Positions 1 through 64,000 of a DNA stretch of 64,000 nt are shown piece by piece (position 1 is the stretch's first letter; every line of letters starts with the position of its first letter). The position numbers and the translations under genes are program-made. Under the pieces are notes generated by a model, which was not told the DNA's origin, did no database searches, and was given only the letters and a program-made list of their open reading frames with translations. Source of the DNA: Psococerastis gibbosa (lineage: Eukaryota > Arthropoda > Insecta > Psocodea > Psocidae); the NCBI GenBank assembly GCA_963971405.1, contig OZ020487.1, positions 21,871,371 to 21,935,370 of the forward strand, given 5' to 3'.

Positions 1-1166
1 CTCATAGCCTCCAGCCTCATACATGCTGGGAAGCGTTTTCGGAGCGAAAATAGATAATTAGAATTTCGTGATGTCTATTAATCATTGTCCGAATCCATAT
101 CATGTTTGGGAAAATTTCTAATTTCTTAAATTTTTTATAGTAAAAATATATTTCCCAATTGTTTACCAAAAAATGAACCTATTTTTCTTTTGGTTCTTAC
201 CCGTTTTTTCTCGTATTCTATTTAAATATATTGGAACAATTTGTCGTCCCATAGTTTCGGGATGGGCCCTTCGTTTTTTACTATCTTTTATCTGTCTATG
301 GGATAATTGTAAGAGTGGGCCGAAAGGAAAATTGGAAAAACTTCTTTATCTTTGAGGTCGTTTAAGATCTTCCGGACTGTGAGATTTGCACTGTTACCAC
401 TCCTTCTTTACCTCCTGCAGCATACTTGGTATTTCTATCGTTCTATCTTTTCGCGGCTAGTATTGTGCTTGGGTCATTATTTTCTTTACAAAGATGAACG
501 GACCCAATGAGGTTTAATTAAGCTACTTCAGCTGCTTTCAAGATAACCAATAATCAAGATTCAAGGTAACCCTAATATAATGGATATTATTTAGATACTT
601 CAGTTCAGAAAACCTCCTGCTGTATACAAGAACTGGTACTAACTTTGCCTGCCTGTGGTAAGTCAGGGAAAATAAGTTAGAAATCGTAGTAAGCAAACAT
701 AAAACTCTTTTGGTCTGTTTTACTCCACTTTTCTTTCTTACTTTATCTTCTAGCTGCCCGTTTCTAGCATCTCCAGAATCGGTGTTGTTTTAAGGTCTCG
801 CCAGTCTTCCTTGCCTCTTTGGAAAAATAATACTATGTGAGCGCTCTGGAGCCGGAGGATGTAAATACGGAATGACGAGACGAAGAATCCTACTTATCAT
901 CATACTGGGAGGAGAACCTGGAGAACTGCTCTCCAAGAATAAAGGGGTCATTTGGCGGTTGAGAGGTGGCCCTTGTACTGTCGAGGAGGTTACTGGCGTC
1001 CAAGGCATTCCATGCAAATTATCCATGCATCTGTGATCCGCGCCAAAGCTCTGCGTTGAATGGCCAACTAGTGGACGGCCTAATTTGATTGATAAGTCGC
1101 TGGGATTATTTTGAGATGGCTGGTTATGGGTGTAGGGGGATAGGAGTGGCCAGACTGTTTTCGGGG
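1..1166. other. No gene recognised
   Basis: AT-rich sequence with short open frames lacking family signatures. The dispersed repeat at 345-495 is the only structure seen. Confidence 0.5.
345..495. repeat. Dispersed repeat with a second copy at 6369-6517
   Basis: ATTGGAAAAACTTCTTTATC, TTTAAGATCTT, CTCCTGCAGCA and GGGTCATTATTTTCT run in the same order in both places with clear divergence. Neither copy has a conserved coding frame, so the source element is unknown. Confidence 0.55.
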
Positions 1167-1340
1167 GTGACTTACTTACTTACTTACTTATATAACGTGT
1201 CCTAGCCATGGCTTCTCCTAGTCTCGGGCAAACCAGAAGGTGGCCGTCGTCTTGTTGTTGCCCGCATTTGCAAGCCGGGTCTTCCGCCAGTCCGCACCTA
1301 CACAGGTTCGCGCGGCATCTTGTAACCGCCGTGTGACAAG
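1167..1340 (-). mobile_element. LINE 3' remnant: C-terminal zinc knuckle and (TTAC)n tail
   Basis: The minus-strand frame reads CHTAVTRCRANLCRCGLAED, then PACKCGQQQDDGHLLVCPRL, and stops at about 1185. The CxC...CxCG...HLLVCP arrangement is the usual C-terminal zinc knuckle of LINE reverse-transcriptase proteins. A short (GTAA)n run follows on the same strand, a common LINE 3' terminus. Only the last 50 or so codons survive. Confidence 0.7.
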
Positions 1341-1456
1341 AAAATTTAAGTATAAATGTGCAGAAAGGGCGAAATAGTCAGAAAGTTAGTGAAATTGTTG
1401 ACACAATAATTTATTGCCTATTCATTGCCGCATTGCGTTGGCGAAAAATAGCGCGA

Positions 1457-2100
1457 CAGAGGAGAAATTGCAAGAAAGTAAGGAAACATTATCATGTCAA
1501 CTCAAAGATTGAGAAAAATTAGGCACAAGCGACACTCAACATTAATTATATTATTATTATTTATTATATTAATATTATTATTATTAGTCATGTGTACAAC
1601 CATGCCGTGTTTTATATCTTAGCCCTCGACGTCAACATTAAAGAATCTTATTTTTAACGAAAATAAATTAATGCATTTTTTAAAATGAGTAAATTCAATA
1701 TTAGCCTATTGAAGGTCCAGTAGAGACCGGGCTGATGGGCCGTTGTCGAAATGAAGGCGAACTTCCAAACGTTTCGTCAACATCTGCGGTCGACATCTTC
1801 ATTGGAACTGCGTAGACTTCTAAGATTGTTTCTTGGAGGCTCAGCAGCAAAACTTGGCACATGACTCTATTAATATTGAGTGTCACCTGTGCCTAATTTT
1901 TCTTAATCTTTGAGTTGACATGTTTCATTATTTTCTTGCAATTTCTCCTGTGCGGGCAGAGGGATGTGCTGCTGAGCCTCCAAGATACAATCTTTGAAGT
2001 CTACGCAGTTCCAATGAAGATGTCGACCGCAGATGTTGAAGAAACGTTTGCCCGGATTCTACTGGTTCTTTAATCGAATCCGACAGTGAAAGCCTTTGCT
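1457..2100. mobile_element. Foldback element, copy 1, with interleaved inverted repeats
   Basis: Two pairs of long inverted arms are interleaved in the order A-B-A'-B'. A (about 1457-1543) pairs with A' (about 1875-1955), and B (about 1766-1848) pairs with B' (about 1968-2050). The arms include ATCTGCGGTCGACATCTTCA and its complement. The terminal motif around 1720 (GGGCTGATGGGCCG) and the 3' end GACAGTGAAAGCCTTTGCTG match copies at 12.2 and 23.6 kb. Short open frames exist on both strands only because the sequence is self-complementary. Confidence 0.7.
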
Positions 2101-2285
2101 GTTACAATATTAGCCTATGTTTAGAATAAAATATTCTAGCGAACATAGTCTCCTTAGAATTACAACGATTTCGCACCCAAACTGTCTGTTTTGATGTGCA
2201 CTTTCATCCTCTTACAATGCAGACAACGGACCATCCCGCAATACGCAATATACCGTAACTTGCACAGTCGCGTAGGCTATATAAT

Positions 2286-3099
2286 AAATTTTGCACGGTT
2301 TTTCAGGCTGAAGTCTGTGCCATTGCTGAGTGCTTAAGGGAAATTCTGAGAATGGAATATGAGAATAAGACCATTCACATTTTTTCTGATAGCCAGGCAG
2401 CTATTAAAGCTCTGGATTCTTACTGTACTAAATCAAAGTTAGTACGGGATTGTAAACAGCTCCTACTCAGAGTAAGTAAAAATAATAAACTTAAGTTGGA
2501 GTGGGTGCCGGGACACTCTGGAGTAGAGGGAAATGAACGAGCCGATGCATTAGCAAATATAGGTTCGGACTCAATATTTGTTGGACCAGAGCCAACCTGT
2601 GGTATATCCTATGGAAGTGTACGCACTATAGTTGACAGATGGATCCAGACCAAGAAAATTGAATCCTGGCACAATATGACAGAAAAACGAAGTCTAAAAA
2701 GACTTGGAATAAAACCATCAAAAAAACTTACCCAAAATTTGCTATTACTTGGCAGATTAGAAATAAGGAATATTGTTGGTTTGCTCACAGGGCACTGCCA
2801 CCTAAGGCATCATCTGTATAAACTCAAAGTCCACACGGGCAGTAGAGAATGTAGATGGTGTGAAATGGAGGACGAAACAGCAGAGCACGTTCTCTTAGAA
2901 TGTGAAGCTCTGGCCAAAAACCGTTTCAGGATACTGGGAATACCAGGGTCAGAAACGAAGACGATTCGTGAAGATCCAGTAGGAAAAACCCGCTCTTTCA
3001 TCAAGAAAGTGGGTATATTCCAGACATGAATCTCCATGACAAAGCGGCTGCAATAGATCTCAAAGGTCGACGCAACGAACCTTACCTTAAGGAGGCACC

Positions 3100-3137
<38 letters not shown>
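2286..3137 (+). mobile_element. 5'-truncated non-LTR retrotransposon with RNase H domain, poly(A) and target-site duplication
   Basis: The open frame continues upstream of the ATG at 2352 (VFQAEVCAIAECLREILRM), so translation of the full element started far upstream. Visible RNase H motifs are the QAE glutamate, the aspartate of FSDSQAA, and VPGHSGVEGNERADALAN with the last aspartate; the first aspartate is lost in the truncation. A C-terminal CRWC...HVLLEC zinc-knuckle-like motif precedes the stop at 3027-3029. The 3' UTR ends in a 34-nt poly(A). An 11-bp duplication, GGCTATATAAT, at 2275-2285 and 3138-3148 brackets the insert exactly, as expected for target-primed reverse transcription. The RNase H places it in the I/LOA/R1-like part of LINE diversity; the exact clade is not resolved. 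Confidence 0.92.
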
Positions 3138-3140
<3 letters not shown>

Positions 3141-3148
3141 TATATAAT

Positions 3149-3805
3149 TCTGATTAAGAGCAGCCTTAAAGAAAGTCATAGCAGCGGCTTTGAAATACAG
3201 AATTATTTTAATAAAATGCTTTTTCGATGTCGCATTATTAACCTCTTCAACAGTTTAATAGGCCAAGTATAAAAAAATCTGTCTCATTATTCTGAGGTTT
3301 CATATAAAAGACCGACAAGGAAATTCCCCGAAATGATGAATGAATGAATTGTTTATTTTCCATTTTTGCAAAAACAATATATTAAAAAAAAAAAAACAGT
3401 TTTGCCCTATGTGCTAGGCCTGATTCAGGGGATTTTTTTTTAAATTTAGACTAGATTAACAGATTTAAAGTAACTTAACTTCTTTGGAGCAATGAATGTA
3501 TTGTAGCACAGTGAAGAGTGAATCAATTTAATCGCGATTACCTGAGCTTTATAGCTACTAGCTTATCGGATGTCTCCAGTAAAGGCAGTAAAGCTATTAT
3601 GCGATTGCAACAGAGTTTTCAAGGATTCTCGATGCATTTCGCCAAGGTTGTTGAGGTTAGCTGCGGCTGTGTCAAATTAGCAAACACACCGTGGAAGAAA
3701 TCATTTCTGACTGCAGCCAGTAGGCACGAACCGCACCTGCAGTATGTGTGTATACCCAGGTTCAACATGCATTGCAATATTTGTTTTATTTTACGGACGT
3801 GCTGT
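3149..3805. other. No gene recognised
   Basis: The stretch holds A-runs and a 119-codon plus-strand frame starting at 3518 that has no domain signature and runs into a MITE fragment at its end. Confidence 0.5.
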
Positions 3806-3940
3806 CAAGGCCGTAGCCAGGGGAGGGGGGTTCATGGTGTTCAAACACCCCCCCCCCTCCGAAATGAAATGGCTTGACACTAGATAGAATTTTCAGAGGA
3901 GAAATAAAAACTACTATGTAATATCCAATGAAAAAAATTT
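3806..3940. mobile_element. Partial copy of the 22.06-kb TIR element
   Basis: AAGGCCGTAGCCAGGGGAGG, GGGTTCATGG, CCGAAATGAAATGGCTTGAC and ACTATGTAATATCCA run in the same order as the reverse complement of 22118-22258. The distal end is lost after TCCAATGAAAAAA. Confidence 0.65.
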
Positions 3941-4337
3941 ATATCTTTCTTTCTATTCAATATTCATTCATTTATGTGTTGATAGAAAGGGCATGAGAAA
4001 GGGTTGATAAAAAGGGCATAGAAAAATAGAGAAACAGCTCAGCGTGAGGATACCTCCGTCAAGGCGTCAACCATAGAAATAGAAAAACCTAACCTAACTT
4101 ACTTTTGCCTAACGTATAAAAACACGTTTTCTTGTGACATTATTTTTCTACGTAGAAGAACTGGAGTTCTACTTTTCGATTTCCCCTCAGTTTTCTACTT
4201 TCCCCTAGGAAAAACCAAACACAGTGAATACCCCTATCATTAAAAAGACTACCGCTATATTTATTAATTGTTCTATTTCGTATAAAAATCTAAAATAATG
4301 GCTTTTAATTCAACCATAGAAAAATTATGTCCATTCT

Positions 4338-4513
4338 CATTGTTTTGATTGGTGGCAAGTGGGCTGCATGATCTGATTGGTATAGGCCTCAAGCATTCAG
4401 CATTTACCAATGAAATACTTTCGTATAGAAATCCATAGAGAAATAACGTAAATTCCCAATGGTTTGATTGGTTAGGCAAGGTGATCTGATTCGTAGGGCC
4501 CAAGCATTTTTCT
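4338..4513 (+). repeat. Imperfect direct repeat
   Basis: TGTTTTGATTGGTGGCAAGT...GATCTGATTGGTATAGGCCTCAAGCATT (4338-4400) is echoed by TGGTTTGATTGGTTAGGCAA...GATCTGATTCGTAGGGCCCAAGCATT (4458-4508). A pyrimidine-rich tract follows at 4730-4790. Confidence 0.55.
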
Positions 4514-5020
4514 ATACGATGGTTGTCCATTGGGTCTTAAGTAACGGTCAACGTGAAAGTGTGCCTGTTTGCCAACGGCCAAATATTCATGCGAAAACAA
4601 TACCAATGATGTCAGAAAATCCATGGGATCGTGTGCATTCTGCAAAATTCTATGGCCTACCGTAGGCCACCTACGTCCATAAAACGTCCTTAAAATAATA
4701 CACAAGCAGTACAAACAATGGACAATGGACCCCCCCTTCCCACCCTCCTATACCCCCTCCTTTTTTACCTTCTTTCCCCCCTTTTTATATTCCACATACG
4801 ATAATTAAAGTGAAATTTTTTACTATGTATACTGCCGTTATTAAGTTATGGTTAACATGAAAAAAAGATTTTATAGTCTTATTGTTCGCCATTTGTATTG
4901 CAATAAAGTCGTTTATTCATTCATTCACAACGAAAATTTTGTGTAAAAAGGTGGTCTGGTCTAGTAGGAGGGAGTAATTCAAATCTAATAAATAATAGTT
5001 ATTAGATCACTAGTAATCAA

Positions 5021-5282
5021 GTAGTCAGAATGGCGTAGAAGTAACGACTCGGACTATCATCCAGAAGGTGACTGGTTCGAGTCCCACCCGAATGCCAAAC
5101 TTTTCTAGTGGTACAATTATTTATCTTCTGACTACCATGCTTCGGAGGGCATGTAAAGCCGGCGGTCCCGGCAGTCTTCCCTGACTGTCGATAGGTTAAA
5201 CAGGAGGCTGTTGATGCAACCTGAAAACTCCTGTACCACGGGTAGTACCACCCCGACACGAATTTACTTTACTTTTTACTTT
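5021..5282 (+). mobile_element. tRNA-derived SINE with 12-bp target-site duplication
   Basis: The 5' part resembles a tRNA, with a pol III A-box-like TGGCGTAGAAGTAACGACTC (5032-5051) and a B box GGTTCGAGTCC around 5072-5082. A central core, ATGCTTCGGAGGGCATGTAA followed by GCGGTCCCGG, is shared with the SINE at 25.9 kb. The 3' tail is a TTTACTTT repeat. A perfect ACTAGTAATCAA at 5009-5020 and 5283-5294 flanks the element, so its boundaries are firm. It would be mobilised by a partner LINE. Confidence 0.9.
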
Positions 5283-5836
5283 ACTAGTAATCAAAACAAT
5301 ATGGACGTTTATTTATATTTACTGACAACTACATCAGCTGTCTATCTATTTACAACTATCATAGTGTGTGAACTGTCAAGATACGATGGATGGCATTGAA
5401 AGTCAAGAGGTTTCAAATGCTGCTGGAATTAGAAAATAGCACACTAAGAATTGCTCTGATACGCTGCAGCTCATTTTCTTCACCCACACCGCTTGAGTGC
5501 ATCTGAGTGAATAATGTGAGAAATTGCAGTGCCATTATGAAGTGCATGCCAGCAAAGTCAGAAAATTGGCCCAAGGCCTCGCGGCATTGGGGCAATCGCT
5601 GCCTACGCCATACAGATGCATTTCCTGAGTAATCGGCCGGCTTTGAGAAGAAGCTTCTCAACGCGATTGAGGATGTTCTGGAATGAGAATGGCATTCAGA
5701 TGACCCTCCATAATTAGGTGCGTAAATTGTGTTATCAAAGACGAAGGAGAGCCATCCATACACATAGCTGGCTGCTTATAATCGTATATTGTGGTCCATA
5801 GCGGCGTAGGCAATTGCCTTTTCTATCCACCCCATT

Positions 5837-6182
5837 CAGGGCCGGATTAACCTTCTCTGAGCCCTTAGGCAACCCCCTCCCCCTCAATGGGCTCAATCTA
5901 TAGTCACACTAGGTAAGGGAACTAACATTGCAATTAAGAACTAATATCATAATAAATACGAAATACATCATATTTTTAGTTTCAGTGTATTTTTAGTATA
6001 CGATATATAGTTTTGGCGGGAAACCTTTATGTTTTAAAAATGAGAGTTATACAATATTACGAAAAACACATTTTTCAAGGTAGGCTAACTATTATGAAAA
6101 GTTTTGAAAAATTGCATAATAAATTTTTATTTTTTTATTTTGTGGGCCCCTAGGCAGGTGCCTAGTTGGTGATCCGGCACTA
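5837..6182. mobile_element. hAT-type MITE with 8-bp target-site duplication
   Basis: Terminal repeats CAGGGCCGGATTAACC (left) and TAGTGCCGGATCACC (reverse complement of the right end) bound 346 bp. ACCCCATT flanks both sides exactly (5829-5836 and 6183-6190). An 8-bp duplication with CAGGG/TAGTG termini is characteristic of hAT elements. The interior is AT-rich and non-coding, so the element is non-autonomous. Confidence 0.8.
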
Positions 6183-6519
6183 ACCCCATTGGGTTTCAGC
6201 ACTTTCAGCCGCTATCAGCAATGTCTCCTCATTGGTTTTTGCTCCTATCATACCAAAACATTGTCATATGCCCCTGAAGCCCACTTGGACACAAATAAAA
6301 GGGCCCCAACTTCTCAGAACAAAATTTTAATTTTAAAATACCACAAAAAATATAATCACATGGAAAATATTGGAAAAACTACTTTATCTTTGAGATTGTT
6401 TAAGATCTTTCTGACTGAGATTAACACTGTCACCACTTCTTCTTTAGCTCCTGCAGCAAATTTTTGGTGGGCCAAGAATCTTTTTATTGTTCCATCTTTC
6501 CGCGGCCAGTAGTGGGTCA

Positions 6520-7275
6520 TTGTTTTCTGCTCTCCGTTGCTTGTCTAACGTCCATTGCTTCATACCATATGGAAGGGCAGTGGAAACTGGCAATCGCTGA
6601 TTCTTTGAGTCAATGAGAATTCCGCTGTGAAAATACCATTTTTCTCTTCGTATGTGCAAGTTGACAAATGTGTGGTGCATCAGTAAAACTCGTAACAGTA
6701 TGTATTATGGCAGACGCACTGAGCACCATGAATGGCAAGAACTTGTTAATTAGTTGATAATGACCTTATTGTAGCTTTTTCGAAAGTGGCGATGATACGC
6801 TAATAGTGTCTCTAGCAGTCAACACAAGAAGACTTGTGGCTCGCCGTATAACACAATTTAACCATTTTCCGAACAAAAATTGTCAAAATATTAAAACAAA
6901 CAATTTATTGTGGAAATTGTTTTTTCTTTTAAATCGTTTCTGTTCCGTTAAGACCGAATCCGAGTACCCCCACTACGCGATATTGTACAAAGTCGATTTT
7001 TACAGGAAATATCTGAAGAACTATTTAGAAACTGACCTCCGTGTGTCTGCTGCAGACGGTGGAGCGTTGCACAAAACCGAGATGAATGGAGGAGTATTGC
7101 CGGGCCGGCCAGTCATCGAGAGCTGTTAAGTCAGAAGAAGAAGAAGAAGAAGAAGAAGAAGAAGAATAATCATTTCAAGTTCGTATTGCATTGAAAATGC
7201 TATCCTGTATAATAATGGCAGCGTATGGAATTTATTCGGGCATCAACTATTCATAATTTCTTAAAAAAAAATATT
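6520..7275. other. No intact gene
   Basis: A minus-strand ALPYGMKQWTLDKQRR string (about 6535-6590) faintly resembles the YG.E.WTL...R block after LINE reverse transcriptases. A 107-codon frame at 6806-7129 is unassigned. Confidence 0.4.
7133..7166 (+). repeat. (GAA)n microsatellite
   Basis: About eleven GAA triplets in a row. A shorter GAAGAAGAAGAAGAAAC lies at about 10586. Confidence 0.9.
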
Positions 7276-7283
7276 TTCAAGAC

Positions 7284-7441
7284 CAGGGACGGATCCAGCC
7301 CATTTGGGGGGGGGTAGTTGGGGTCAAAATAGAAGAAACATGTAGATGAAATAAGAGCGTAATAAATTAACTTCCGATAGATTTACTACATGGGGTCGCA
7401 ACCCCCCTCCCCTCCCTGCCCCTCCCCTGTATCCGTCTATG
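7284..7441. mobile_element. Short hAT-like MITE
   Basis: The left end CAGGGACGGATCCAG and the reverse complement of the right end, CATAGACGGATACAG, agree at 12 of 15 positions. Flanks TTCAAGAC and CCCAAGAC match at 6 of 8, consistent with an aged 8-bp duplication. The interior carries G-rich and C-rich runs. Confidence 0.6.
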
Positions 7442-7449
7442 CCCAAGAC

Positions 7450-8290
7450 ACGTTTTTTGTGAACCTGCTTGCTAAATTTCATTAAGAATCGACTGAGTAG
7501 TTTGACCACAAATCGACGAACAGAATGACAGACACACAGAAAATTCGCAAAAAATCAATTTTTTTGGTTCCTTGCCCAAAACGTGTAGATCCGTTAAAAT
7601 CTCGAAATCGACAATTTCGACCATCACAAAGCTTTCCATAAATAACTGACGTATAAATAGGAAAGCAATAATATTCAGTTATTTTATTTTTTCCCATAAC
7701 TACAACGGATAGGCCTGTGACTGTAAGGGCAAAGAGCGAAGTACAATGAAGGCGTGTTATGGGGCCCTGCCCATTGCTGGTAGTGAAGCGAAGCCACAAA
7801 TGACATGACATCATGCGGGGCCTTGACACTCGGCACACAAAACGTTCGCAAATAGTACCAGCGACTTCATTAACGTCAACATTTAAATGTTTGATCGTGG
7901 TCGTCAACGTTTATCGAAGCGCCACTCTAGTCAACGGCGGCTAATAATCTTATAGCTTTGATTTGCCAAGATGGCGGCTTTTATAGTATTTAACAAGAAT
8001 TAATGTTTGCACTCCAAGAGTCGCAATGTCTATAAATATATCCTTTACACATTTTGATGGTTTTGGAAAGATTTTCATCTCAAGATGGAAATGACATGGT
8101 TGTTCTGTTAAATGTACACTGAGATATCTTTTGCTAAAACTGGAAGGAAACAATTATAGGTTTGAGTGTTTATTCTTAGATTTTCCAGTCTAGCATCAGA
8201 GAGTATGTAACCAGTTAAGCCGAAGTTGGTGTAAGCAATAGAATCACTACGACTACCTATACGAGTTTATTTATTTACAATTTGTCGATG
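7450..8290. other. No gene recognised; unassigned 141-codon open frame
   Basis: The minus-strand frame 7482-7907 has no domain, signal or repeat pattern that I recognise. CCAAGATGGCGGC at about 7967 is a single strong YY1-like site. GACAGACACACAGAAAATTC (about 7528) is typical of dispersed insect repeats. Confidence 0.4.
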
Positions 8291-8292
8291 TT

Positions 8293-8549
8293 GAAAATAG
8301 CTATATACTTATTTTATTTTTTTTAAAGGTCTTGATATGATATGGGTGTCTTAGTTTTGCTTATTTCGGCTCATTGTATTGTACTTAACATTGAGCAATT
8401 GCTTCTGCGTGTTCATCGGTGTAAATGTAGCTAAAAAAAATTCATTCGACAAGAATACGAAAAATAGCCATATACTTATTTTATTTTTTTTAAAGGTCTT
8501 GATATGATATGGGTGTCATAATTTTGCTTATTTCGGCTCACTGTATTCA
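8293..8549 (+). repeat. Pair of about 88-bp direct repeats
   Basis: 8293-8380 and 8459-8547 share ATATACTTATTTTATTTTTT, AAAGGTCTTGATATGATATG and GCTTATTTCGGCTCA, with about five differences. They are separated by about 78 bp of unrelated sequence. Confidence 0.8.
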
Positions 8550-8642
8550 CACTCATTCATTCATTCCCCATGCATTATATCTTCATCTCCGGCGCTATAC
8601 AGCGTGAGCTTTAGCCTCTCGCTACCTCCCTCTCCAAACATT

Positions 8643-8864
8643 CTAGTCCCGCTCTCTATTATTGGTCCCATCCACTGTCTCCTCAATGATGGTGTGTACC
8701 AGATTCGGGTGCCCTACCAAATCCAAATCCTCCATCACCAAAAATGCTTGTACCGTCAAATGTTCCCACCAACTGATCAGAAGCATCCTTCTGTAACACC
8801 ACATTTCAAACGCTTCTAGCTTCTTCAGTTTCACTGCTATAGTCCAGGTTTCGCACCCGTGGGG
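8643..8864 (-). mobile_element. RTE-like LINE reverse-transcriptase C-terminal remnant
   Basis: The minus strand encodes HGCETWTIAVKLKKLEAFEM followed by WCYRRMLLISWWEHLT. This is the conserved block after the reverse-transcriptase core in RTE-type LINEs (GCETWTL...R.EAFEMWCYRRML.ISW.D..T). Similarity fades after about MED and the frame ends at 8643. No 3' end or target-site duplication was found, so this is an isolated internal fragment. Confidence 0.8.
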
Positions 8865-8869
8865 ATTAA

Positions 8870-10785
8870 TAATCTTATACTATTTGTAGTTGTTGTTAGT
8901 GCTGATAATAAAATTATACCTGGACTAAGAACTTTAAGACTGGAGAGGACAGGGATCTGCATATGGAGTATAGTATGCAATCAGATGAACAAAATAGACT
9001 AATCAACCACAAAGTGACATCTCAATGTGTGCCCCGTCTATCAAGCCCTGTTAATCTTGTCTGCCTCGTGATTAGCGCCCGGCCGGGCTTCCTTGCCAGT
9101 GCGGGTGGCTCGTTACCTAGACTACTTATTGTTGTTATCTCAGTTTTGGATTATGATATGTGAACGTTATACGGCCATTGTACTGGTATTTATTACCTTT
9201 ATAACATCATTTGCAGCCCCCGAAGAGTTCATTGAGTTTGATTCTTCGTGCTGGTGGGATTTAATAAATATTTCTAGGAATTCAATGAATTAAAATGGAA
9301 TTTGAGTTTTGTATGTTAGCACTGTATGGTTTGGCATTTTATTTGTGCGATTAATACCCATGAGCGTCACCAGCTATGATCAGGCAGGGGCACCTTCTAG
9401 AGGGAATTCGATGGCATATAGGGTATGACATGCATCCTACCTAATAGAGGTGCACATTTCTAAAACCTGTCAGTGTTGAAAAATTACATTAAATATCTTT
9501 CGCCTATCAGTTTCGCATAAAAATCCCTGCCCCAAAACTGAAACTTTTCTACGGAGTACCGTACTATATGACATAGTCCTGTATCAATGGACGAGACGAA
9601 ATCTTTGCAACATAAGTATTAAATTCGATAGAAATATAAACCAACCTATTTTGTTGAGTGGCCGAAACGCCCAAAATTCGCCTATATGGAAAATAAAGAT
9701 AATTTTCTTCCTTTCATCTTATTTTGAGGTGATCTAGGGGTGGCCAATGTAAAAATGTAATTCTGCATTCTCAGCTCTTACAAAATAAGAAAATGTATTA
9801 TTGAAAATAACGAATCTCAAAATAGATAATACATTTAAATTACGCGTACCCAGCTAAATCCAAATTTGGAAGACATTTTGCCATATCAGTCAGCTCTAGT
9901 ACCTGAACATCAGATGATGGTCTTGTGGAATAAAATATCACACTATTAGTTGCCACCTACACGTAATTTCCCCTTTCACCCACACCTCTTCTAAAACAGA
10001 TAGGCATGTACATGACTACGGGTATTAAGTGGTTATTAACTCCTAGGTCCAAGAGGTCAGTGGTCCAACCACCTACCTGGGTAGGTTGAGTGGTGTGCGG
10101 CTTGCCCCACCCCGTGTCAGCTACCATACAACACCTCTGATTGGACAAGAGCGTGTCGAATTTGCGGCTCCTATTGGTTAAAATTCTCGACATAACATAT
10201 CTGGACAATTTACCTCGGTCCATGTCAAGGCCTTGTTCGGTACTCACCCACCAGTGCTCCTTATGCGGCTGCATCCGCTTTAACTTGTGGTATAATATAA
10301 TTTGTATTTTAAAGGTATTCCATTTAATTTACACCTACGTAAATTCGAAGTCGATCTATTTTCCTATAAGGGCAATTTTTGTTGTAGTCCGAGCTTAAAA
10401 TGGTAATTGAGGAGTTATGAAACATATCAGTGGGAGTTTAATATCGTTAAATCGATGTTCAGTTTACCAAAATAAAATCATTAGACTAGAGACAATCAGA
10501 CGCCCCATCCACGAGAGTATTTGTTGTGTAAAAGTCAAATATTTCATAAAATATAGATAATGGAGCAATTAATGAGATGCCACGAAGAAGAAGAAGAAAC
10601 GATCCTATACTTTTTAACAATTTATCATTTTATGTAAACCTTTTTGCTTTTCTTACTATTCCATACTGTCCTGTGGGCCCACACCGTGGCCTGGGACTGT
10701 GTCCAACCATACTACTACTACTATTCCATGTAGAACAATAAAAAGACATTTTAATCAACATAAATAAATCACGTAAATAAATCTT
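8870..10785. other. No gene recognised
   Basis: Mixed AT-rich sequence. Open frames are at most 105 codons and without signatures. A (CTA)n run lies at about 10707-10722. Confidence 0.5.
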
Positions 10786-10789
10786 GACT

Positions 10790-10870
10790 TTTTGTTGTTC
10801 CACTACTAAGCCAGCCTAGCGGTGTTAGGGCTATAAAGCCCTCTCTTACCCTCAACTAGGATGACATAAC
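10790..10870 (-). mobile_element. LINE/SINE 3' tail fragment
   Basis: The reverse complement reads CTAGTTGAGGGTAAGAGAGG, GCTTTATAGCCCTAACACCG and then GGCTTAGTAG...AAAAAGTC. This is the same 3' module as at 26.02-26.09 and 19.48-19.60 kb. No coding or tRNA head is attached. Confidence 0.65.
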
Positions 10871-11585
10871 AGAACAAAATTTATTTATTTATTAACTTTC
10901 TTCAAAAATATACATAGGCTATTTACATACCTACGTAAACTAACACACACCTTCGTAAAAAATTAATTGAAACACTGCACCGGCCCTAGCATGGGGGGCA
11001 GTTGGGCTGGTTAATTCCTCTTAAATTTTAAGTGACCTAGATTTAATTTAATGTAGCTAATTTAAATTTAACTTTATATTTTAGTGGTACAATTTATCAC
11101 TTATGTAGCCTACACCTGTGTTGTAAGAATTTGAATAAATTTATTATTTATTATCTCTTTAAACATGCAGGAAGGAATAAGGTTGATTCTGATACCAAAG
11201 TAGAACGAGCTAGCATGCGTGAGAGAGGGCAGCATGCGAGTAAACATTGTGAAAATAGCAAACAAAGTCTAGGTCTTAATAAAGCTGTAAATTTTGCGTT
11301 ATCTCTTTTGATAGCCTCGACTATCAGAATGTGTTGCCTGAATGTTCTCAGTTCGCGCTGTTCCGGAAGGTACAAGTTAATAATCAGACACTTTCAGGAT
11401 CCCAGCCGGTTTAAGCGTGAACATTTCCAAATAATTTCCTAATTATTTTCCTTAACTTAATTCCTTATTATTTTTAACATTTCCCAATTATGATATTATT
11501 ATTATTATATATAATATTATTCACTATGGAGGTATTTAATAGTAATTGAGTAGCACCTTATAAATATTTTTAGAGGATATTAAAC

Positions 11586-12145
11586 CATCGGCGTAAATGG
11601 GGGTCCTGGGGGGGCTTAGCCCCCCCAGGTCCACCCGTAGCCCCCCCCCCTCAGGATTTCTGGTGACAAAGACGTTATGGAGGCGAAAGGCCAATACAAT
11701 CCAATGCAATCCACAATAATATATTAATCAAAATGCTTAAAACCCCGATATTTCAGACCTATTTTTTCTAAATTTTTCTTCGGGGGAGACCCCCTAGGCC
11801 CCCCTCAGTGGTAAGTTTTTCGTCTGTAAAATCTCCACTGTACTGCTTGCAATATGCGTAAAATCCCCCTAATTTGGGCCTAATCATCATTTTTTTTTCT
11901 CCGGGGGAGACCCCTGGGCCCCCCTTTCTCCAGGGTAGAATATTCGTATAACCTCACTAACTTGGGCCCATTTATCAATTTTTTTTTTCTCCAGGTGAGA
12001 CCCCCGGGCACCCCTTTTTCCAGGGTATAATATGCGTAAAACCTCACTAATTTGGGCCCATTTATCGATTTTTTTCTCCGGGGGATCAAAGTCATGGGGT
12101 CCTGAAGCCCCCCCCCCCCAGAAATTTTGGGAATTTACGCCAGTG
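11586..12145. mobile_element. hAT-type MITE with internal tandem repeats and 8-bp target-site duplication
   Basis: Termini CATCGGCGTAAAT (left) and CACTGGCGTAAAT (reverse complement of right) bound 560 bp. TATTAAAC is repeated exactly on both sides (11578-11585 and 12146-12153). Inside, a unit of about 115 bp recurs about three times (11.77-12.09 kb), with a CTCCGGGGGAGACCCC palindrome, GGGCCCCCCTTTCTCCAGGG and TTGGGCCCATTTATC. Related sequence occurs at 24.35-24.95 and 34.36-34.66 kb. Confidence 0.8.
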
Positions 12146-12164
12146 TATTAAACAGGTGATTGAT

Positions 12165-12408
12165 GAAGCAGTAGAATCTGGGATGATAGGCCGTGGTCAT
12201 AGTGAGAGCGTATTTCCAGACTTTTCGTCAACTTCTGCAGTCGACATCTTTTTTGGAACTATGTAGACTTCCAACTGTTGCTGTTGAACCTCCAAAATAT
12301 TATAATTCTACGCAGTTCCACTAAAGATGTCGACCACAGGTGTTGGCGAAACGTTTGATCCACACTTTCAGAACGACCACGGTCTATCATCCCGGATTTT
12401 ACTGCTTC
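12165..12408. mobile_element. Foldback element, copy 2
   Basis: Outer arms 12165-12198 and 12375-12408 (GAAGCAGTAGAATCTGGGAT and its complement) match with three mismatches in 34. An inner arm pair carries TCGACATCTT / AAGATGTCGAC. The CTACGCAGTTCCA and GGCGAAACGTTTG segments are those of the 1.5-kb and 23.6-kb copies. It lies only 12 bp from the end of the neighbouring hAT MITE duplication. Confidence 0.75.
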
Positions 12409-12424
12409 ATCCGGTCATAAAATC

Positions 12425-14100
12425 CTTAGGCTTAGTCCTCTTTCAATGTTCCTAGCGAAATAACTAACAGTATACTTGGCAATCAATGTATGTGAAGCAC
12501 GAAGATGTAATAAACTGTGACCACGAATGAATGGATTAAGTGAACCTGCAAGCAGTTGCCCTTGTATCAGGAAAAATTGCTGCCTTCCTTTTACTAGTAG
12601 GTCACTCTTAGCTCACACCCTATGCCCACGAACAAAAAGAACGGCAAATAACAAATTATGCAGAATAAGACGGTGTTAAGCATACAAGTATTTTTACTGT
12701 TTGAAGACGAAGTAGGTGGGTTGGAATGTAAATAAGTAGCCTAACATACTGTGACTTTTTATGGAGTTACATCTACTACCTATTGAGACGTTGACCAATG
12801 TTCGACTTCCGGAAAATTACTTCGCAACTTTTCATTTCACCCCTTGAGCCTAAAACCACCCCCCGTTCAAAATGTTAAATATATCAGTAAATAGCCTACT
12901 GTATTTGAAACCTTAATATCGATTTTAGGAACCCTGAAACTTCTTTAGATATTGATTTTGATTAAACTTGGCACAAAAATTCCTCATACAAATGCCTTAC
13001 CAGCTGTATCTGCCATTTTGTTTCAAGATAGTGGCCGATCAAAAACTTAAAAAATTCAAATCTCACTTAACTTTATCGTAGAGGGATGGGATGAAATGTG
13101 ACTGAAAACCAGTAGGTTTATTCACGTTAATAGTAATTAACAATTTTTACGGCAGATCAACGATTTCAAGATGGTGACCAATCAATGTGAAAATGAAGTG
13201 AAACGGGCACAACATGGGTTCATAGTCGTCAACAAAGTGTTGTAAAAGGAGGAACCAGAAGGCCCTTTATTAACAGAACAGTTCCAAAATACATTAAATC
13301 TGGTGAATAATTGCCAAAAAGGGGTTGGTTACGTCAGCCTGTCAATTACCGACTTTGATGCCCAGGTGGTAACGTGCTTGCACTTATACGAGTCTTTACA
13401 CGCCATGCGATCGGAGACGTGTAGCAACTCAACACGGGTAATAACCTATAGAGGCGACTGAAGAGGTCAATCGGATACATTCATTAAATTGTTGGTATAC
13501 GATTAATCTTTTATTATAAAAAAAAAACTCCCCGGCAATGGTTTTTTGGTGGGTACTACTGATACGGAACTACAACATTACTCTTCCTCTTCCCAGATAT
13601 TCTTCGCAACATTTCTCTTTCGGCACTGCAAACTTTTGGTAACAAATTCTCACAAGTTCCTACATTTGTTGCTTTATTTTGGTGTTTCTGATTTTTCTAA
13701 CCGGGTAACAGATAGTCGTTCGGTAACAATATACCGTGTGTTCTCATACTTGTTAACGCCATATCACTAAACTCCTTCAAAAAGATGATTATATAACTGT
13801 GTACCCAAATCGCAGATTTATTGGATACTACAATGTATAATAATTCATTGAATAAGCACTAATGTGGACCTAAAACCCAAGTTGTTGCGAATCAACAATA
13901 ATCAAAGATTACTTAACTGTATGTCACCGAAAATTGGGGTGATACTTCCTTATCATTATAGGAGTATATTATCGTTCATGGATACATTGAAACATAGAAT
14001 ATGTTATACTGTAGGTTTATGCAAGTAGAATATTGGTAATTAGGTAACTAAAATATACTATTAATTTCAATAACCTAGCCTGTTATATTGATTATTGTAA
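12425..14100. other. No gene recognised
   Basis: AT-rich; the longest frame is 74 codons, and no repeat partner was found within the window. Confidence 0.5.
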
Positions 14101-14104
14101 ACAA

Positions 14105-14225
14105 GCGGGGCTTGGGACCACTTCGCGGCCCCATTACGGCCCATACGGCGGGTGGAAGCTCGCCCCTTCCGGGCCTTGCATTGGGCATTACGAAGCTCGC
14201 ACCTTCGGGGCTCGCATGACACAAC
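14105..14225. other. Isolated GC-rich patch in AT-rich DNA
   Basis: CGGGGCTTGGGACCACTTCG, CGGCCCATACGGCGGGTGG, AGCTCGCCCCTTCCGGGCC and GAAGCTCGCACCTTCGGGGC can form short hairpins and repeat an AAGCTCGC-CCTTC motif. There is no open frame or tRNA box. Just downstream AAAATTGCAGGCTGTGGAAT (about 14297) is shared with the 26-60 kb array. Confidence 0.5.
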
Positions 14226-14439
14226 TTCAATCTTTAGAATTTTCCGCGCAATTTTTCAAATTTTTTTTCTGTCAACTATCCAACTATCATGTTGGTTAAA
14301 AATTGCAGGCTGTGGAATTTTTTAACTTTATGCATGCACCGCTGAGAGTACCCTTTTCCCGCATGTAAGCGACTTTCACGTCCCCCTTAAGTACCTAGCT
14401 GTGGCGAAACCGCTAGTCGAGAAGCAAAAAACCGGTTAT

Positions 14440-15848
14440 GGGTGATTCTACGAACATCGGAAGGATTTGATGAAATTTAAATTTTTTTTTCAATTTCAAA
14501 ATTTAATTTTGTTTTTACATGAGATTAAAGAAATACATTAGTAAATAACTTGCAGCTAGTCAGCAGCGATAAATAAGCAGTATTTGTTGCGTTCATGGAT
14601 TGGACACTGGTATTCTATGAAGTCGACTTAACCTTGGCTATATCTGGGTTTAGTGAAAAAACACATTGCAGAGGAATCAATGAGTATTTTATAAAAAAAA
14701 TGTATAAAATTCAAAAAGAAAACAGCCTCCTAGTTCCCACAAGGATAGGAGCGCCTATTTTTGAATTAGGTCCTCAAGAAAATAATTGGACACTTTTGGT
14801 TGCTTGGACCAACGAAACCGACTTGCGTATATAGATGCATACTCTATCTGCAGTCCTCTCCAGCCCGTCACAGGTTCCTTTCCCGGGACTTGCCTTCGAA
14901 TAGTTTCAACTAGCTCGCTTTGCTTGGGTAAATCTCTTCAGAACTTCAATTCGAACGTAGAAGGAGAATGTCTTATTCCGGTATTGTTTGCCTGGTCCGT
15001 CGCTCAAAAAATGGACTTCCTCAACTGTGTAACAATTGTCTTCTCTTCCCTTATGTCTGCTCCTTAGATCTATGGAGTCTATGGAACGGACCTCTACGGA
15101 GGTGCCGCTTTACGAATAATGCAATTTAAGACCTCTTTCCGCTAGTGGAATGCGTCACCCTTAGCCTGTAGGCTATTTGCTTCTGACCAATACAATCTTG
15201 CCTTTTCTCACTATAAACTACCTTTCGTGACCTTGATTTAGGTAGTTCTAAAGCTATTCTATGGAGTTGATATGGAATTAAGGTACGCTATCTTGCAGAA
15301 GTCAAAAAGTCTATAAATTGTCGTCCATGAATCCCGCCAGAATACAACAGCAGCGCCATTACAGAATTAAAATTGTCCTGGATGTAAAATCACCGAAGCC
15401 ACGTCCCGCGCGTTTTTTTTAAATGTACCAAATCTTCATTAACTTTAATACATCTAAGGAGCGGACAAAACAAATGTCCAAAATTTATTATTATTTTCTG
15501 GGTTAATTTGCCAAGGCCGCGCAAAAATATTTTGATGATTTAAATTATGGAAATGTTCATGTGCTATTATAGCTATTTCAGTTCAATACTTTTCTACACT
15601 ACTCAAAGCACAATAAAACTTACCTAATCTTCTACTCATGAAAGCGTTCCGGACACCTATGGAGCGGACAATTTGGGTATTAAATTGTAATTTTTGTTTA
15701 ATTTATCATGTATGTAACAATTAATACAAATGGAATATTTTGAAGAAATAAAATTAGATAAAATTGATGGATTAGGAATTTTTTTTTTCAATATTTGAGG
15801 AGTTTTGTACTTCGGACATGAATCCTTCCGATGTTCGTAGAATCACCC
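14440..15848. mobile_element. DNA transposon, 1409 bp, with perfect 28-bp terminal inverted repeats and TTAT duplication
   Basis: Bases 14440-14467 (beginning GGGTGATTCTACGAACATCG) are exactly complementary to 15821-15848. TTAT flanks both ends (14436-14439 and 15849-15852). A GGAGCGGACA-type motif recurs inside (about 15458 and 15660, with GGAACGGACC near 15083). A 79-codon open frame at 14595-14834 has no recognisable transposase motif. The element is probably non-autonomous or decayed. The 4-bp duplication excludes hAT (8 bp) and standard Tc1/mariner (TA); the superfamily is not assigned. Confidence 0.85.
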
Positions 15849-16298
15849 TTATACAGTTGTAAAATACAAGAAGTGGAAAGTAGCAAAGTGGTTTTAAATT
15901 TTTCTAATCCATTTTTTCCCCGCGAAAATTGCCCCCGAAAAACGCGTTTTTTTCGTCGAAAATGGGATTTTTTTTCGAGTTGCTGCACGTTGTTACTTTT
16001 TGAGTCATCCAGAAGCAGTCATTTATGGCATAGATGGGAGACTTAAAGGGGAAGTTGGCCAAAGGTTCACCGAATACCGCTAGGAAGCCATTTTGGCCGC
16101 AGTGGTTCTGGATTTTTTTATCGGGTTTTCCGCAGTATAGGAAAACGAATGTATAAGGGTCGAAAATGGGAAAAATTAGGCCCTGATTTCGAGAAAAAGG
16201 TCATTTTTAAATTTGTTTCTTTCATAAGAACCTTCTCCTGAGAATAACAAAAAAAAAATAGTGAAATCGGTCCAGCCGGTCACGCGTGATGCCGTGAC

Positions 16299-16753
16299 TA
16301 GGGTTGCCAACTTACTCTACTTCAGAGTATTGTACTCTTTTTCATGCATGTGTACTCTAAAAACTGAAGGTCACTTAGAGTACCTACGCAAAAATACTCT
16401 TTTTCTGAACCATGCAAGAAGCAAAACATTTTTTTATGATTTTTATAAATTTAATTAGAAATGAGCTATATATTTACATAAATTTAGATTTGCAGTGAGA
16501 ATAGGCTTTTAGTAGCTTTAAAAAAAAATAAAGATTCTGTGAAAACCTCAACAAAATATTGTTTTAAATAGTAGATAGCTCGTAATTCAAACCCCCCTGA
16601 TTTACAATACAATGTTAAAGTTTATTTTCGGCGTGATTTTGACTCATTTAACAGTAAATATGCTAAGTACTCTTTTTTAAATACTGCACTCTTTATTTTC
16701 CTTCTCAAAAGTCAGATGTACTTTATTTCGAGAAAAAAACGTTGGCAGCCCTA
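16299..16753. mobile_element. hAT-type MITE, 455 bp, with perfect 8-bp target-site duplication
   Basis: Terminal repeats TAGGGTTGCCAAC and TAGGGCTGCCAAC (right end, reverse complement) differ at one base. GCCGTGAC flanks both sides (16291-16298 and 16754-16761). The interior is AT-rich and non-coding, with several GTACTCT/AGAGTAC motifs that look like subterminal repeats. Removing the insert restores a continuous CGTGATGCCGTGACACAGGG. Confidence 0.9.
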
Positions 16754-17080
16754 GCCGTGACACAGGGAAATAGGGATTCATTTTTATATATATGTATATA
16801 TAGACTACTTACTGTATGTGAACTGGGCCCCAGACACGGTCTCAGTGTAGGTTTATTTTGTTGATTGTTTATGTTCCAGCTCCGTAGTCCCTTGAGAAAA
16901 TTAATCTAGAACTTAACCTAGCACAGTTCAGCATAAGAAGACAAGTAGGGAACGTACTTTAAGCTCATATAGGTATCGATAATTTTATTATTACTGATTA
17001 CGTAATTTTCTTGTAAACCTAGGGTATTTCCATATTAAACGCTCAAAGGATAAGAAATCATGTTCAAACGTGCAATGTAT

Positions 17081-17086
17081 TTTATT
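17081..17086 (-). terminator. Polyadenylation signal AATAAA of the sorbitol dehydrogenase gene
   Basis: On the minus strand AATAAA lies about 43 nt after the TAA stop, within an AT-rich stretch. The position suits a short 3' UTR, with cleavage expected roughly 10-30 nt further on. Confidence 0.6.
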
Positions 17087-17128
17087 TTATCTAATAGTAT
17101 TAAAAATAGTAAAATTAATTAATTGACA

Positions 17129-20100
17129 TTACTTCTTGCAATGGATCATAACTTTCAAGGCATTGGCAGTCTTTGCGGTCTCAAAAGCTTCAATGGTCTC
17201 CTCCAGTTGGTAGTTGTGGGTGATGAGTTGCTTCACGTCGGCTTTGCCATCGGCAACAAGTGCAAGTGCGATGGGGTAGCTGCAAACAATAACCAATCAA
17301 TGAATCAGACTATAGTTTACACGCGTCTCTGATCATAGCGCAAGATGTGAACATGATTTCCTCCTAATATCGAGTAGTTCTCCACAGTTGTTCCACAATA
17401 CTTTTCATAGCATTACATCTTAGCCTATATAGATTTGAAGCCCGGCTCAATTTCATCATTTAAATTTACAAAGCTTCAAATCACATCAGTAAAAGACGCA
17501 AATAATTGTTATCATAATAATTAACTTAATAATAATCCTTGCTCCCTTCAATATGTATTTGTATTTTACTTACTCATTGGCGTAGCGGAAGCTTCCCATA
17601 ATCTTGAGTTCCTTTACTAGAGCTTTCACTAAGGCAGCTTTAACTTCCCCTGTGCCCATTCCAACAAGCACAACGGTGCCGCCAGGCTTTGTCGCCTAAA
17701 AATGGAATTATTATATTTTATCATACAATGAATAATAGTTAATTGAGCATGGCTTATTAAGTAGGAAGAGTTTGGACTGCATTTGCTCATTTTGCTGGTA
17801 TTTCTTCTATTTTCAACAACTAACTTATAGCTGCTTGGCACTGCAGAACTAATGTTATTTTGAAAATTACAATTTAGAGTGATTTATCTGATTGCTTTTA
17901 GGCTGAACGAATTATAAGTGAGAGCCTGGTAAGATAATTAGTCCGGCCCGAGCATCAGCCGAAGTTCTGAAAGATGACAAGCGTAGACAGTATTTGATGT
18001 TATGCGGATAACATACACCTATCTAAGCTAGATAGAACCTCCTAATATGTTCTCATCAAGCTATTCAAATCGAATCGTTACAGTAGGTACACTATTTCCG
18101 TTAGCGTCGTATAGTATTTTTCATAATCGTATCGAAATAAGCTTCAGTGAAACGTACTTGGAGAGCCAATCGGACAGATCCTTCGAATCCAGAACAGTCG
18201 ATTGTTTTATTGGGCTCTTCTCCAATAGCTGCTAACACGTGAGCGGCTGTAGTCTCCTCATTGTCGTCGGGCTTGACTAAGATTGTGTAGTTGGCGCCAA
18301 ACTTTTTGGCGGCGTCCAAACGGCTGGACTGAATGTCTGTGATAGTGACAGTGCTGGCTCCCATTGCTTTTGCGGCTAAAAGTGTAACAATGCCGATGGT
18401 ACCTGCACCAGTGATTAAAACATTGTCACCGAGAGCTACTCCGGCCTTCCTGCAGCAATGAACACCGACAGAAAGAGGTTCAAGCAGTGCTCCTTCTTCA
18501 AGACTGACGTGATTGGGAAGTCTGCAAATAAGAAATTATTATTAGAAGGCTTCAAAAAATAAAAAAATCTCTTGTTGAGGAATAGCATGCGGTAGATAGA
18601 TTTCCCTGCTATTTTCACTCGTGTTGAGGATGGTTTTATGCGTGCTCAAATTCATTAATTTAAAAATTAATCAAATACTCTACTACTCAATCTTTTAAAG
18701 CTTTTCTTTCATTGAATGAAACGTAGGCAGAGAAATATACTACTCCTGCCCATAATTATTATAATTTTATATTTTTTAATGTTATAATTTAAATGTTGAA
18801 GTTATTTTACTCAATGCACAGAACAGTCTTCTGAAGTAAACGTTCGAATCTTAACAATGGTTTAAGTTTAGGTCATATATTGACGTACTTAAAGCAGAAA
18901 TCAGCAGGATGGACGTAGTAACGTGAAAGATTGCCATGAACGGGAGGTGTAGCGCAGAAGACGATATCTTTACACAAATGGTAGCTTCCCTCCTTGCAGA
19001 ATGAACAGTAGCGACAGGGTACACCAGGCTCAATGGCAACGCGATCCCCTAAAAATATGTAACCAGGTTAGGTATTCACTATATCGAATTAATGAAATTA
19101 AAACTACGGAAGAGCTTCATTGCCCCGTTCACCATTTCATTTCCCATAATTTTTCTACAATATTTTTCAAGACAAGTGTCAAATAACAGGTTGTCTAACA
19201 GACGGTATAACACTAGAGGTGATTTCCTTCTTGAAGTCCCTCTCCACCACACTGATATTTTTCACAAGTCTTTTACTGTCTCGTCTGCCGTACTCTGGAA
19301 CTCCATCCCAACTGAAATTAGGGAATCTAGAACCGTTGCTTCCTTCAGGTCGAGTTTAAGAGCTCACTTTATGACTGGTATGCGATTGTGATGTAGGTGT
19401 AGGTACCTTACATTTTAATTTTATTTCAGTGTTTACACCTGTACTGTATTGACGCATGTGTATGATGGCTTGTCATCCCAGTTGAGTGTAAGAGAGACTG
19501 AGAGGGCCGTAAGGCCCTAACTTCGCTGGGATAGCAGGTTTTCAATGTTGTAGTGTTTTTTTTAATAATAAAAAGTCAATAAATAAGTAAATAAATCTCC
19601 AGTTTTTCAACAAAAATTGCTTATCCATGTGAAACACAAATTTATTAATCTCTTGCTCGCTAATAACCTTTTTTGAGAGATGTCACGCTCTTTCCAACTT
19701 CGGCGACTGTCCCGCTAGCCTCGTGGCCACAGATCATGGGCTCCTTGACAATGAAGTCTCCAATGCGACCCTTGGTCAAGTAATGCACATCGGACCCGCA
19801 AATTCCGACGCAACCCATCTCCAACAGAACTTCGTCATCTTTGGGTACGGGGATTGGTCTTTGTTCCTAAAATTACGATGACAGTTTTAATATTATGAAG
19901 TCGCTATGTCAAACATTACATTATTAGACCTATATTATTTTGGGAAGTTGAAACGAAGTTGCAATTTTCGTAATTCTTTGAATTGACGGCGCATTAAAAA
20001 GTGCTTTATTTGTGGCAAGTGATGGTATAATAAAAATACATTTCCAGAAATTAATGTTACAATTTTTGTACAAATATCATTTACAGCAATGCAACGCCCG

Positions 20101-21065
20101 TACGCGTTTTTTTCTTATAGTTTGGCCATCGAGGATGCTGGTATATTCGAGGTCATGTTCACTACCAGTGACACTCATTTGGGTGGAGAAGATTTCGACA
20201 ACAGAATGGTCAACCACTTCGTTCAAGAATTCATGATAATACAGTCAAATGAAAATGCAGATGAATATAACAATGGATATATACAATAATAGTTTAAAAA
20301 ATAATGATTAGAATAGTTAATATTGTATATTTTTATCATAATTAGAAGCAGAATTACGTATAAACAGACCAAATTGCTTCAAATCAGTATGATACTGAAT
20401 GCAGTCTGTAGTTGTATAATACTCCTATTATGATCTTGCGTCAGCGTATTAGCCTGATTAACCCATCTGTTATCATGTCATTTTACGAGAGAGATGCCAT
20501 GACCCTGTCGCGAACTGCTGTTGAGATAATAAGTAGCTTTAGCTCCCAGCAGCATGTTACACAATGATTTTGTGTTAAAAGGCACATACGCTGCTGTTAC
20601 TCTGATTATTATGCTACAGAAGCCGTAGGGGCTTGTTTAGTACTCTATACCAGTCATTGCGCTTAATAGGCTTATTCTTACCCGGTAGGTGTAAAATGGG
20701 TGATGTAGGTACCATTAACTTGCTATGAAGCCTCACCGTAAAAGAAATCTTGGTTTCTATAGAAAATGTTCCTGCATCTCCATTACATATTGTCATTAAC
20801 TTTTAATGCATTATGGAATAAAAAACTTTCTTAAATTTTAATGAAGTATATAAAACTTTTTGTGGGGGTAGGTATACTATGAAAGTTGTATTATAAAGAA
20901 ACATTTTGAATGTTAAAGTAACAAAAAATCTTGCATTATTTTTTATAACGTAATATAATCTTATGTTATAAATTATAATGCAAGATATATTATATGCCTT
21001 ACCAAGCGGAGGTCGTCAATTTTGTACAACACTGCTGTTAAATTGTCCTTTTGCGTGGGTGACAT
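17129..21065 (-). CDS. SORD: Sorbitol dehydrogenase (zinc MDR family), six coding exons, complete
   Basis: Sorbitol (L-iditol) dehydrogenase oxidises sorbitol to fructose with a dinucleotide cofactor in the polyol pathway; it is a cytosolic enzyme, tetrameric in known family members. Coding exons on the minus strand are 21003-21065, 19668-19866, 18889-19048, 18158-18521, 17574-17695 and 17129-17279. All junctions are GT-AG, the phases are consistent, and they sum to 1059 nt, giving 352 aa plus TAA; family members are about 350-357 aa. Start is MSPTQKDNL. Catalytic-zinc ligands are Cys44 (GICGSDVHY), His69 and Glu70 (GHEASGTV), with Glu155 (LEPLSVGVH). A structural-zinc set Cys99, Cys102, Cys105 and Cys113 is present. 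The Rossmann motif GAGTIG is at 179-184, and Asp203 ([10 protein letters not shown]) suggests NAD(H) preference. Introns of 0.3-1.1 kb contain transposon debris. The reading frame is unbroken, so the gene is probably functional. Confidence 0.96.
19182..19605 (+). mobile_element. 3' end of a LINE: reverse-transcriptase C-terminus plus 3' UTR, in intron 3
   Basis: Codons from about 19182 to 19391 encode [16 protein letters not shown], then [15 protein letters not shown] and [11 protein letters not shown], the typical C-terminal end of LINE ORF2 proteins just before the stop. The 3' UTR follows, containing GTTGAGTGTAAGAGAG and a GGGCCGTAAGGCCC palindrome. The end is an A-rich tail with AAATAAATAAGTAAATAAAT. 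The same tail occurs at 26017-26095 and, inverted, at 10790-10870. The element is 5'-truncated and lies antisense to sorbitol dehydrogenase. It fills most of the 619-bp intron. Confidence 0.8.
20119..20232 (+). pseudogene. HSC70/HSP70 fragment in sorbitol dehydrogenase intron 2
   Basis: Thirty-eight codons read [12 protein letters not shown] followed by [21 protein letters not shown]-type sequence, the diagnostic phosphate-binding/ATPase-domain block of cytosolic HSP70 proteins. The match is antisense to the host gene. It starts and ends abruptly, lacks the KRK-type continuation expected after VQEF, and carries substitutions ([11 protein letters not shown] where the family has GIFEVKSTAG-like sequence). 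It is therefore a short dead fragment, from a captured or processed copy, and not a gene. Confidence 0.8.
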
Positions 21066-21071
21066 TCTGAT
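21066..21071 (-). other. 5' UTR portion of the start exon, bounded by a splice acceptor
   Basis: Six untranslated bases (ATCAGA) separate the acceptor AG at 21072-21073 from the ATG at 21063-21065 on the minus strand. This shows that transcription starts further upstream and that the exon begins here. Confidence 0.65.
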
Positions 21072-22061
21072 CTGTAAAAACACGATAAACTAGAGATTGT
21101 ACATGCATATATTAGTACAATATAGTATTATGGCACCCCAAATTCAATACTTTTCATTTTTTATTTATTTAACTCAGCAAGTTATTAAAAATTTGGCTCA
21201 TCTAAGCTGTAGAAGACTACTTTGTGCATCATACAATCGGGTATTTTTACTTTTCGGTTTTTCAGTTCTTCCAAAACTCCCAGAATACGCGAAATTGTAG
21301 TCTTGTCTGGAATTATTTATGAAAGAACTAGGTACCACAAATTTAACATTTCCTATTATATGATGAATGAAGACAAGTAGTCTTCTACAACTTCCATGAG
21401 CCAACTCTTTAACGACTTCCTTTGTTAATTAAATAAAAAAATAGAAAGTCAATAAAAACAATAAATTTTGGAGTGCCTGCTCATTTTATACGTATCAGTA
21501 TCATATCCTCTTATAGCCATATAATGTATAAGATACATAACGTTAATTCCAATTGTCTGGTGAAGTTAATATTTTTGTTTCCTACTTACACGTTAGTATT
21601 AGCCTAAGGAAATTTTCGGTTTCAAGATTTCGACGGATTTGAATGCTTTGAGGTCCCACCCCCCAGGAACCTGAGGAACCTTTCTATCGATGTTTTCTAA
21701 CTTCAGATATATTTTGGGTGCTATATATAGAGTATCAAAACCGAATAGGTTGCTTTCTATACAAGGTTTTGACTTTTGTTTTGGAAAAAAAAAAATATTC
21801 TTTGAAGCAATTATTGTTCATTAATGGCCGAATACATTATATACCCTACCATTATTATCCACATTTAGTATTATAGTCCAACGGTCGGCCCGACTATTGA
21901 ATCGTTCAATTCAGTGCTTTAGGGCGAGGAAAATTATGGCAACCGAAATTTAATCCTACATAGAACAATAATTATTTTCCATGGTACTACTCCTATCTAT
22001 TACGGTACCTATACTAACTGAAAAGTTGGAAAACATATACGGGTTCTCGGGTCAGTACTAC

Positions 22062-22262
22062 TGCAAGGCCGAAGCCAGGTTTTTTTTCAGTGGGGGGGGG
22101 GGGGGGTTCGGATATTTCACTGGATATTACATAGTGGCTTTTATTTTTCCTCTCAAACTCCGATTCTATCTAGTATCTAGTATCAAGCCATTTCATTTCG
22201 GGGGGGGGGGGGGGGGTGGTTCGAACCCCCATGAACCTCCCCTTGGCTATGGCCTTCAGTAC
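22062..22262. mobile_element. TIR element with GGCC(G/A)TAGCCAGG-type ends
   Basis: Left end CTGCAAGGCCGAAGCCAGG and the reverse complement of the right end, CTGAAGGCCATAGCCAAGG, are near-identical. Each end is followed by a G or C homopolymer (GGGGGG...). CAGTACT lies on both sides, a possible duplication, but the exact boundary is ambiguous. An inverted relative is at 3813-3940. Confidence 0.65.
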
Positions 22263-22269
22263 TCGTATT

Positions 22270-23600
22270 TCACTTTAGCATAGATTTATTGCAATGTTTG
22301 TAAATTCTTGTTGTCCTCAACCCCTTATGATATAATAATCAGTAAAATCAGATTTTCCGCTTAAGGCAGAGATTTACAAATATTTTGTAAACAAACCAGA
22401 CCTAAGTATTTTTCACAGAAATGGAACGAGCTTTCATTGTAGATTTGCATTTTTAAGCTAAAGTTAAAAATGTAAACAAACAATTTTGAATACTTCCCAT
22501 TACACGAATGTAAAATAATCTTTTTTACATTTTTAACTCTTGAGAAACACAGTAAGGTGCATTATAGAACAATTATAAATCAGGCGGGTAAATTGTCAGT
22601 CATGTCATGTCATGTCAGTAAATGTTGGACACACTATTGTTTCGAAATTTTCCGCATGACAAACTATAGCAATGTTTACAGGATAAATTCTTGCGATAAA
22701 TTGTGGCTGCCAACTATACCAAACAGTTTACGTTTAGTTTTCTATAATTTTTACACCCACAAACATTAGGCGGGGGAATTATCAAGCGTGTTTTAGATGA
22801 TACCTTAATAGATTTTAACTTTTAATATTTTAAAACTTAAACTTTGGTGGGAGAAATCAAGATGCAGCCAGCAGCCGTCGTCTGCTGTCTCTTTGAGGAA
22901 ACCTTGTATAACACATTAATTTCACTTATATAAAATTAGTGGTGAGGACCAATGCGGCGCCCCTTCGGTGCTCTGTCCCGCGCCCCCTATGTGGTACCCA
23001 GCACGACCCTATGCCCATTTACCGATGGCTTGATGCACTATTGTACTACTTGTAGTAGTATTGGTAGGATAACCTAGTCCGTAGTGCAAAATAACTGATA
23101 GTACAGCTACATTAATTTTTTGGTTCATGGTCATACCTACAGTATATAGCGCGTAGATACTCATAAGTGTACATTGTAAATAGCCTACACGCGAAAAATT
23201 CATTAGGTCCTCTATTTTGCTTTGGAGTTGTAAACCACATATAACATAAAAAGCGGTTAGCCTTGCATTGCTGGGCATATTGAAAAGGGCCAGTTTAGTA
23301 GCTAACGTAGAATTCCTATGCTGGTGCAGACATTTACTGTTAAATGGTTAGGACCCGTATCGGCTCGCTACCTATTGTAGGTATGTTTCTTACAGTACTA
23401 GGATATTCAACTGATGTTGATGGTTCAGTTTGTCCTTGGGAGCCTCAAAATTTTTCTTATCTAATTAATCTCGGTCGCACCACCGCTTGAAATGTGTCTT
23501 TATGGAATGCTGTGGAATACTGGACGGTACCGTCATTAACTAATGCATGGCGAGCAAATCCTTACCGAGACCTTTGAAGCGATGATGGGAATCGCCTTAA
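22270..23600. other. Intronic sequence without recognised features
   Basis: Lies in the presumed first intron of sorbitol dehydrogenase. A short (CATGT)n run is at about 22600-22615. An 89-codon frame at 23009-23278 is unassigned. Confidence 0.45.
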
Positions 23601-23610
23601 CATTGAAGAA

Positions 23611-23784
23611 CCAGTAGAATCCGGGCTGATGGGCCGTGGTCGAAAGTCACTGGCTACGGAGCCACCGAGGAACAACCTTCGAAGTCTACGCAGCGCCACT
23701 GCATATGTCGACCGCAGATGTTGACGAAACGTTTGGGAGTTCTCTTTCATTTCGACCACGGCCCATCAGCCCGGATTCTACTGG
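23611..23784. mobile_element. Foldback element, copy 3, with perfect 35-bp arms
   Basis: Bases 23611-23645 (starting CCAGTAGAATCCGGGCTGAT) are exactly complementary to 23750-23784, enclosing 104 bp. The loop includes AAGTCTACGCAGCGCCACTG and CGCAGATGTTGACGAAACGT, shared with the other two copies. The element may extend to about 23822, where GGCGGTGAAAGTCTTTGCAG matches copy 1. It lies in the presumed first intron of sorbitol dehydrogenase. Confidence 0.8.
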
Positions 23785-24319
23785 CTCTTCACTCGACTCC
23801 GGCGGTGAAAGTCTTTGCAGTTAGGTCTACACCCCAGTTGCCCCAGTGATACAAGTCTCTTTGAGTACTTAGTACTGGGGTAGACATTGAAAACTGAACA
23901 AGAAAAACTGTAATATACCATTTACTTACTAACCCTAACATTACTGCCAATACTTCGACTCTTGATTTAGATGTGCAAAGCAAGGTCTCTATTAAAATAG
24001 AGTCTGTTCTTCCGTAATGCTAAGTCAAAAAAGATAAAATATTTTTTACAACATGGGTTTCACAGTTTTCTGACACTACTTTCATCATCTTGAAAACGGC
24101 TTATAGCCTAATTATACTGCTAACGACGTAGTAAATACAAGAGAAGCAGACAAATGTTTTGCACATTGTGGTTGGTCGCTGTACTACGAGTCGGAAGGCT
24201 GGTGTTGCGGCAACTCGAAAAAAAGTCAGGCGCATTGATTAGTTACTAAGCGGCTCAGCCGCGTACCGTACCATAAAACGCCATTGATTTCAAGCAAGCA
24301 CGTGACAGGATTTTATTTC

Positions 24320-25170
24320 GGGGGGGGGGGGGGTGGTATGGAATACCCCTAGTAAAATGGCGGGTCCCCCCCCCCCGGGAAATTTTAAGAATTTACATGC
24401 AAAAACACACAGTTTTGGTCAGAGGCGGTCCCGCCGGTCCCAGAACTCATTAAAGGGGGAGGAACTTTTCAGTAGCGTAACGATAGATTTTCGAAGGGGG
24501 TGGTGTATAATTGGCCGCCCCTCCACTCATTTTCATAAGAGTGTATAAAATGGGGAAAGCCGTTCTCATGGACGTACGCAGCCTTTACAGTAATGACGTT
24601 AGGGTCCTTTACGCATGAGCCAGAGTGTTCGGAGGATACGAAGGGAGGCCCGGGTATTTTTTTTATTTTTTTAAATAGGGCTGAAATATTGGGGTTTTAC
24701 GCATTTTCAGAGCAATAAGGTTTCTATAGTACAGGGAACTAATCAAATTGAGCCCAAGGGGGGCCCGGGGATTTCCCCCGGTAGAAATTTTATTGAGTGC
24801 AGTTAGCACTTGGATTTTAGAGGCAAAGACTGTAACTGCCTTCCAAAGGGAGGGGGGGGGGGGTGGGAATTGCCCGCAGTGTCGGTCGCTGCGTCCACCT
24901 CTGGTTTTAGTGTTTTTAGAAGGAGAAAAAAATTACAGGTGAAACATTAAAGTGAACAATGCAAGGTTAAAAAAGTGAGATCTCTACCAAACACAGAATA
25001 TTGAATGTAAAAATTCCTTTTATCAATAAATCACTCCATAAAAATATATACAAAAAACCTCATTTCACTCATTTACAATAATAATCTCTTTTTTCTTATT
25101 TTTTTTTTTACATTTCGGGGGGGGGGGGGCTTCAGCCCCCAAAGCCACCTCCCTGGCTACGTGCCTGATT
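24320..25170. repeat. Cluster of degraded MITE ends with G/C homopolymers
   Basis: Blocks with CCCCCGGGAAATTTTAAGAA (24.37 kb), GGCCCGGGTATTTTTTTT (24.65 kb), AGCCCAAGGGGGGCCCGGGG (24.75 kb) and CACCTCCCTGGCTACG (25.15 kb) resemble ends and interior repeats of the 11.6-kb and 22.1-kb elements. None has a clear partner end, so these are nested fragments. Everything lies in the presumed first intron of sorbitol dehydrogenase. Confidence 0.5.
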
Positions 25171-25599
25171 TCAAGAAATATAGTATTTGACATAACATGA
25201 CAGTATAGGTACATTTCACTGCTTGGGTCTTTAGACACCATTTAAAAAAATTTAAAATCTCAATTTTTTTAAATATACCCGACGCACATCACACATAGGC
25301 TATATGACAATAATTCGTGTATTTTCATAGTAATTTTTACATTTTTTTAACAAACGCTGAAGTACCCCCTCATGCCAGCGGCGCGGCGTCCGAGAGTAGC
25401 ACTCAATAACTAACACTGAAAATTACTTTCTACTAACTACGAGCTAATTTTTACTAGCCTAACTATGCCTAACATTATTAAAAATATATCTGTAAATTAT
25501 ACAACTAGCACACCCGAATCTTCATGTCAATACTGGGTATAATTCAGTTTTCCTTATTTGACCCAAACATAATATAGCCTGAAACACATGGTTACTTAC

Positions 25600-25660
25600 A
25601 TATGATTGGGATTCGCCGTCCGTTCAGCCGTAAGTGCGCTTGAGAACTGAGGCTGGTTGA
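25600..25660 (-). promoter_or_regulatory. Probable core promoter and non-coding first exon of the sorbitol dehydrogenase gene
   Basis: The coding start exon is preceded directly by a splice acceptor (tttttacag at 21072-21080, minus strand), so an upstream 5' UTR exon is expected. At 25648 on the minus strand lies an initiator, TCAGTT with A as +1. A DPE-like GGACG sits exactly at +28 to +32 (25621 down to 25617). A consensus donor, GTAAGT, begins at 25599. This predicts a 49-nt non-coding exon (25600-25648) and a 4.5-kb first intron. No TATA box is needed for a DPE promoter. The surrounding 25.60-25.76 kb is locally GC-richer than its flanks. The element match is seen directly; the link to the gene is inferred from the acceptor and from strand order. 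Confidence 0.5.
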
Positions 25661-25894
25661 AATATTGAGCTGCGCGACGTCGACTTCTTCGGCGTTTTGT
25701 GGCCTGATGTGATAATTCCGAGCGGGAGGCTCGGAGGCAAGCTTATTGGCGGCGCTCTCTATCATCTATTGCTTAAGACTTCCGATAAAGCGACTGCTCA
25801 TGAGACATTCCACCTTCTGGAATGCTCATTTGAGCCTTACGTTGGTCATAAGGGTGGGTCATGGAACTAGTGGTACAAAATAAAATAATCGTCA

Positions 25895-26095
25895 GTATAT
25901 GTAGATTAGTGGTAAGAACTCTGACTTTCAGCCGCAAGGTTGTTGGTTCGAGTCCTACACATGCTACATTTTCTGGCCATGCTTCGGAGGGCATGTAAAA
26001 CAAACGGTCCCGGGCCTTCCTAGTTGAGTGTAAGAGAGGGTTTTATAGCCCTAACTCTGCTAGGTTGGCTTAGTAATAAAGCAAAAAGTCATTAT
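25895..26095 (+). mobile_element. tRNA-derived SINE with LINE-type 3' tail
   Basis: An A-box-like TAGTGGTAAGAACTC (about 25905-25925) and a B box GGTTCGAGTCC (about 25945) mark a tRNA-related head. Its antisense translation gives the familiar GLEPTTLRLKV string. The core ATGCTTCGGAGGGCATGTAA matches the 5.0-kb SINE. The 3' part, TAGTTGAGTGTAAGAGAGGG to CAAAAAGTC, matches the 3' UTR of the LINE in sorbitol dehydrogenase intron 3. It lies about 250 bp upstream of the predicted promoter, on the opposite strand. Confidence 0.75.
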
Positions 26096-27149
26096 TATTA
26101 TCTTCTTCTTCAGTCGGTACTCCCCTGCTCCGAAGGAATATATTTATAAACATACAAATACACCATTGGAATGCAAAAATCCTGTGGGCCCCCAAGTCAA
26201 TAAAGTTGACGGGGGCTCGCACAGTAAACGCTATAGATGATGCAATATTTTTTTCTATTCACGTCTGTATTAGCAAAGAACTTAGTTTGAATTTCAAATT
26301 TGATCATACAATTTAAAATTATAAATTAATAAGAATGCCTTCTTAGTCTGCCTAAACATTGTTTTAAATGCAATTCAAATGGGATTGCTGGAAATGACTT
26401 TTTTTGCGTCATTTTTTAGAAATTTTAGAAAGTTTGTTCCACTCGTGTTTAATGGGTGAAGGGGTGAATTAGACAATATGTATTTATACTCGTTTGAAAC
26501 CTCTATTCATGCTGCTTCTAATGAGGCATTAAAAATTATTTCGGTTGAAAATTGAAGCTGTGGAATTTTTGAAGTTACACTAAGAGAAATATTGGGCTGT
26601 TTTCAAGTATCGGACACCCATTTTTCGGTCCAACAACAAAATTTCGAAAACTTATCGTAGATTACTACACATTACTGCACTTAACGAATTTTTTACTTCA
26701 TAAATTTATTTCCAGCAACTGTTAATTGTTTGGAGTAACTAAACGTTTGTAGGTTAAAGCTATGGGTATCGACTAGTTACTCGCTGAATGTTTATACTGA
26801 CTGTTGCATAAACATTTAAAAAAAAAAAATTAACATACATATTTCTGCAAAAAATGCCAGTAATGGGCACCGTAGTCCCAGTATTGGGCACCCCAGTTTT
26901 GGTCAGTGTAAGGAATAATAAAAACTGCAATTTATACTAAAGTTTGACTGCCTGAGGCAATCCTTTATTATAATAAGGAATAATATGTGACAAATTCCCT
27001 CAAATTTCATATTCCCCTAAATAAGTTGGTCTTTGAGAAGGCATATTTATGACCATGCCATTGACTGATTGGGGATTGCATCTTCTTGCTCTTTGTTATC
27101 CTCATTAACAATATTACTATCAGAGGACTCATCGTGCAATGATATAGCA

Positions 27150-30100
27150 TAATCATCCTCGTCATCAGTTTCGTCGTTTGTGAGGCATATTTCAAACTTC
27201 TTTTTCGTGGCTTTTCTCCCTTTCCTGATTGCCTTTTTGCCTGCTCCTCCATTCCTCGGGACCTTTTCTCTTTCGCTTCTGCAGCCTCACGGTCCTTCTT
27301 CTCCCTATTGGCTAAATTCTCTTCATCCCTTTTTAATAAAATTATGTTCCTCACTCATTGACATTCCCTGCTGCACTGCAGCTCCGTCTATAAAGAAAAT
27401 ATTTTTTTCTTGCTTGGACTCATTTTAATTAACTGGCACCGACAGAAAGCACGACCAATTAACAGCAAATCAAATTAATAGAGATTGCTTATGAGTGCCC
27501 ATTTCTAGCTTCTGTACACTATTCCAATAATGGGCACTCAGGAGCCCATTGCTGGCAGGTTTACTAAAACAAGATTCCAGAAATGGGCAGCCCCCCCCCC
27601 ACTTAAACACTTAAAAAATATATACTTGACCTTTAAGTTATGGATAAATTAAAATTAACATATTTGTGATTATGGCGAATGACTTGCAAAAAAAAAAAAT
27701 TAAAAGTTTTCTGGTAATAACGTGGGCGAAAGAGGCCTATTTTTGTTGAAAATCGTGCGCACCGCCTGACGTTTCACAGCCCCAAAGCCGGACCTCTCGC
27801 ATGATCACCACAAATATAGCATGGGCTGCAAGAGGAAGAATAGACGAAGATATGAGTACAATTTAAATTAAGAATGCCTTCTTAATCAAAATTTGTTTAA
27901 ACCCGCCATTGCAATTTAAATGGGATTTCTGGAAATGCATTTTTTCGCGTCATTTTTTAGAAATTTTAGAAAGTTTGTGTTCCACTCGTGTTATGGGGTG
28001 AAGGGGTGAATTTGAAAATATGTATTTATACTCGTTTGAAACCTCTATTCATACTGCTTCTAATGAGGCATTAAAAATTAACTTCGGTTGGAAATATCAG
28101 GCTGTGGAATTTTTGAAGTTACACTGAGAGAAATATTGGGCTGTTTGCAAGTATCGGACACCCATTTTTCGGTCCGATAACAGAATTTCGAAGACTTATC
28201 GTAGATTACCACACATTACTACACCTAACGAATTTTTTACTTCATAAATTTATCCAGCAACTGTTAACTGTTTGGAGTAACTATACGTTTATATGTTAAA
28301 GCTATGGGTATGGACTAGTTACTCGCTGAATGTTTACTGACTGTTGCATCAACTTTTTTTTTTAAAATAATTAACATACATGTTTCTGCAAAAAATGCCT
28401 GTAATGGGCACCGTAGTCCCAGTATTGGGCACCCCAGTTTTGGTCAGTGTAAGGAATAATAAAAACTGCAATTTATACTCAAGTTTGACTGCCTGAGGCA
28501 ATCCTTTATTATAATAAGGAATGATATATGACAAATTCCCTCAAATTTCATATTCCCCTAAATAAATTGGTCTTTGAGAAGGCATATTTATGACCTTGCC
28601 ATTGACTGATTGGGGATTGCATCTTCTTGCTCTTTGTTATCCTCATTAACAAAATTACTATCAGAGGACTCATCGTGCAATGATATAGCATAATCATCCT
28701 CGTCATCAGTTTCGTCGTTTGTGAGGCATATTTCAAACTTCTTTTTCGTGGCTTTTCTCCCTATCCTGATTGCCTTTTTGCCTGCTCCTCCATTCCACGG
28801 GACCTTTTCTCTTTCGCTTCTGCAGCCTCACGGTCCTTCTTCTCCCTATTGGCTAAATTCTCTTCATCCCTTTTTAATAAAATTATGATCCTCACTCATT
28901 GACATTCCCTGCAGCACTGCAGCTCCGTCTATAAAGAAAATATTTTTTTCTTGCTTGGACTCATTTTAATTAACTGGAACCGACAGAAAGCACGACCAAT
29001 TAACAGCAAATCAAATTAATAGAGAATGCTTATGATTGCCCATTTCTAGCTTCTGTACACTATTCCAATAATGGGCACTCAGGAGCCCATTGCTGGCAGG
29101 TTTACTAAAACAAGATTCCAGAAATGGGCACCCCCCCCCCACTTAAACACTTAAAAAATATATACATGACCTTTAAGTTATGGATAAGTTAAAATTAACA
29201 TATTTGTGAGTATGGCGAATGACTTGCAAAAAAAAAAAAAATTAAAAGTTTTTCTCTAAAGGATTAAAGTCCCAATTATTTTATAGGAAGTCACTATGTT
29301 TGATGTATATATGAAAAAATAATAATAACTCAAGTCTTAACAAAATCTTTGTCTGCAAAATCTAGCCAATTATCTCGAAGAAATTCTCCGGGCCCCCATT
29401 GTTTAGAGTATATTCTTCTGTCCTGGACCCCCCCTTTGGTGGGCCTCGCGCAGAATCTCGCTCCGGGCCTCTCAAACCCACGGGCCGGACCTGGTTACGC
29501 CTCTGAGCATTGCTATTATAATCTTCCGAGAACTTGCCAGGACATTTTTTTTTTGTTTTATTGAGAATGGGTGAAGGGCGAGGCTTCTGGAGGATTTACA
29601 GATTTTCTGTTTTTTTTTTTAATTTTTTATTAGGGGCTTAGCCCCCCCCCCCCCAGACTTTTTGAGATTTTCCCCCAATTATTTATACTCAAGTTTGACT
29701 GCCTGAGCCAATCTTTTATTATAATAAGGAACAATGTATGACAAATTCCCTCAAATTTCATATTCCCCTAAATAAGTTGGTCTTTCAGAAGGCATATTTA
29801 TGACCTTGCCATTGACTGATTGGGGATTGCATCTTCTTCATCTTTGTCATCCTCATTAACAAAATTACTATGAGAGGACTCATCGTGCAATGATATAGCT
29901 TAATCATCCTCGTCATCAGTTTCGTCGTATGTGAGACATATATCAAACTTCTTTTTCGTGGCTTTTCTCCCTTTCCTGGTTGCCTTTTCGCCTGCTCCTC
30001 CATTCCTCGGGACCTTTTCTCTTTCGCTTTTGCAGCCTCACGGTCCTTCTTCTCGCTATTGGCTTAATTCTCTTCATCCCTTTTTAATAAAATTATGTTC

Positions 30101-30200
30101 CTCACTCATTGACATTCCCTGCTGCACTGCAGCTCCGTGTATGAAGAAAATATTTTTTTCTTGCTTGGACTCAATTTAATTAACTGGAACCGACAGAAAG
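27150..30200. repeat. 3-kb segment duplicated at 34.70-37.80 kb
   Basis: Markers 27180, 29349 and 29931 correspond to 34732, about 36890 and 37485, with offsets of 7.54-7.55 kb. The copy includes the MITE-like CGGGCCGGACCTGGTTACGC block. The 35.9-39.0 kb stretch is in turn repeated at 46.2-49.3 kb (offset 10.285-10.290 kb), showing layered duplication. Confidence 0.8.
29349..29660. repeat. MITE-like insert carried by part of the array units
   Basis: TCTGCAAAATCTAGCCAATT, CTCCGGGCCCCCATTG, TTTGGTGGGCCTCGCGCAGA and CACGGGCCGGACCTGGTTAC are followed by TACGCCTCTG and a GGGGCTTAGCCCCCC block. The segment is not typical of the rest of the unit. It recurs at 36.9, 39.03, 40.2, 42.3, 47.2, 50.5, 51.7, 53.8, 54.95 and 57.0 kb, so it entered before amplification. 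Two subtypes alternate (CTCCGGGCCTCTCAAACC and CTCCTGGCCTCGCGAACC). Confidence 0.65.
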
Positions 30201-30280
30201 CACGAACAATGAACAGCATAACAAGTTAATAGAGATTGCTTATGAGCGCCCATTTCTAGCTTCTGTACACTATTCCATCA

Positions 30281-30331
30281 GGTGCCCATTACTGGCAGGT
30301 TTGCTAAAATAGGATTCCAGTAATGGGCACC
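30281..30331. repeat. Perfect hairpin GGTGCCCATTACTGG / CCAGTAATGGGCACC (representative)
   Basis: Fifteen-base arms at 30281-30295 and 30317-30331 enclose a 21-base loop, followed by a C homopolymer. The same perfect or near-perfect arms recur near 34.26, 37.85, 41.12, 43.15, 45.93, 48.14, 52.60, 55.86 and 57.89 kb. Other units have a decayed version (CCCATTGCTGG / CCAGAAATGGG). The arms are the same motif found at the putative element ends. Confidence 0.85.
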
Positions 30332-30605
30332 CCCCCCCCTTAAACACTTAAAAAATATGAACTTGACTTTTAAGTTTCGGTCCGATAACAAAATTTCGAA
30401 AACTTATCGTAGATTACTACACATAACTACACTTAACGAATTTTTGACCTCATAAATTTATTTCCAGCAACTGTTAATTGTTTGGAGTAACTATACGTTT
30501 ATAGGTTAAAGCTATGGGTATGGACTAGTTACTCGCTGAATGTTTACTGACTGTTGCATAAACTTTTAAAAAAAAAAAAATAACATACATATTTCTGCAA
30601 AAAAA

Positions 30606-31760
30606 GCCAGTAATGGGCACCGTAGTCCCAGTATTGGACACCCCAGTTTTGGTCAGTGTAAGGAATAATAAAAACTGCAATTTCTACTCAAGTTTGACTG
30701 CCTGAGGCAATCCTTTATTATAATAAGGAATAATATATGACAAATTCCCTCAAATTTCATATTCCCCTAAATAAGTTGGTCTTTGAGAAGGCATATTTAT
30801 GACCTTGCCATTGACTGATTGGGGATTGCATCTTCTTGCTCTTTGTCATCCTCATTAACAATATTACTATCAGAATACTCATCGTGCAATGATATGGCTT
30901 AATCATCCTCGTCATCAGTTTCGTCGTACTATCAGAGGACTCATCGTGCAAGGATATAGCTTAATCATCCTCGTCATCAGTTTTGTCGTATGTGAGGCAT
31001 ATATCAAACTTCTTTTTCGTGGCTTTTCTCCCTTTCCTGGTTGCCTTTTCGCCTGCTCCTCCATTCCTCGGGACCTTTTCTCTTTCGCTTCTGCAGCCTC
31101 ACGGTCCTTCTTCTCGCTATTGGCTTAATTCTCTTCATCCCTTTTTAATAAAATTATGTTCCTCACTCATTGACATTCCCTGCTGCACTGCAGCTCCGTG
31201 TATGAAGAAAATATTTTTTTCTTGCTTGGACTCATTTTAATTAACTGGAACCGACAGAAAGCACGAACAATTAACAGCAAATCAAATTAATAGAGATTGC
31301 TTATGAGCGCCCATTTCTAGCTTCTGTACACTATTCCATGAGGTGCCCATTACTGGCTGGTTTGCTAAAATACGATTCCAGTAATGGCCACCCTCCTTCA
31401 ACACTTAAATAATATAAAATTGACCTTTAAGTTATGGATAAGTTAAAATTAACATATTTGTGAGTATGGCGAACGACTTGCAATACGAAAAAAATTAAAA
31501 GTTTTCTGGTAGGAGATGGATAAAAATATTACATACCTTAACCTCGTGCGTGACTTTGCAAACTTTTTACGCGCCAGTTGCCATGTTTGTTCTCGCCCCT
31601 TCAGAGATGCCAACATAATTATTTCTACTGCCACAACGATATTTATAAGAGCTTTTCTGTCTAATTTGGCGCAAAATTCAAAAGAAAAGATCGAAACTTA
31701 AAGATTTTATGACGCTATTCGTATGAAAGTGCCCATTACTGGACGGGTACCCATTCCTGG
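30606..31760 (-). mobile_element. Putative full-length non-autonomous unit of the array transposon
   Basis: Both ends carry two tandem copies of a CCAGTAATGGGCAC-like motif in inverted orientation. At 30607-30640 these are CCAGTAATGGGCACC and CCCAGTATTGGACACC; at 31729-31760 the complements are GTGCCCATTACTGG and ACCCATTCCTGG. Between them, on the minus strand, is a 5' segment ATGTTGGCATCTCTGAAGGG that runs into a donor-like AAGGTATGT, then internal hairpin motifs and the lysine-rich/acidic coding tail. No transposase catalytic core is seen. Superfamily assignment (perhaps pogo/Tigger-like from the charged C-terminal tail) is a guess. Confidence 0.45.
30865..30988. repeat. 62-bp internal tandem duplication defining variant D
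   Basis: TACTATCAGAATACTCATCG... (30865-30926) is repeated as TACTATCAGAGGACTCATCG... (30927-30988). The later D units at about 43.73-43.86 and 58.48-58.60 kb carry the same duplication. Its length is not a multiple of three, so it shifts the coding-tail frame. Confidence 0.85.
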
Positions 31761-32570
31761 GCGGTTTACCCTAGTTGATAATAACGTAGGCGAAAGAGGC
31801 CTATTTTTGTTGAAAATCGTGCGCACCCCCTGACGTTTCACACCCCCAAAGCCAGACCTCTTGCATGATCACTACAAACATAGCATGGGCTGAAAGAGGT
31901 ACAATAGACGATGACATGGGTACAATTTAAATTAAGAATGCCTTCTTAATACGCCTAAAAAATTGCTTTAAACCCGCCCATATAATTTAAATGGGATTGG
32001 TGCAAATGAATTTTTTCGCGTCATTTTCTAGAAATTTTTGAAAGTTTGTGGTCCACTCGTGCTTAAGGGGTGATGGGGTGAATTTGAAAATATGTATTTA
32101 TACTGGTTTGAAACCTCTATTCATAATGCTTCTAAACAGGCATTAAAAATTAATTTCGGTCGGAAATTGCAGGCTGTGGAATTTTTGAAGTTACACTGAG
32201 AGAAATATTGGGATGTTTTCAAGTAGGCCTATCGGACACCCATTTTTTGGTCCGATAACAAAATTTCGAAAACTTATCGTAGATTACTATACTCATTACT
32301 ACACTTATCAAATTTTTTCTTCATAAATTTATTTCCAGCCATTGACTGATTGGGGATTGCATCTTCTTGCTCTTTGTTATCCTCATTAACAAAATTACTA
32401 TCAGAGGACTCATCGTGCAATGATATAGCATAATCATCCTCGTCATCAGTTTCGTCGTTTGTGAGGCATATTTCAAACTTCTTTTTCGTGGCTTTTCTCC
32501 CTTTCCTGATTGCCTTTTTGCCTGCTCCTTCATTCCTCGGGACATTTTCTCTTTCGCTTCTGCAGCCCGT

Positions 32571-32720
32571 GATGGGTTCTGTCTTAGTTGCTAGGTTAGT
32601 ATTATAAGATGTTAATATTAATTATAGAATAATAATTAAATAATAAAACTAGGTATGCGGTACATTATACATTATTTGGCAAATTATATATTATATAATA
32701 TTATAATATAAAGGATAAAT
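32571..32720. other. Unique AT-rich junction in the array
   Basis: The array unit breaks off after TTCTGCAGCC, is followed by about 150 bp of AT-rich sequence absent from other units, and resumes with ATATTACTTACCTCAACCTC. A second break at 32338 fuses TTTATTTCCAGCC directly to ATTGACTGATTGGGG. This unit is therefore an internally deleted and rearranged copy. Confidence 0.6.
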
Positions 32721-33824
32721 ATATTACTTACCTCAACCTCGTGTGAGACTTTGCAAACTTTTTACGCGCCAGTCACCATGTTTGTTCCCGCCCCTTCAGA
32801 GAGGCCAACATAATTATTTCTTCTGCCACGACGATATCTATAAAAGCATTTCTGTCTAATTTGGCGCAAAATTGAAATGAAAAGATCGAAAAATAAAGAT
32901 TTTATGACGCTATTCGTGTGAAAGTGCCCATTACTGGACGGTTTTCCCTAGTAGATAATAACGTGGGCAAAAGAGACATATTTTTGTTGAAAATTGTGCG
33001 CACCCCCTGACGTTTCACACCCCCAAAGCCAGACCTCTCGCGTGATCACCACAAATATAGCATGGGCTGCAAGAGGAAGAATAGACGAAGATATGAGTAT
33101 AATTTAAATAAAGAATGCCTTCTTAATCTGCCTACAAAATTTGTTTAAACGCGCCATTGCAATTTAAATGGGATTCCTGGAAATGCATTTTTTCGCGTCT
33201 TTTTTTGAAAATTAGAAAGTTTGTGTTCCACTCGTGTTTAAGGGGTGAAGGGGTGAATTTGAAAATATGTATTTATACTCGGTGAAACCTTTATTCATAC
33301 TGCTTTAAATGAGGCATTAAAAATTACTTTCGGTTGAAAATTGCAGGCTGTGGAATTTTTGAAGTTACACTGAGAGAAATATTGGGCTGTTTTCAAGTAT
33401 CGGACACACATTTTTCGGTCCGATAACGAAATTTCGAAAACATATCGTAGATTACTACACATTACTACACTTAACGAATTTTTAATTTCATAAATTTATT
33501 TCCAGCAAGTGTTAATAGTTTGGAGTAACTAAACGTTTGTATGTTAATGCTATGGGTGTGGACTGGTTACCCGCTGAATGTTTACTTGCTGTTGCATAAA
33601 CTTTAAAAAAAAAATAATTAACATACATATTTCTGCAAAAAATGCCTGTAATGGGCACCCCAGTTGTGGTCAGTGTAAGGAATAATAAAAACTGCAATTT
33701 ATACTCAAGTTTGACTGCCTGAGGCAATCCGTTATTTTAATAAGGGATATTATATGACAAATTCCCTCAAATTTCATATTCCCCAAAATAAGTTGGCCTT
33801 TGAGAAGGCATATTTATGACCTTG

Positions 33825-34195
33825 CTATTGGCTGATTGGGGATTGCATCTTCTTGCTCTTTGTCATCCTCATTAACAAAATTACTATCAGAGGAATCATC
33901 GTGCAATGATATAGCTTAATCATCCTCGTCATCAGTTTCGTCGTATGTGAGGCATATTTCAAACTTTTTTTTCGTGGCTTTTCTCCCTTTCCTGGTTGCC
34001 TTTTTGCCTGCTCCTCCATTTCTCGGGACCATTTCTCTTTCGCTTCTGCAGCCTCACGGTCCATCTTCTCCCTATTGGCTACATTCTCTTCGTCACTTTT
34101 TAATAAAATTATGTTTCTCACACATTGACATTCCCTGCTGCACTGCAGCTCCGTGTATGAAGAAAATATTTTTTTCTTGCCTTGGCTCATTTTAA
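33825..34195 (-). pseudogene. Decayed transposase-like C-terminal tail (best single open copy in the array)
   Basis: A 121-codon frame starts MSQGKKKIFSSYTELQCSRE and continues with KSDEENVANREKMDREAAEA and KEKWSREMEEQAKRQPGKGE, a highly charged helix-prone stretch. In the +1 frame downstream the same DNA reads ICLTNDETDDEDDYAISLHD and AIPNQSMAWS, a far more protein-like acidic tail. A frameshift therefore probably lies in the lysine-rich segment of every copy. Basic-then-acidic tails are common after DDE cores, but no DDE domain is present anywhere in the array. Equivalent frames of 106 codons occur at 37339-37659, 40609-40929, 45420-45740, 47628-47948, 52091-52411 and 55354-55674. Confidence 0.5.
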
Positions 34196-34339
34196 ATCAA
34201 ATTAATAGAGATTGCTTATGAGCGCCCATTTCTAGCTTCTCTACACTATTCCATCAGGTGCCCATTACTGGCAGGTTTGCTGAAATAAGATTCCAGTAAT
34301 GGGCACCCCCCCCCTTAAACACTTAAAAATATGAACTTG

Positions 34340-34692
34340 ACTTGATTTTAGGGATATTTTTCAAAACAATTCATCCCGGGAGAGACCCGCGGGCCCCCCT
34401 TGTCCAGCTATTATCATCGCCAGTGAAATCTAAGCGTTACTACTATCCAAATGCGTGCAATCCCACTATTACAAGCCACATTTTAAAGAAATTTCACCCG
34501 GTGGAGACCCCCGGGCCTCAGAGACGGACGCAGCGACCGGCACTGCACTGCATATTCTTTGCGTCTAAAATCTAATTGTTACAGCCCTCAAAATGCGTAA
34601 AACTCCACTATTTCAGGCATAATTTTCTAAATTTTTCACCCGGGGGAGACCCCCGGGTCCCTCTTGTTCGCAATTGCAATTGCAATTGCAAT
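34340..34692. repeat. Foreign segment and (TTGCAA)n junction inside the array
   Basis: TCATCCCGGGAGAGACCCGC, CGGTGGAGACCCCCGGGCC and CCCGGGGGAGACCCCCGGG repeat the palindrome of the 11.6-kb hAT MITE, about 120-160 bp apart. The segment ends in CGCAATTGCAATTGCAATTG (34.67-34.69 kb) and then re-enters an array unit part-way through its coding tail. It occurs in no other unit. Confidence 0.7.
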
Positions 34693-37228
34693 GATATAGC
34701 TTAATCATCCTCGTCATCAGTTTCGTCGTTTGTGAGGCATATTTCAAACTTCTTTTTCGTGGCATTTCTCCCTTTCCTGATTGCCTTTTTGCCTGCTCCT
34801 CCATTCCTCGGGACCTTTTCTCTTTCGCTTCTGCAGCCTCACGGTCCTTCTTCTCCCTATTGGCTAAATTCTCTTCATCCCTTTTTAATAAAATTATGTT
34901 CCTCACTCATTGACATTCCCTGCTGCACTGCAGCTCCGTCTATAAAGAAAATATTTTTTTCTTGCTTGGACTCATTTTAATTAACTGGCACCGACAGAAA
35001 GCACGACCAATTAACAGCAAATCAAATTAATAGAGATTGCTTATGAGTGCCCATTTCTAGCTTCTGTACACTATTCCAATAATGGGCACTCAGGAGCCCA
35101 TTGCTGGCAGGTTTACTAAGACAAGATTCCAGAAATGGGCACCCCCCCCCACTTAAACACTTAAAAAATATATACTTGACCTTTAAGTTATGGATAAGTT
35201 AAAATTAACATATTTGTGATTATGGCGAATGACTTGCAAAAAAAAAATTAAAAGTTTTCTGGTAATAACGTGGGCGAAAGAGGCCTATTTTTGTTGAAAA
35301 TCGTGCGCACCGCCTGACGTTTCACAGCCCCAAAGCCGGACCTCTCGCATGATCACCACAAATATAGCATGGGCTGCAAGAGGAAGAATAGACGAAGATA
35401 TGAGTACAATTTAAATTAAGAATGCCTTCTTAATCAAAATTTGTTTAAACCCGCCATTGCAATTTAAATGGGATTCCTGGAAATGCATTTTTTCGCGTCA
35501 TTTTTTAGAAATTTTAGAAAGTTTGTGTTCCACTCGTGTTATGGGGGGAAGGGGTGAATTTGAAAATATGTATTTATACTCGTTTGAAACCTCTATTCAT
35601 AATGCTTCTAATGAGGCATTAAAAATTAACTTCGGTCGGAAATATCAGGCTGTGGAATTTTTGAAGTTACACTGAGAGAAATATTGGGCTGTTTGCAAGT
35701 ATCGGACACCCATTTTTCGGTCCGATAACAGAATTTCGAAGACTTATCGTAGATTACCACACATTACTACACTTAACGAATTTTTTACTTCATAAATTTA
35801 TCCAGCAACTGTTAACTGTTTGGAGTAACTATACGTTTATATGTTAAAGCTATGGGTATGGACTAGTTACTCGCTGAATGTTTACTGACTGTTGCATCAA
35901 CTTTAAAAAGTTAACATACATATTTCTGCAAAAAATGTCAGTAATGGGCACCGCAGCCCCAGTATTGGGCACCCCAGTTTTGGGTCAGTGTAAGGAATAA
36001 TAAAAACTGCAATTTATACTCAAGTTTGACTGCCTGAGGCAATCCTTTATTATAATAAGGAACAATATATGACAAATTCCCTCAAATTTCATATTCCCCT
36101 AAATAAGTTGGTCTTTCAGAAGGCATATTTATGACCTTGCCATTGACTGATTGGGGATTGCATCTTCTTGCTCTTTGTTATCCTCATTAACAAAATTACT
36201 ATCAGAGGACTCATCGTGCAATGATATAGCATAATCATCCTCGTCATCAGTTTCGTCGTTTGTGAGGCATATTTCAAACTTCTTTTTCGTGGCTTTTCTC
36301 CCTATCCTGATTGCCTTTTTGCCTGCTCCTCCATTCCACGGGACCTTTTCTCTTTCGCTTCTGCAGCCTCAAGGTCCTTCTTCTCCCTATTGGCTAAATT
36401 CTCTTCATCCCTTTTTAATAAAATTATGATCCTCACTCATTGACATTCCCTGCTGCACTGCAGCTCCGTCTATAAAGAAAATATTTTTTTCTTGCTTGGA
36501 CTCATTTTAATTAACTGGAACCGACAGAAAGCACGACCAATTAACAGCAAATCAAATTAATAGAGATTGCTTATGAGTGCCCATTTCTAGCTTCTGTACA
36601 CTATTCCAATAATGGGCACTCAGGAGCCCATTGCTGGCAGGTTTACTAAAACATGATTCCAGAAATGGGAACCCCCCCCCCCCACTTAAACACTTAAAAA
36701 ATATATACATGACCTTTAAGTTATGGATAAGTTAAAATTAACATATTTGTGAGTATGGCGAATGACTTGCAAAAAAAAAAAAAAAATTAAAAGTTTTTCT
36801 CTAAAGGATTAAAGTCCCAATTATTTTATAGGAAGTCACTATGTTTGATGTATATATGAAAAAATAATAATAACTCAAGTCTTAACAAAATCTTCGTCTG
36901 CAAAATCTAGCCAATTATCTCGAAGAAATTCTCCGGGCCCCCATTGTTTAGAGTATATTCTTCTGTCCTGGACCCGCCCTTTGGTGGGCCTCGCGCAGAA
37001 TCTCGCTCCGGGCCTCTCAAACCCACGGGCCGGACCTGGTTACGCCTCTGAGCATTGCTATTATAATCTTCCGAGAACTTGCAGGACATTTTTTTTTTTT
37101 TGTTTTATTGAGAATGGGTGAAGGGCGAGGCTTCTGGAGGATTTACAGATTTACAGATTTTCTGTTTTTTTTTTTTAATTTTTTATTAGGGGCTTAGCCC
37201 CCCCCCCCAGACTTTTTGAGATTTTCCC

Positions 37229-40200
37229 CCAATTATTTATACTCAAGTTTGACTGCCTGAGCCAATCTTTTATTATAATAAGGAACAATGTATGACAAAT
37301 TCCCTCAAATTTCATATTCCCCTAAATAAGTTGGTCTTTCAGAAGGCATATTTATGACCTTGCCATTGACTGATTGGGGATTGCATCTTCTTCATCTTTG
37401 TCATCCTCATTAACAAAATTACTATGAGAGGACTCATCGTGCAATGATATAGCTTAATCATCCTCGTCATCAGTTTCGTCGTATGTGAGACATATATCAA
37501 ACTTCTTTTTCGTGGCTTTTCTCCCTTTCCTGGTTGCCTTTTCGCCTGCTCCTCCATTCCTCGGGACCTTTTCTCTTTCGCTTTTGCAGCCTCACGGTCC
37601 TTCTTCTCCCTATTGGCTAAATTCTCTTCATCCCTTTTTAATAAAATTATGTTCCTCACTCATTGACATTCCCTGCTGCACTGCAGCTCCGTGTATGAAG
37701 AAAATATTTTTTTCTTGCTTGGACTCAATTTGATTAACTGGAACCGACAGAAAGCACGAACAATGAACAGCATAACAAATTAATAGAGATTGCTTATGAG
37801 TGCCCATTTCTTGCTTCTATACACTATTCCAATAATGTTCACTCAGGTGCCCATTACTGGCAGGTTTGCTAAAATAAGATTCCAGTAATGGGCACCACCC
37901 CCCCCCCCCCTTAAACACTTTAAAAATATAAACTTGACTTTTAAGTTTCGGTCCGATAACAATATTTCGAAAACTTAACGTAGAATTTTTTACTTCATAA
38001 ATTTATTTCCAGCAACTGTTAATTGTTAGGAGTAACTATACGTTTAGTGGTTAAAGCTATGGGTATGGACTAGTTACTCGCTGAATGTTTACTGACTGTT
38101 TCAAAAACTTTTTTTAAAAAAAGTTAACATACATATTTCTGCAAAAAATGTCAGTAATGGGCACCGCAGCCCCAGTATTGGGCACCCCAGTTTTGGGTCA
38201 GTGTAAGGAATAATAAAAACTGCAATTTATACTCAAGTTTGACTGCCTGAGGCAATCCTTTATTATAATAAGGAACAATATATGACAAATTCCCTCAAAT
38301 TTCATATTCCCCTAAATAAGTTGGTCTTTCAGAAGGCATATTTATGACCTTGCCATTGACTGATTGGGGATTGCATCTTCTTCCTCTTTGTCATCCTCGT
38401 TAACAATATTACTATCAGAGGACTCATCGTGCAATGATATAGCTTAATCATCCCTGTCATCAGTTTCGTCGTTTGTGAGGCATATTTCAAACTTCTTTTT
38501 CGTGGCTTTTCTCCCTTTCCTGGTTGCCTTTTCGCCTACTCCTGCATTCCTCGGGACCTTTTCTCTTTCGCTTCTGCATCCTCACGGTCCTTCTTCTCCC
38601 TCTTGGCTACATTCTCTTCATCCCTTTTTAATAAAATTATGTTTCTCACTCATTGACATTCCCTGCTGCACTGCAGCTCCGTCTATGAAGAAAATATTTT
38701 TTTCTTGCCTTGGCTCATTTTAATTAACTGGAACCGACAGAAAGCAAGAACAATTAACAGCAAATCTAATTAATAGAGATTGCTTATGCCCCCCCCCCCC
38801 CCGCCGCCCAGCTCCGGCCAAGCCCCCCACCCCCCAGGCTCCTAGGTCTGGCTTAGCCCCCCATGCCCCCCAGGTCTGAGCCTGCCCCCCTAGCATCCTA
38901 AGTAACTATAAAATTTATACGTATTGTCCCATCCATAAAGGATTAAAGTCCCAATTATTTTATAGCAAGTCACTATGTTTGATGTATATATGAAAAAATA
39001 ATAATAACTCAAGTCTTAACAAAATCTTTGTCTGCAAAATCTAGCCAATTATCTCGAAGAAATTCTCCGGGCCCCCATTGTTTAGAGTATATTCTTCTGT
39101 CCTGGACCCGCCCTTTGGTGGGCCTCGCGCAGAATCTCGCTCCTGGCCTCGCGAACCCACGGGCCGGACCTGGTTACGCCTCTGAGCATTGCTATTATAA
39201 TTTTTCGTGAACCTGCCAGGACATTTTTTTTTTTTTTTTGTTTTAATGAGAATGGGTGAAGGGCGAGGCTTCTGGAAGATTTACAGATTTTCTGTTGTTT
39301 TTTTTTAAAATTTTTATTAGGGGCTTAGTCCCCCCCCCCCCCAGACTTTTTGAGATTTTCCGCCAATTATTTATACTCAAGTTTGACTGCCTGAGCCAAT
39401 CCTTTATTATAATAAGGAATAATATAAGACAAATTCCCTCAAATTTCATATTCCCCTAAATAAGTTGGTTTTTGAGAAGGCATATTTATGAACTTGCCAT
39501 TGACTGATTGGGGATTGCATCTTCTTCCTCTTTGTCATCCTCATTAACAAAATTACTATGAGAGGACTCATCGTGCAATGATATAGCTTAATCATCCTCG
39601 TCATCAGTTTCGTCGTATGTGAGACATATATCAAACTTCTTTTTCGTGGCTTTTCTCCCTTTCCTGGTTACCTTTTCGCCTGCTCCTCCATTCTTCGAGA
39701 CCTTTTCTCTTTCGCTTTTGCACTGCTGCTGCACTGCAGCTCCGTGTATGAAGAAAATATTTTTTTCTTGCTTGGACTCATTTTAATTAACTGGAACCGA
39801 CAGAAAGCACGACCAATTAACAGCAAATCAAATTAATAGAGATTGCTTATGAGTGCCCATTTCTAGCTTCTGTACACTATTCCAATAATGGGCACTCAGG
39901 AGCCCATTGCTGGCAGGTTTACTAAAACAAGATTCCAGAAATGGGAACCCCCCCCCCCACTTAAACACTTAAAAAATATATACATGACCTTTAAGTTATG
40001 GATAAGTTAAAATTAACATATTTGTGAGTATGGCGAATGACTTGCAAAAAAAAAAAAAAAATTAAAAGTTTTTCTCTAAAGGATTAAAGTCCCAATTATT
40101 TTATAGGAAGTCACTATGTTTGATGTATATATGAAAAAATAATAATAACTCAAGTCTTAACAAAATCTTCGTCTGCAAAATCTAGCCAATTATCTCGAAG

Positions 40201-43020
40201 AAATTCTCCGGGCCCCCATTGTTTAGAGTATATTCTTCTGTCCTGGACCCGCCCTTTGGTGGGCCTCGCGCAGAATCTCGCTCCGGGCCTCTCAAACCCA
40301 CGGGCCGGACCTGGTTACGCCTCTGAGCATTGCTATTATAATCTTCCGAGAACTTGCAGGACATTTTTTTTTTTTGTTTTATTGAGAATGGGTGAAGGGC
40401 GAGGCTTCTGGAGGATTTACAGATTTTCTGTTTTTTTTTTTTAATTTTTTATTAGGGGCTTAGCCCCCCCCCCCCCCCAGACTTTTTGAGATTTTCCCCC
40501 AATTATTTATACTCAAGTTTGACTGCCTGAGCCAATCTTTTATTATAATAAGGAACAATGTATGACAAATTCCCTCAAATTTCATATTCCCCTAAATAAG
40601 TTGGTCTTTCAGAAGGCATATTTATGACCTTGCCATTGACTGATTGGGGATTGCATCTTCTTCATCTTTGTCATCCTCATTAACAAAATTACTATGAGAG
40701 GACTCATCGTGCAATGATAAAGCTTAATCATCCTCGTCATCAGTTTCGTCGTATGTGAGACATATATCAAACTTCTTTTTCGTGGCTTTTCTCCCTTTCC
40801 TGGTTGCCTTTTCGCCTGCTCCTCCATTCCTCGGGACCTTTTCTCTTTCGCTTTTGCAGCCTCACGGTCCTTCTTCTCCCTATTGGCTAAATTCTCTTCA
40901 TCCCTTTTTAATAAAATTATGTTCCTCACTCATTGACATTCCCTGCTGCACTGCAGCTCCGTGTATGAAGAAAATATTTTTTTCTTGCTTGGACTCAATT
41001 TAATTAACTGGAACCGACAGAAAGCACGAACAATGAACAGCATAACAAATTAATAGAGATTGCTTATGAGTGCCCATTTCTTGCTTCTATACACTATTCC
41101 AATAATGTTCACTCAGGTGCCCATTACTGGCAGGTTTGCTAAAATAAGATTCCAGTAATGGGCACCCCCCCCCCCCCTTAAACACTTTAAAAATATAAAC
41201 TTGACTTTTAAGTTTCGGTCCGATAACAAAATTTCGAAAACTTAACGTAGAATTTTTTACTTCATAAATTTATTTCCAGCAACTGTTAATTGTTAGGAGT
41301 AACTATACGTTTAGTGGTTAAAGCTATGGGTATGGACTAGTTACTCGCTGAATGTTTACTGACTGTTTCAAAAACTTTTTTAAAAAAAAGTTAACATACA
41401 TATTTCTGCAAAAAATGTCAGTAATGGGCACCGCAGCCCCAGTATTGGGCACCCCAGTTTTGGGTCAGTGTAAGGAATAATAAAAACTGCAATTTATACT
41501 CAAGTTTGACTGCCTGAGGCAATCCTTTATTATAATAAGGAACAATATATGACAAATTCCCTCAAATTTCATATTCCCCTAAATAAGTTGGTCTTTCAGA
41601 AGGCATATTTATGACCTTGCCATTGACTGATTGGGGATTGCATCTTCTTCCTCTTTGTCATCCTCGTTAACAATATTACTATCAGAGGACTCATCGTGCA
41701 ATGATATAGCTTAATCATCCCTGTCATCAGTTTCGTCGTTTGTGAGGCATATTTCAAACTTCTTTTTCGTGGCTTTTCTCCCTTTCCTGGTTGCCTTTTC
41801 GCCTACTCCTGCATTCCTCGGGACCTTTTCTCTTTCGCTTCTGCATCCTCACGGTCCTTCTTCTCCCTCTTGGCTACATTCTCTTCATCCCTTTTTAATA
41901 AAATTATGTTTCTCACTCATTGACATTCCCTGCTGCACTGCAGCTCCGTCTATGAAGAAAATATTTTTTTCTTGCCTTGGCTCATTTTAATTAACTGGAA
42001 CCGACAGAAAGCAAGAACAATTAACAGCAAATCTAATTAATAGAGATTGCTTATGCCCCCCCCCCGCCGCCCAGCTCCGGCCAAGCCCCCCACCCCCCAG
42101 GCTCCTAGGTCTGGCTTAGCCCCCCATGCCCCCCAGGTCTGAGCCTGCCCCCCTAGCATCCTAAGTAACTATAAAATTTATACGTATTGTCCCATCCATA
42201 AAGGATTAAAGTCCCAATTATTTTATAGCAAGTCACTATGTTTGATGTATATATGAAAAAATAATAATAACTCAAGTCTTAACAAAATCTTTGTCTGCAA
42301 AATCTAGCCAATTATCTCGAAGAAATTCTCCGGGCCCCCATTGTTTAGAGTATATTCTTCTGTCCTGGACCCGCCCTTTGGTGGGCCTCGCGCAGAATCT
42401 CGCTCCTGGCCTCGCGAACCCACGGGCCGGACCTGGTTACGCCTCTGAGCATTGCTATTATAATTTTTCGTGAACCTGCCAGGACATTTTTTTTTTTTTT
42501 TTGTTTTAATGAGAATGGGTGAAGGGCGAGGCTTCTGGAAGATTTACAGATTTTCTGTTGTTTTTTTTTTAAATTTTTATTAGGGGCTTAGTCCCCCCCC
42601 CCCCAGACTTTTTGAGATTTTCCGCCAATTATTTATACTCAAGTTTGACTGCCTGAGCCAATCCTTTATTATAATAAGGAATAATATAAGACAAATTCCC
42701 TCAAATTTCATATTCCCCTAAATAAGTTGGTTTTTGAGAAGGCATATTTATGAACTTGCCATTGACTGATTGGGGATTGCATCTTCTTCCTCTTTGTCAT
42801 CCTCATTAACAAAATTACTATGAGAGGACTCATCGTGCAATGATATAGCTTAATCATCCTCGTCATCAGTTTCGTCGTATGTGAGACATATATCAAACTT
42901 CTTTTTCGTGGCTTTTCTCCCTTTCCTGGTTACCTTTTCGCCTGCTCCTCCATTCTTCGAGACCTTTTCTCTTTCGCTTTTGCACTGCTGCTGCACTGCA
43001 GCTCCGTGTATGAAGAAAAT
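37229..43020 (-). repeat. Higher-order A-B-C units, first run (period about 3.27 kb)
   Basis: Three monomer variants follow in fixed order. A has a full coding tail and a perfect hairpin. B has TTTCGCTTCTGCATCCTCAC and a C-rich block. C has an internal deletion. A begins at 37229 and again at 40501. B markers lie at 38475 and 41742, and C markers at 39446 and 42708. After the second C the array switches to variant D at about 43.0 kb. Confidence 0.85.
38789..38893. repeat. C-rich block of variant B with G-quadruplex potential on the minus strand
   Basis: A C homopolymer is followed by GCCGCCCAGCTCCGGCCAAG and several C6 runs (CCCCCCACCCCCCAGG, GCCCCCCATGCCCCCCAGG). The minus strand therefore holds four or more G6 runs at short spacing. 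The block recurs at about 42.05, 49.07, 53.54 and 56.80 kb in each B unit. Confidence 0.8.
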
Positions 43021-45220
43021 ATTTTTTTCTTGCTTGGACTCATTTTAATTAACTGGAACCGACAGAAAGCACGAACAATTAACAGCAAATCAAATTAATA
43101 GAGATTGCTTATGAGCGCCCATTTCTAGCTTCTGTACACTATTCCATCAGGTGCCCATTACTGGCAGGTTTGCTAAAATAAGATTCCAGTAATGGGCACC
43201 CCCCCCCCCTTAAACACTTAAAAAATATGAACTTGACTTTTAAGTTTCGGTCCGATAACAAAATTTCGAAAACTTATCGTAGATTACTACACATAACTAC
43301 ACTTAACGAATTTTTGACCTCATAAATTTATTTCCAGCAACTGTTAATTGTTTGGAGTAACTATACGTTTATAGGTTAAAGCTATGGGTATGGACTAGTT
43401 ACTCGCTGAATGTTTACTGACTGTTGCATAAACTTTTTTAAAAAAAAAATAACATACATATTTCTGCAAAAAAAGCCAGTAATGGGCACCGTAGTCCCAG
43501 TATTGGACACCCCAGTTTTGGTCAGTGTAAGGAATAATAAAAACTGCAATTTCTACTCAAGTTTGACTGCCTGAGGCAATCCTTTATTATAATAAGGAAT
43601 AATATATGACAAATTCCCTCAAATTTCATATTCCCCTAAATAAGTTGGTCTTTGAGAAGGCATATTTATGACCTTGCCATTGACTGATTGGGGATTGCAT
43701 CTTCCTGCTCTTTGTCATCCTCATTAACAATATTACTATCAGAATACTCATCGTGCAATGATATGACTTAATCATCCTCGTCATCAGTTTCGTCGTACTA
43801 TCAGAGGACTCATCGTGCAATGATATAGCTTAATCATCCTCGTCATCAGTTTTGTCGTATGTGAGGCATATATCAAACTTCTTTTTCGTGGCTTTTCTCC
43901 CTTTCCTGGTTGCCTTTTCGCCTGCTCCTCCATTCCTCGGGACCTTTTCTCTTTCGCTTCTGCAGCCTCACGGTCCTTCTTCTCGCTATTGGCTTAATTC
44001 TCTTCATCCCTTTTTAATAAAATTATGTTCCTCACTCATTGACATTCCCTGCTGCACTGCAGCTCCGTGTATGAAGAAAATATTTTTTTCTTGCTTGGAC
44101 TCATTTTAATTAACTGGAACCGACAGAAAGCACGAACAATTAACAGCAAATCAAATTAATAGAGATTGCTTATGAGTGCCCATTTCTAGCTTCTGTACAC
44201 TATTCCATGAGGTGCCCATTACTGGCTGGTTTGCTAAAATACGATTCCAGTAATGGCCACCCTCCTTCAACACTTAAATAATATAAAATTGACCTTTAAG
44301 TTATGGATAAGTTAAAATTAACATATTTGTGAGTATGGCGAACGACTTGCAATACAAAAAAAATTAAAAGTTTTCTGGTAGGAGATGGATAAAAATATTA
44401 CTTACCTTAACCTCGTGCGTGACTTTGCAAACTTTTTACGCGCCAGTTGCCATGTTTGTTCTAGCCCCTTCAGAGATGCCAACATAATTATTTCTACTGC
44501 CACAACGATATTTATAAGAGCTTTTCTGTCTAATTTGGCGCAAAATTCAAAAGAAAAGATCGAAACTTAAAGATTTTATGACGCTATTCGTATGAAAGTG
44601 CCCATTACTGGACGGGACTGGACCTCTTGCATGATCACTACAAACATAGCATGGGCTGAAAGAGGAACAATAGACGATGACATGGGTACAATTTAAATTA
44701 AGAATGCCTTCTTAATACGCCTAAAAAATTGCTTTAAACCCGCCCATGCAATTTAAATGGGATTGCTGCAAATGAATTTTTTCGCGTCATTTTTTAGAAA
44801 TTTTAGAAAGTTTGTGGTCCACTCGTGCTTAAGGGGTGATGGGGTGAATTTGAAAATATGTATTTATACTGGTTTGAAACCTCTATTCATAATGCTTCTA
44901 AACAGGCATTAAAAATTAATTTCGGTCGGAAATTGCAGGCTGTGGAATTTTTGAAGTTACACTGAGAGAAATATTGGGCTGTTTTCAAGTAGGCCTATCG
45001 GACACCCATTTTTTGGTCCGATAACAAAATTTCGAAAACTTACCGTAGATTACTACTCATTACTACACTTATCAAATTTTTTCTTCATAAATTTATTTCC
45101 AGCAACCGTTAATTGTTTGGAGTAACTACACGTTTGTAGGTTAAAGCTATGGGTATGGACTAGTTACTCGCTGAATGTTTACTGACTGTTGCATCAACTT
45201 TTTTTTAAAAATAATTGACA
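39400..45220. repeat. 5.8-kb segment duplicated at 54.2-59.96 kb
   Basis: Markers at 40755, 41742, 42708, 43852 and 44385 recur at 55500, 56487, 57451, 58594 and 59127, with offsets of 14742-14745. The sampled sequence is almost identical; one substitution is TAATTAACTGG against TAATTAATTGG, and homopolymer lengths differ. Identity breaks near 45.22/59.96 kb, where TGCCTGTAATGG faces TGCCAGTAATGG. Confidence 0.85.
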
Positions 45221-47518
45221 TACATGTTTCTGCAAAAAATGCCTGTAATGGGCACCGTAGTCCCAGTATTGGGCACCCCAGTTTTGGGTCAGTGTAAGGA
45301 ATAATAAAAACTGCAATTTATACTCAAGTTTGACTGCCTGAGGCAATCCGTTATTTTAATAAGGGATATTATATGACAAATTCCCTCAAATTTCATATTC
45401 CCCTAAATAAGTTGGTCTTTCAGAAGGCATATTTATGACCTTGCCATTGACTGATTGGGGATTGCATCTTCTTCATCTTTGTCATCCTCATTAACAAAAT
45501 TACTATGAGAGGACTCATCGTGCAATGATAAAGCTTAATCATCCTCGTCATCAGTTTCGTCGTATGTGAGACATATATCAAACTTCTTTTTCGTGGCTTT
45601 TCTCCCTTTCCTGGTTGCCTTTTCGCCTGCTCCTCCATTCCTCGGGACCTTTTCTCTTTCGCTTTTGCAGCCTCACGGTCCTTCTTCTCCCTATTGGCTA
45701 AATTCTCTTCATCCCTTTTTAATAAAATTATGTTCCTCACTCATTGACATTCCCTGCTGCACTGCAGCTCCGTGTATGAAGAAAATATTTTTTTCTTGCT
45801 TGGACTCAATTTAATTAACTGGAACCGACAGAAAGCACGAACAATGAACAGCATAACAAATTAATAGAGATTGCTTATGAGTGCCCATTTCTTGCTTCTA
45901 TACACTATTCCAATAATGTTCACTCAGGTGCCCATTACTGGCAGGTTTGCTAAAATAAGATTCCAGTAATGGGCACCCCCCCCCCCTTAAACACTTTAAA
46001 AATATAAACTTGACTTTTAAGTTTCGGTCCGATAACAAAATTTCGAAAACTTAACGTAGAATTTTTTACTTCATAAATTTATTTCCAGCAACTGTTAATT
46101 GTTAGGAGTAACTATACGTTTAGTGGTTAAAGCTATGGGTATGGACTAGTTACTCGCTGAATGTTTACTGACTGTTTCAAAAACTTTTTTTAAAAAAAGT
46201 TAACATACATATTTCTGCAAAAAATGTCAGTAATGGGCACCGCAGCCCCAGTATTGGGCACCCCAGTTTTGGGTCAGTGTAAGGAATAATAAAAACTGCA
46301 ATTTATACTCAAGTTTGACTGCCTGAGGCAATCCTTTATTATAATAAGGAACAATATATGACAAATTCCCTCAAATTTCATATTCCCCTAAATAAGTTGG
46401 TCTTTCAGAAGGCATATTTATGACCTTGCCATTGACTGATTGGGGATTGCATCTTCTTGCTCTTTGTTATCCTCATTAACAAAATTACTATCAGAGGACT
46501 CATCGTGCAATGATATAGCATAATCATCCTCGTCATCAGTTTCGTCGTTTGTGAGGCATATTTCAAACTTCTTTTTCGTGGCTTTTCTCCCTATCCTGAT
46601 TGCCTTTTTGCCTGCTCCTCCATTCCACGGGACCTTTTCTCTTTCGCTTCTGCAGCCTCAAGGTCCTTCTTCTCCCTATTGGCTAAATTCTCTTCATCCC
46701 TTTTTAATAAAATTATGATCCTCACTCATTGACATTCCCTGCTGCACTGCAGCTCCGTCTATAAAGAAAATATTTTTTTCTTGCTTGGACTCATTTTAAT
46801 TAACTGGAACCGACAGAAAGCACGACCAATTAACAGCAAATCAAATTAATAGAGATTGCTTATGAGTGCCCATTTCTAGCTTCTGTACACTATTCCAATA
46901 ATGGGCACTCAGGAGCCCATTGCTGGCAGGTTTACTAAAACATGATTCCAGAAATGGGAACCCCCCCCCCACTTAAACACTTAAAAAATATATACATGAC
47001 CTTTAAGTTATGGATAAGTTAAAATTAACATATTTGTGAGTATGGCGAATGACTTGCAAAAAAAAAAAAAAAAAATTAAAAGTTTTTCTCTAAAGGATTA
47101 AAGTCCCAATTATTTTATAGGAAGTCACTATGTTTGATGTATATATGAAAAAATAATAATAACTCAAGTCTTAACAAAATCTTCGTCTGCAAAATCTAGC
47201 CAATTATCTCGAAGAAATTCTCCGGGCCCCCATTGTTTAGAGTATATTCTTCTGTCCTGGACCCGCCCTTTGGTGGGCCTCGCGCAGAATCTCGCTCCGG
47301 GCCTCTCAAACCCACGGGCCGGACCTGGTTACGCCTCTGAGCATTGCTATTATAATCTTCCGAGAACTTGCAGGACATTTTTTTTTTTTTGTTTTGTTGA
47401 GAATGGGTGAAGGGCGAGGCTTCTGGAGGATTTACAGATTTACAGATTTTCTGTTTTTTTTTTTTAATTTTTTATTAGGGGCTTAGCCCCCCCCCCCAGA
47501 CTTTTTGAGATTTTCCCC

Positions 47519-50500
47519 CAATTATTTATACTCAAGTTTGACTGCCTGAGCCAATCTTTTATTATAATAAGGAACAATGTATGACAAATTCCCTCAAATT
47601 TCATATTCCCCTAAATAAGTTGGTCTTTCAGAAGGCATATTTATGACCTTGCCATTGACTGATTGGGGATTGCATCTTCTTCATCTTTGTCATCCTCATT
47701 AACAAAATTACTATGAGAGGACTCATCGTGCAATGATATAGCTTAATCATCCTCGTCATCAGTTTCGTCGTATGTGAGACATATATCAAACTTCTTTTTC
47801 GTGGCTTTTCTCCCTTTCCTGGTTGCCTTTTCGCCTGCTCCTCCATTCCTCGGGACCTTTTCTCTTTCGCTTTTGCAGCCTCACGGTCCTTCTTCTCCCT
47901 ATTGGCTAAATTCTCTTCATCCCTTTTTAATAAAATTATGTTCCTCACTCATTGACATTCCCTGCTGCACTGCAGCTCCGTGTATGAAGAAAATATTTTT
48001 TTCTTGCTTGGACTCAATTTGATTAACTGGAACCGACAGAAAGCACGAACAATGAACAGCATAACAAATTAATAGAGATTGCTTATGAGTGCCCATTTCT
48101 TGCTTCTATACACTATTCCAATAATGTTCACTCAGGTGCCCATTACTGGCAGGTTTGCTAAAATAAGATTCCAGTAATGGGCACCACCCCCCCCCTTAAA
48201 CACTTTAAAAATATAAACTTGACTTTTAAGTTTCGGTCCGATAACAAAATTTCGAAAACTTAACGTAGAATTTTTTACTTCATAAATTTATTTCCAGCAA
48301 CTGTTAATTGTTAGGAGTAACTATACGTTTAGTGGTTAAAGCTATGGGTATGGACTAGTTACTCGCTGAATGTTTACTGACTGTTTCAAAAACTTTTTTT
48401 AAAAAAAGTTAACATACATATTTCTGCAAAAAATGTCAGTAATGGGCACCGCAGCCCCAGTATTGGGCACCCCAGTTTTGGGTCAGTGTAAGGAATAATA
48501 AAAACTGCAATTTATACTCAAGTTTGACTGCCTGAGGCAATCCTTTATTATAATAAGGAACAATATATGACAAATTCCCTCAAATTTCATATTCCCCTAA
48601 ATAAGTTGGTCTTTCAGAAGGCATATTTATGACCTTGCCATTGACTGATTGGGGATTGCATCTTCTTCCTCTTTGTCATCCTCGTTAACAATATTACTAT
48701 CAGAGGACTCATCGTGCAATGATATAGCTTAATCATCCCTGTCATCAGTTTCGTCGTTTGTGAGGCATATTTCAAACTTCTTTTTCGTGGCTTTTCTCCC
48801 TTTCCTGGTTGCCTTTTCGCCTACTCCTGCATTCCTCGGGACCTTTTCTCTTTCGCTTCTGCATCCTCACGGTCCTTCTTCTCCCTCTTGGCTACATTCT
48901 CTTCATCCCTTTTTAATAAAATTATGTTTCTCACTCATTGACATTCCCTGCTGCACTGCAGCTCCGTCTATGAAGAAAATATTTTTTTCTTGCCTTGGCT
49001 CATTTTAATTAACTGGAACCGACAGAAAGCAAGAACAATTAACAGCAAATCTAATTAATAGAGATTGCTTATGCCCCCCCCCCCGCCGCCCAGCTCCGGC
49101 CAAGCCCCCCACCCCCCAGGCTCCTAGGTCTGGCTTAGCCCCCCATGCCCCCCAGGTCTGAGCCTGCCCCCCTAGCATCCTAAGTAACTATAAAATTTAT
49201 ACGTATTGTCCCATCCATAAAGGATTAAAGTCCCAATTATTTTATAGCAAGTCACTATGTTTGATGTATATATGAAAAAATAATAATAACTCAAGTCTTA
49301 ACCAGGGGGCTGTCAACGCTGTATAAAATGGAATTTTGCCTTTCTTCCACTAAGAACCGTCTTCTGCTAAGTGGACGGAGATAATTTTTTCCGCACCGCG
49401 GCGCTTGCAGCGTTCCCGCTTAAATTCAAATTTTGGTCTGTAACATTTTAGTTGCCATATTCCAATGGAGATTAATATTATTTTTTTTATATTCCATTAT
49501 AATGACAGTTGACTGTATTTCAACGCTTATATTATGTAATGTGCCATTGGCAGTGTAAAGTCTAATAAGTTTACGTATGATAAGTAGATAAGTATCGGTA
49601 ATACAGTAAGCAGCGTTAGTCAATTGCAGTTCAAACGTTAAATTTCCACATTTCAATTTTATTCATATACTTTTATACTGTACTGAACATTCCCATTAAT
49701 ACGGTAGTTTATTTTTACTCTTTGGCACTACAGTCTAGAGCCCGTAATGTCCTAAAAAACTTTTTCATAACCCGTACGTAGCACATTGTTTATTACTCTA
49801 GATTATTATTAGTAACCCATTCGTCCTATGTCGAATGCCTAATACCAACGACCAAAATTGATTGTTTTTTCCATTAGCAATCCGTTAAACGTCTTCGATG
49901 TCAACTTATGCTATCTACTATACGAGGGATAATGGACACTATGAGAGAATGAGCCATGCTCAACATGGACAAAATGTACAAATGGTCGTCCCACTACTAC
50001 CTATTCCTTCTCAATCCCTAGGACTTATCACCCTTTTGACTGGCATATTAATTGAATTGAAACAGCCCACAACCGAGCAATATCGGACTCTTCTTTTGCT
50101 AGCTTTCGGCATTTTTCTACTAAAACTAAAATCTAAAATATAATAGTGCCCAGTTGAAAATGCAAACAAAACAATTTCAGTAATGGCTGGTAGGCTGGAT
50201 GGCGTGCGTCCTTCAGTGATCAGTCCTTGATTTTGGACTATCTTTTTGAAAATAAGTTTCAAATTGAGATTTTAGTGATAGTTTCAGAATTTGTAAAAAA
50301 ATCATTACAATTTTTAAAATACATTTTATTCCCATGAATATTTAATTTGACATTTAAATATTTACAAAAGAATTTAACTTGAGCTCTGTTGTTCAAGGAA
50401 AGTGGACGGAGAAAAAATTTCCGCTGCGCGGCGTGGCGCTGCTATCGCGAACTGAATCCCTATCCCGGTGACGAGTCTAGTTATCTGTTGTCTATGGTCT

Positions 50501-53500
50501 TAACAAAATCTTTGTCTGCAAAATCTAGCCAATTATCTCGAAGAAATTCTCCGGGCCCCCATTGTTTAGAGTATATTCTTCTGTCCTGGACCCGCCCTTT
50601 GGTGGGCCTCGCGCAGAATCTCGCTCCTGGCCTCGCGAACCCACGGGCCGGACCTGGTTACGCCTCTGAGCATTGCTATTATAATTTTTCGTGAACCTGC
50701 CAGGACATTTTTTTTTTTTTTTTGTTTTAATGAGAATGGGTGAAGGGCGAGGCTTCTGGAAGATTTACAGATTTTCTGTTGTTTTTTTTTTAAATTTTTA
50801 TTAGGGGCTTAGTCCCCCCCCCCCCCCCAGACTTTTTGAGATTTTCCGCCAATTATTTATACTCAAGTTTGACTGCCTGAGCCAATCCTTTATTATAATA
50901 AGGAATAATATAAGACAAATTCCCTCAAATTTCATATTCCCCTAAATAAGTTGGTTTTTGAGAAGGCATATTTATGAACTTGCCATTGACTGATTGGGGA
51001 TTGCATCTTCTTCCTCTTTGTCATCCTCATTAACAAAATTACTATGAGAGGACTCATCGTGCAATGATATAGCTTAATCATCCTCGTCATCAGTTTCGTC
51101 GTATGTGAGACATATATCAAACTTCTTTTTCGTGGCTTTTCTCCCTTTCCTGGTTACCTTTTCGCCTGCTCCTCCATTCTTCGAGACCTTTTCTCTTTCG
51201 CTTTTGCACTGCTGCAGCACTGCAGCTCCGTGTATGAAGAAAATATTTTTTTCTTGCTTGGACTCATTTTAATTAACTGGAACCGACAGAAAGCACGACC
51301 AATTAACAGCAAATCAAATTAATAGAGATTGCTTATGAGTGCCCATTTCTAGCTTCTGTACACTATTCCAATAATGGGCACTCAGGAGCCCATTGCTGGC
51401 AGGTTTACTAAAACAAGATTCCAGAAATGGGAACCCCCCCCCCCACTTAAACACTTAAAAAATATATACATGACCTTTAAGTTATGGATAAGTTAAAATT
51501 AACATATTTGTGAGTATGGCGAATGACTTGCAAAAAAAAAAAAAAAATTAAAAGTTTTTCTCTAAAGGATTAAAGTCCCAATTATTTTATAGGAAGTCAC
51601 TATGTTTGATGTATATATGAAAAAATAATAATAACTCAAGTCTTAACAAAATCTTCGTCTGCAAAATCTAGCCAATTATCTCGAAGAAATTCTCCGGGCC
51701 CCCATTGTTTAGAGTATATTCTTCTGTCCTGGACCCGCCCTTTGGTGGGCCTCGCGCAGAATCTCGCTCCGGGCCTCTCAAACCCACGGGCCGGACCTGG
51801 TTACGCCTCTGAGCATTGCTATTATAATCTTCCGAGAACTTGCAGGACATTTTTTTTTTTTGTTTTATTGAGAATGGGTGAAGGGCGAGGCTTCTGGAGG
51901 ATTTACAGATTTTCTGTTTTTTTTTTTTAATTTTTTATTAGGGGCTTAGCCCCCCCCCCCAGACTTTTTGAGATTTTCCCCCAATTATTTATACTCAAGT
52001 TTGACTGCCTGAGCCAATCTTTTATTATAATAAGGAACAATGTATGACAAATTCCCTCAAATTTCATATTCCCCTAAATAAGTTGGTCTTTCAGAAGGCA
52101 TATTTATGACCTTGCCATTGACTGATTGGGGATTGCATCTTCTTCATCTTTGTCATCCTCATTAACAAAATTACTATGAGAGGACTCATCGTGCAATGAT
52201 ATAGCTTAATCATCCTCGTCATCAGTTTCGTCGTATGTGAGACATATATCAAACTTCTTTTTCGTGGCTTTTCTCCCTTTCCTGGTTGCCTTTTCGCCTG
52301 CTCCTCCATTCCTCGGGACCTTTTCTCTTTCGCTTTTGCAGCCTCACGGTCCTTCTTCTCCCTATTGGCTAAATTCTCTTCATCCCTTTTTAATAAAATT
52401 ATGTTCCTCACTCATTGACATTCCCTGCTGCACTGCAGCTCCGTGTATGAAGAAAATATTTTTTTCTTGCTTGGACTCAATTTGATTAACTGGAACCGAC
52501 AGAAAGCACGAACAATGAACAGCATAACAAATTAATAGAGATTGCTTATGAGTGCCCATTTCTTGCTTCTATACACTATTCCAATAATGTTCACTCAGGT
52601 GCCCATTACTGGCAGGTTTGCTAAAATAAGATTCCAGTAATGGGCACCACCCCCCCCCTTAAACACTTTAAAAATATAAACTTGACTTTTAAGTTTCGGT
52701 CCGATAACAAAATTTCGAAAACTTAACGTAGAATTTTTTACTTCATAAATTTATTTCCAGCAACTGTTAATTGTTAGGAGTAACTATACGTTTAGTGGTT
52801 AAAGCTATGGGTATGGACTAGTTACTCGCTGAATGTTTACTGACTGTTTCAAAAACTTTTTTTAAAAAAAGTTAACATACATATTTCTGCAAAAAATGTC
52901 AGTAATGGGCACCGCAGCCCCAGTATTGGGCACCCCAGTTTTGGGTCAGTGTAAGGAATAATAAAAACTGCAATTTATACTCAAGTTTGACTGCCTGAGG
53001 CAATCCTTTATTATAATAAGGAACAATATATGACAAATTCCCTCAAATTTCATATTCCCCTAAATAAGTTGGTCTTTCAGAAGGCATATTTATGACCTTG
53101 CCATTGACTGATTGGGGATTGCATCTTCTTCCTCTTTGTCATCCTCGTTAACAATATTACTATCAGAGGACTCATCGTGCAATGATATAGCTTAATCATC
53201 CCTGTCATCAGTTTCGTCGTTTGTGAGGCATATTTCAAACTTCTTTTTCGTGGCTTTTCTCCCTTTCCTGGTTGCCTTTTCGCCTACTCCTGCATTCCTC
53301 GGGACCTTTTCTCTTTCGCTTCTGCATCCTCACGGTCCTTCTTCTCCCTCTTGGCTACATTCTCTTCATCCCTTTTTAATAAAATTATGTTTCTCACTCA
53401 TTGACATTCCCTGCTGCACTGCAGCTCCGTCTATGAAGAAAATATTTTTTTCTTGCCTTGGCTCATTTTAATTAACTGGAACCGACAGAAAGCAAGAACA

Positions 53501-56500
53501 ATTAACAGCAAATCTAATTAATAGAGATTGCTTATGCCCCCCCCCCCGCCGCCCAGCTCCGGCCAAGCCCCCCACCCCCCAGGCTCCTAGGTCTGGCTTA
53601 GCCCCCCATGCCCCCCAGGTCTGAGCCTGCCCCCCTAGCATCCTAAGTAACTATAAAATTTATACGTATTGTCCCATCCATAAAGGATTAAAGTCCCAAT
53701 TATTTTATAGCAAGTCACTATGTTTGATGTATATATGAAAAAATAATAATAACTCAAGTCTTAACAAAATCTTTGTCTGCAAAATCTAGCCAATTATCTC
53801 GAAGAAATTCTCCGGGCCCCCATTGTTTAGAGTATATTCTTCTGTCCTGGACCCGCCCTTTGGTGGGCCTCGCGCAGAATCTCGCTCCTGGCCTCGCGAA
53901 CCCACGGGCCGGACCTGGTTACGCCTCTGAGCATTGCTATTATAATTTTTCGTGAACCTGCCAGGACATTTTTTTTTTTTTTTTGTTTTAATGAGAATGG
54001 GTGAAGGGCGAGGCTTCTGGAAGATTTACAGATTTTCTGTTGTTTTTTTTTTAAATTTTTATTAGGGGCTTAGTCCCCCCCCCCCCCAGACTTTTTGAGA
54101 TTTTCCGCCAATTATTTATACTCAAGTTTGACTGCCTGAGCCAATCCTTTATTATAATAAGGAATAATATAAGACAAATTCCCTCAAATTTCATATTCCC
54201 CTAAATAAGTTGGTTTTTGAGAAGGCATATTTATGAACTTGCCATTGACTGATTGGGGATTGCATCTTCTTCCTCTTTGTCATCCTCATTAACAAAATTA
54301 CTATGAGAGGACTCATCGTGCAATGATATAGCTTAATCATCCTCGTCATCAGTTTCGTCGTATGTGAGACATATATCAAACTTCTTTTTCGTGGCTTTTC
54401 TCCCTTTCCTGGTTACCTTTTCGCCTGCTCCTCCATTCTTCGAGACCTTTTCTCTTTCGCTTTTGCACTGCTGCTGCACTGCAGCTCCGTGTATGAAGAA
54501 AATATTTTTTTCTTGCTTGGACTCATTTTAATTAACTGGAACCGACAGAAAGCACGACCAATTAACAGCAAATCAAATTAATAGAGATTGCTTATGAGTG
54601 CCCATTTCTAGCTTCTGTACACTATTCCAATAATGGGCACTCAGGAGCCCATTGCTGGCAGGTTTACTAAAACAAGATTCCAGAAATGGGAACCCCCCCC
54701 CCCACTTAAACACTTAAAAAATATATACATGACCTTTAAGTTATGGATAAGTTAAAATTAACATATTTGTGAGTATGGCGAATGACTTGCAAAAAAAAAA
54801 AAAAAATTAAAAGTTTTTCTCTAAAGGATTAAAGTCCCAATTATTTTATAGGAAGTCACTATGTTTGATGTATATATGAAAAAATAATAATAACTCAAGT
54901 CTTAACAAAATCTTCGTCTGCAAAATCTAGCCAATTATCTCGAAGAAATTCTCCGGGCCCCCATTGTTTAGAGTATATTCTTCTGTCCTGGACCCGCCCT
55001 TTGGTGGGCCTCGCGCAGAATCTCGCTCCGGGCCTCTCAAACCCACGGGCCGGACCTGGTTACGCCTCTGAGCATTGCTATTATAATCTTCCGAGAACTT
55101 GCAGGACATTTTTTTTTTTTGTTTTATTGAGAATGGGTGAAGGGCGAGGCTTCTGGAGGATTTACAGATTTTCTGTTTTTTTTTTTTAATTTTTTATTAG
55201 GGGCTTAGCCCCCCCCCCCCCCCAGACTTTTTGAGATTTTCCCCCAATTATTTATACTCAAGTTTGACTGCCTGAGCCAATCTTTTATTATAATAAGGAA
55301 CAATGTATGACAAATTCCCTCAAATTTCATATTCCCCTAAATAAGTTGGTCTTTCAGAAGGCATATTTATGACCTTGCCATTGACTGATTGGGGATTGCA
55401 TCTTCTTCATCTTTGTCATCCTCATTAACAAAATTACTATGAGAGGACTCATCGTGCAATGATAAAGCTTAATCATCCTCGTCATCAGTTTCGTCGTATG
55501 TGAGACATATATCAAACTTCTTTTTCGTGGCTTTTCTCCCTTTCCTGGTTGCCTTTTCGCCTGCTCCTCCATTCCTCGGGACCTTTTCTCTTTCGCTTTT
55601 GCAGCCTCACGGTCCTTCTTCTCCCTATTGGCTAAATTCTCTTCATCCCTTTTTAATAAAATTATGTTCCTCACTCATTGACATTCCCTGCTGCACTGCA
55701 GCTCCGTGTATGAAGAAAATATTTTTTTCTTGCTTGGACTCAATTTAATTAACTGGAACCGACAGAAAGCACGAACAATGAACAGCATAACAAATTAATA
55801 GAGATTGCTTATGAGTGCCCATTTCTTGCTTCTATACACTATTCCAATAATGTTCACTCAGGTGCCCATTACTGGCAGGTTTGCTAAAATAAGATTCCAG
55901 TAATGGGCACCCCCCCCCCCCCTTAAACACTTTAAAAATATAAACTTGACTTTTAAGTTTCGGTCCGATAACAAAATTTCGAAAACTTAACGTAGAATTT
56001 TTTACTTCATAAATTTATTTCCAGCAACTGTTAATTGTTAGGAGTAACTATACGTTTAGTGGTTAAAGCTATGGGTATGGACTAGTTACTCGCTGAATGT
56101 TTACTGACTGTTTCAAAAACTTTTTTTAAAAAAAGTTAACATACATATTTCTGCAAAAAATGTCAGTAATGGGCACCGCAGCCCCAGTATTGGGCACCCC
56201 AGTTTTGGGTCAGTGTAAGGAATAATAAAAACTGCAATTTATACTCAAGTTTGACTGCCTGAGGCAATCCTTTATTATAATAAGGAACAATATATGACAA
56301 ATTCCCTCAAATTTCATATTCCCCTAAATAAGTTGGTCTTTCAGAAGGCATATTTATGACCTTGCCATTGACTGATTGGGGATTGCATCTTCTTCCTCTT
56401 TGTCATCCTCGTTAACAATATTACTATCAGAGGACTCATCGTGCAATGATATAGCTTAATCATCCCTGTCATCAGTTTCGTCGTTTGTGAGGCATATTTC

Positions 56501-57800
56501 AAACTTCTTTTTCGTGGCTTTTCTCCCTTTCCTGGTTGCCTTTTCGCCTACTCCTGCATTCCTCGGGACCTTTTCTCTTTCGCTTCTGCATCCTCACGGT
56601 CCTTCTTCTCCCTCTTGGCTACATTCTCTTCATCCCTTTTTAATAAAATTATGTTTCTCACTCATTGACATTCCCTGCTGCACTGCAGCTCCGTCTATGA
56701 AGAAAATATTTTTTTCTTGCCTTGGCTCATTTTAATTAACTGGAACCGACAGAAAGCAAGAACAATTAACAGCAAATCTAATTAATAGAGATTGCTTATG
56801 CCCCCCCCCCGCCGCCCAGCTCCGGCCAAGCCCCCCACCCCCCAGGCTCCTAGGTCTGGCTTAGCCCCCCATGCCCCCCAGGTCTGAGCCTGCCCCCCTA
56901 GCATCCTAAGTAACTATAAAATTTATACGTATTGTCCCATCCATAAAGGATTAAAGTCCCAATTATTTTATAGCAAGTCACTATGTTTGATGTATATATG
57001 AAAAAATAATAATAACTCAAGTCTTAACAAAATCTTTGTCTGCAAAATCTAGCCAATTATCTCGAAGAAATTCTCCGGGCCCCCATTGTTTAGAGTATAT
57101 TCTTCTGTCCTGGACCCGCCCTTTGGTGGGCCTCGCGCAGAATCTCGCTCCTGGCCTCGCGAACCCACGGGCCGGACCTGGTTACGCCTCTGAGCATTGC
57201 TATTATAATTTTTCGTGAACCTGCCAGGACATTTTTTTTTTTTTTTTGTTTTAATGAGAATGGGTGAAGGGCGAGGCTTCTGGAAGATTTACAGATTTTC
57301 TGTTGTTTTTTTTTTAAATTTTTATTAGGGGCTTAGTCCCCCCCCCCAGACTTTTTGAGATTTTCCGCCAATTATTTATACTCAAGTTTGACTGCCTGAG
57401 CCAATCCTTTATTATAATAAGGAATAATATAAGACAAATTCCCTCAAATTTCATATTCCCCTAAATAAGTTGGTTTTTGAGAAGGCATATTTATGAACTT
57501 GCCATTGACTGATTGGGGATTGCATCTTCTTCCTCTTTGTCATCCTCATTAACAAAATTACTATGAGAGGACTCATCGTGCAATGATATAGCTTAATCAT
57601 CCTCGTCATCAGTTTCGTCGTATGTGAGACATATATCAAACTTCTTTTTCGTGGCTTTTCTCCCTTTCCTGGTTACCTTTTCGCCTGCTCCTCCATTCTT
57701 CGAGACCTTTTCTCTTTCGCTTTTGCACTGCTGCTGCACTGCAGCTCCGTGTATGAAGAAAATATTTTTTTCTTGCTTGGACTCATTTTAATTAACTGGA
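47519..57800 (-). repeat. Higher-order A-B-C units, second run
   Basis: A starts at 47519, 51982 and 55246. The 51982-55246 period is 3264 bp. The 47519-51982 interval is longer by the 1.2-kb insertion at 49.3 kb. B markers lie at 48760, 53223 and 56487, and C markers at 50932, 54191 and 57451. The last C is again followed by variant D. Confidence 0.85.
49303..50496. mobile_element. 1194-bp hAT-like insertion in one array unit, with 8-bp target-site duplication
   Basis: GTCTTAAC occurs at 49295-49302 and 50497-50504, exactly flanking the insert. The four paralogous sites (about 39.02, 42.28, 53.76 and 57.02 kb) read CAAGTCTTAACAAAATC without interruption. The left end is CAGGGGGCTGTCAACG; the right end, read in reverse complement, is CATAGACAACAG, so terminal similarity is weak. 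A subterminal GTGGACGGAG...TTTTCCGC block is present at 49371-49403 and again in direct orientation at 50402-50432. An 81-codon frame at 49898-50143 has no recognised homology. Confidence 0.8.
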
Positions 57801-60100
57801 ACCGACAGAAAGCACGAACAATTAACAGCAAATCAAATTAATAGAGATTGCTTATGAGCGCCCATTTCTAGCTTCTGTACACTATTCCATCAGGTGCCCA
57901 TTACTGGCAGGTTTGCTAAAATAAGATTCCAGTAATGGGCACCCCCCCCCCTTAAACACTTAAAAAATATGAACTTGACTTTTAAGTTTCGGTCCGATAA
58001 CAAAATTTCGAAAACTTATCGTAGATTACTACACATAACTACACTTAACGAATTTTTGACCTCATAAATTTATTTCCAGCAACTGTTAATTGTTTGGAGT
58101 AACTATACGTTTATAGGTTAAAGCTATGGGTATGGACTAGTTACTCGCTGAATGTTTACTGACTGTTGCATAAACTTTTTTAAAAAAAAAATAACATACA
58201 TATTTCTGCAAAAAAAGCCAGTAATGGGCACCGTAGTCCCAGTATTGGACACCCCAGTTTTGGTCAGTGTAAGGAATAATAAAAACTGCAATTTCTACTC
58301 AAGTTTGACTGCCTGAGGCAATCCTTTATTATAATAAGGAATAATATATGACAAATTCCCTCAAATTTCATATTCCCCTAAATAAGTTGGTCTTTGAGAA
58401 GGCATATTTATGACCTTGCCATTGACTGATTGGGGATTGCATCTTCCTGCTCTTTGTCATCCTCATTAACAATATTACTATCAGAATACTCATCGTGCAA
58501 TGATATGACTTAATCATCCTCGTCATCAGTTTCGTCGTACTATCAGAGGACTCATCGTGCAATGATATAGCTTAATCATCCTCGTCATCAGTTTTGTCGT
58601 ATGTGAGGCATATATCAAACTTCTTTTTCGTGGCTTTTCTCCCTTTCCTGGTTGCCTTTTCGCCTGCTCCTCCATTCCTCGGGACCTTTTCTCTTTCGCT
58701 TCTGCAGCCTCACGGTCCTTCTTCTCGCTATTGGCTTAATTCTCTTCATCCCTTTTTAATAAAATTATGTTCCTCACTCATTGACATTCCCTGCTGCACT
58801 GCAGCTCCGTGTATGAAGAAAATATTTTTTTCTTGCTTGGACTCATTTTAATTAATTGGAACCGACAGAAAGCACGAACAATTAACAGCAAATCAAATTA
58901 ATAGAGATTGCTTATGAGTGCCCATTTCTAGCTTCTGTACACTATTCCATGAGGTGCCCATTACTGGCTGGTTTGCTAAAATACGATTCCAGTAATGGCC
59001 ACCCTCCTTCAACACTTAAATAATATAAAATTGACCTTTAAGTTATGGATAAGTTAAAATTAACATATTTGTGAGTATGGCGAACGACTTGCAATACAAA
59101 AAAAATTAAAAGTTTTCTGGTAGGAGATGGATAAAAATATTACTTACCTTAACCTCGTGCGTGACTTTGCAAACTTTTTACGCGCCAGTTGCCATGTTTG
59201 TTCTAGCCCCTTCAGAGATGCCAACATAATTATTTCTACTGCCACAACGATATTTATAAGAGCTTTTCTGTCTAATTTGGCGCAAAATTCAAAAGAAAAG
59301 ATCGAAACTTAAAGATTTTATGACGCTATTCGTATGAAAGTGCCCATTACTGGACGGGACTGGACCTCTTGCATGATCACTACAAACATAGCATGGGCTG
59401 AAAGAGGAACAATAGACGATGACATGGGTACAATTTAAATTAAGAATGCCTTCTTAATACGCCTAAAAAATTGCTTTAAACCCGCCCATGCAATTTAAAT
59501 GGGATTGCTGCAAATGAATTTTTTCGCGTCATTTTTTAGAAATTTTAGAAAGTTTGTGGTCCACTCGTGCTTAAGGGGTGATGGGGTGAATTTGAAAATA
59601 TGTATTTATACTGGTTTGAAACCTCTATTCATAATGCTTCTAAACAGGCATTAAAAATTAATTTCGGTCGGAAATTGCAGGCTGTGGAATTTTTGAAGTT
59701 ACACTGAGAGAAATATTGGGCTGTTTTCAAGTAGGCCTATCGGACACCCATTTTTTGGTCCGATAACAAAATTTCGAAAACTTACCGTAGATTACTACTC
59801 ATTACTACACTTATCAAATTTTTTCTTCATAAATTTATTTCCAGCAACCGTTAATTGTTTGGAGTAACTACACGTTTGTAGGTTAAAGCTATGGGTATGG
59901 ACTAGTTACTCGCTGAATGTTTACTGACTGTTGCATCAACTTTTTTTTAAAAATAATTGACATACATATTTCTGAAAAAAATGCCAGTAATGGGCACCGT
60001 TGCCCCTGTATTGGGCACCCCAGTTTTGGTCAGTGTAAGGAATAATAAAAACTGCAATTTATACTCAAGTTTGACTGCCTGAGGCAATCCTTTATTAAAA

Positions 60101-61080
60101 AATTTAAAATCATATTGCTTTAATACGACATCTATATTCGCAAATATGGATCGAAAGTAAAAAATTATATATTACATAAAAAACTACTTTGCTTTGCTAT
60201 TGTAGGGAAAAATAACCAATTCCCCTGGGGGGGGGGGGGTTATGATTAAATTATGACTTTGGAAAATAAAATGCAAATACATATTTGTATATGTGAGGTA
60301 TAGACGGATGCATACGTTAGCGTCCAAATAAATTCAAACCTCATTTTTGCTATTCGTTAAAAGTTGTCATGAAATTGTATTTAAAAGTAAACGAAATGGG
60401 GAAAGAGGTTTCTTTTGTACAAGTATACTCAAATTTGCTGGATTTCTTTAGGTTAATTGATTACCCGTGTCAAACGGTTGCATGACTAATAAATTGATTT
60501 GAATATTTTCGATTAGATTGGGTTCTCCCTGATAAAGTGTTTTGTCTGGAAGTCATGCTGGATGGAGGATATATTTCATTTAAAATAATATAATATGTTA
60601 TGTTGTGTATAATCTATGATCTGATCTATGTAGGTTGCATTTATTATAATAAAAATGTAAACGCAATGCGTGATGGTGCGTATGCGGGTTATGCGGCTTA
60701 TGATGGTAGGGGGTGTCCCATCTGGCCCATGCAATGGTCGGAGCCGCTGGATACCCAGTGCCCAGTGCGGATGCTGGGCTCATGCGGATGGCATGTTACT
60801 CGGGGAGTTAAAAAATTGAACAGCTTCGTAAATATTATAGTTACAAAAGAAATAAGTATACTTTTACTACTAAATACCTACATGAGTATTCCAAAAATGG
60901 AGTTTCATTGAATTTTTGGCTTTTGAAGCCTTGAAATATTAGAGTGAAGAAAAAAATAAGGGCACTTTTATTACAAAAAACCTACATGCGTATTCTAAAA
61001 ATGAAGTCCGAAATAAAATTTGGTAATTGATGACATTGATAACTTTTCGTTCAAGTTAACCAAATTATTCTAACAGATGC
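60101..61080. other. No gene recognised; right flank of the array
   Basis: Unique AT-rich sequence follows the abrupt array end. It contains a G run (about 60227-60238) and a 103-codon frame at 60600-60911 without signatures. Confidence 0.5.
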
Positions 61081-61087
61081 GACGTTT

Positions 61088-62390
61088 AGTTATCGTACCA
61101 AAAGTCCTTGAACTCTAGTCCTTATACTCTAGTAAAAAATTCGAACAGTTATCGTAGTTGCGTTACGCCTGTTTATCACAATTAACTTCCGAAAAGTTAT
61201 CGTAAGACCCATGTAAGATATCGGAGACTAAAAAAATGTTATCGGAGTGGTCAACCCCCATTTAAATTATCGGAGCAAGTTATCGTAGTTGAAGGCACAT
61301 GCGCAGTTCGGAATTTCCCCTGCGTCACCGGCCCGCGCATCTTGCATTGACGGACATACCTGACTACCTTCAGTCCTTCATTCCTTCCCTTAGGGCTCCC
61401 TCAAGTAATAGTTGGGGCTGTTTGGAAGCGCATCATTATTTCATATGTCTAGTGTCTCAAGTGAGTCAAGTCTTATATTTAAGGCAGTAGAAGAATTATT
61501 TCTCTGCATTTTGATATACGATTGACTGGTCACATAATTATAATGCATCCGCATCAAAATAAAGAGAAATATTTCATCTAGTGTCTAAAATACTTTTATA
61601 GCTCTTGCCTGTAGTGAATATTTCCCGTGAAATTCTTTCTTAGCTTAAGCCAAAAAGCTGGACTAGAAAATAGTCTTAATTTGGTTGTTCAAAATTGATT
61701 GTATCTAGGCTATTACGTTCCCAATTGGCCAATATACTGTTTATAGGGTACATCATTTTAATCCTATATACAGTTATACATTGCATTATATTGTTGAAGT
61801 ATTCCTTTCAGGTGGCTGCAGGGTGAAGTAACGTGCATAGATAGCGCCCAGTGTTGCAACGTGCTGCATCTATCGGGAGGAGAGAGGAGAGGGGGCGATG
61901 AAGGGCGGCGTTTGGATATATATTATATTTAGGGGGCTCTGGTATATATATATATATATATATGCGTGTATTAATGCAATTCATGTACCAGATCCTGCCT
62001 ATATAGATGTACTGCCAGCGCTGCCGCTGTCCTCCCCCCCCCCCCCGGGGATGCAGCTACGATAGGGTATCGTAGGTAGAAGCAGAGCTTAACGATGGAT
62101 TATCGGAGAATGTATAGGTCTACGATAACTAGAGAACGATAGGTTATCGGAGCAAATTCTAGGCCAACGTTAACTAGAAAACGATATGTTATCGGAGCCA
62201 CTGCCCTTGAAGATTTAGGGTCCGATAACTAAAAGGAGTTTTAACTCATATAAGTTATTGTAGTGAATTATCGGAGCGTATAAGTATCGGAGTTATGGAA
62301 GACGATGAGTTAACGAAGAGGATTTATAGGAGTACCGATCCGTTAACTTATAATACCAACTACATTGTCACGTATTTATCGGATCAATTC
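61088..62390. promoter_or_regulatory. Two clusters of TATCG/CGATA motifs (consensus TTATCGKAG)
   Basis: About 19 TATCG or CGATA pentamers occur in roughly 0.55 kb, where about one is expected by chance. Seven lie at 61090-61288, all in one orientation; twelve lie at 62059-62380 in both orientations. The 0.76-kb spacer between them has none. Exact TTATCGGAG is at 61239, 61267, 62100, 62144, 62189 and 62268. TTATCGTAG is at 61149 and 61280, with its complement at 62120. CTACGATA-GGG-TATCGTAG at 62057-62075 is a perfect palindrome with 8-bp arms. Such clusters could be subterminal transposase sites or BEAF/DREF-type chromatin-protein sites; neither is proven. Confidence 0.6.
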
Positions 62391-62399
62391 CGATTATTA

Positions 62400-63065
62400 T
62401 ACGTAGCATTTCTCTCAGTGATATACTTCTTTACGATCGAGAGTGAATTTTGAGGATTCGCGCACAGTTCACAGAAAAGTTCACAGAAGAAGTTCACAGA
62501 ATGATGCTGCCATTTTGTACCCGTGTTTTAGTTCTATCCGTACGGATTATTTCTTGATATAAATCAAAATATTTGTATTTAATATAATTATTAACACTAA
62601 ATATTATTAAATTATTACTGTTAAATATTTATTAATACCTAACCTAACCTGGTTATTTAATATTTACAAAATAAAGAAATACATTTTATAAAAAGTTTGT
62701 GATAAAAATTACAATTGAACGTCAAATGTGTTTTAGTTCTATCCGTACGTATTATTTTTATTTTTAATGATGGCAAAGAAGTATAAGTACATAAGTACAC
62801 ACATCCACTTTTTTTTACTCTATGCATGTAATTCGGAAGAGACTGGTCTATAAATGCTGATTTAACGGGCATAGTCGCCATCTTAGGTTACGGAAGGGTA
62901 GTCAGGGGGAGTTGGAACCCATTGATGTATCGGCTAAAATGTAAAACGGAACACTTGCCTCGGTAGTGTCTCGGTTTCGATTCGATCCGATGACACAATT
63001 TCCTGGCTTCTGTGTAAATTGCCCCATGCTGTCTGTAATTCAAAATGAGCGTCATCCATGAGTGC
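62400..63065. other. No gene recognised
   Basis: AT-rich. A 20-bp string TTTTAGTTCTATCCGTACG occurs at about 62526 and again at about 62731, about 205 bp apart, followed by (T/G)ATTATTT. The remainder has no structure I could identify. Confidence 0.45.
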
Positions 63066-63072
63066 GAAAAAC

Positions 63073-63215
63073 AAGATGGCGCGTAACCAAGATGGCGCGT
63101 AACCATGATGGCGCGTAACCATGATAGCGCGTAACCATGATGGCGAGTAACCAAGATGGCGCGTAACCATGATGGCGCGTAACCATGATGGCGAGTAACC
63201 AAGATGGCGCGTAAC
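63073..63215. repeat. 16-bp tandem repeat, about 9 copies, with ATGGCG core
   Basis: Units of A(A/T)GATGGCGCGTAACC repeat nine times, head to tail, with few substitutions. AAGATGGCG resembles the YY1/Pho recognition core (ATGGC/GCCAT). The period is not a multiple of three, so the repetitive open frames on the minus strand are by-products. A related GCCATCTTAGGTTACGG lies inverted at about 62876. Confidence 0.85.
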
Positions 63216-63219
63216 AAGA

Positions 63220-64000
63220 TTTTTCTCCCTACGTCGATGAAGAAGTTTCCCTTCAATAATTTCTTTATTTTTCTGAATTTATACACATTTTTTCCATAGT
63301 CAGGAAATCCCCATACCTAAGGGCGCATGGGGAAACACCCAATGCCCTACCGAATTTACCCTACGTATAAAAAAGTAACATGCACAAATAATCTAAGTTA
63401 GTTATGGGAGTCTAGCAGGTATTTCATAAAATCAGGAACAAAATTTCCAATTGATTTTTTTGATCTAGCTTCAACATGGACATGTTTACATTCGTTATAG
63501 GATATCCCTCGTCTGAGGTATTAAAGCATTGCCAGTTAGGCAGAAGGCAGATGGATATTGACTGTTCTATTACGTACTGTATATTGGGTAGACTTAAATA
63601 ATGAAAATCTGCCTTCCACAGTCTAGTCTAATTTTTCTTCTTCTAATGCGAGGTATGGTGTGTATTTTTCTTTTATTATTGTTCTACTTCAAAAGTTGAA
63701 TACTAATATGCAATCGACGGCGTATTCTAATCTTTGTTCTACTTCTAATGAGAAGCACTACACAACTGCAATAGCCAATAGGCTAATAATGTACCTGCAG
63801 CAAACAAAAATTACATTCCTTGTTAAATGCAGATCTAGGTCCTATGAGTAATACCTAACCATAATAACATATGATAACTTTACGATATTTCGATATTGCT
63901 TAAATTAAACAATAAAATACCATTGCATTGGCATATATACATATAGGACCAATACAAATTCCACTGTTATAATTCTCAATAATACAATATGGGTTAATTG
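63220..64000. other. No gene recognised
   Basis: AT-rich sequence to the end of the window, with only short open frames. Confidence 0.5.

Follow-up and report, generated by a model that had tools for sequence, protein, structure and literature searches.

Transposons are filed under CACTA/EnSpm (CMC) by CACTR or CAC...GTG ends, a target duplication of 2 or 3 bp, arrays of a short motif in both subterminal regions and, in autonomous copies, a transposase of the superfamily. Animal elements of this kind, such as ENS1_Cis of Ciona and the CMC-NA miniature elements, are described as having 5'-CAC...GTG-3' ends, 2-bp duplications and non-autonomous copies (PMC6004678), and the CACTA-related SmTRC1-type TRC elements of animals also make 2-bp duplications, as reported for seven of 14 copies in S. 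mansoni (PMC1636069). The maize Spm/En and soybean Tgmt elements combine a short terminal inverted repeat (TIR; 13 bp in Tgmt) with repeated subterminal motifs; TNPA recognizes the subterminal repeats of Spm/En, and supply in trans has been described for CACTA-type elements (PMC2613891). In the literature drawn on here, binding data for subterminal repeats come from plant elements only. The CMCT lineages as a whole are described as having 5'-CA..TG-3' ends in most cases and duplications of 2-5 bp (PMC12730594).

Here we describe a motif field from Psococerastis gibbosa, located in a window of 64,000 nucleotides (contig OZ020487.1, positions 21,871,371 to 21,935,370; all coordinates below are window positions unless a contig is named). 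According to our analysis, this field is part of a 2.7-kb non-autonomous DNA transposon relic that is dispersed in the host genome. The family resembles the animal CMC elements in its CAC...GTG ends, 2-bp duplications and non-autonomous copies but differs in that no transposase was found. A short TIR and repeated subterminal motifs are shared with Spm/En and Tgmt; however, the duplication is 2 bp long instead of the 3 bp of Tgmt (PMC2613891), and whereas those elements carry genes, none were found in the present copies, which possess an extra internal array. In comparison with the TRC elements, those of Tribolium and Aedes start with CCC and the present family with CACTG; furthermore, SmTRC1 carries a Transposase_21 ORF, and none such was found here (PMC1636069).

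Motif Field of the Window

A sequence-only reading of the window had drawn attention to about 19 TATCG/CGATA pentamers at 61088-62390, nine of them belonging to exact TTATCGKAG sites on either strand. The dense field is real. We counted 20 pentamers, compared with a mean of 4.09 and a maximum of 13 in 1000 dinucleotide shuffles (0/1000 reached 20), and all nine TTATCGKAG sites were recovered against 0.04 expected from the shuffles (0/1000 reached nine), so that the shuffled-sequence test proposed by that reading places the counts far above the local composition. No other 5-mer made up of three or more different letters was as strongly clustered as CGATA within 1.3 kb anywhere in the window.

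The sites are arranged in two blocks, whose orientations had been described correctly. In the left block (61090-61288, or 61091-61281 in the site count), all seven TATCG lie on the plus strand, and the right block (62057-62389, or 62060-62377 in the site count) has 12 TATCG/CGATA sites, seven on the plus and five on the minus strand. The 8-bp palindrome reported in the right block does have 8-bp arms, but it is interrupted (CTACGATA-GGG-TATCGTAG), and the 0.76-kb spacer, which had been taken to be empty, contains a single TATCG at 61871-61875 on the plus strand. A 45-bp tandem repeat (2.4 copies; 62091-62198, plus strand; TRF), missed earlier, lies within the right block, and therefore the sites of this block are not all independent. 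The spacer also has a hairpin-forming inverted repeat with 40-nt arms (61476-61592; z -5.4), which aligns with nine other copies of the transposon and is perhaps a nested older element.

Extent of the Transposon Copy

A search of the host genome (409 Mb, 68 contigs) and alignment of copies, the check that had been suggested for the field, revealed dispersed relatives and set the boundaries at 59702 and 62420. The window copy (2,719 bp) bears a 13-bp TIR at both ends: the left one (59702-59714, plus strand) matches CACTGAGAGAAAT exactly, and the right one (62408-62420) matches it exactly on the minus strand. Homologous copies have the same right end and, if intact, the same left TIR; the inverted right end of intact copies reads ATTTCTCTCAGTG, matching the left-end CACTGAGAGAAAT. 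An unrecognized transposon with subterminal arrays had been one of the two readings offered for the field. Its kind was right, but the element spans 2.7 kb instead of about 1.3 kb, and of the two blocks thought to be subterminal only the right one is so; the left block is internal, at about 1.39-1.59 kb from the left end. Because this end lies 1.4 kb outside the field as originally delimited, our first scan, which looked around the field for inverted repeats flanked by target duplications, gave nothing convincing.

The genuine left subterminal array is mostly missing from the window copy. A remnant at 59702-59802 (plus strand; C12:21931072-21931172) matches left-end positions 1-95 of locus L282 and includes a TATCG at 59738 (plus strand) and a CGATA at 59761 (minus strand). 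What follows the remnant in an intact left subterminal region is replaced here by tandem-array sequence (59803-60098), similar to the array that extends up to 60100, and in seven of the 14 fetched loci compared, the similarity of the element to the window begins exactly at 60099, a point that coincides with the end of this array.

The tandem array itself (26320-60100) is composed of units that are mostly 84-99% identical, with one common period of about 3.3 kb. It holds seven left TIRs of the family, at 26578 (one mismatch), 28122, 32194, 33368, 35670, 44960 and 59702. Since the upstream flank ...GAAGTTA is common to six of them (six inspected), a single insertion, flank included, has apparently been multiplied. 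A protein tail on the minus strand is likewise repeated in the array. As a candidate for the partner transposase this tail was rejected: a relative at C15:15466636 adjoins a DDE_1 (pogo/Tigger-type) ORF, and among the best 150 of 219 candidates, the places outside the array never coincide with family matches.

Downstream, a repeat of about 365 bp (62422-62786) with 17-bp imperfect inverted ends (TATACTTCTTTACGATC) and at least 26 other copies is probably a miniature inverted-repeat element inserted beside the right end of the transposon. At 63072-63220, a 16-bp unit, CAAGATGGCGCGTAAC, which we take to bear a YY1/Pho-like core, is repeated 9.4 times. Elsewhere in the window, an exon-like ORF on the minus strand (18104-18535) is similar to sorbitol dehydrogenase/ketose reductase, and an RNase H-like ORF at 2259-3026 is probably derived from a LINE.

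Copies, Ends and Target Sites

With positions 60800-62800 as a query, at least 13 other copies were found, the main pieces of which are 81-92% identical to it (best 40 of 299 candidates scored). Eight of these reach a common right edge at window positions 62418-62424. Five copies that lack the right end have no alternative one in common. The right-end search gave 19 loci including the window (all 19 candidates scored), and searches with the left end and the interior added at least 14 further loci, in which 120 bp or more matched and a right end was not found. The transposon family is dispersed over more than 30 loci. The identity of 85-94% among its six complete copies (6-15% difference) suggests that it is old and decaying.

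Nine copies have two ends, and in eight of them the 2-bp flanks match, the duplication being TA in five (L281, L282, L285, L292/L280 and L293), TT in two (L283 and L247) and AA in one (L291/L284). The window copy is flanked by TA on the left and AT on the right; its left end lies within the tandem array and another repeat starts one base past its right end, so its duplication was likely lost by rearrangement. In the window copy and in seven more of the two-ended copies, each end carries CACTGAGAGAAAT exactly; in the ninth, L293, the two TIRs contain base changes but CACTG/CAGTG is kept.

The joined flanks of six copies were compared with the fetched loci and the window. When those of L283 are closed up over one TT, they align at 81-94% over 78-79 query positions with another repeat at five places where it is uninterrupted, three of them in L284 and one each in L245 and L280; the TT is exact in three of the five, and the other two differ by one or two bases at the junction. 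For the remaining five copies, neither the fetched loci nor the window contained an empty site. The ends, the duplications and the empty site support insertion of the element as a unit by cut and paste.

Motif arrays occupy both subterminal regions in four of the six complete copies, with 11-14 sites within 400 bp of the left end (L281 11, L282 14, L283 14, L285 12) and 8-14 within 400 bp of the right end (13, 11, 8 and 14, respectively). The corresponding counts are two and 12 in the window copy and zero and 13 in L247. In all six, the total exceeds the maximum of 500 shuffles, albeit barely in L247 (13 vs. 12). The internal array recurs at a matching place in L282 (at the same distance from the left end as in the window copy), in L281 (1.53-1.72 kb, one site reversed) and in L283 (0.88-1.07 kb). 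It is deleted in L285 and L247, the latter also lacking the left array, and not every array is therefore shown to be needed. Because L285 and L247 nevertheless bear target duplications, the internal block may be dispensable, the alternative being its loss after insertion.

Classification

The first three features of CACTA/EnSpm (CMC) elements listed at the outset occur in the family: CACTGAGAGAAAT provides the ends, the duplication is 2 bp long in eight of the nine two-ended copies, and short-motif arrays are present at both ends of four of the six complete copies. Judged by ends, duplication length and arrays, the family fits a CACTA/EnSpm-like assignment with membership unproven, and since no transposase was found, we call it CACTA-like rather than a proven member. 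In three longer copies (L291 with L284, L280 with L292, and L293), no transposase was seen; the long ORFs considered for this role sit in insertions and resemble, by eye, LINE-type reverse transcriptase instead. A search with PF02992 returned zero matches in the host genome and also zero in all 14 controls.

Two superfamilies were rejected on target sites. Tc1/mariner elements, including pogo, have a strict TA duplication, whereas three of the eight duplications are TT or AA. The hAT elements make an 8-bp duplication, and the flanks of the present copies have only 2 bp in common.

The alternative that survives best concerns the superfamily of the same transposon, which could belong to a group other than CACTA whose ends are CA...TG or whose duplications are short, such as Mirage, Transib, ISL2EU or one not yet described. 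It gains from the filing having to rest on ends, duplication length and arrays with no transposase recovered, and from the ends and duplication lengths published for the CMCT lineages (PMC12730594). However, CACTA elements are the best match for the combination of a CACTG start, 2-bp duplications that include TT and AA as well as TA, and subterminal arrays, and we consider another superfamily rather unlikely.

No description of this family was found in the parts of the literature on the motif and on CACTA elements drawn on here. We regard the family as a new member of a kind of element already known, or possibly as a new lineage within that kind; it may already be catalogued in Repbase or Dfam.

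Genome-Wide Distribution of the Motif

The other reading originally offered for the field was a binding region of chromatin proteins. BEAF- and DREF-type proteins prefer CGATA-core sites. This core is present in the field, the sites are dense and of mixed orientation, and the adjacent 16-bp tandem array presumably bears a YY1/Pho-like core, all of which would suit a regulatory element bound by a BEAF- or DREF-like host chromatin or insulator protein. The genome-wide distribution speaks against it: TTATCGKAG occurs 5296 times on both strands compared with 5672 for the reversed control and is thus not enriched. Close pairs (two TTATCGKAG within 30 bp in the same orientation) were found at 23 places versus nine for the control, and 21 of the 23 lie in copies of the one transposon family (12 loci, window included). 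Most of the 21 fall inside family-search matches, and four (C1:32272087, C1:32273145, C12:34451810 and C12:34451823), each no more than about 2 kb from a right-end match, were added to the family on the strength of their near-identical sequence; the remaining two pairs, C14:38545338 and C19:26904300, had no match in any family search. Clusters therefore recur beyond the window, an absence of which had been named as an argument against the field, and among the pairs of the 9-bp TTATCGKAG the independent clusters at many unrelated loci expected of a BEAF/DREF field were not seen. Accordingly, we regard the chromatin-protein explanation as very improbable.

Paired-motif matches in IMG/VR and in bacterial and archaeal genomes (at least 237 loci) were set aside on motif spacing. 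In the densest of these loci, most intervals between motifs are divisible by 3, as would be seen in coding repeats; in L054, one dense locus of the paired-motif scans, the intervals are mostly 10 bp.

That the cluster is a product of chance or a tandem-repeat artefact has a negligible probability, for although the 45-bp repeat accounts for part of the right block, the left block contains no tandem repeat (TRF), and this explanation is refuted by the shuffle counts together with the recurrence of motif arrays in other transposon copies.

Proposed Mechanism and Meaning

Overall, the field is best explained, with good probability, by a non-autonomous cut-and-paste CACTA/EnSpm-like transposon whose motif is bound by a transposition protein supplied in trans. 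An autonomous partner would have supplied the transposase, which would have cut at the CACTG ends; the same transposase, or a TNPA-like helper, may have bound the repeated TTATCGKAG-like motif, and binding of the motif arrays would have brought the two transposon ends together. A docking site for the transposition protein is the most likely role of the motif, as suggested by where the motif lies, by its confinement to this family and by the TNPA precedent in Spm/En. The conservation data give no independent support for such a role, since no selection on the motif was seen, the motif columns being conserved to the same degree as the other columns (0.943 vs. 0.943; 184 vs. 2356 columns); in a row-by-row comparison, identity was higher where motifs are intact, but this comparison favours sites free of mutations.

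A bolder proposal, to which we give little credence, is that of an undescribed animal CACTA-like lineage in which the CGATA core would be recognized by a BED-type finger and the mostly one-directional internal array would act as a site of self-regulation or a promoter site. If this were true, the CGATA preference of host proteins such as BEAF and DREF could be traceable to the recognition of transposon ends.

In conclusion, the odd motif field has been resolved into a transposon family whose ends are known exactly and whose target duplications and copies have been identified. Similar motif clusters should be checked against repeats before they are taken for regulatory fields. With its internal array and its dense, well-defined site, this family is a concrete case for the question of which protein recognizes the subterminal repeats in animal CACTA-like elements.
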